Shown here in pieces: positions 1 through 27,611 of a stretch of DNA of 27,611 nucleotides (positions are counted from its first letter, which is position 1; the number at the start of each line of letters is the position of its first letter). A program made the translations under genes and the position numbers. The stretch is taken from IMG/VR virus record IMGVR_UViG_3300037104_000354, positions 1 through 27,611 of that record; one strand, written 5' to 3'. The notes under the pieces are model-generated. The model had not been told where the DNA came from. It saw only the letters and a list, made by a program, of their open reading frames with translations, and searched no databases. Source of the DNA: a virus.

Positions 1-1
1 G

Positions 2-1213
2 TATGAAAATGCGAAGGGTGACATTAGACTTGTCCCAATGAAAGCGGATCACTCAACGATCTCAAACATGACCAGGGCAGTTGTGTCAGAAACTTTGATC
101 ACCGACAAGAATATGCCCTGCTGGATCAATGGTGCCGAGGGCAGACCTTATAGGGACCTGGTGGTTTTTTCAAATGGCATCCTGGATATCAGCCAGTACC
201 TCGCGGGATCAGAAGATGCCCTGCTTGATCTGACCCCGGACCTATTCACCACGGCTGCTCTACCTGTCTCGTATGATCCTACCGCCAAATGTCCTCAATG
301 GCAGGCCTTCCTGGAGTCCTCCCTCGGTGACGACCCTCAGAAGATTGCCTTGCTCCAAGAGTGGATGGGGTACTGCATCACGACAGACATGAGCATGCAG
401 AAGATGATGTTCCTTCGTGGTGTGAAACGATCTGGTAAAGGCACGATCATTCGTGCGATGATCTCGCTGATTGGTGATGGGCAAAGTGTGACCACGGACT
501 ATCTGGCCCTGACGGGTGCCCATGCGATGTACCCACTGATGGGTAAGCTGGGATGTTTTCTTCCTGATGCCGAGGCCCAGGGTACTAACATCCCCCACGG
601 CCTGGGTGTACTTCTGAAGATCACTGGTTGTGATGCCGTGCAAATCAATCAGAAGAATCGGGATCAGATTGCCAGCTATAAACTCATGTGCAGGATCACG
701 ATTGCCAGTAATGAGTTTCCCAACTTCCCGGATCACGCGGGTGCAATGGAAGCACGTTTAAACATCATAGACTTTCAGCGGTCCTTTGCCGGCAGAGAAG
801 ACTACCACCTGGATGACAAGCTGAAGTCTGAGTTGAGCGGTATCGCCGTCTGGGCCCTGGAAGGTTTGCGAAGGTTGCGAGCACAAGAACGATTCACTGT
901 TCCACCTTCTAGCGTCTCGGCCCTGGAAGCCTTCCGCCTGAACGCCAGCCCCACGGCATCCTTTGTCTATGAGTTGACTGATCCTACCCCAGGTGGTTGG
1001 GTCCTCAAGTCCGAGTTGGCAGATGTCTGGGAACAGTGGAGCCGTGGGATGGGCCTGAAGGATGTATCTCGTCAACGACTGATGGAACGAATTAGGATGA
1101 CGGCCCCGTATATCACGGAGGAAGTTGACGAAGCACGCGGCGTAGGATATAGTGTAGTGAAGGGCGTCACCTGGAAGCCCTGGGTTCATAAGAAATTTCT
1201 GGGTCGCCCATAG
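2..1213 (+). CDS. Primase-helicase of the P4/D5 type, C-terminal part (5' end outside window)
   Basis: This is the ATPase half of a phage/plasmid DNA primase-helicase, which would unwind or prime phage DNA for replication. The frame is open from base 2 with no stop, so the first ATG at 38 is probably internal and the gene begins upstream. Counting from that ATG, residues 44-51 (FSNGILDI) and 66-120 match the linker seen in D5/P4 helicases (TPDLFTTAALPVSYDP, then a WMGY helix). Residues 128-136, GVKRSGKGT, form the Walker A loop. KLGCFLPDAEA fits Walker B. ASNEFPNFPDHAGAMEAR is the sensor-like segment with the final Arg. The C-terminus (GWVLKSELADVWEQW) resembles a winged-helix tail. No primase catalytic domain is in the window; it may lie upstream. 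The helicase assignment is firm, the primase part is inferred from the family. The gene carries a GTTTAAAC site at 756. Confidence 0.87.
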   Translation, partial: YENAKGDIRLVPMKADHSTISNMTRAVVSETLITDKNMPCWINGAEGRPYRDLVVFSNGILDISQYLAGSEDALLDLTPDLFTTAALPVSYDPTAKCPQWQAFLESSLGDDPQKIALLQEWMGYCITTDMSMQKMMFLRGVKRSGKGTIIRAMISLIGDGQSVTTDYLALTGAHAMYPLMGKLGCFLPDAEAQGTNIPHGLGVLLKITGCDAVQINQKNRDQIASYKLMCRITIASNEFPNFPDHAGAMEARLNIIDFQRSFAGREDYHLDDKLKSELSGIAVWALEGLRRLRAQERFTVPPSSVSALEAFRLNASPTASFVYELTDPTPGGWVLKSELADVWEQWSRGMGLKDVSRQRLMERIRMTAPYITEEVDEARGVGYSVVKGVTWKPWVHKKFLGRP

Positions 1214-1251
1214 TCGGACGCATCACAAGGCAATCCACACGGGACCATAGT

Positions 1252-2283
1252 ATGAAGCACGGAAATAATAAAGAAACGTTTGCCACCGGGGCACAACGAG
1301 ATTCGCAGATTGATAAGCCCCTTCCGGGTTTGCTGTCACCTTTTGCCGCCGAGCGAAAGGCGATCATTATGGCAAAGGGTGCGGCTCACTACGGCCCCCG
1401 CAATTGGGAGAAGGGTATGAACTTCTCTCGCGTCCTCGAATCAGCCGAACGCCACATCATGGCGTTTAAACAGGGCAAGACGGACGAGGATCACCTGGGC
1501 CAGGCGGCGTGGAACCTGGATGCCCTTCTCCATTTTGACGAAGGTGTGAAGCGTGGGTTCTTGCCGGCAACGTTGAATGATATGCCGAAGTACGAACCTC
1601 AGCCAGTGGGTGAGACTGTCAAGCAGGAAGTCTGCACCCACGGCCCCAAGTACAAGGTGGAACGCCCTGAGTCGCCCTTGGACTCCGAGATTACCTTGGA
1701 GGAATTGGAATTGGCGATGGAATCGTTCGAGGCTATGAGGTTGACCACGGCAATCGAGGATCGTAAGGATCGACTCTTTCAGGTTCTCTTAGACCTGGGG
1801 GCCTCGGTCGAAGTTGCCTACCTGATCACCGAGGGCACCACTTTCCCCGCGAAGGAAGTTTGCAACAACGCATGCGTGTACATTGCAGGTCCCATGCGAG
1901 GGTACAAGGACTTCAACTTCCCGGCCTTTGATGCCGCCCGTGACACGTTCTTAAAGCTAGGATACGCGGTGATCTCGCCGGCCGACATTGATCGAGTGGA
2001 GAAGGCCGACGCCCCCAAGGCCACCGCCGAGGAAGTTTCAGATCAGGCACGCTACATCGAGCGTGACTCTATGGCCCTGCGGCTGCTATCGAAGCAGAAT
2101 TATTCGGGCAACAACGGTGTTGTCCTGCTGACTGGTTGGGAAAGCAGCAAGGGTGCGGCTGGAGAGTTCTTCACCGCACGCTGGCACGGGCTCAAGTTCT
2201 ATCATCACATGGGATCTGAGTCCTCGGCCGACAACTACCTGCACGACTTTGCCCTGCGGAATGTTCGTACTTCTACAAAGTAG
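1252..2283 (+). CDS. dATP/dGTP diphosphohydrolase-like (DUF5664) domain fused to DUF4406 domain
   Basis: This 343-residue protein has two parts. Residues 1-103 match the DUF5664 family (dATP/dGTP diphosphohydrolase N-terminal domain, MazG-like all-alpha): HYGPRNWEKG, then the helix RHIMAFKQGKTDEDH and AAWNLDALLHF, carrying the acidic and His residues expected to hold a metal. Residues 104-205 are an acidic helical linker. Residues 207-320 match DUF4406, related to nucleoside 2-deoxyribosyltransferases: YIAGPMRGYKDFNFPAF at 210-226 and GWESSKGAAGEFF at 295-307 with the likely nucleophile Glu305. Both parts point to handling of nucleotides, either clearing purine dNTPs or trimming bases. The exact substrate cannot be told from sequence. 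It lies between the helicase and a phosphoesterase in the rightward operon. Which activity survives in the fusion is unknown. Confidence 0.8.
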   Translation: MKHGNNKETFATGAQRDSQIDKPLPGLLSPFAAERKAIIMAKGAAHYGPRNWEKGMNFSRVLESAERHIMAFKQGKTDEDHLGQAAWNLDALLHFDEGVKRGFLPATLNDMPKYEPQPVGETVKQEVCTHGPKYKVERPESPLDSEITLEELELAMESFEAMRLTTAIEDRKDRLFQVLLDLGASVEVAYLITEGTTFPAKEVCNNACVYIAGPMRGYKDFNFPAFDAARDTFLKLGYAVISPADIDRVEKADAPKATAEEVSDQARYIERDSMALRLLSKQNYSGNNGVVLLTGWESSKGAAGEFFTARWHGLKFYHHMGSESSADNYLHDFALRNVRTSTK

Positions 2284-2289
2284 GTCCCC

Positions 2290-2982
2290 ATGAATGTGCT
2301 CGCTATAGGTGATACTCACTTCCCCGCCGTCCACCCAGGCTACCAGCGATTCTGCCAGGACCTGCGTGACCAGCATAAGTGCGACACGGTTGTTCATATC
2401 GGCGACGTGTGCGACGTGCATGCGATCAGCCAACATGAACGAAGCCCTGATGCCGAGGGGCCAGTGGATGAATACGAATCAGCCATGGCCTGCGTGAAGA
2501 AGTGGTACAAGGCCTTCCCCAACTTGAAGATTTGCGAAGGCAACCACGATGCCCGCGTGTCTCGTATGGCAGCGACGGTGAACATCCCGTCTCGCTTCCT
2601 GAAAGGATATAGTGAACTCTACGAAACCCCAGGATGGAAGTGGGCCCCGGACCACACCATCGACGAAGTATACTATACCCACGGAACTGGGTGCGGCGGA
2701 ACTTATCCCGCTTTCAACATCATGGCGAAGATGCTTCTCTCTGTCGTTAGTGGGCATGTGCATTCTGCGGCTGGAATTTGGTGGAGAGCGAACCCGCTAC
2801 GTCGTATCTTTGGAATGAACCTTGGCTGCGGCGTGGATGACAAGCACGTTGCGTTCCGGTACGGTGAGAACCTGAAGATCAGGTCAATCCTCTCGGCCGG
2901 CGTGGTTCTGGATGGTACGCCAATCCACATAGTCATGCCGTGTGGCCCTGGCGAGAAGTACCATCGTGCGAGGTTCAAGTGA
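2290..2982 (+). CDS. Calcineurin-like metallophosphoesterase
   Basis: A 230-residue protein with the full set of metallophosphoesterase motifs: GDTH at 7-10, GDVCD at 38-42, GNHD at 84-87, HG at 131-132 and GHVHS at 155-159. These place two metal ions, so the protein should hydrolyse a phosphomono- or diester. Phage members of this family have been proposed to act on nucleotides or nucleic acid ends; the substrate here is not visible. No signal peptide or membrane segment is seen, so it should be cytoplasmic. It starts 6 bases after the stop of the diphosphohydrolase gene, with AGTAGG as a weak ribosome site, and its stop overlaps the next gene. Its place after a nucleotide-metabolism gene fits a role in nucleotide turnover, but that is an inference. 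Confidence 0.88.
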   Translation: MNVLAIGDTHFPAVHPGYQRFCQDLRDQHKCDTVVHIGDVCDVHAISQHERSPDAEGPVDEYESAMACVKKWYKAFPNLKICEGNHDARVSRMAATVNIPSRFLKGYSELYETPGWKWAPDHTIDEVYYTHGTGCGGTYPAFNIMAKMLLSVVSGHVHSAAGIWWRANPLRRIFGMNLGCGVDDKHVAFRYGENLKIRSILSAGVVLDGTPIHIVMPCGPGEKYHRARFK

Positions 2983-3176
2983 TCAGTTGGCTGGCACTAT
3001 CCTTGTCGATGATTGGCATCTACTTGAATGCCAAGAAGCGATCCGCCTGCTGGCCTGTGTACATTGTGGCCGATGGATTGTGGATGCTCGATAACATTCA
3101 CCGCCCGGCCGAGACGATTCTTTGGTGTATGTTTTGCCTGGCTAACGTTTACGCCTGGCGAGAATGGAGAAAATGA
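2979..3176 (+). CDS. Small membrane protein, PnuC-like
   Basis: A 65-residue hydrophobic protein. The reading frame contains an earlier ATG at 2940, but a GTG at 2979 overlaps the upstream TGA (GTGA) and is preceded by GAGG, so GTG is the more likely start. The protein then begins ISWLALSLSMIGIYLNAKK, a first membrane helix followed by a basic turn, then a middle segment around WPVYIVADGLWM and a last helix ILWCMFCLANVYAWREW. The layout Trp-rich helix, YLNxKK, C-terminal YAWREW resembles short phage proteins related to part of the nicotinamide riboside transporter PnuC. At this length it cannot be a complete PnuC transporter. It could also simply be a small inner-membrane protein with another role. 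Its stop overlaps the next gene. Confidence 0.62.
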   Translation: MISWLALSLSMIGIYLNAKKRSACWPVYIVADGLWMLDNIHRPAETILWCMFCLANVYAWREWRK

Positions 3177-3664
3177 TGGACGCGTATCAAAAGTCATGCG
3201 GTCGAGTGTTTGGTCTAATCTGCCTCGGGCTGATCGTCTTATGCCTCTTCGTCATCTACGGGTGTGCTGCGGTTCACCCGGCAACAACGATGCCTTCAAT
3301 CACCCCGGTCCACGATCCAGTGGCCACAGTGAATCAGTCCTTGGCGTCGATCATCAAAGCCCTGATCCCTATCGGCATCCTCGGCTGGGTTGTCGCGGGT
3401 GGTGGGTTGGGCCTGTTCATTTATGGCCTGGTCTCCCTGGATAGACCTGTGGAACACATTGGCCTGCTGGTAGGATCAGCCGGGGCCGGCGTAGGTGGTC
3501 TCGCCTTAGTTGGCATCGTGGCCTTACCTTTTGCCACCTACGTGATCTGGGGCGGCATAGTCCTGGCCCTGGTGGGTGCCGGCTACGAAATCTACGTCAG
3601 GTTCTTCAAGGGTAAAACTTCTACCGTGAAGATTGTTCCGGTAACCATCAACAAGGTGATGTAA
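3176..3664 (+). CDS. Multi-pass membrane protein with lipoprotein-like N-terminus, unknown role
   Basis: A protein of about 162 residues that I cannot assign to a family. Three in-frame ATGs compete (3164, 3173, 3176). GGAG at 3166-3169 is best spaced for 3176; 3173 would give an ATGA overlap with the previous stop. The N-terminus has a hydrophobic stretch (residues 11-29) ending in VIYGC, which is close to a lipobox but has Tyr where a small residue is usual, so lipidation is uncertain. A Pro/Thr-rich linker (31-55) follows, then hydrophobic helices at about 62-88, 96-117 and 119-140, and a basic tail. The many glycines in the helices are notable. It could belong to lysis, to membrane remodelling or to superinfection exclusion; nothing in the sequence decides this. 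Its last base is shared with the next start (TAATG). Confidence 0.68.
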   Translation: MDAYQKSCGRVFGLICLGLIVLCLFVIYGCAAVHPATTMPSITPVHDPVATVNQSLASIIKALIPIGILGWVVAGGGLGLFIYGLVSLDRPVEHIGLLVGSAGAGVGGLALVGIVALPFATYVIWGGIVLALVGAGYEIYVRFFKGKTSTVKIVPVTINKVM

Positions 3665-3945
3665 TGGCTTGGACTAAGAAAGAACAACGTCGCCTTGAAG
3701 CCTTGGAAGAGTGGGTGGATGGCCTAGTCGGCCGGGTGGAAGTTCTTGAGAAACTGGTTACTAACTTGCGGGCAAAGCGAGTTGCCAAGTCTCGATTGAA
3801 CCTCTATCGGAAAGTCCAGCGAGGTTTAAACAGGGTCTTTATTCAGGACCCGCCTGAGAACGAAGTACCTCTGGATGCTCGGCCCGAGTCTTTGAAGCCC
3901 GTCGCCAAATATCTCGAACCTTTCAGTAATGTTGGTGGAAGATAA
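3664..3945 (+). CDS. Small basic coiled-coil protein, unknown
   Basis: A 93-residue protein whose ATG shares one base with the stop of the membrane protein before it (TAATG), so the two are probably translated in coupling. Residues 5-40 have a strong heptad pattern (RRLEALEEWVDGLVGRVEVL) and should form a coiled coil. The middle is rich in Lys and Arg (RAKRVAKSRLNLYRKVQRG), and the end is Pro/Glu-rich. There is no signal peptide or membrane segment. The short coiled coil next to a membrane protein suggests it may dock to its neighbour, but this is only an inference. It holds a GTTTAAAC site at 3824, read as TTA-AAC. I do not recognise the family. Confidence 0.6.
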   Translation: MAWTKKEQRRLEALEEWVDGLVGRVEVLEKLVTNLRAKRVAKSRLNLYRKVQRGLNRVFIQDPPENEVPLDARPESLKPVAKYLEPFSNVGGR

Positions 3946-3946
3946 A

Positions 3947-4237
3947 ATGAGGCCGCTCCGCACACGCACTGATCTGATCGACCTTATAACCCCGGTGGTA
4001 ACACCCGCGTGTAGGGCAGCGATCACAAGCGGTATCGGTGAATGTGCAGTCCTGGGTGCCTTCACAGGCATCCAAGGCTTTAACGGGTGGGTGGTGAAAA
4101 TCACTTCTGCCCGGCGTCAGCAGTGGATCGTCGCAGTCCTGGTTGACGAGTTGAACCGCAAGTATAAAATGGAATACCTGGAGGAAGTGCCATGGGACAA
4201 TTGCACGAAGACGTACCTGCCGGGAGTCCTATTATGA
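3947..4237 (+). CDS. Hypothetical protein, 96 residues
   Basis: I do not recognise this protein. The frame has an ATG at 3929, but the ATG at 3947 sits just after the upstream stop and has GGTGGAAG at good spacing (3935-3941), so 3947 is preferred. The N-terminus is basic (MRPLRTRTDL). The centre is compact with alternating hydrophobic residues and several Gly (SGIGECAVLGAFTGIQGF), followed by a basic segment SARRQQW and a helix VAVLVDELNRKY. There is no obvious signal peptide or membrane helix. It lies in a run of small overlapping genes at the end of the rightward operon. Reading in tight coupling with its neighbours and normal codon use support that it is a real gene. Confidence 0.55.
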   Translation: MRPLRTRTDLIDLITPVVTPACRAAITSGIGECAVLGAFTGIQGFNGWVVKITSARRQQWIVAVLVDELNRKYKMEYLEEVPWDNCTKTYLPGVLL

Positions 4238-4593
4238 CGGGCCGGGCCTTCGCCTACATCATGGAGTCAGCCTGGTCTATCGACGTGCGGGAGTATGACC
4301 GTGAACGTTTAAACGCTCTCTCGCAGCAGGGCACCCTATTATGGTATCGCCTCGGTGAAGTGAAGCTGATATCATGGAGCCTGCTGGCCAACGTCTTAGA
4401 TATTTTGCGTGAGTACGAGACCCTGAAGGACAAGGAACTTGTGGCCGTCATTATGGAACGTGTCTTCACCATCACCTGGGACGAGTGCATCGAGATTCCT
4501 GAATTAGGTAAAGTGAATCTTGCTACTGATCCACTTCCAGGCGGCGGTACAACCAATCCCAATAGCGGTGGCGTAAACCCCCCAACCGAGTAG
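4234..4593 (+). CDS. Hypothetical protein, last rightward gene
   Basis: I do not recognise this protein. Two starts are possible: ATG at 4192 with GAGGAAG before it (133 residues), or ATG at 4234, which overlaps the previous TGA (ATGA) and has GGGAG eight bases upstream (119 residues). I chose 4234 because the operon repeatedly uses such junctions. Residues 1-100 look like a small alpha/beta domain, with a helix SWSLLANVLDILREYETLKD and an acidic strand WDECIEIPELG. The last 25 residues are a flexible Pro/Gly/Asn tail (GGGTTNPNSGGVNPPTE). That tail is encoded opposite the end of the leftward operon: 90 bp overlap the gene on the other strand. A GTTTAAAC site lies at 4307. Confidence 0.55.
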   Translation: MTGRAFAYIMESAWSIDVREYDRERLNALSQQGTLLWYRLGEVKLISWSLLANVLDILREYETLKDKELVAVIMERVFTITWDECIEIPELGKVNLATDPLPGGGTTNPNSGGVNPPTE

Positions 4594-4794
4594 GGCCTTC
4601 TTCTGGTCCTTCTCCAGCTTAGACAATCTGCCCTCAAACTTTTGAGTCGCCTCCACTACCGGGGCGACTATTTTCTTTAATTCATCCAGGTGCCTCTGGT
4701 TGGATTCTTCCTGGGTCTTCAACAGGGGTGTGATGAATAGGTCCTGGAAGACTTTGGCATCTGCGAAGTTATCAGGTAGTTTCAAGTCCTTCAT
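4504..4794 (-). CDS. Coiled-coil protein with C-terminal membrane helix (holin-like or virion membrane protein)
   Basis: A 96-residue protein and the last gene of the leftward operon. Residues 25-66 form a probable coiled coil rich in Glu, Lys and Gln (ending RLSKLEKDQKK), and residues 67-86 form one membrane helix (LLGWGVYATAIGIGCTAAW) followed by a short basic end (KWISSKIHF). This layout resembles XhlA/hemolysin-type phage membrane proteins that sit near lysis genes. It could also be an accessory ejection protein, because it follows the three ejection genes directly. The start has AAGGA at 10 bases, and the stop of the previous gene lies just before it. No endolysin is seen in the window, so a holin role is not confirmed. 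Its 3' end overlaps the convergent rightward gene by 90 bp. Confidence 0.65.
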   Translation of the reverse strand: MKDLKLPDNFADAKVFQDLFITPLLKTQEESNQRHLDELKKIVAPVVEATQKFEGRLSKLEKDQKKALLGWGVYATAIGIGCTAAWKWISSKIHFT

Positions 4795-4796
4795 GG

Positions 4797-7700
4797 CTAA
4801 TCCTTCATATCAGTGTTAATCTGATGGAAGAAGTTAATCCGATCTGCCGGCAGAAGTTTTTTCGCTGAACCAATCTTGTGCCTTACCGCTCCCTCGGTTT
4901 CCTTCTTCTCGTCCGGGGTCATTTTCTCCCAGACATCCATTATATCCTTGGGTCCCAGGTTGCGATCCAGGATCAGCCCTTCAAGACCGCCCGGCTTCTC
5001 GGCCCTCTTGGCGATAGACTGAACATCATCCTGGTCAATCGACCCCTTTTCTTCTGCCGCATGTATACTGTCCCAGGCATCCTCGTGCTTGTTGCGAAGA
5101 TCACCAACCAGTTTGGCCATCAGCCGGGAATGGTCAGCTTCGTCCGGGGTCCTACTGGTAGCTTTATCAGCCAGCTTGTCTTCAATTGCATTCTCGGCGT
5201 CGGACCTGATCTGTCGGGCCGGGGCCTTGTTGATACCTGCCGCACCCATCAATGATTTGAATGGCGTGTCGCCGCCTTCTCGCTGCTGGTTGTACTGCTG
5301 AACCGAGATAGGCTCGACCTGCTTGCCAACGTACTTGATGCGGTCCATCTGGCGTTTGAGCCATGGATCATCATCGCTGGCAATGTGGGTCCCTGTGAAG
5401 TCTTTGTTCGTCATCAGGTCCATCGTCGTGCCTACCAGGGGATGCAACTTGCTGGTGACCGTGGACAACGGAGAGTGGGCCGCACTGAACACGTCGTTCA
5501 TGTACGTAGGAAGTTCCACCCGTTCATCGTCACCCTGGGGATTCTTTGATCCCGTCTTTGGATAATACAGGTCCTTCAATTGAGAAGGTTTTTGTCCACT
5601 CATGGCGTAGTGCATCAGTCCACCCCAGAGCCCGGTAAGAATTGGGATGGTGGCGGCATAGGCCAGACGATGGGATATGTTTAAACCGCCCTTGTCGGAC
5701 TTACTCACGTCCTTGATGTCCTTCATTCCACCGAGGAGTTCATTCACTGTACCCTGGTTCCAACCGACTGAACGGAAGGACATGAGGGCCAGGTCTCGGG
5801 TGGTCTGGTGCCAGAAGAGATTGTCATGAACGATTTCGCCAAACCGATTGTCGATTGATTGCCAGGCCTTGCCCATCGCGTGGCTAAGTTGTTCTCCATC
5901 CATGCTGGGGTTTGACTCCAGGGCCAGCTTTGCCTGTTGCATGAAGGCACCCATCTTCAATCTGGGCACCATGTATTCCATGATGGGTTTGGCGACGGTA
6001 TCAAACGCTGCACCAGGAAGACGGAGAGCAGCACCTATGATGTTGCCACTGTGGAAGGCTTTCATCATCTTGTCAGTCATGCCACTGTGATAGAAGTCAT
6101 CCATCTTTGCCCGGCCACCCTGCTCTTTCATGGCGTCAACGATTACTTTGGTCTGGGCGTCTGTGGACCCAGGGTGCAACCATTCCTTTAGCATGCTGGT
6201 GCCGTTCCAGTAGTCTCGTGCGGCGGGGCCAATGGCGGTAGTGCCCAGGGCCATCTTCTGCATTCCTTTGATGGGCTCGCCCGCGATAGCTTGCTTCAAC
6301 CCTAGAGCAAATTCGCTAAGCCCCGAGTTGAGCGTGGAGGTCAGAGCGTGTCGGCCCGACAAGCCCAGGTTGACCTGGTTCATCAGGTTGCCAACTTGGA
6401 ACACACCGCGAATCGCAGGGCCAAAGTCCTTATGTCCACGAAGTCCTGTGGACAAAGCGTTGTTGAACACACTGGCCAGTCCCTCGGGGGCCATCTTGCC
6501 CCGGAACATGGGATCATTGATGATGGCCCATCCGTCTGGTGGTCGTTGATCTTTGGGCATTTGCTTCAGGTGTCCACGGGTTTCCATTTCCTCGCCGAGG
6601 TCATGAGCCGTAATCCACTTGTCCATTTGCAGGACCTTCAACTTCATCATAGTGACGGGGTTGTCAGTCACAGGCTCCAGGCCGGCCGCAATGGCGTCAC
6701 TCTGGAAAGTATAAGCACGACCCTTTGTAAAACTCTTATTGCCAGCCAGGGGCTTCTTGGCAGCAAACTGATCCAGGAACATCTTTGCTTTGTTCACATC
6801 CTTGAAAGCGTGGCCCATGTAATCCGATAGACCTTTAAATTCTGGGTCACGCTGTTGGATATCAGCCAGGCGACCATCGTAGATATCCCGGATATCATCA
6901 GCTAAAGATTGCAACTTTGGATCAGCCTGAAGGGCCCCTCGTTCGGCCAAGTCGGTGAAGGTACGCTGCTGATCCTGGGGCAGACGGTCCAGGGCGTTCT
7001 CAGCTTTGCCAAACTGATCGTGAATCTGGTCCATTCGTTGTGCGAGTTCTGCCCCGCGTTTGCGGAACATGCCCTTCCCTTCCTCGGCACCAGGTCCACC
7101 CTGAGCACCGAAGACGTTTTTCAGACCATGGGTAATCTTGGAGATTGCTTCTCCAGCATTTTGAATCGCGGGGATTACATCCTCGTGGATAAACTTCTTA
7201 TGAATGTCTGAACCGCCCTCTTCATTGGAAGCGAGTTCTTTGATCTTCGCGGCACCCTGTTCCTTGATCTTGTCGAAAAAGGACGGTTCCTTTGAAGGTT
7301 CATACGGCGGCTGTCCGTTTGCAATTCGCTCAGCTTGCAACCGTTTAAACTCTGGTGATTCTGGACGCCACAGCGAAATATCCTGGGCCTCCCGTTGTTG
7401 TCTTGCGTCACTCTCGGTTAACGCGGCATCCGTTACAGCCTTCGTGAAGGGCCGCTCGCTCATAGGTCCCGTTTCACTGCGAAGTCCGTTCTTGATGAAC
7501 TCCGTCTTTTGAGCGTTCGTAAGTCCTGGTTCGGTTGGGGCCAGATTCTGATCCCACTTCGCCAATTGTGTACCCGCGTTCTCAGCCTCGGCGGTGTTCC
7601 CGATTTCTGATTGTTTCCCTTTGGTGAACAACTCTTTTGGTGAAACAAACTCGGCCTGGTCCCCAGGTTCAAATCGATGTTCAGTTTGCACAGGTTCATT

Positions 7701-8903
7701 TGACACACGGCGTTCCACATTACGATCAGTGGAAGCGAGCCGGTCTCGCATATCCTTCAGCATACCCTGGGCCTCGGCCGGCACCGGAGTTTCTTTAGTA
7801 GCCTCAACAGGAGTTTGAAACTCCGCTTTGCTAAGGTCAGCAGCAGGAGCCTCGGCCTTTGCCGTGGGGTTCTCAGTGGCAAGCTGCTTCTGAGTCTCAG
7901 CCAGGCGTTCTTTCAAACTCTTAATGCGATCAGCAACTGGCTCCTCCGCAGGCGTAGGTGCAACCGGAGTTTCAGCCTGTGTGACTGGTTCCAGGTCCGC
8001 TGGAACTTGAGCGGCTGGCGTAGGTACACCGGGCGTTTCTGCGGAGGGGCCGGCTTGTCCTCTCATTCGTTGTAGCAGGTTGCCGGCAGCTTCATGTACC
8101 ACCGGGATACCCGCACCGATAAGAGTATTCATTCCCAGGCCCTGACCAATTTGGGTATCAGGCTGGGTAGTCTGTTGTGCAAGGGCCTGCTGTGCGAGCA
8201 TGGCACCATCATTGATCATGGCACCAACCGCAGCTTTGGCCCCGTACTTGGCAATGTATTGTGGTGTAACCTGGCTGATATACCCCGCCAGTTTCTTTTC
8301 GGCCACTCCCATCACAGAACCGCCACCAGGTTTGCCCTGGAAGATTTTACCCATGATGCCGTCAATCGCAGCTTGTCCGATGACGTGGGCAGCTTCAGCA
8401 CCTGTGCCGATCTGTGCTCCCTCTTCTTTCGCGTACTGATCTTCCGAATAGGCTTCATTGCCCCCGAGGCCCGCAGCAACTAGTGGGTTCGCATACTTAA
8501 CGGCACTACCAATCAGTTGTCCCGGTAGGCTGGAAACTCCACCGTTCCCCCGGGTCGTCTCCAATTGACGAGCACTAGTTTCCATATTCGCGGCCATGTT
8601 GGGAGAGAACTCACCAACGACGGGAGACAGAAGATGCTGTGCCCGGGCCATCAATTCCGCACCTGGGCGAAGCAATTCGATTGCGTTGCTGGCCAATGTT
8701 CCACGTTGAGCATTCTGAGACTCAATGGATGAAGGACCCATGGCCGTGGTTTGTAGACCCGCGTAATACTTCGCGGCCTGCTCGGGGTTAAGATGTTGGA
8801 CTCCGCTGGCTGACGGGATATCCGCCCCTTTCCCCTCGGCCATAGGTTGAAGGTCCTCGGGGATCGCTGATTCAACAGGTTGGAGATCAGTAGGAAAATC
8901 CAT
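4797..8903 (-). CDS. Large internal virion / DNA-ejection protein
   Basis: A 1368-residue protein in the place where podoviruses encode their largest ejection protein. Residues 1-280 hold Ala/Gly-rich segments that could insert in membranes (LIGSAVKYANPLVAAGLGGN). Residues about 280-460 are a low-complexity Pro/Ala/Glu/Thr linker. From about 570 to 720 comes a long helical region (KRGAELAQRMDQIHDQF, AFKDVNKAKMFLDQF). From about 720 to 870 the order SFTKGRAYTF, AAGLEPVTDNPVTM, then NQVNLGLSGRHALTST resembles a domain I know from very large phage internal and polyvalent proteins. A hydrophobic helix lies near 1078-1100 (AATIPILTGLWGGLMHYA), and the end is charged and helical. No lysozyme or transglycosylase motif was recognised. 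The expected role is ejection with the DNA to help it cross the host envelope. This is inferred from position, size and composition. Confidence 0.72.
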   Translation of the reverse strand: MDFPTDLQPVESAIPEDLQPMAEGKGADIPSASGVQHLNPEQAAKYYAGLQTTAMGPSSIESQNAQRGTLASNAIELLRPGAELMARAQHLLSPVVGEFSPNMAANMETSARQLETTRGNGGVSSLPGQLIGSAVKYANPLVAAGLGGNEAYSEDQYAKEEGAQIGTGAEAAHVIGQAAIDGIMGKIFQGKPGGGSVMGVAEKKLAGYISQVTPQYIAKYGAKAAVGAMINDGAMLAQQALAQQTTQPDTQIGQGLGMNTLIGAGIPVVHEAAGNLLQRMRGQAGPSAETPGVPTPAAQVPADLEPVTQAETPVAPTPAEEPVADRIKSLKERLAETQKQLATENPTAKAEAPAADLSKAEFQTPVEATKETPVPAEAQGMLKDMRDRLASTDRNVERRVSNEPVQTEHRFEPGDQAEFVSPKELFTKGKQSEIGNTAEAENAGTQLAKWDQNLAPTEPGLTNAQKTEFIKNGLRSETGPMSERPFTKAVTDAALTESDARQQREAQDISLWRPESPEFKRLQAERIANGQPPYEPSKEPSFFDKIKEQGAAKIKELASNEEGGSDIHKKFIHEDVIPAIQNAGEAISKITHGLKNVFGAQGGPGAEEGKGMFRKRGAELAQRMDQIHDQFGKAENALDRLPQDQQRTFTDLAERGALQADPKLQSLADDIRDIYDGRLADIQQRDPEFKGLSDYMGHAFKDVNKAKMFLDQFAAKKPLAGNKSFTKGRAYTFQSDAIAAGLEPVTDNPVTMMKLKVLQMDKWITAHDLGEEMETRGHLKQMPKDQRPPDGWAIINDPMFRGKMAPEGLASVFNNALSTGLRGHKDFGPAIRGVFQVGNLMNQVNLGLSGRHALTSTLNSGLSEFALGLKQAIAGEPIKGMQKMALGTTAIGPAARDYWNGTSMLKEWLHPGSTDAQTKVIVDAMKEQGGRAKMDDFYHSGMTDKMMKAFHSGNIIGAALRLPGAAFDTVAKPIMEYMVPRLKMGAFMQQAKLALESNPSMDGEQLSHAMGKAWQSIDNRFGEIVHDNLFWHQTTRDLALMSFRSVGWNQGTVNELLGGMKDIKDVSKSDKGGLNISHRLAYAATIPILTGLWGGLMHYAMSGQKPSQLKDLYYPKTGSKNPQGDDERVELPTYMNDVFSAAHSPLSTVTSKLHPLVGTTMDLMTNKDFTGTHIASDDDPWLKRQMDRIKYVGKQVEPISVQQYNQQREGGDTPFKSLMGAAGINKAPARQIRSDAENAIEDKLADKATSRTPDEADHSRLMAKLVGDLRNKHEDAWDSIHAAEEKGSIDQDDVQSIAKRAEKPGGLEGLILDRNLGPKDIMDVWEKMTPDEKKETEGAVRHKIGSAKKLLPADRINFFHQINTDMKD

Positions 8904-8905
8904 GA

Positions 8906-9922
8906 TTACTTTTGCTCCACAGGTGAACCATTGATAATCTTGAACGTCTTGCCTGTGCTGGGACTATGAAGTACCTGGCCTTCAGTAAACTTCTGGCCTG
9001 TCTTCGGATGTTGCCATCCACCCTGCTGGGGCTGGGCTTGTTGTTGCTGTCCTGGCTTCCAGGCTCCCTCAGTCAGGTGATTGTTGATCTGATCAATCTG
9101 GGGCTGAATCTGGGCTATCTGTTGTTTGGCCTGGGCATAACCGGGATCAGCCTTGTATTCTTCTTCGCCCTCTTGCGTGCCAATGTGTGGGTACTTCTTC
9201 TGGATCATAGACGCCTGCTTCTCCAGCATACTTAACTGGTGAGAAGTAGCCTGGCGTTCATCTGCCCCACTCTTGGGTTTATTCTGCTGCTGGGCCGCAG
9301 TCATTTCATGTTGAAGGGCCTCGTGAACCTGAACAGGCGTAGCACCCGTATCAGCGAAAGCCTTCACACGGGCGAGGGCTTCAGGAGCCAGGGCACCCTT
9401 AAACTGGTTGACCAGGTTGACCATGGGATCAGTTGGACCTTGACCAACCGGGCTCCCTTGCACTGTGTATGACTTCCCTTCCATGAAGCTATCTTCACCA
9501 GGTGTCACGCCGCCAAAGGCTTTCGCGTTACGCTGCTGGCCGGCCAGGAATTTATCCGCCGTCATAGCGTTGGGACCGTCACCTTGTTTAAACGTCACGC
9601 CACCCGAGGACCCGCCTGGGGTAACTTCTTCATCGCCCCAGGCGTGAGCAAGAGGAGCCGCCTTGGCTTGCTGTTTTGCCGTGGCAATATGCTGAGTCAA
9701 TGGAGATACGCCGCCAAAGCTAGAAGGCGTAGCCGTCTGTCCTCGTAGTTGGGACTGACGAAGATTATGAGCACGCTGAAGAAGCGTAGCTTGATTATCT
9801 TCGCCGACATGGGGCCACTGGTCTTCATCCTGGGCCTGCTCTATAGATGACTCGCGAACCATACGTGGAGTCAGTAAGGACTGACCCAAAGGAATGAAAG
9901 GCATTGATTGAAACTGACTCAT
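8906..9922 (-). CDS. Internal virion / ejection protein (Q-rich, helical)
   Basis: A 338-residue protein between two other likely ejection proteins. It starts well (AGGAG four bases before the ATG) and ends two bases before the next gene. The N-terminal half is Gly/Ser/Pro-rich and looks unfolded (GGSSGGVTFKQG, FGGVTPGEDSF). From about residue 215 there is a long Gln/Lys/Glu-rich helical stretch (QLSMLEKQASMIQKKY, then YAQAKQQIAQIQPQIDQIN), followed by a QQQQ run and a small C-terminal unit, HPKTGQKFTEGQVLHS and GKTFKIINGSP, which looks like a beta hairpin. This composition is typical of proteins stored inside podovirus heads and released with the DNA. There is no recognisable enzyme motif. 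The GTTTAAAC site at 9586 reads Phe-Lys. Confidence 0.62.
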   Translation of the reverse strand: MSQFQSMPFIPLGQSLLTPRMVRESSIEQAQDEDQWPHVGEDNQATLLQRAHNLRQSQLRGQTATPSSFGGVSPLTQHIATAKQQAKAAPLAHAWGDEEVTPGGSSGGVTFKQGDGPNAMTADKFLAGQQRNAKAFGGVTPGEDSFMEGKSYTVQGSPVGQGPTDPMVNLVNQFKGALAPEALARVKAFADTGATPVQVHEALQHEMTAAQQQNKPKSGADERQATSHQLSMLEKQASMIQKKYPHIGTQEGEEEYKADPGYAQAKQQIAQIQPQIDQINNHLTEGAWKPGQQQQAQPQQGGWQHPKTGQKFTEGQVLHSPSTGKTFKIINGSPVEQK

Positions 9923-9933
9923 GGTTCTCCTGA

Positions 9934-10650
9934 TTATATCGGGTTGCCGTTATCATCAACTTCGCTGCCGACATAGCTACCCTGATCAGCCACTGCACCA
10001 CCGTTACCACCGGCAAGGTACTGGCTGTAGGCAGTGTTCATTCCACCGCTACCGCCGAGGGATGAAGTTTGACCGGCCGTGGGGCCCTGCCAATACCCGC
10101 CCGCTTGCGGTTGCATCATGCTGCCCATCATCGCAGCTTGCTGGGCCTGTGGTTGAAGACTATTTAAACCCGTTGTGCCTGGGGCCCCGTTCATTCCTGC
10201 GGCACCCTGACGAATAGCTTGCTGGTTGCCCAGGGCTTGCTGAAGCCCCATACCATATTGACTCTGCTGGTAGGGTTGATCCATCTTTGCCAGGTTCTCG
10301 CCGCCCTGGGCACTCATGTTAGCAATGTTGCCGAGGGCTCCCATTCCTCGCATAGCATCCATATTGGAAAGCTGAGCCATCCCCTGGTTATACGCGTAGG
10401 TTGGGGCCAACTGCATATTCTCGGCCACTGTTGTATTGCCCAGCCCCTTGTTGGTCATGTGCTGCTGCACCTGACCCTGCTGCTGTTGAAGCTGTGTACC
10501 GAGGGCCATTTGCTGGGCCGACGTAGTATCACCAGAGAGTTTTAAAGCACCGTTCAGGTTCTGAAGGGCCGCATTGTATCCCTGGACAGCCGGCTGAGCA
10601 CCGGGGGCCGGGGAGCTAAAATTCGGAATTGTTGCTTGAGCACCGGGCAT
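9934..10650 (-). CDS. Small internal virion / ejection protein (Ala/Gln/Met-rich)
   Basis: A 238-residue protein, the first of three consecutive probable ejection genes. The sequence is rich in Ala, Gln, Gly and Met, with amphipathic helices: GYNAALQNLNGALKLSGD, then QMALGTQLQQQQGQVQQHM, then MGALGNIANMSAQGGENLA. The last 70 residues are Gly/Ser/Asn-rich and probably disordered. Small, Ala/Gln-rich helical proteins occur at this position in P22-like (gp7) and T7-like (gp14) phages, where they form channels across the outer membrane; that is family knowledge, and sequence similarity was not tested. AAAGG precedes the start by 8 bases. An alternative is a tail-fibre assembly helper, since a fibre gene lies just upstream, but the composition fits ejection better. 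Confidence 0.58.
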   Translation of the reverse strand: MPGAQATIPNFSSPAPGAQPAVQGYNAALQNLNGALKLSGDTTSAQQMALGTQLQQQQGQVQQHMTNKGLGNTTVAENMQLAPTYAYNQGMAQLSNMDAMRGMGALGNIANMSAQGGENLAKMDQPYQQSQYGMGLQQALGNQQAIRQGAAGMNGAPGTTGLNSLQPQAQQAAMMGSMMQPQAGGYWQGPTAGQTSSLGGSGGMNTAYSQYLAGGNGGAVADQGSYVGSEVDDNGNPI

Positions 10651-10662
10651 TGTTACCTTTCG

Positions 10663-12681
10663 TTAAGCCATGAGTTCGAGTCGCATGAATTTCATAACAC
10701 ACGTATCAGTTCCATTTGTCACTGCTGCTGATGCCGAGAATTGCAAAGTCAATTGCTGGGTCAGGTCCACCGTGGCGTTGTTGAATGTGAGGAGGCTACC
10801 TGTAGTCACGACAGCATTATTGTCAGATGCCAGGATACCTAGGGTGCGTACGACGCCGCTGCTACCAGTGGAAATGCAGGTTATATCCGCATCGATAATC
10901 ACGTCACCATTCTGACCACCAACTGAAGTCGTAGTCACCGAGTCCAGAGCCACAGTTGCATGTGAACTTTTCAGGTTGATATTGAACGTGAACGAGTTCA
11001 AAACGGTCTGACCAAATGTGACGTAGATTCGCATCCGCATCAAACGACCGGCGATGTTTAAGAACCCGGCCGGGAAAGTATATAAGTAGCTGGTGAATGT
11101 TTGGGCCGATGTGTTCGCAGTCACTGTTCGGCTGAGGCCGAAGTTAAACAACATGCCCAGAAGATTCCCATTTACAAAATTTACTCCGTCGTTTCCGTAC
11201 GAAGCGGTAACCTGTTGTTGTGTACTATTGAACCATCCTTGTCCCGCTGTGGGAGAACCGGGATCAGCCGACAACACTGGAAATACCACACCAGTTACAT
11301 CAGCCGCTGCTAAGGCTCGGAACGTGGGCTTAGCCGCTGCACCTGATGCTGGACCTGCAAAGACAGTGTTAGCTGATTCAGTAGCTAGGTCCAACGCCAG
11401 GGTTCCGGTTGAAGTGATCGGCGATCCTCCAATAGTCAGAAATCCCGGGACTGACATAGCCACACTTGTGACTGATCCAACTGCGGCCCACTTTACTCCA
11501 TTGGTCTGGCCACTATCGGCCACCAGAGCAAAGCCGTTCGTGCCTACCGTGAGGGTAGCCGCATTGATGCCACCGAAAACAATCAGGTCACCTTTGTTGG
11601 TGAACACGGTGTTTAGATCGTGAGCGGTCATTCCCCGGAAAGTAGGAGCAGCAGCCGCACCTGTAGTAGGGCCCGCAAATATAAGGTTGGCTGTTTCAGT
11701 CGCGAGAGTGATCGCCAAAGTGCCGCTTGTGGTAACGGGCGATCCACCGATCTGCAAGAAGCTGGGGACCGTCATGGCCACGCTAGTAACACTGCCCGTA
11801 CCAGAGATCGTGCTCCAGGCCGGCAATCCACCAACTACCGTGAGCACCTGTCCAGTTGTCCCGATGGGAAGACGAGCCGGGGTAGGAGTGGCGTTCTCGA
11901 TCAGGATGTCACCAGCGACTGTCAGCACCGCCCCCAAGTCAGCAGCGACAAGAGAACGAAAAGTTGGTGCCGCATTTGCCCCGGAAGTAGGACCTGCAAA
12001 AACTATATTCTTCGCCTGGGATACGAGTGTCGCGAGAGTAAGTGTTCCGCTTGTGGTGACAGGTGTACCCGATATCGTGAACAGACCAGTTGAATCAGCT
12101 AGACCAACACTCGTCACCGATCCAAGGCCGACACCACCCGGAAGATCAGCCAATGCAATGGTACGGAAAGTTGGTGCCGCATTTGCCCCGGAAGTAGGAC
12201 CTGCAAAAAAAGTCTTCTGAGTCTGGGCCGTCAGAGTCGCAAATGATAGAGTTCCGCTTGTCGTGACCGGACTGCCGGTCACAGTGGCGAATAAGCCAGT
12301 GGAGTCTGAAAGGGCCACACTGGTCACGGTGCCAGCCGAAGCACTGCTCCATTTCAATCCATCAGCCTGGGTACTATCAGCCGTTAGCACCTGGCCGTTT
12401 GTTCCGACAGGAAGACGAGTAGCTGAAGTTCCATAGACAAGGATGTCACCCTTAGTTGTCAAGATGCCAAGCTGACTGGAGCCGATGCCCCCGGCCTTTA
12501 CTTCCAGGGCCCCGCCACCTGACACATCCAGGGTGGTATTGTCAACCGTCAACGAGAGAACGCCGGCCGTGTTGACCAGGGGTTTAACAACTGATGTGAT
12601 GACAGACCCCTGAACCACACGTTGCCAACTTCGGCGAACGCGTCCAGGCGAGTTAGAATTTCTGTCAATCTTATTGGGCAT
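10663..12681 (-). CDS. Repeat-rich tail fibre protein
   Basis: A 672-residue fibre protein. The N-terminus (1-60) is basic and probably attaches to the tail. Residues about 65-470 are built from repeats of three kinds: GSVTSVALxDSTGLF with SPVTTSGTL (four copies), FAGPTSGANAAPTFR with ADL (four copies), and TKGDILVYGTSATRLPVGTN with GLKW (three copies). This is the pattern of elongated beta-structured phage fibres. The last 190 residues have no repeats and are beta-rich (AGRLMRMRIYVTFGQ, QNGDVIIDADITC), as expected for a trimerising, receptor-binding tip. No peptidase or chaperone motif is seen. The start shares a base with the stop of the nozzle gene (TAATG). It should set host range. The binding target cannot be read from the sequence. 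Confidence 0.82.
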   Translation of the reverse strand: MPNKIDRNSNSPGRVRRSWQRVVQGSVITSVVKPLVNTAGVLSLTVDNTTLDVSGGGALEVKAGGIGSSQLGILTTKGDILVYGTSATRLPVGTNGQVLTADSTQADGLKWSSASAGTVTSVALSDSTGLFATVTGSPVTTSGTLSFATLTAQTQKTFFAGPTSGANAAPTFRTIALADLPGGVGLGSVTSVGLADSTGLFTISGTPVTTSGTLTLATLVSQAKNIVFAGPTSGANAAPTFRSLVAADLGAVLTVAGDILIENATPTPARLPIGTTGQVLTVVGGLPAWSTISGTGSVTSVAMTVPSFLQIGGSPVTTSGTLAITLATETANLIFAGPTTGAAAAPTFRGMTAHDLNTVFTNKGDLIVFGGINAATLTVGTNGFALVADSGQTNGVKWAAVGSVTSVAMSVPGFLTIGGSPITSTGTLALDLATESANTVFAGPASGAAAKPTFRALAAADVTGVVFPVLSADPGSPTAGQGWFNSTQQQVTASYGNDGVNFVNGNLLGMLFNFGLSRTVTANTSAQTFTSYLYTFPAGFLNIAGRLMRMRIYVTFGQTVLNSFTFNINLKSSHATVALDSVTTTSVGGQNGDVIIDADITCISTGSSGVVRTLGILASDNNAVVTTGSLLTFNNATVDLTQQLTLQFSASAAVTNGTDTCVMKFMRLELMA
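11960..12002 (-). repeat. Exact 43-bp direct repeat in fibre gene, copy 1
   Basis: This stretch is identical to 12167-12209 and lies 207 bp (69 codons) away. It encodes the FAGPTSGANAAPTF unit. The neighbouring versions of the same protein repeat (near 11340 and 11640) differ in DNA, so these two copies were probably made alike by a recent duplication or by gene conversion. Confidence 0.9.
12167..12209 (-). repeat. Exact 43-bp direct repeat in fibre gene, copy 2
   Basis: This is the second copy of the repeat at 11960-12002. Recombination between the copies would remove or add exactly 69 codons in frame, giving shorter or longer fibres. Confidence 0.9.
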
Positions 12682-15044
12682 TATCGTCTTTCTCGGTTAC
12701 GACCGCCAGGAGTAAACTCCAACACAGCAGATTCAAACGAGAAGTAGGCTTCTGGTTCCGAGTTGCTGAGCGTCAGGGTAAACCAGGCCCCTCGCAATCG
12801 CTGACGGATAGTTGTTTGCCGGCGTTCCAGAACACATGAGGTATTCCCAAATGAATGGGCCACACCCTCAGTAACTTCATACGCATCATATCCGCTGTTC
12901 ACTGTCGCCACGGCATTCCATGGATCAGGTGGCACGGTGGGCGAAGAGTTCTGGGCCGAGTAATCCGCCAGTAGAATATCGCCTACCGCTGGGGATACCG
13001 TGAAAGTCACGTTCGCATTGCCATCATACAGATAATCAAAACTGGCTGCTTCAGATGTCACATAGGTGCCGTTTAAACGCATACCATTCTTGTATATCTG
13101 GAGCGATCCGAGAATCGCATTGTGCCCAAGCTGAAATCCAGTTATGATCCCGTCAGGTGGAGGGGATAACTGTTCCTGGGATATGGTAATCGGCGTGACT
13201 CCCGGAAACTGAGTTTCACCGAGGTCAATCGTAGTACCCTGAAGAATCGCCGCTTCACCAGGAATTGGCTGAATAGGACCGAGAGTGATAAGCGAACTTA
13301 TTGCAATCCCAGCGTCATCCTGGGCCACTTGTCCGATGCGGTAAATACCACCATCAAAGCCGCCCATGAAAACTTGACGAGACGCGGGGCCCGCATCGTT
13401 CAATCCGAGCAAGGCACAGGTAGGACCGATGTTTTGCGGGTACTGAATGGGCCACAATCCACCATTACGAATATCGTATACTAAGTGGGTGCCCGCAATA
13501 GTTTGGTTAGCGGGAGTGACAAAGATATAAAGATAGTGCCGATCAAAATCGGAAACCATCGTGAACAGATTGTGGCTCCAATCGATTTGCTGAAAGAACT
13601 GATCGTACGTATGACCACTCACAAGTTCTGGGGGCTTGTAAAACTCCCACATAGGCTTTACGGAATATAGACCCCCGGGAGCCAGGAAGTACAAAAGACC
13701 CTGGGGATCGACACACCAGGCATTGGGGCCGAGAATACCCATCTGGTCGGATATACGAACGATTGTGCCACCGTCAGCGATATCACCTTCGAGCATCCAC
13801 AAAGAGTTCGTACATCCGATGATCATGTAGTCATCAGTGTAGGGGATCAGTGCAGTGATGGGTTCGCCAATCTGGCCAGACTTTGACAGATTACCCGCAA
13901 CCGCAGCCGCAGGATCAGTCTGGGAATAATCCCAATCAGTTGGTACGCCCGTGCGAGCCATGTAGAAATTTTGGGGGTTCGACGAGTCACCAGCCAGGAC
14001 CAACCGACCTCGCCAGTTGCATGCCAGGCAGCAATTCGTAGGGGCCGAGCCGGTCGTGGCGGCATACGCGGTGACTGTGTTCGTCGCAATGTTCAAGGAT
14101 GTGATGTTAGTCCCATCCACAAAATAGATGTACCCGTTTATATTCGCTGAAGCAACAGGCACCCCTGAGAGAAGAGGACGAGACGCCTGATTCGCAGATA
14201 AGGCCATGGGGGCCGCGAAGGTGCCACTGTAAATGTATCCATCCGTCACGCTAGTCATCAGCGTATTGTACACTGATCCGAGAGTTGGGCCGGTACTAGA
14301 CTTGATCGAGGTGGCACCTGTGGTCGCGGTAACAAGTCCTGAAGTGAGAACGTGAATCGCTGGATTCAGAGTCTGGGCTCCAGGAGCAGGTGCCTGAAGA
14401 TTCATAGCCGCAAAAGTTTGTGTGCTCGAAAACGAAAACTCTGGCACAGTTACAACCAGAGTCTGGGCCGACAAACTCAGGGTAATGTTCAACGTTCCAG
14501 TAAAGGTATGAGGAAACGTTGCGGTGGAAGCGATGGTCGTAACCTGGCTTTCCGCTGCAACTTTCAAATCAATCAAACCACCGCTCCCGTGGTTCACAGA
14601 CTGAAGCTCAACTACAACTGTTTCAGGACCAGTTGGCATCGTCACGGTAACAGCAAGGATGCTATTAACAGTCGTTGCAATGAACGAGAATGCCGTGGAC
14701 AATGTGTAAGTTTCAGTCCCTTCTGTCCAAGAGTTTGTGTTTACCGAAGCATTGACTGCCCCGCCAGACTGTGCCCCCAAGGCGGCGACGGTGGCTGAGC
14801 CCCCGGCCGCAATGACCGGATACGAAATATTATTGACAACATTCAGATTTTGAATGAGCGAACCAGAATTGGTGTTGACATACAGATTGCAACCTGTACG
14901 TTGAGCAACTCGGGCTCGTCCAAAACGATCATACGGAAGCATGTTCAGGGAGTTCCAACACGTTTCGGGAGGCTGCTGCTCGCGAGCCCGCGTGCGGTTA
15001 ATTCCCTTCATTGGCGACATCAACGGGATTTTAATAGCGGGCAT
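12681..15044 (-). CDS. Tail nozzle / beta-propeller head-closure protein (P22 gp10-like role)
   Basis: A 787-residue protein that should close the head under the adaptor and form the tail nozzle. The N-terminus has the basic opening usual for this group (PLMSPMKGINRTRAREQQPPETCWNSLNM, around residues 7-35, followed by a DRFGRARVAQR segment). Residues about 70-220 are an inserted Thr/Ser-rich beta domain. Residues about 260-600 contain propeller-blade features: NGYIYFVDGT, NWRGRLVLAGDSSNPQNFY, YTDDYMIIGCTNSLWMLEGD, GLLYFLAPGGLYSV, YDIRNGGLWPIQYP and FMGGFDGGIYRIGQ. The C-terminus is beta-rich (FTLTLSNSEPEAYFSFES). GGAG six bases before ATG gives a strong start. A terminator lies just upstream. 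The GTTTAAAC site at 13071 reads Leu-Asn. The propeller/nozzle assignment rests on motif pattern and gene order. Confidence 0.78.
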   Translation of the reverse strand: MPAIKIPLMSPMKGINRTRAREQQPPETCWNSLNMLPYDRFGRARVAQRTGCNLYVNTNSGSLIQNLNVVNNISYPVIAAGGSATVAALGAQSGGAVNASVNTNSWTEGTETYTLSTAFSFIATTVNSILAVTVTMPTGPETVVVELQSVNHGSGGLIDLKVAAESQVTTIASTATFPHTFTGTLNITLSLSAQTLVVTVPEFSFSSTQTFAAMNLQAPAPGAQTLNPAIHVLTSGLVTATTGATSIKSSTGPTLGSVYNTLMTSVTDGYIYSGTFAAPMALSANQASRPLLSGVPVASANINGYIYFVDGTNITSLNIATNTVTAYAATTGSAPTNCCLACNWRGRLVLAGDSSNPQNFYMARTGVPTDWDYSQTDPAAAVAGNLSKSGQIGEPITALIPYTDDYMIIGCTNSLWMLEGDIADGGTIVRISDQMGILGPNAWCVDPQGLLYFLAPGGLYSVKPMWEFYKPPELVSGHTYDQFFQQIDWSHNLFTMVSDFDRHYLYIFVTPANQTIAGTHLVYDIRNGGLWPIQYPQNIGPTCALLGLNDAGPASRQVFMGGFDGGIYRIGQVAQDDAGIAISSLITLGPIQPIPGEAAILQGTTIDLGETQFPGVTPITISQEQLSPPPDGIITGFQLGHNAILGSLQIYKNGMRLNGTYVTSEAASFDYLYDGNANVTFTVSPAVGDILLADYSAQNSSPTVPPDPWNAVATVNSGYDAYEVTEGVAHSFGNTSCVLERRQTTIRQRLRGAWFTLTLSNSEPEAYFSFESAVLEFTPGGRNRERR

Positions 15045-15055
15045 CTATATCTCCG

Positions 15056-15087
15056 AAAAGGGCCGGCACCGATTAAGATGCCGGCCC
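15056..15087 (-). terminator. Rho-independent terminator
   Basis: Read leftward, a perfect 9-bp GC-rich stem (GGGCCGGCA / TGCCGGCCC, 15079-15087 with 15060-15068) with a 10-base loop is followed at once by TTTT (15059-15056). It sits between the stop of the gene at 15115 and the start of the nozzle gene at 15044. No new promoter is evident after it, so it probably lets only part of the transcripts through. Confidence 0.85.
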
Positions 15088-15114
15088 CTGGTTTCATGAG
15101 AACACGAAGCCGGC

Positions 15115-16140
15115 TTATCGAAGTTCGTTGCCGTATTCGTTCAGGGGGCTTCCGTCCAGGCCAGTCGAGTCCGTGTCATTGAAGGACACGATGGTGGAGG
15201 CATAGATCCATTCCAGAGCATAGATGTACGTATTGCCTGTGGTAGTTCCAACAAGGGCCAACGTCACATCCACGATGGACCGGCGAGTAGCACCTTGACC
15301 GCTAATGTCGATATCCAAGGCCTGTTCGGTTGTGGATAAGTTCGCCGCAGTCGTCTGGAACTCCAGAGTACCTGATGCCAAGGTGCCAGCAATCGCTGTC
15401 TTGCCGAGGGGGATCAGGGTTGGCGTGCCAGTGATGGTGATCGAGGCGTCTGCATTCGCCAGGGCGATGTAAACTCGCAGGGCCAAACGGTCACTGGTTT
15501 CATCGTAGTCACGCGGGATCGGGAGATTGACCAGTCCCACAGTTGGGTTGGTGCCAGCAGGGATCACGTAGACAGGTTCGGTGCCTGTGTTGAGCGTGTT
15601 GCCAGTCAACGAGTTCAAGAGATCAGTGTTGACGACAGTGAGTTCAATCGCTCCAGTGCCGGCCGAAAATGCCGTAACAGCCGAGACTGTGACGCCAATG
15701 GCCTGGGTTTTGGTGAACGTATTGGTGCCTGTGATAGCCGTACCTGATTTGAGAGCACCCACGGCATCAGCCGTTGCCAAGGTCACAACGCCACCCGTTG
15801 TCGCGACTGTTGCAACCTGGCCCGTCAAAGTTGCGGCGGCACCGGCACCCGTAGCCGCCACGTTGCCCTGGTGCCAGTTGATCGACGTGATTGTCCCGTT
15901 GAAGCCAGGAAGAATGTTCAGCACCTGGGCATTCGCAAAACCGGATTCAGCCGCGACTGGAATAGTCAACACGGTAGTTGCCACCGTCCCGGCAGTGTTG
16001 ATGATGTCGTCCAAGCTCAATCGTTTATCGACCTTGATGCCGCCATCATAGGGCTTGGCACCTTTGCTGGTGGGGGCCTGGTTGCTACCCGTGATCAACT
16101 GCTTGATCATGTACAGAAAATTGTCAGGAGTGAATCTCAA
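15115..16140 (-). CDS. Beta-rich virion protein, unknown (TTG start)
   Basis: A 341-residue protein between adaptor and nozzle genes. The best start is TTG at 16138-16140: it has AGAGG five to six bases upstream and overlaps the stop before it (TTGA). The next ATG, residue 11 at 16110, has no good ribosome site. Residues 1-45 are mixed and partly basic (IKQLITGSNQAPTSKGAKPYDGG). The rest is rich in Thr, Ala, Gly and Val with strand patterns (GVVTLATADAVGALKSGTAI) and a conserved-looking DYDETSDRLALRVYIALAN. It ends with YIYALEWIYASTIVSF. There is no signal peptide or enzyme motif. It is probably a structural protein of the head or of the head-tail connection. I do not recognise the family. 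A terminator follows it. Confidence 0.66.
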   Translation of the reverse strand: MRFTPDNFLYMIKQLITGSNQAPTSKGAKPYDGGIKVDKRLSLDDIINTAGTVATTVLTIPVAAESGFANAQVLNILPGFNGTITSINWHQGNVAATGAGAAATLTGQVATVATTGGVVTLATADAVGALKSGTAITGTNTFTKTQAIGVTVSAVTAFSAGTGAIELTVVNTDLLNSLTGNTLNTGTEPVYVIPAGTNPTVGLVNLPIPRDYDETSDRLALRVYIALANADASITITGTPTLIPLGKTAIAGTLASGTLEFQTTAANLSTTEQALDIDISGQGATRRSIVDVTLALVGTTTGNTYIYALEWIYASTIVSFNDTDSTGLDGSPLNEYGNELR

Positions 16141-16355
16141 TTTGTCCTCTGTGGGCTTTTGTTCCCACTGGTTTGAAGATACTGAACCAATCGTAATAGC
16201 CGAGGAATACTATCCTGGACATTACCGAGGGTCAGATTGCAAGACGAACACAGCAAACCACGTACCGTGTTAGTCAGGTGGTCATGATCCACTTTACAGG
16301 AGTCCGAACGACCAGAGATCATGGACATGGAACACCCACATCCTTTGCAAGGCCA
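16137..16355 (-). pseudogene. Truncated endonuclease VII-type HNH sequence
   Basis: Only the zinc-binding/HNH half of an endonuclease VII family protein is left. From the first ATG (16328) the product is 63 residues, with SCKVDHDH (catalytic His region) and LLCSSCNLTLGN (second zinc pair). The first zinc pair, CKGC, lies upstream of that ATG in the same frame, right after the TAA of the adaptor gene (16356-16358): WPCKGCGCSMSM. No start codon exists between that TAA and CKGC. So either the 5' half was lost, or the domain is reached by stop-codon readthrough from the adaptor. A complete relative lies at 18881-19240. The end overlaps the TTG start of the next gene. I favour a remnant, with moderate confidence. 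Confidence 0.7.
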
Positions 16356-17828
16356 TTAGCTCTGTCCAAATACGGGCACCGTAGGTCTCTGGTACCATAC
16401 GTCCCTGAACATCTTGATCGGAGATTGCTTGCTACTTGCTGCTGTTGGATTTCCAAAGTACCCGAGGGCCTTGGGAGCCGACATAGCATCTACGCGGTAG
16501 CTGTTTGGAAGACAGTTGCTGCGATAGTATTGCCAGTCAGGTCCATAGGCATCGCCTACTTCTTTCTCGGCCACCGCGAAGCACGCCGCTTTGATGGTTT
16601 CATCATGGGCATAAGGGGCCGGGGAGAGATCAGTGAGATTCACCAGGTTATTGAACGCGAGCGTGTACGGGAAAATCACGGAAAGAAATTCGCTGCTGAT
16701 ACGCCAGGTCATTAGTTCCCACCGACGCCGGGGTATCATGAACCCTGATGTATTGGTCAGATTCTGATATGACGGGTTAGGCATGATCCTCACAGCCGCT
16801 TCATATGGAGTGCCAGATTCAATGTTATAATTTTGCCGGCGTGCCCGGATCGATCCTTCTGTCGTCCAGTGTAGGATCATCCCGCGATTGGTCTGGGCGA
16901 TGTAGGTGAGTTCACCTGAATACTGCCCGCCGAAATTCGCGGGCATCGTGTAATCACCCTGGGACGAAAAGCTGAAGGGCACATTGGTCGGCCAAGCCAC
17001 ACCCGTGGTAGTCGTCGCTGAAACGTTGGCATGTGTTACCGCATAGGAAATCGTGGTGGGCGTCACCCCTGTCAATGTAAACGTTCCATTGAACTCGGTG
17101 AACGGTGAAGGAATATTTACGAGAGTCACCTTCTGGCCGACAACAAATGCCGCATTGCCCGGGGCGATTGTCACTGTGGCTACATTTGAGGTAAGAGCCA
17201 CCTTCGTAACTGTTCCCCCAATAAGTGCACACGGATCACCATCAATGACCACTTCGGTTGAAGAAACATACTGGAGAATAGTCGAAGGGACACCAACATT
17301 AGTCCCGGTAAATGTTTCATCAACAGGAGCATTGAATCCAACAGTATTAGCCGGGGGATTTCCATTAAGGAAAATCTGCCGGTATTCCATCGACTGATAG
17401 AAAGCGGGAGCGAAACTCGTGTCGCCCAGGACCGGCGTAGTATTCGGTGTCGTCAAAGTCAACAGGGTTGTTCCGGTCAAGGTAACACCGTTGATCACTG
17501 GATCAATCGCCAGGTTCACGTACGTCACACCTGTGGGATCATAGCTGATCTGGGGCCAGAGATCAACCTGGCCAATCACGTTCAGCCACTTCCATCCATT
17601 CGGCCGAGGGGCGTCATGGATGAACATACGAATTGCTTTGTTCACGATGTTCTGACAAAGAGCCAGATCGTGAGCATTCGTGGGAATGCCGACTGGACCA
17701 TTACCATCATCACCGTACGATGGGCACCCAATCTTATACGCCACTTCCTGGATCAGGTCCTGGAAGGCTAACGCACTGGTTGCCTCTGTCGTCGGGTACG
17801 TCGGAATTGGGATATTTGGATCAGCCAT
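16356..17828 (-). CDS. Head-tail adaptor protein with inserted Ig-like domain
   Basis: A 490-residue protein likely to join the portal ring to the tail. The N-terminus (21-90) has the pattern of podovirus-type adaptor proteins: FQDLIQEVAYKIG, then HDLALCQNIVNKAIRMFIHD and NGWKWLNV. The middle and C-terminal parts resume an adaptor-like fold (RRRWELMTWRISSEFLSVIF, AACFAVAEKEVGD, PIKMFRDVWYQRP). Residues about 206-279 look like a separate beta domain inserted in the chain (TSNVATVTIAPGNAAFVVGQ, then FNGTFTLTGVTPTTISYAVT), a type I have seen in several phage structural proteins. Its ATG directly follows the T-run of a terminator and has no clear ribosome site, so expression may be low. The stop is followed in frame by an HNH remnant. 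Confidence 0.72.
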   Translation of the reverse strand: MADPNIPIPTYPTTEATSALAFQDLIQEVAYKIGCPSYGDDGNGPVGIPTNAHDLALCQNIVNKAIRMFIHDAPRPNGWKWLNVIGQVDLWPQISYDPTGVTYVNLAIDPVINGVTLTGTTLLTLTTPNTTPVLGDTSFAPAFYQSMEYRQIFLNGNPPANTVGFNAPVDETFTGTNVGVPSTILQYVSSTEVVIDGDPCALIGGTVTKVALTSNVATVTIAPGNAAFVVGQKVTLVNIPSPFTEFNGTFTLTGVTPTTISYAVTHANVSATTTTGVAWPTNVPFSFSSQGDYTMPANFGGQYSGELTYIAQTNRGMILHWTTEGSIRARRQNYNIESGTPYEAAVRIMPNPSYQNLTNTSGFMIPRRRWELMTWRISSEFLSVIFPYTLAFNNLVNLTDLSPAPYAHDETIKAACFAVAEKEVGDAYGPDWQYYRSNCLPNSYRVDAMSAPKALGYFGNPTAASSKQSPIKMFRDVWYQRPTVPVFGQS

Positions 17829-17830
17829 TT

Positions 17831-17861
17831 AAAAGTGGGCGGGAGTTTATCCCCGCTCCAC
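17831..17861 (-). terminator. Terminator-like hairpin just before the adaptor gene
   Basis: Read leftward, GTGG and GCGGGG (with one bulged A between them) pair with CTCCCGC and CCAC around a loop of about six bases, followed by TTTT at 17834-17831. The adaptor ATG comes two bases after the T-run. It lies after the 332-residue gene, whose stop is at 17873. It should lower expression of the connector genes downstream. Confidence 0.7.
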
Positions 17862-17872
17862 CTGTTTTCAAA

Positions 17873-18871
17873 CTAAAGAACCTTCGCAGCCGCACGGAAG
17901 AAGGCGATGTCATATTCGCACGCCACGGGGCCAGAGCCCGCGATGGAGTTGCTGAAGATGACGCCAAAGTCAGTGAGGGCATCAAGGGTGCCCGCCACCT
18001 GGGTCTTCGAGACCTGGACGCCGTTCACATACCCGTAGAGGTATTGCTGTCCATCGTACCGAAGGCCAAACTTCGTGAAGGTCTTGGCGGTCATGTTGAA
18101 CGCCACGCCACCATTCGCGACGAAGGATGCCGCGTTGGTCACGTCCTTCTGGATGAAGCCCGACGAGCCGACCGCACCAGACGCCACGACACCCGTGGTC
18201 ATGTTGGTGTAGGTGGTCGCCGTTGCCGAAACAGTCGTCAGGTTCAGGAACACCAGATCGACCTTCGTGCTGGCAACTGTGCTGTCGCCATGCTTCCAGA
18301 ATCCGATGCAGGAAACCGATTGCAGCGAGTTGCTGCCCTGGGTCGCCGAAGAGACCTTGGCAAAGTTCTTGACCATGCCGTATTGGGTGGAGTTACCCAA
18401 ACCGACAAGACCGAAGAACCAGGCATCGCTGGAAACCGCGGAGCCTGCTGACTGAGTAACAGGAGTCAGGCTGATCTCGCACCAGAATTTCTTTCCGGCA
18501 ATCAGTGAACCCGCGACACCGCCGCCACCCATGGGGTATGTCCAGATCGCCGCAGCGTGAGCCGTGGTTGTATCCTGGACAATCGCCAGGGCCTGTGGAG
18601 CCGGGGGCACCAGAGCCGTGGTGATGTTGATCAAGAACGCAGCCGTGTTATCAGCCGCTGAAGGCATGCTGATCAGTGATCCGCCAGTGCCGACTGCCGT
18701 AGAAAGGCCACTCGCATCAGTAGCGATGACCGCCGTTGTAAAGTCTGCATCAACGAAGAAGCCAGTGCCTTCGTCAATCAGTTCCTGGGACGAGCAATCG
18801 CCCCAGATATTTCCGCTCGGGAGGGCGTTAGTTGCCCCAGCCGAACCGTATCCTATGATACCATAGGCCAT
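17873..18871 (-). CDS. Beta-rich structural protein, possibly head decoration (LamG-like)
   Basis: A 332-residue protein with no signal peptide or membrane segment. After an opening MAYGIIGYGSAGATNALPSG it is rich in Ala, Gly, Thr and Val with many strand patterns. Features such as KKFWCEISLTPV, DAWFFGLVG and especially FGLRYDGQQYLYGYVNGVQV resemble concanavalin/LamG-type jelly-roll domains, which often bind sugars or coat capsids. It lies close to the major capsid gene, with only an HNH gene between, and before a terminator, so it should be made in large amounts. That supports a decoration role, but a fibre-like or carbohydrate-binding role is also possible. TAGGA about 8 bases upstream of ATG is a good ribosome site. 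I do not recognise a named family. Confidence 0.6.
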   Translation of the reverse strand: MAYGIIGYGSAGATNALPSGNIWGDCSSQELIDEGTGFFVDADFTTAVIATDASGLSTAVGTGGSLISMPSAADNTAAFLINITTALVPPAPQALAIVQDTTTAHAAAIWTYPMGGGGVAGSLIAGKKFWCEISLTPVTQSAGSAVSSDAWFFGLVGLGNSTQYGMVKNFAKVSSATQGSNSLQSVSCIGFWKHGDSTVASTKVDLVFLNLTTVSATATTYTNMTTGVVASGAVGSSGFIQKDVTNAASFVANGGVAFNMTAKTFTKFGLRYDGQQYLYGYVNGVQVSKTQVAGTLDALTDFGVIFSNSIAGSGPVACEYDIAFFRAAAKVL

Positions 18872-18880
18872 TTGTCTATC

Positions 18881-19240
18881 CTACCTTTCAGAATGAGTAA
18901 TGAGATACGCGGCAGCTTTTGTCAAGAGGTCGGATCGTTCGTGGGCATTCCCAATCATCAGATTGCAGGACCGACAGAGTAATTGTCTGATCTGCCCTGT
19001 TTGATGGTTGTGATCCACACATAAGCCGCCTTCAGGATTCGTGCCGCCGCAAATCGCACAAACCCCATTCTGTTCGTTAAACAACTTTTCAAACTGTTCA
19101 GGTGTTATCCCGTACAGTTTTCTTCGTTCGCAAATCGTATTCGCTTTGTTCTGACAAGTTCGACAACGACGTATTTTATTGCTGGCCCTATAGTAGGCAC
19201 TCTCGTCTTTGGTAACTTTACAGGACGGACAAACACGCAT
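18881..19240 (-). CDS. HNH endonuclease, endonuclease VII family
   Basis: A complete 119-residue recombination endonuclease VII-type protein. The N-terminus has a zinc ribbon (C4-x2-C7 and C26-x2-C29), then the helix YGITPEQFEKLFNEQNG, the first zinc pair C61-x2-C64 (CAIC), the catalytic stretch VDHNH at 75-79, and the second pair C89-x2-C92 in LLCRSCNLMIGN. Members cut branched or double-stranded DNA. Small free-standing ones inserted in phage structural operons often act as homing endonucleases. It is wedged between the capsid gene (12 bases away) and the 332-residue gene (9 bases away), with its own GGAG. This position in a high-expression block, and a second fragment of the same family at 16137, both suggest mobility rather than a DNA-processing role in packaging. 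Confidence 0.85.
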   Translation of the reverse strand: MRVCPSCKVTKDESAYYRASNKIRRCRTCQNKANTICERRKLYGITPEQFEKLFNEQNGVCAICGGTNPEGGLCVDHNHQTGQIRQLLCRSCNLMIGNAHERSDLLTKAAAYLITHSER

Positions 19241-19252
19241 CAGTCTGCTCCA

Positions 19253-20371
19253 TTAGGCAGGCAACGCATTGTGCAGAACGAAGCCGGCCGTTCGGCGGTT
19301 GATGCACAAGTTGTTGTGCGAACCGTCAAGGAAGACCGTGAAGGTTGTGTGCTGACCACGATCAACCATGGGCTTCGATTCTTCCATCCAGTAACCTTCC
19401 TGCACGACGGGTTGAATCTTCGACCAGTCAACGCAGTAGATTGGATTCGGCTGGACGGACGCCTTGGCGGCACCCGCAGTAACGGTGAAGCCATCAAGCT
19501 GCGGAATGTAGACAACCGGCATCCGGTTGAAGTACACGCAACCTTCAAAGGCATGAAGCATCTTGCCCGCCAGGTCTTTCGGGGCAGAAGCGTCGTCCCG
19601 CTTATCAGCCAAATCTTCCAACTCGGTCACAACATCGTCAGCCGCATAGAGTTCAATCTTGCTGCCAACTTTATCATTGCCGGGCCGTTGCACGCCAGGA
19701 GCCGGATTGAACCGGGTTCGGCGAACAGCAGATCGGAGTTTGCGGAGCAGAACGTTGTCGATGCGGGTGTAAACATCCGCATAGTTATTCCACTTCGGTT
19801 CGGCGGCACCGTCAATGCCGGCCACGATTGTGCCAGTAGTGCCACCGGAATATCGCACAGTCTGACCATTGAAGCCGCCCGTGGTCGAGCCGTCATTCAG
19901 GAAGTTCAGATAGTACGGAATGCCGTAGGGGAACAACGTATCAGTCGCAGAAGTCGGAGTAGACCAACCACGCTGTTCAATCAATTCCGCGAGGTCCCAC
20001 ATGCGTTCAACACGGCGGGATTCCATCAGGTTGATGAAGCCCTTGACCGAGTTCTTGTTACGCAAGATTTCCAGAACGTCCCATGAATAATCGGTGCCGA
20101 TCTGCACCCAGGGGACGTTAATGACAAACTGGCTCTGATCGACCGTGGGCTGGTCAGTATCATAGAGCCGACGATAACGAGCACGACCATGCCGGTCGAG
20201 AATCACGTTTCGTTGAATAGAAGTACCGCCGTCAATCTTGCGGCTGTCTTCCTTGTAAATCTGGCAGAACTTATAATTCTGCGAATCCCACATAACCTCG
20301 AATTGACCCTTGGGAAGGTCTTTCAGGGTAGTGGCCAAAAGGTCAGTAAGGGCTGCTGCATCAACGCCCAT
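19253..20371 (-). CDS. Major capsid protein
   Basis: A 372-residue protein that should form the icosahedral shell. It directly follows the scaffold gene, is a typical length for an HK97-fold coat protein, and has mixed alpha/beta composition without low complexity. Features include an N-terminal helix (DAAALTDLLATTLKDLP), the long helix GFINLMESRRVERMWDLAEL that resembles the coat spine helix, a loop region rich in Gly/Thr (STTGGFNGQTVRYSGGTTG), the helix VLLRKLRSAVRRTRF, and a strand-rich end (FDWSKIQPVV-like region, TTFTVFLDGSHNNLCINRR). The assignment uses gene order and fold-like features; no motif alone proves it. It shares the promoter at 21575-21602 with the scaffold. The start has only a weak AGAGAG ribosome site. 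Confidence 0.82.
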   Translation of the reverse strand: MGVDAAALTDLLATTLKDLPKGQFEVMWDSQNYKFCQIYKEDSRKIDGGTSIQRNVILDRHGRARYRRLYDTDQPTVDQSQFVINVPWVQIGTDYSWDVLEILRNKNSVKGFINLMESRRVERMWDLAELIEQRGWSTPTSATDTLFPYGIPYYLNFLNDGSTTGGFNGQTVRYSGGTTGTIVAGIDGAAEPKWNNYADVYTRIDNVLLRKLRSAVRRTRFNPAPGVQRPGNDKVGSKIELYAADDVVTELEDLADKRDDASAPKDLAGKMLHAFEGCVYFNRMPVVYIPQLDGFTVTAGAAKASVQPNPIYCVDWSKIQPVVQEGYWMEESKPMVDRGQHTTFTVFLDGSHNNLCINRRTAGFVLHNALPA

Positions 20372-20401
20372 GGGGGACGCTCTCTTTCTTGTTAGGCACT
20401 A

Positions 20402-21499
20402 CTACGCGAAGGCTTTCTCAAGCCTGGCTTTAGTCGCCTTCTCCAGGTCTTCCCGACTTGCGTTGGGCTTGGAGAGTGATGACGTTCGGCCGTTTGGCTT
20501 GATAGTAACGGATCGTTCCCGTTGCTGAAGTTGCTTCGTGATAGCCGTGCGGACAGTTTTCTCTTTCACACTGCCAGCAATGGAGTCGTGAGCCAGGGTC
20601 ATGGCTTCTTCAAGGCCCATAGGGCGACCTTGCTGCCGTGAACCATAGATCAACGAATCAGCCATTTCCAGCACTTTCTGCCGCGTGCCCAATTGTTCTG
20701 GGGTCAGCTTGGCAGAATCTTTACCGTACGTTTCATTGTACGATTCCATTTCCTTGCCGCTGAAGAAGCTGTCGATCTGGCGTCCCAGCGTTTCAAGTTC
20801 CGCCTGCTGTTGACGTTTTTGTGATCCCTGGATAACCGGCATCAGACGATTGATTTCTTCAATCGCTTTGTTTACCGGACCAGCAATCGCATCGACCAAT
20901 GCTTCTTCACCATACTGCTTCTTCAGAGCCGCAGTGTCAACCGGCTTCAATGCCGTGGAAGTCGTGGTGGCTTCCTGACGTGCGGCAGGAGCAGCAGGGG
21001 CATCCTGTTGCGGCGTCACATGTCCCTGGCGGGCCAACCGGCCGGCCTGGGCAAACCCGGCGATTTCTTTCGCACGGGTCGTGTGAATCTTTGCCGCAGA
21101 CTGAACAAATTTATCGCCCTGGGTTTTTAACGCCTGGTCGATTTCTTCATCAGTCCATTCATACGCTTTCAGAGAGCGTCGGTATGCAGCAGGAAGGGTT
21201 GGTGCTCCCGAGGGTGCAGCAGCTTCCGGCTTTTCCTTGGCAATCTCTTTCTCTTCTTCAACGAGTTCTTCAGCCTCGTTTTCGACTTCAGGCTTCTCTT
21301 CAGCCTCGTCTTTGGCTGGTTCAGGATCAACATCAGTCACTGAATCATCAGCGTCCTCGAAGGCTTTGCTGAACTTGTCAGCAATTTTGCTTTCCAGAGC
21401 CCCCCGGTCAAATTCCACCGGGGCTTCCTTCGCTTCGGGCGAGGGAGAGGACTCGTTCGTAAATTCTATTTGTTCCTGCACTTCGGTCTCGCCAGGCAT
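20402..21499 (-). CDS. Capsid scaffolding protein
   Basis: A 365-residue protein immediately before the capsid gene. It has the composition of a scaffold: an acidic, disordered N-terminal third (residues 1-100, with long Glu/Asp/Lys runs), an Ala/Pro/Gln-rich centre, a helical region (IEEINRLMPVIQGSQKRQQQ and so on), and a short basic C-terminal helix, LEKATKARLEKAFA, at the last 14 residues. In P22 the C-terminal helix-turn-helix of the scaffold binds coat protein by basic residues, and this tail fits that role. The same TKARLxKAF pattern ends the small protein at 21947 and occurs in the protein at 22150. Expected to guide shell assembly and then leave or be cut. A sigma70-like promoter lies 76 bases upstream. 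Confidence 0.8.
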   Translation of the reverse strand: MPGETEVQEQIEFTNESSPSPEAKEAPVEFDRGALESKIADKFSKAFEDADDSVTDVDPEPAKDEAEEKPEVENEAEELVEEEKEIAKEKPEAAAPSGAPTLPAAYRRSLKAYEWTDEEIDQALKTQGDKFVQSAAKIHTTRAKEIAGFAQAGRLARQGHVTPQQDAPAAPAARQEATTTSTALKPVDTAALKKQYGEEALVDAIAGPVNKAIEEINRLMPVIQGSQKRQQQAELETLGRQIDSFFSGKEMESYNETYGKDSAKLTPEQLGTRQKVLEMADSLIYGSRQQGRPMGLEEAMTLAHDSIAGSVKEKTVRTAITKQLQQRERSVTIKPNGRTSSLSKPNASREDLEKATKARLEKAFA

Positions 21500-21516
21500 C
21501 TTGATACCTTTCGTTG

Positions 21517-21533
21517 CCTACCATATTGGTAGG
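21517..21533 (-). promoter_or_regulatory. Inverted repeat in scaffold 5' leader
   Basis: CCTACC and GGTAGG form a perfect 6-bp stem around ATATT, in the leader between promoter and scaffold start. It is too AT-poor in its tail to be a terminator. It could be an operator for a repressor, or an RNA hairpin near the ribosome site (AAAGG, about 8 bases before ATG). Confidence 0.45.
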
Positions 21534-21574
21534 GGTAAGTTAGGGTTGCTGCCATTCAGTCTCCCTTACACCTA

Positions 21575-21602
21575 ACTATACCACATTTCTGTGAAAAGTC
21601 AA
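21575..21602 (-). promoter_or_regulatory. Sigma70-like promoter driving scaffold/capsid genes
   Basis: Read leftward: TTGACT (-35, 21602-21597), 16-base spacer, TATAGT (-10, 21580-21575). Each box matches the consensus at five of six positions. It lies in the widest gene-free gap of the leftward operon (106 bases, 21500-21605), after the zinc-ribbon gene and about 76 bases before the scaffold start. This would let the host polymerase boost scaffold and coat expression. Confidence 0.75.
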
Positions 21603-21605
21603 ATG

Positions 21606-21947
21606 CTATTTTGTTTCCATGAAGCCAGCAGCCTTCAAAGCCTGCGTCTTCGCATGTCGGGATTTTGCGATGGGCACGCCGAACATGGGATCAGCCGGAT
21701 CGTCTGAACAGTCCACGTCAGGGCATTGTTGTTTAAACGCTCTCACGTCAGCCATGTCTTCCATGGCGATTGAGAACATTTCAATCGGCTTCCTGAACTC
21801 TTTGTGAGTCGTGTGGGGCAAGCTCACCTGCTTCTTGTACGTCGATTCCTCACATGCGGGGCAGACGGTGAGATCAGGTTTGAACATCGAATGAACTTCG
21901 ATATCCTGATGTCCGCATTCGCTACACACGTAATCGTATAAAGGCAT
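21606..21947 (-). CDS. FmdB-type zinc-ribbon protein
   Basis: A 113-residue protein beginning MPLYDYVCSECGH with C8-x2-C11 and C29-x2-C32 (VCPAC), the four-Cys zinc ribbon of the FmdB family. The FmdB-type domain occupies residues 1-40. The rest is charged, with a helix FRKPIEMFSIAMEDM and a C-terminus KSRHAKTQALKAAGFMETK. In bacteria FmdB proteins are small putative regulators. Phage members sit near packaging and capsid genes with no proven role. Its start shares one base with the stop of the previous gene (TAATG), with GGAG seven bases before it. The C-terminal segment loosely resembles the tail motif of the neighbouring proteins (see findings). A GTTTAAAC site is at 21731. Confidence 0.78.
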   Translation of the reverse strand: MPLYDYVCSECGHQDIEVHSMFKPDLTVCPACEESTYKKQVSLPHTTHKEFRKPIEMFSIAMEDMADVRAFKQQCPDVDCSDDPADPMFGVPIAKSRHAKTQALKAAGFMETK

Positions 21948-22150
21948 TATGGTCTCCCTAAGTTTGAAAATGCTTTCTTCAACCGGGCTTTGGTCTTGCG
22001 ATGAAACTCCGCAGTCTTATCAGTCTTTCGCTCGGGAAGTTTGGCGTCACCCGTGGACTTGTTCCATTCATCCACGTCTACGCCCTGCTTCTCCAATTTG
22101 TCGCGGTTGGCGTTGAAGTAACGACGTTGTGCTTCGCTCTTGTACGGCAT
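21947..22150 (-). CDS. Small basic conserved phage protein (PYKSEAQRRYF type)
   Basis: A 67-residue protein that begins MPYKSEAQRRYFNANRDKL and continues KQGVDVDEWNKSTGD, a pattern I know from small conserved proteins encoded in the packaging region of many phages; no function is established. The C-terminus FHRKTKARLKKAFSNLGRP is strongly basic and shares TKARLxKAF with the end of the scaffold. TAATG junctions link it to both neighbours, so the three small genes are probably translated together. It may bind DNA or the coat interior; both are inferences. There is no zinc site, membrane helix or signal peptide. Confidence 0.72.
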   Translation of the reverse strand: MPYKSEAQRRYFNANRDKLEKQGVDVDEWNKSTGDAKLPERKTDKTAEFHRKTKARLKKAFSNLGRP

Positions 22151-22416
22151 TAGAACTCCGATTCATTGGCCTCTTCAGCCTTGCCCGTGTCGTTGGAATT
22201 AAAGGCCTTCTTCATTCGGCTCTTTGTGGATTTCTCCAAATGCTTCCTGGCCATCTTCTCGGCGTCAACACCGTGCTGATTTCGGTCAGCCAAATGTTTC
22301 ATCGCCGCCTTATGCCGCTTCGGATCAGACCTGATCTCCGCATGCTTCTGAAGCGTATCCGCGTCAGAAGGTGTGTGATATCCGGGGTCCGTGCCACTGT
22401 CCTGTACGTCAATCAT
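22150..22416 (-). CDS. Small charged helical protein after portal
   Basis: An 88-residue protein, starting nine bases after the portal stop with AAGGA at a suitable distance. It is very rich in Lys, His, Asp and Glu. Residues 20-65 should be helical (KRHKAAMKHLADRNQHGVDA), followed by ARKHLEKSTKSRMKKAFNS and a short acidic tail. The segment TKSRMKKAF matches the scaffold and the next small protein. I do not recognise a family. Its position between portal and scaffold, and the shared motif, suggest a head-assembly or head-internal protein. Its stop overlaps the next start (TAATG). Confidence 0.65.
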   Translation of the reverse strand: MIDVQDSGTDPGYHTPSDADTLQKHAEIRSDPKRHKAAMKHLADRNQHGVDAEKMARKHLEKSTKSRMKKAFNSNDTGKAEEANESEF

Positions 22417-22425
22417 GATGCTTCC

Positions 22426-24363
22426 TTAAAACGCATTGGCATTTGCCAACGCCGGCTTTTGGGCCGGGGGATTAAACGCGTGTCTAAAAACTGGATTGAG
22501 GGCACGCTGAGCCTCATTCGCCCCTTGCTGTTCTTCCTGATGTTGCAACATTCCCTGGCCGGGAGGGGCCCCCTGAACTTGACCAGGCTGACCGTTCTGC
22601 AACATGCCGTTCATCAGTCCCTGATTCGGCTGAGCGGGCTGTCCTTTCGATTGGGCCATCTGGGGACCCATCATCATCTGCATCTGCATGGTCTGTTGGA
22701 ATTGAGGATCGAAGAGAACCTCGTCCATCCACTCGATGCCGCTGTCCTTAGCCATCCGCAGCATCATCGCCACGGGACTGAAAGGAATACCCATGCCCAT
22801 AAAGATTTGAGCCGCCGCTGCAATCGCAGGCATAATTTGCTGGCAGAAAGCCATGGCCTGCTGTAGACGAACTTTGCTATCGACTCGGCCCATTGACTCC
22901 GGTTCAATCTTGAACATGAAGTCGATGAAGTCACCGCGACGAGCCTCGGGTGTGAGGATCACCTGAACGTCTTGCATGATCGGCATGCCCGGCATAATTG
23001 GCTGACCATTGGGCCCGAGGATTGGAGGACCCTGCATTTCCTGCCGGCGAACCAGAGGAATTTTCATGAGAGGATCAGTATGGAAATACCACGCTCGTTT
23101 ACGAGCCTCCGATGCAGCCATCTTGTAAACGAGGTCCTTCATGTCCTCCAGGCCAATGCTGGCGTTTTGTTGAAGGATGTTCGCGGCCGTGGCTGTCTTA
23201 CCCGAGACCGACAAACCACCGATCTGGTTGGGGTTCGCAGCCATCATGTTGAACCAACCCTGGAGGGCATCCAGGTGATGTTCATTGGAGTTCTGCTGGC
23301 CACCGAAGCTGAGGATCTTCACGTTATCAGGATCGTCCACAGCAATGGCCTCGCCGTCGCCGGCATTCTTCAGTTGTTCGGCATCATCTGACCCTGCACG
23401 CTTGTACGTCGTGATGTCCTTCTGGCGTTCAGCCTGCTCTACGATTTTCTTCGCCATGCGATTTGCAAGAACGTGAAGATCGTACCACACGCCCACAAGA
23501 GGTATAGGCATCGGGTTACCGGGCATGGGAGGAGTAAGGCTAAGAATAGTATACGGCCCTTCTTTGACGCCATAGTAATCCTCCACTCGTAAGTAGTCAT
23601 CCACCGATGTCTCGCTGGACGCCGGCACAGTCACAATGGCGTTAGCACTCGGCACCCAGATTTCGCAAATTTCAACATCGTCTTCCAGGTCATAGTTGTC
23701 GTCGATCTGGATGTTACGCATGGACAACTCGGAGGCATCCGAATCTTTAGTCCTGTCCCCTTTACGTGGAAGTTGTTCAATCAGTTCGTTGTTGTAGAGC
23801 CCTGAGTCCAGGAGCATCTTTCTCGGCACTACGATCTTGTCGCCCATAAACTTGGCGTCCCGGAACATGCTGTCCTTGCATGAGGGGTCCACAACGAAGT
23901 TGTCAAAGTCCACAGCTTCGGTATATACCGTCCCTGGATCAATCTGAAGTTCGTCGTCGATCCCATAGATCGTATCACTCTGGGCGAGGCCAGTCTTCAT
24001 AATCCCCAGGGTGAACAGAGCGTCCACAATCACCCGCCGATATGTGTTGCATACGTCGATCTTCATATCATGTTGGTCCAAAGCCAGGCCGAGAAGATTT
24101 GCGTATTCCCGGACGGCCATATATGGAGTCATGATCGTGTGCTTGGGGAAGTTCATCACGATGGTTGGCACCAGGATTCTGATCGCGTTAAAGATCAGGT
24201 TCAATGGAGCCGTACCGACTTCGCCCTCTACGCGGTCATAGTAGGCCCCGGCATATTCACGAAGGAAAAACACGCGAGCATTCCGAAAATTGGCCAGCCG
24301 GTCAAAGCCGCGTTGAACAGCTTCCTGCACTTTGCGTGGCGAAACCATATCTGTATAACTCAT
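22426..24363 (-). CDS. Portal protein
   Basis: A 645-residue protein right after the large terminase, sharing an ATGA junction. It should form the dodecameric ring for DNA entry. Features seen: RVFFLREYAGAYYD and the region FNAIRILVPTIVMNFPKHT near the N-terminus, DYLRVEDYYGVKEGPY in the wing, the long helix WYDLHVLANRMAKKIVEQAE as in portal stem helices, the segment GGLSVSGKTATAANILQQ, and ASEARKRAWYFH. Residues from about 550 on are Met/Gln/Pro/Gly-rich and disordered (MQMQMMMGPQMAQ, GQPGQVQGAPPGQGM), perhaps a barrel or a flexible inner tail. Length is in the normal portal range. Gene order and pattern support the call; no single motif is diagnostic. Confidence 0.83.
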   Translation of the reverse strand: MSYTDMVSPRKVQEAVQRGFDRLANFRNARVFFLREYAGAYYDRVEGEVGTAPLNLIFNAIRILVPTIVMNFPKHTIMTPYMAVREYANLLGLALDQHDMKIDVCNTYRRVIVDALFTLGIMKTGLAQSDTIYGIDDELQIDPGTVYTEAVDFDNFVVDPSCKDSMFRDAKFMGDKIVVPRKMLLDSGLYNNELIEQLPRKGDRTKDSDASELSMRNIQIDDNYDLEDDVEICEIWVPSANAIVTVPASSETSVDDYLRVEDYYGVKEGPYTILSLTPPMPGNPMPIPLVGVWYDLHVLANRMAKKIVEQAERQKDITTYKRAGSDDAEQLKNAGDGEAIAVDDPDNVKILSFGGQQNSNEHHLDALQGWFNMMAANPNQIGGLSVSGKTATAANILQQNASIGLEDMKDLVYKMAASEARKRAWYFHTDPLMKIPLVRRQEMQGPPILGPNGQPIMPGMPIMQDVQVILTPEARRGDFIDFMFKIEPESMGRVDSKVRLQQAMAFCQQIMPAIAAAAQIFMGMGIPFSPVAMMLRMAKDSGIEWMDEVLFDPQFQQTMQMQMMMGPQMAQSKGQPAQPNQGLMNGMLQNGQPGQVQGAPPGQGMLQHQEEQQGANEAQRALNPVFRHAFNPPAQKPALANANAF

Positions 24364-26276
24364 GATGCCTCGGCGAAATTAAATCGCGTTTGTTTCTTCT
24401 TGTCTTTGATCGCCTTCTTAAACTGTGACAGGCGATACCCTATCGAACGCTGTGGATGACTCGCTTCGTCGTACCGATACTTGGGAGCATGCTGAACGCC
24501 CACGATGCAAAGCATATCGGCGATCACTCGGTCCCCGTGGGACTTTCTGTTTGAGGCGGATTCCTCGACGAGTTCAGCGGGGCCAATCCCTCCATCTTCA
24601 TAGTGAATATAAGAAAGGGCTTCGTCCAGTGCCTTCCCACTATGATTAACAAACTTCCCATGAGCGTATGCTCGCCGAAGAAGACCCAGGGCCAGGGCTT
24701 TCTTTTCCGGCGAAGAACGCCAACCCCAACGCTTGCCAACCTTCTGACGAAGCGTGCCCGCCTGCCGGTCAAAGTAGACGTTAGGATAACGATACGTGTT
24801 GGCAAGTTGATTGCCAAAGTCAAAGCCAGGATCGCCATTGTTCTCCCAGATGATCAGAGGAATAGAACGGCCTCCACACCAAAGAGCGGCTGCACAGGCC
24901 AGGCGGGCAAGTTCGTATGGAGGCGTGTTCGCATCTGCAAACTCGGCGATCTTTTCCCGCGTCTCGACACACATGATGGACATGGTGGAGTTGCTGGCCC
25001 CCTGGCCCTTGCTGATGTCGATGCCGATGATGTACGTCTTGGATTGATCGGGCCGATGGTTGGTCAGGTTGACCCATATTTTCCACGGTCCCCGGCTACC
25101 CTGAATCTTCACCTTCTTAAAATTCTTCTTGATCAGGGCTTCTCGCACTTCGTCATCAGACACTTTCTTGGAGTCGGCAAAGTTAATTTGTCTTTCCATC
25201 TTTGGTGGACGCCCGCATATACGACGATGCTGCTCAATAACCGTCGCTTCAAAGAAGGTGTCGCCTGATCCCACATGATCCATGTCCACTTCAATAGCCA
25301 ACTCTTTAGGCGACCGGGACGCTTCTTCGGCGTCGTACCATGGAGAACGCATCTTCCAACGGTTAAGAGAATCCTGTTTGACATACAAGCCCTTTCCCTT
25401 TTCAGGGTGGTCCCACCAGGCCAAAACGAAGACATCAATCTGACCGGACATTCGCCATTTGCTATAAGCTGTGCCGGCACCATTGGGGGTCGAACAAACC
25501 AGGCGGCAAGCGGTCACGTCCTTTGTGGAACGTTTAATCGCCTCGGCCTCTTTCATCTTCGCCATTTCGTCCAGGAAAATAGATGTTCGTCTATCGGAGG
25601 AGCCCGCACTGGCGTTTGACGATTCACCATCAATTCGCGTTTTGTTTTCAAGATTGACGATGTGCATTTTCTTACGCACGATGCGTGGCACCATCCACTC
25701 GGGTAGACGGTTGAGCACGTAGTCAATCTTACCAAACAATGTACCGGGGTCAGCCAACGAGCCAAAAGGATAATTCTTCGGAGGACCATCGAGAACATCG
25801 ACTGCATCTTCCTTCCTGGAAATCATCAGGTGCGATTCATCTGGGTGAAACAAGAAGCGATGGATCAGGACGATCAGATGGTCCCACGTCGCCCCCATGT
25901 CACGAGACTTGTCGGTCAGGAGCGACTCCCCGGATTCAACAGCATGCTCGATTCGCAGGATATGCTTATCCTGAACAGGCCAAGTGACATAGGGTAAGTG
26001 CTTGTTCTCAGACTGTTTTGATATTCCATTTTCAGATTCAAATACCCGTAGCGTAAAGGCGAAGGCGTTGACAAAGAACAAAATGGATTGGGAACAAGCT
26101 GTGTACAGGTCAACACGGAGTTCCTCGTCTTTCTCGGCCTCAGACAGAAGCTGGGCACGCCATTGCAGGTTAGCCTCGGGGTCCTTGGGGACTCGTAGAC
26201 CCGTCACGGGGCAGACCCAATAATCTGGGACCACAACTTCGGTGACTTCAGGTTTATCCGCGAAAAGATTACCCAA
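24360..26276 (-). CDS. Terminase large subunit (TTG start)
   Basis: A 638-residue packaging motor ATPase/nuclease. The start is TTG (26274-26276), with GAGG seven bases upstream, overlapping the end of the small-terminase gene. ATPase motifs: KSRDMGATW at 123-131 as a deviant Walker A without the usual GKT lysine, the Lys being at its start as in lambda-type terminases; SIFLDEM at 232-238 as Walker B; VCSTPNG at 260-266 as coupling motif. Nuclease motifs: IGIDISKG at 417-424 with the first Asp (D420); IIWENNGDPGFDFG at 475-488; HGDRVIADML at 580-589 with the last Asp (D587). It cuts and pumps DNA into the head via the portal, encoded next. The packaging type (headful or cohesive end) cannot be told. 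Confidence 0.92.
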   Translation of the reverse strand: MGNLFADKPEVTEVVVPDYWVCPVTGLRVPKDPEANLQWRAQLLSEAEKDEELRVDLYTACSQSILFFVNAFAFTLRVFESENGISKQSENKHLPYVTWPVQDKHILRIEHAVESGESLLTDKSRDMGATWDHLIVLIHRFLFHPDESHLMISRKEDAVDVLDGPPKNYPFGSLADPGTLFGKIDYVLNRLPEWMVPRIVRKKMHIVNLENKTRIDGESSNASAGSSDRRTSIFLDEMAKMKEAEAIKRSTKDVTACRLVCSTPNGAGTAYSKWRMSGQIDVFVLAWWDHPEKGKGLYVKQDSLNRWKMRSPWYDAEEASRSPKELAIEVDMDHVGSGDTFFEATVIEQHRRICGRPPKMERQINFADSKKVSDDEVREALIKKNFKKVKIQGSRGPWKIWVNLTNHRPDQSKTYIIGIDISKGQGASNSTMSIMCVETREKIAEFADANTPPYELARLACAAALWCGGRSIPLIIWENNGDPGFDFGNQLANTYRYPNVYFDRQAGTLRQKVGKRWGWRSSPEKKALALGLLRRAYAHGKFVNHSGKALDEALSYIHYEDGGIGPAELVEESASNRKSHGDRVIADMLCIVGVQHAPKYRYDEASHPQRSIGYRLSQFKKAIKDKKKQTRFNFAEAS

Positions 26277-26697
26277 CTGTCGGCCTCGGTTTAGGTGGTC
26301 CTGACTTCACAACCGCCAGCCTGTTTAAACGATCACGAGCAAGGTCGCGGACTTTATCCGCCGCCTTAATGCTGCTGCCTTCGTCAGGTGCAGCAACGGG
26401 TGCCTTGCCTTCCATTCGTTCAAACAAGTATTGTTGGCACCAGGCTACAGGCGGATGAACGACTCTCTTCAGGTTGCCGTCTTCATCGCGGACTTCTTCG
26501 GTCCAGCCCAGGGCCTGTTTCCAAATCATTTCCGCGAGCACGTCCCGCCGCGTGAGGGTGTCGCCCCCATCATTGACGGTGTAGGCCTCGCCGGCGAGTC
26601 TTCGTAACTCTTCGGTGAGTGCCCGCCCGCCTAATCTTCCTGAAGCACTGATCGCCATCTGAGTCCCGCCATTCAATCCAAAAGGGCCACAATCCAT
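26269..26697 (-). CDS. Probable terminase small subunit
   Basis: A 142-residue protein directly before, and overlapping, the large terminase by eight bases. The N-terminus SGRLGGRALTEELRRLAGEA looks like a DNA-recognition helix region, followed by TLTRRDVLAEMIWKQALGW and a C-terminal helix KVRDLARDRLNRLAVV. Size, basic helical nature and position fit a small terminase that selects phage DNA. Identity is by position; no family motif is certain. The frame has ATGs at 26697 and 26658; the second has a slightly better context (GGGACTCAG) and would give 129 residues. A GTTTAAAC site at 26323 reads Leu-Asn. Confidence 0.62.
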   Translation of the reverse strand: MDCGPFGLNGGTQMAISASGRLGGRALTEELRRLAGEAYTVNDGGDTLTRRDVLAEMIWKQALGWTEEVRDEDGNLKRVVHPPVAWCQQYLFERMEGKAPVAAPDEGSSIKAADKVRDLARDRLNRLAVVKSGPPKPRPTVG

Positions 26698-26728
26698 TGA
26701 GCACGTCGTCCATGGTGCCCTCGGCTGT

Positions 26729-27040
26729 TTAAATCACCGTGGCTGTTCCTGTGAGAACAACTCGCCCGGGAGCGGCCGCAATCAGTTGCAGAGCCGGGTT
26801 GGTGCCCAGGTTGAATCCCATGCCCGCGAAGGCCGGGTTGGAGAGGCCAGGCGGCAGGCTCGCAACAATCATCTTGCCGCTGGTCACCTGAATCGGAGGA
26901 ACCGCGTTAGCCACCAGGCTGGTGACGAATAACAACTGTCCATCGGCGAGGACGAGCGGATTGCCGTCCCGGTCTAAAACCTGGATGGGCACACCAGCAC
27001 TCGCGTCGTCTGAAACACAATTCAAATTCACGTACTTCAT
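26729..27040 (-). CDS. Small beta-rich protein, unknown
   Basis: A 103-residue protein with a strong ribosome site (GAGGAGAG just before the ATG). The sequence looks beta-rich (VPIQVLDRDGNPLVLADGQL, IQVTSGKMIVAS, PGRVVLTGTATVI) with few charges, like a small virion or decoration protein. There is no membrane helix or signal peptide. It precedes the terminase genes by 31 bases. I do not recognise the family. The last codon and stop lie in a GTTTAAAT variant of the iterated palindrome. Confidence 0.6.
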   Translation of the reverse strand: MKYVNLNCVSDDASAGVPIQVLDRDGNPLVLADGQLLFVTSLVANAVPPIQVTSGKMIVASLPPGLSNPAFAGMGFNLGTNPALQLIAAAPGRVVLTGTATVI

Positions 27041-27052
27041 GGTCTCTCCTCA

Positions 27053-27611
27053 TTAAGGTTTAATTGTAGGATTCTGTGAACCATCTGGCAAGCCATCAGG
27101 TTCCATAGCACGATGACCAGTCGCCGGCAAGACATTGCCCTGGGCGGTCGTGTTCGTTCCACCACCTGGCGGGAGACCGGCACCAGTCAAGGATTCTTTC
27201 CAGGAAGGACGTTGGTTCGTGATTGGTCCATCCTGAACAATACGGCCGGTGCCTGTGATCACATAGGACCCTGCGTTCGTCGCCGCCGCTTTCGGCGTGA
27301 CACCTATGGGGAGGGCCATGCCCTCGCTAGGAAACTCAAAGAATACCGTCTTATCCGGCACTGTAGCACCGTACCCGGATGCCGTCGCACTGGACACTTT
27401 GGCAATGATCAGGTTGCCCGCCGATGTGGCATTGGCCCCGGCGAACACGCTTAGATCGCCCGTATTCCCCTGAAGGGATATAATCATAGCGTCTATGATC
27501 AGACGCTCCTGGAGTCCAAGAGTACGGGTCGCCGCGTTCGCATCCTTTATGATCAAACTGGAATTGACATTACTCGTGGACGAAAGGTTCAAGTTTACTG
27601 TTTCACCCTGA
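27053..27611 (-). CDS. Beta-rich protein, 5' end cut by window
   Basis: The frame is open to the window edge. The first possible start inside it is TTG at 27592, without a well-placed ribosome site, so the real start probably lies beyond the window. The visible part (185 residues) is rich in Ala, Thr, Gly and Ser, with strands such as GNLIIAKVSSATASGYGA, KTVFFEFPSEGMALPIGV and AGSYVITGTGRIVQ, and ends in a Pro/Gly/Asn-rich tail (GLPPGGGTNTTAQGN). The layout resembles small virion surface proteins. I do not recognise the family. It ends 12 bases before the next gene. Confidence 0.6.
   Translation of the reverse strand, partial: QGETVNLNLSSTSNVNSSLIIKDANAATRTLGLQERLIIDAMIISLQGNTGDLSVFAGANATSAGNLIIAKVSSATASGYGATVPDKTVFFEFPSEGMALPIGVTPKAAATNAGSYVITGTGRIVQDGPITNQRPSWKESLTGAGLPPGGGTNTTAQGNVLPATGHRAMEPDGLPDGSQNPTIKP

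Follow-up and report, generated by a model that had tools for sequence, protein, structure and literature searches.

To our knowledge, a route from a deoxynucleoside triphosphate (dNTP) to the free nucleobase is known only from 2-aminoadenine phages. According to Poubanne and colleagues (2026, PMC12884076), Arthrobacter phage Wayne encodes a DUF5664 protein that acts as a diphosphohydrolase on dATP, dUTP and dGTP, and the kcat of the characterised DUF5664 protein is given as 0.22 per s for dUTP versus 0.48 for dATP. DmtZ belongs to the nucleoside deoxyribosyltransferase (NDT) superfamily, whose triad consists of Tyr, Asp or Asn, and Glu; it converts dAMP to adenine and passes the deoxyribose-5-phosphate to 2-aminoadenine, and in Wayne it is fused to the dUTPase-like DutZ, the fusion converting dATP to adenine (PMC12884076). 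The protein analysed in this study is comparable with DmtZ-DutZ, as described there, in that an NDT-superfamily domain and a dNTP diphosphohydrolase share one chain. It differs in its diphosphohydrolase, which is of the DUF5664 family rather than dUTPase-like, and in its NDT-type domain, at most a distant relative, which has Asp (D272) where the DmtZ triad has Asn. The genomic setting also differs: DmtZ-DutZ sits in Z-DNA phages with PurZ, whereas the PurZ family (PF00709) was found in none of 15 fusion records, which may be fragments, and in 14 of 14 control genomes. Wayne DUF5664-1 shares its family with our N-domain, but is a stand-alone protein with no NDT domain attached, a setting observed in BigMack (see below), where it adjoins PurZ-type and dUTPase-type genes.

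Acinetobacter phage SH-Ab 15497, a PurZ-type Z phage, likewise has a nucleotide enzyme of two domains, one of them DUF5664 (DUF5664-DUF550), but its second domain is a pyrophosphohydrolase (PF04447) and not an NDT domain. The DUF5664 protein of Arthrobacter phage BigMack is 29% identical to our N-domain in the alignment, and in this phage, which we take to be close to Wayne, PurA-like, DUF5664 and dUTPase-type genes lie in one run. Both domains occur in one chain of 373 aa in the 'purine trans deoxyribosylase' of Stenotrophomonas virus Jojan60 (ON045087), but in the reverse order, DUF4406 first. DNPH1/Rcl, MilB and the nucleoside 2-deoxyribosyltransferases are like our C-domain in fold and in their Tyr/Asp/Glu triad, but share only 10–18% identity with it in fold alignments, and we know of none with an attached diphosphohydrolase. 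The open-access literature searched yielded no description of a DUF5664-DUF4406 fusion and no characterised DUF4406 member; Pfam names DUF4406 a family of 'unknown function', and phage annotations call its members deoxyribosyltransferase, 'MazG-like', hydrolase or hypothetical.

The window, that is, the whole stretch of DNA that was analysed, is a 27,611-base IMG/VR virus record and probably a fragment. Portal- and terminase-like genes lie on its minus strand, and the features of the fusion locus are as follows.

2–1213, plus strand: upstream primase-helicase of the D5/P4 family, cut by the window edge
1252–2283, plus strand: fusion gene, PF18909 (DUF5664) N-domain, linker and DUF4406 (NDT-fold) C-domain, from the open reading frame, Pfam and recurrence
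1291–1539, plus strand: N-domain match to PF18909, dATP/dGTP diphosphohydrolase family, from Pfam, profile recurrence and structure model
1450–1455, plus strand: R67-H68 in the N-domain, invariant across all 34 DUF5664 domains of the alignment
1492–1494, plus strand: H81 of the N-domain, invariant in the same 34 of 34
1594–1869, plus strand: linker, residues 115–206, predicted disorder followed by predicted helices
1813–1842, plus strand: linker motif V188–T197, found in 9 of 17 same-order fusions
1876–2196, plus strand: C-domain match to PF14359 (DUF4406), nucleoside deoxyribosyltransferase/DNPH1/MilB fold, from Pfam, profile alignments and fold
1879–1881, plus strand: Y210, presumed triad tyrosine, in the motif YIAGPMRG, invariant in 36 of 36 and aligned with Tyr of the NDT 7m5h
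2065–2067, plus strand: D272, presumed to be the aspartate of the triad (DmtZ has Asn here), invariant in 36 of 36 and aligned with Asp of 7m5h
2164–2166, plus strand: E305, presumed catalytic nucleophile, invariant in 36 of 36 and aligned with Glu of 7m5h
2290–2982, plus strand: downstream calcineurin-like metallophosphoesterase (phrog_221), 230 aa

We observed a single open frame of 343 aa spanning 1252–2283, in which residues 14–96 matched PF18909 (dGTP_diPhyd_N, formerly DUF5664; E 1.7e-16, 60.4 bits against a cut-off of 27) and residues 209–315 matched PF14359 (E 1.6e-13, 51.3 bits against a cut-off of 22). Both matches are far above chance and exceed the curated Pfam cut-offs, which bears out the earlier note on this DNA, made from the letters alone, in its claim that a DUF5664-like and a DUF4406 domain are joined in one 343-residue chain. 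The single chain is not a sequencing or assembly accident, since the same-frame fusion recurs in other records on other contigs. The fusion protein had no match in NCBIfam, and a PDB sequence search with the full chain returned nothing. The AlphaFold2 model of the whole chain had a mean pLDDT of 77, and Foldseek with this chain gave a best E of only 0.094, a weak match, with lipases at ranks 2 and 3. On the minus strand, a 1368-aa protein (4797–8903) had no PHROG match at E 1e-5, and six others of the 10 minus-strand proteins scanned were also without a match.

The recurrence of the fusion was evaluated in several sets of records. Fifteen records with an observed or suspected one-frame fusion (the window, 13 scan loci and Jojan60) all exceeded the cut-off of the Pfam PF18909 model in the frame that also holds DUF4406, with the domains ordered as in the window in 10 and reversed in 5, Jojan60 among the latter. 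Two more reverse-order fusions were found in Cellulosimicrobium cellulans and Pseudarthrobacter sequences. The scan loci came from a DUF4406 profile scan of IMG/VR, taken as the best 80 of 559 relatives, of which L085 was left out as lying on the same contig as L003. In these 79 loci, the DUF5664 profile gave 33 matching stretches, spread over 31 loci. Every one fell in the 252,672 bases that lie no more than 1.5 kb from DUF4406, and the remaining 746,211 bases (75% of the DNA) had no match; the loci comprised 9 same-order fusions, 4 reverse-order fusions, 18 neighbouring pairs (9 per order) and 48 without DUF5664. A further set of DUF4406 records (50 of 67 loci listed, leaving out L081–L097) had Pfam PF18909 matches in 13 of the 50, 12 of them over the cut-off, each of the 13 lying no more than 780 bases from DUF4406, on contigs 8.7–66 kb long; these 13 are not independent, as the C-domains are identical within each of the pairs G069/G070 (L073/L074) and G061/G064 (L064/L067). 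In the reciprocal direction, a scan with the DUF5664 subtype of the window (best 80 of 418, with 5 of the 80 on contigs already covered) found DUF4406 in 11 of 80 loci, 9 fused in the window order and 2 adjacent, while no DUF4406 hit lay farther off and 69 loci had none. Within the stretches covered, DUF5664 often stands alone, and where both domains were found, they lie side by side or fused.

Separate DUF5664 and DUF4406 genes, overlapping or adjacent, also occur, and the two are neighbouring genes in the cultured Mycobacterium phages Aminay (gp56/gp57) and Boilgate (gp50/gp51). The survey proposed in the earlier note found the fusion in other phages, in both orders, together with adjacent gene pairs. 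Among 19 records related to the window phage, the fusion or part of it was matched in 14, and no match was found in G014, G022, G023, G025 and G026. MiaZeal (L188:1480–2721) carries DUF4406 (gp166), a protein annotated as MazG-like (gp168) and DUF5664 (gp169) in one run, with two genes between gp166 and gp169, and LittleE is similar. MazG was rejected as a frequent DUF4406 partner, as PF03819 gave a single weak match and passed its cut-off in 0 of 50 records; genes annotated as MazG-like nonetheless adjoin DUF4406 in MiaZeal and MrWormie. When the same-strand neighbours of DUF5664 were grouped by single-linkage clustering (L197–L276), the most frequent group was present at 30 of 80 loci, the best 80 of 418, and its example protein is an RNase_T-type exonuclease.

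Concerning the N-domain, R67, H68, G75 and H81 were invariant in all 34 aligned rows, the window row included. The N-domain alone (residues 1–117) was modelled at a mean pLDDT of 92.6, and its best fold match was 2p06 (AF_0060), with Z 7.6 over 77 of 84 residues, a value below the level that the fold tool calls safe for helical proteins, the next row being at 4.8. AF0060 is presumably filed in SCOP with the all-alpha NTP pyrophosphatases (MazG/HisE/dimeric dUTPase). The Z-scores were only 3.7 against MazZ (7ody) and 3.5 against mouse dCTPase (6sqw); Foldseek with the N-domain gave no match at E <= 0.001, and a PDB search with the DUF5664 profile gave one chance-level hit (E 1.2). By eye, two PF18909 subtypes could be distinguished, one with a 'GAxxYGxxNWEKG'-like core and the other with 'GNxQHNPGE', and the same C-domain type follows both, as would be expected if the function of the first step is what is kept. 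At locus L164, the phosphoesterase is 82% identical to that of the window, and the N-domain is of the other subtype. L018 and L173, which have unlike N-subtypes, are sisters in the C-domain tree, and a swap of the N-domain subtype is likely but not proven, because the support for this sisterhood (SH-aLRT 92) falls below the starred level.

In the C-domain, Y210, D272 and E305 were kept in 36 of 36 domains, fused and unfused alike. The profile match to the NDT 7m5h (E 0.001 and 0.0055) aligned the Tyr, Asp and Glu of the triad, and the predicted model (residues 204–336) matched 1t1j at Z 10.5 (108 aligned, 2.6 Å), the 2-deoxyribosyltransferases 6evs and 7o62 at Z 8.4 and 8.1, MilB (4jem) at 8.0 and DNPH1 (8qhr) at 7.9; the TIR domains of SPARTA and AbTir were also in this fold list, at Z 6.1 to 6.8. 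A loss of nucleophile or core residues, which the earlier note had named as the point to look for, was not seen, the C-domain triad being conserved in 36 of 36 and the N-domain core in 34 of 34. By hhalign, the DUF4406 profile aligned with the dUTPase-type protein of BigMack, in its N-terminal part, over 43 columns around the Glu (probability 3.7%, E 0.011), and DmtZ would be at most a distant superfamily relative of DUF4406. The C-domain tree was poorly resolved, with 13 of 90 inner branches starred. Parsimony on this tree gave 3 changes for the same-order fusion and 6 for the reverse-order fusion, whereas only 1 and 2 changes, respectively, are required by the well-supported branches. A Phycisphaerales assembly (L193:6001–6360) carries a stand-alone DUF4406 frame, open through the triad region, with 44% identity to the C-domain of the window.

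The region joining the two domains had been described as a long acidic linker. The acidic excess held, with 20 D+E versus 11 K+R from residue 100 to the Y210 motif, but it is only part of the picture, as helices are also predicted: in the AlphaFold2 model, residues 115–146 are predicted to be disordered and residues 149–181 and 186–195 to be helical, the model confidence being low as far as residue 170 or so (block means 50–61) and high beyond. The motif V[ASIT]xx[IVL]xxG[TM][TS], located in the predicted helical part, was found in 9 of 17 aligned same-order fusions, and the linker length varies between fusions.

From the observed domains, residues, pairing and linkage, we infer both activities, the substrate, the order of the steps and the purpose of the fusion. 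The protein carries the other diphosphohydrolase family of the 2-aminoadenine phages together with a different NDT-superfamily domain, so that the simplest reading, by analogy, would be the same two-step chemistry, and we consider it rather probable that the fusion protein is a bifunctional enzyme dismantling a dNTP in two successive steps. The N-domain would take pyrophosphate off a dNTP, most likely dATP, dUTP or dGTP, giving dNMP and PPi. E305 of the C-domain, with its NDT fold and Tyr/Asp/Glu triad, would then attack the sugar of the dNMP and free the base, and the deoxyribose-5-phosphate left behind would be taken by water or handed to another base. Base removal would make the loss irreversible, because dNMP alone could be rephosphorylated, and the likely role would be to reshape or clean the dNTP pool in phage replication. 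The two-step idea of the earlier note thus gains backing from analogy with the enzymes described in PMC12884076 and from strong gene linkage, and the fusion, which recurs and is real, would follow the two-step logic of DmtZ-DutZ with a different first module. Its proposed restriction to purine nucleotides is unsupported, the characterised DUF5664 protein taking dUTP too according to the same source. Points against the two-step reading include the weak Foldseek values and the at most distant kinship of DmtZ given above. Each domain can also occur without the other, since within the stretches covered a partner was missing at 69 of 80 loci of the window-type DUF5664 and at 48 of 79 loci of DUF4406. 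Additionally, draining dATP would hurt an ordinary-DNA phage itself, and the enzyme may therefore act on a less common nucleotide.

In a house-cleaning role, the target would be dUTP or a damaged or unwanted dNTP instead of dATP or dGTP, a narrower form of the two-step reading that we hold to be rather unlikely. Base removal would then block recycling, as it does when DNPH1 acts on hydroxymethyl-dUMP. The C-domain fold resembles that of DNPH1, but DNPH1 is one among several tied fold matches. In three phage records, DUF5664 lies near genes for dCMP deaminase, thymidylate synthase or dCTP deaminase/dUTPase, and the dUTP turnover quoted above (0.22 versus 0.48 per s for dATP; PMC12884076) points the same way. 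A second, overlapping set of 15 records, made up of the window plus 14 others from its group, was searched for the dUTPase family (PF00692), which was found in 0 of 15 records and is in line with this substrate; the fusion protein itself gave no PF00692 match at E 0.1. The thymidylate-synthase family was also found in 0 of 15, however, so that no dUMP-using gene was seen in the group, and the records of this set may be fragments. Both absences, of PurZ and of thymidylate synthase (0 of 15 each), also argue against the C-domain being mainly a transferase that would join a non-canonical base to deoxyribose-5-phosphate, so that a modified dNMP is formed for use in the phage genome and the donor dNMP comes from the N-domain. 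We regard this exchange as unlikely, although DmtZ carries it out with 2-aminoadenine and in Wayne is fused to a dNTP diphosphohydrolase (PMC12884076). In the upstream regions of two relatives, 10 of 22 listed ORFs were scanned by Pfam and 10 of 19 by PHROGs; the matches included DNA pol A, a resolvase, nucleases and one N6/N4 DNA methylase, among others, with 8 of the 20 giving no match, and no base-synthesis gene was among them, an absence that weighs little as the records may be fragments. The modified-base route raised in the earlier note found no support in these searches. Amidoligase-like genes lie upstream in two relatives of the window phage (L191:7706–9130 and L192:1781–2992), and L191:18594–18998 is Cpn10-like.

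The same fold list that holds the deoxyribosyltransferases contains the TIR domains mentioned above, and the DrHyd domains of conflict systems use NAD-type substrates (PMC9503650). A C-domain of the TIR/DrHyd class could accordingly destroy an NAD- or nucleotide-derived immune signal of the host, but this seems very improbable to us: deoxyribosyltransferases and dNMP hydrolases are the better fold matches, the partner domain comes from a dNTP enzyme family, the gene adjoins a primase, and PADLOC, which covers known defence proteins and is not built for anti-defence genes, gave no match for the fusion at E 0.1. No evidence was found for the destruction of a host nucleotide signal suggested in the earlier note. 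It also appears quite unlikely that the fusion merely unites two independent nucleotide enzymes for co-expression, with no shared pathway. The many loci in which a partner is absent (69 of 80 and 48 of 79), the varying linker lengths and the partly disordered linker would fit such an arrangement, but the domains are fused as well as adjacent in either order, and two N-subtypes occur on one architecture, all of which points to a shared function.

Returning to the two-step dismantling of a dNTP, the both-order fusion and the gene order tie DUF4406 to DUF5664 and provide a function prediction for DUF4406, and the pair is present in phage records that yielded no PurZ. The recurrence of the pair in other phages makes a phage nucleotide-dismantling route testable. 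Should the chemistry prove right, the dismantling or rebuilding of specific deoxynucleotides would extend to phages outside the Z-DNA group; which nucleotide and why could be answered with one purified protein. A wider proposal, possible but doubtful, is that a general module leading from dNTP to nucleobase exists in phages whose genomes are ordinary, composed of a swappable diphosphohydrolase and a DUF4406 N-glycosidase, repeatedly assembled and often accompanied by the phosphoesterase, which would either deliberately drain one nucleotide or exchange its base, giving an unrecognised modified nucleotide. If true, the route of the 2-aminoadenine phages would be a single instance of a pathway far more widespread among phages.

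The phosphoesterase gene of the window starts 6 bases past the stop of the fusion gene, and the block of primase, fusion and phosphoesterase recurs in the phage group of the window. The earlier note had linked the fusion to this neighbour, and the link recurs, since the profile detected a same-strand phosphoesterase close to 13 of 17 same-order fusions; in addition, L169 has one according to PHROGs, and none was seen in the stretches covered at L020, L025 and L179. Outside the group of the window (L018–L026), the phosphoesterase profile matched seven other scan loci among the best 80 of 559, lying within 550 bases of DUF4406 in five, and 2.8 kb away on the opposite strand and 4.9 kb away in the other two. 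The PHROG phosphoesterase model matched 8 of 50 DUF4406 records, and in 5 of these 8 the gene lies no farther than 550 bases from DUF4406. Among the DUF5664 loci (best 80 of 418), 11 of 12 phosphoesterase hits lay within 1.5 kb, 5 of the 12 loci being without DUF4406.

The phosphoesterase-like neighbours of L169, L180 and L195 found no confirmation in Pfam at E 0.01, whereas PHROGs placed those of L169 and L180 in phrog_221 and that of L195 in phrog_284, named exonuclease; the neighbour of L005, judged a phosphoesterase by eye, had no PHROG match. With the phosphoesterase of the window, a PDB sequence search gave two hits of no use (best E 0.049), and PADLOC gave one weak match (E 0.00063). 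At G019, one of the 14 related records with a match to the fusion or part of it, DUF5664 alone stands directly before a phrog_221 phosphoesterase. In a different phage (L166), DUF5664, an NDT/DUF4406-like protein and a phosphoesterase are three separate adjacent genes, the phosphoesterase being 52% identical to that of the window and the NDT/DUF4406-like protein scoring below both Pfam cut-offs. The phrog_221 phosphoesterase recurs beside these domains whether they are fused, unfused or represented by DUF5664 alone.

Follow-up and report, generated by a model that had tools for sequence, protein, structure and literature searches.

How does a set of small, mutually unrelated proteins encoded among the head genes of a phage come to carry the same C-terminal tail as the protein in the scaffold position of that phage? 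The head-gene locus of virus record IMGVR_UViG_3300037104_000354 raises this question; the window, by which we mean the whole stretch of DNA analysed, comprises 27,611 nucleotides, and its minus strand encodes, in order, TerL, portal, P88, P67, zinc ribbon, putative scaffold and MCP. Scaffold ends that bind coat protein have been described in other phages. In P22, a C-terminal helix of the scaffold is reported to bind coat (PMC9965877), and pieces of the scaffold gp8 covering residues 141-303 or 238-303 are reported to suffice for loading fused cargo into capsids (PMC9962691). In 80alpha, the C-terminal helix of the scaffold is described as binding the coat N-arm, with the CpmB protein of the satellite SaPI1 using the same element and the two C-termini being swappable (PMC5644958).

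Results

The putative scaffold and its genomic setting

The 365-aa protein encoded at 20402..21499 on the minus strand is probably the scaffolding protein, as judged from gene order and from an all-helical AF2 model with disordered tethers: it shares with tailed-phage scaffolds a gene directly upstream of the major capsid protein (MCP) gene, a helical make-up and flexible ends, and in the relatives, too, a putative scaffold gene precedes the MCP gene. It had no Pfam or PHROG match and only chance-level matches in a PDB profile search, and the best named scaffold in BFVD appeared at E 0.027. The putative MCP (19253..20371, minus strand), the candidate docking partner, is assigned from its position after the scaffold and from structure; it is strongly conserved, gave no match in a PDB profile search and has a low-confidence AF2 model whose fold resembles phage capsids only weakly. 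Directly downstream of its gene in the window lies an endonuclease VII-like gene (18881-19240).

With the MCP as seed, 41 loci were retrieved from IMG/VR, and a handful of more distant ones came from a second seed. No relatives of the scaffold, the MCP, the portal, P88, P67, an F1 protein or an F3 protein (families as defined below) were found in INPHARED phages, and none of the MCP in GTDB genomes, so that these searches yielded neither a host nor a cultured relative. All sequences are metagenomic, and the gene calls for small ORFs are mechanical. The interval between portal and scaffold holds extra genes in L001, L002, L004, L016, L028 and L038, by eye HNH/endonuclease-like CxxC proteins and larger enzyme-like proteins.

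A specific tail shared by the scaffold and two nearby small proteins

The putative scaffold ends in LEKATKARLEKAFA (minus strand), and nearly all of its homologues end in LE..[VT]...[LM]..[AV]F. The copy of the motif within this end, LEKATKARLEKAF (residues 352-364; 20408..20446, minus strand), lies inside a predicted helix spanning residues 349-364. Two small proteins encoded nearby bear the same element. P88 (22150..22416, minus strand; family F1), the product of the first gene after the portal, with homologues at the same place in relatives, contains LEKSTKSRMKKAF (residues 60-72; 22201..22239, minus strand), which is followed by an acidic end of 16 residues. P67 (21947..22150, minus strand; family F2) combines an MPYKSEAQRRY mini-domain with the tag FHRKTKARLKKAF (residues 49-61; 21968..22006, minus strand) and ends in ..RKTKARLKKAFSNLGRP. 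The motif reads L-E-x-x-[VT]-x-x-[RG]-[LM]-x-x-[AV]-F; variation in the scaffold alignment was too great for scanning with a pattern, and positions 5, 9 and 13 are nearly fixed in scaffolds and small-protein tags alike, the tag Phe being invariant in 13 sequences of family F1.

Using only the 13-mer of the window scaffold as query, we searched 13 related contigs, whose 3,353 six-frame ORFs contain 318,684 13-mers. After the scaffold itself, P88 (BLOSUM 49) and P67 (BLOSUM 40) were the top two matches, and the highest score outside scaffolds and tagged small proteins was 30. Ungapped, the scaffold 13-mer is identical to that of P88 at 9/13 positions and to that of P67 at 8/13. The tails are thus where the original prediction had placed them and as similar as it had counted, and the search ranks speak against chance. 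A profile trained on the scaffold tails of relatives, from which the window scaffold and all small proteins were left out, matched these contigs 25 times with at least 17 bits, in 13 scaffolds, 12 small proteins and nothing else. P88 scored 29.8 bits, P67 17.0 and the best ORF outside these families 14.9. With a slightly larger training set P67 dropped to 15.5 bits, which makes it borderline by the profile alone; its tag is identified by the profile together with the 13-mer search. In a control of 80 unrelated phage loci with 2,919 ORFs, none reached 17 bits and one reached 15.

A weaker copy had also been claimed for the zinc-ribbon protein encoded between P67 and the scaffold (21606..21947, minus strand; FmdB-like, Pfam Zn_ribbon_8). 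That claim fails: the protein ranks about 1,126th of 3,353, its best window is a stretch other than the proposed HAKTQALKAAGF, and its end belongs to a conserved motif of its own homologues, NRxxKxxALxxxGFxER.

Weaker resemblances were seen elsewhere. The portal protein, which is SU10-type (22426..24363, minus strand), has a tail, LNPVFRHAF (22474-22500), that scores without significance as a full copy and is related to the motif weakly at best. Some other portals (L026, L001) have a weak version near the C-terminus, and it is only in part of the relatives that the motif is clear. The stretches 16 residues from the ends of the L001, L002 and L026 portals, IRKGMSHAF, LRKGMTHAF and VKAGMTRAF, resemble the tag core, each being the top match within its portal. 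Far from the head genes, an orphan ORF of 93 aa (3664-3945, plus strand) contains SRLNLYRKVQRGLNRVF (3802-3840), followed by an end of 34 residues; this possible extra client scores 14.9 bits, just above noise, and no relatives of it were found.

Two copies on one scaffold

The window scaffold carries a second, N-terminal copy of the motif that the original prediction had overlooked, LESKIADKFSKAF (residues 35-47; 21359..21397, minus strand), which scores 18.1 bits with the C-tail profile. Most scaffolds have their second-best profile match at residues about 20-45, with scores in relatives of 22.5 (L021), 21.2 (L025) and 19.2 bits (L029). In the AF2 model of the window scaffold (pLDDT 75), low-confidence linkers part the helices 32-48 and 349-364 from the helical core, and both copies are accordingly predicted to be isolated helices on disordered tethers. 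Counted with their flanks, the N-terminal copies have a mean charge of -3.4, the C-terminal copies of +2.0 and the small-protein tags of +3.3 to +4.7.

Because the motif also occurs at the scaffold N-terminus, coat protein need not be the partner of the tails. The main alternative to docking on coat is docking on the scaffold: its ends would pair with one another or with the core, the basic tails of the small proteins would bind the acidic N-terminal copy, and the small proteins would enter as clients of the scaffold. The presence of two oppositely charged copies on one scaffold, with small-protein tags more basic still, and the weak version of the motif in some portals fit this arrangement, but complementary charge is in itself weak evidence, and in the systems described the scaffold C-terminus is reported to sit on coat; we consider scaffold docking rather unlikely.

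One tail on several unrelated domains

The tag terminates at least four unrelated families of small proteins: F1 (P88-like), F2 (P67), F3, which has a WIKGAIKHPGALH domain, and F5, which has an MPLTAKGK domain; L023 encodes a possible further family, F4. Tagged proteins are 56-116 aa long and number up to three per genome, and the tagged F5 gene of L032 sits downstream of the MCP gene. Outside the clade the domains are common (99 relatives of F2, 508 of F5 and 445 of F3 in IMG/VR), and those from the phages sampled there end without the tag. Among distinct sequences the tag is found in 1/51 of F5 and 4/50 of F3, every bearer coming from this clade, and among 95 small-domain proteins of the F2, F3 or F5 type none but those of clade members was found to have a tail in common with a scaffold. 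The P67 domain of the window is 65-74% identical to the tag-less outside forms compared and 34-62% identical to tagged forms of the clade. Since it is closer to the former, tag and domain appear, from identity rather than from a tree, to have been joined more than once.

These distributions also bear on the idea that the tails are generic basic amphipathic C-terminal helices that converged in binding DNA, RNA or something else, with no partner in common. The small tags are basic, and the native end of F3, TLKGL, already fits half of the motif, AFPK having been added in clade members. Against such convergence stand the empty control at 17 bits, the near fixation of the same three positions in scaffolds and small tags, and the lack of the tail in the sampled outside relatives of these same basic domains. 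We regard it as very unlikely.

The number and variety of bearers further bear on whether the small proteins might be accessory scaffolds or assembly regulators rather than cargo, competing for sites on coat and tuning assembly or capsid size as SaPI1 CpmB does. CpmB, which is described as having 72 residues and sharing the coat-binding C-terminal element of the scaffold (PMC5644958), is of compatible size. It is, however, the product of a satellite that competes with its helper, whereas the genes studied here stand in the phage's own head operon, and several unrelated domains, up to three in one genome, suit recruitment better than a single size-determining role. This makes a purely regulatory function improbable.

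The operons of L021, L029, L030 and L041 encode no tagged small protein, though their scaffolds have the tail, so the small proteins are dispensable. The tag is also missing from F2 of L014 and from F2 and F3 of L004-type genomes. In the latter (G002:14982-15469, minus strand), the tag-less F2 and F3 proteins share another tail, AHPDSS.H...GHLR+.G, with no further occurrence in that contig. A phage group unrelated to this one (L131:6001-6695, L132, L128) has adjacent small proteins, one with an F2 domain, that share a C-terminal LPGKII.AK.K, with three bearers in L131 and in L132 and two in L128; the 384-aa protein in the scaffold position of L131 is without it.

History of the tag

A duplicated gene end had been put forward as an alternative origin of the similarity, in which case the tails would have been copied from the end of the scaffold and would persist as functionless passengers. 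The genes are adjacent and the tags of L325 are nearly identical, as copying would have it. The tags of the window, however, have 2-3 identical codons at 7-9 identical residues, and the nucleotide identity of their DNA equals the expectation from codon shuffles with random synonymous codons. A recent duplication is unlikely because synonymous sites differ as much as these shuffles predict. In addition, the tag is conserved while the remainder of the small proteins diverges, and one of the tagged genes is situated downstream of the MCP gene. We find it scarcely credible that the tails are functionless copies; the similarity is, as the codons suggest, one held at the protein level or one reached by convergence.

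Whether each tag varies together with its own scaffold could be asked across the relatives. Tags matched their own scaffold better than shuffled ones (permutation p 0.0025 for 14 representative genomes, relatedness not corrected), and the same test gave p 0.027 when we left out the window, which had been chosen for looking striking. An earlier run on redundant genomes gave p 0.036, its genome set differing from that of the 0.0025 run, which used representatives plus added genomes. The clearest case, a distant one, is L325, with KVRKKMKSTF against KVRNKMKKTF; several genomes (L001, L033, L039) show no match between tag and own scaffold. The co-variation that the original prediction had called for is thus present but weak, and the signal for a strict coupling of each tag with its own scaffold is modest.

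Discussion

We consider it probable that the shared tail is a docking module for procapsid assembly, a helix that serves the scaffold and has also been attached to proteins of the head interior or accessory to the head. The scaffold would bear this short amphipathic helix on flexible tethers at its C-terminus and, in a more acidic copy, near its N-terminus; the small proteins whose genes neighbour those of portal, scaffold and capsid would bear it in a more basic C-terminal version. The tails of the small proteins would bind the site of the scaffold helix, most likely on the coat protein, at its N-arm or on its inner side, and the small proteins would thereby be taken into the procapsid as minor components, either internal or accessory to the head. 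Coat is our favoured candidate for the partner because it is what the C-termini of scaffolds bind in P22, 80alpha and herpesviruses, and because CpmB and engineered P22 cargo can use that element. The procapsid-tag reading of the original prediction is thus retained for a tail that is conserved, present on several unrelated small head-side proteins, predicted to be helical and appended in appearance, and is given up for the zinc-ribbon protein.

A bolder version is that one portable docking helix serves as the general head address of this clade, found at either end of the scaffold and in some portals and added independently to four or more unrelated small proteins, gain of the tail being enough to admit a new protein to the virion; we find this plausible but lean slightly against it. 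If the docking reading is right, phages could recruit new head proteins by joining existing mini-domains to a docking helix of the scaffold type, and the role of three widespread phage mini-domains would become testable. The tail would also help to pick out, by sequence, head-interior proteins among small genes whose function is unknown, and would supply a naturally occurring C-terminal tag of 13 residues with which cargo could be loaded into capsids.

A small protein with the coat-binding tail of a scaffold, SaPI1 CpmB, and short capsid addresses, as in T4, are already on record. For a scaffold-type tail on several unrelated small proteins of a phage's own head operon, we found no precedent in a limited check of the literature (titles, abstracts and chosen passages). 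The tails resemble the helix-turn-helix of P22 gp8 in being an amphipathic, basic C-terminal element of a scaffold, as described for P22 (PMC9965877, PMC9962691); there the cargo fusions are engineered, whereas here a single predicted helix stands on natural small proteins. The capsid-targeting sequence of T4 is likewise a short conserved terminal peptide of small internal proteins that is reported to be portable to foreign proteins, but it is N-terminal, about 10 aa long and reported not to be conserved in other core proteins (PMC9958956); the tags described here are C-terminal and common to the putative scaffold. In herpesviruses, the protease precursor of the UL26/UL26.5 pair is a second protein with the coat-binding C-terminus of the scaffold, an arrangement described as arising from overlapping genes (PMC12474303), unlike the separate genes and unrelated bodies found here. 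The nearest precedent is the pair formed by the 80alpha scaffold and SaPI1 CpmB, in which a scaffold and a small protein are likewise described as sharing a C-terminal helix element. There the small protein belongs to a satellite and redirects capsid size, and the element includes an RIIK hook that is absent here, where the tails inspected stop a few residues after ..[AV]F; the tail of the present clade is phage-encoded, has a motif of its own known from sequence, and is borne by several unrelated families.
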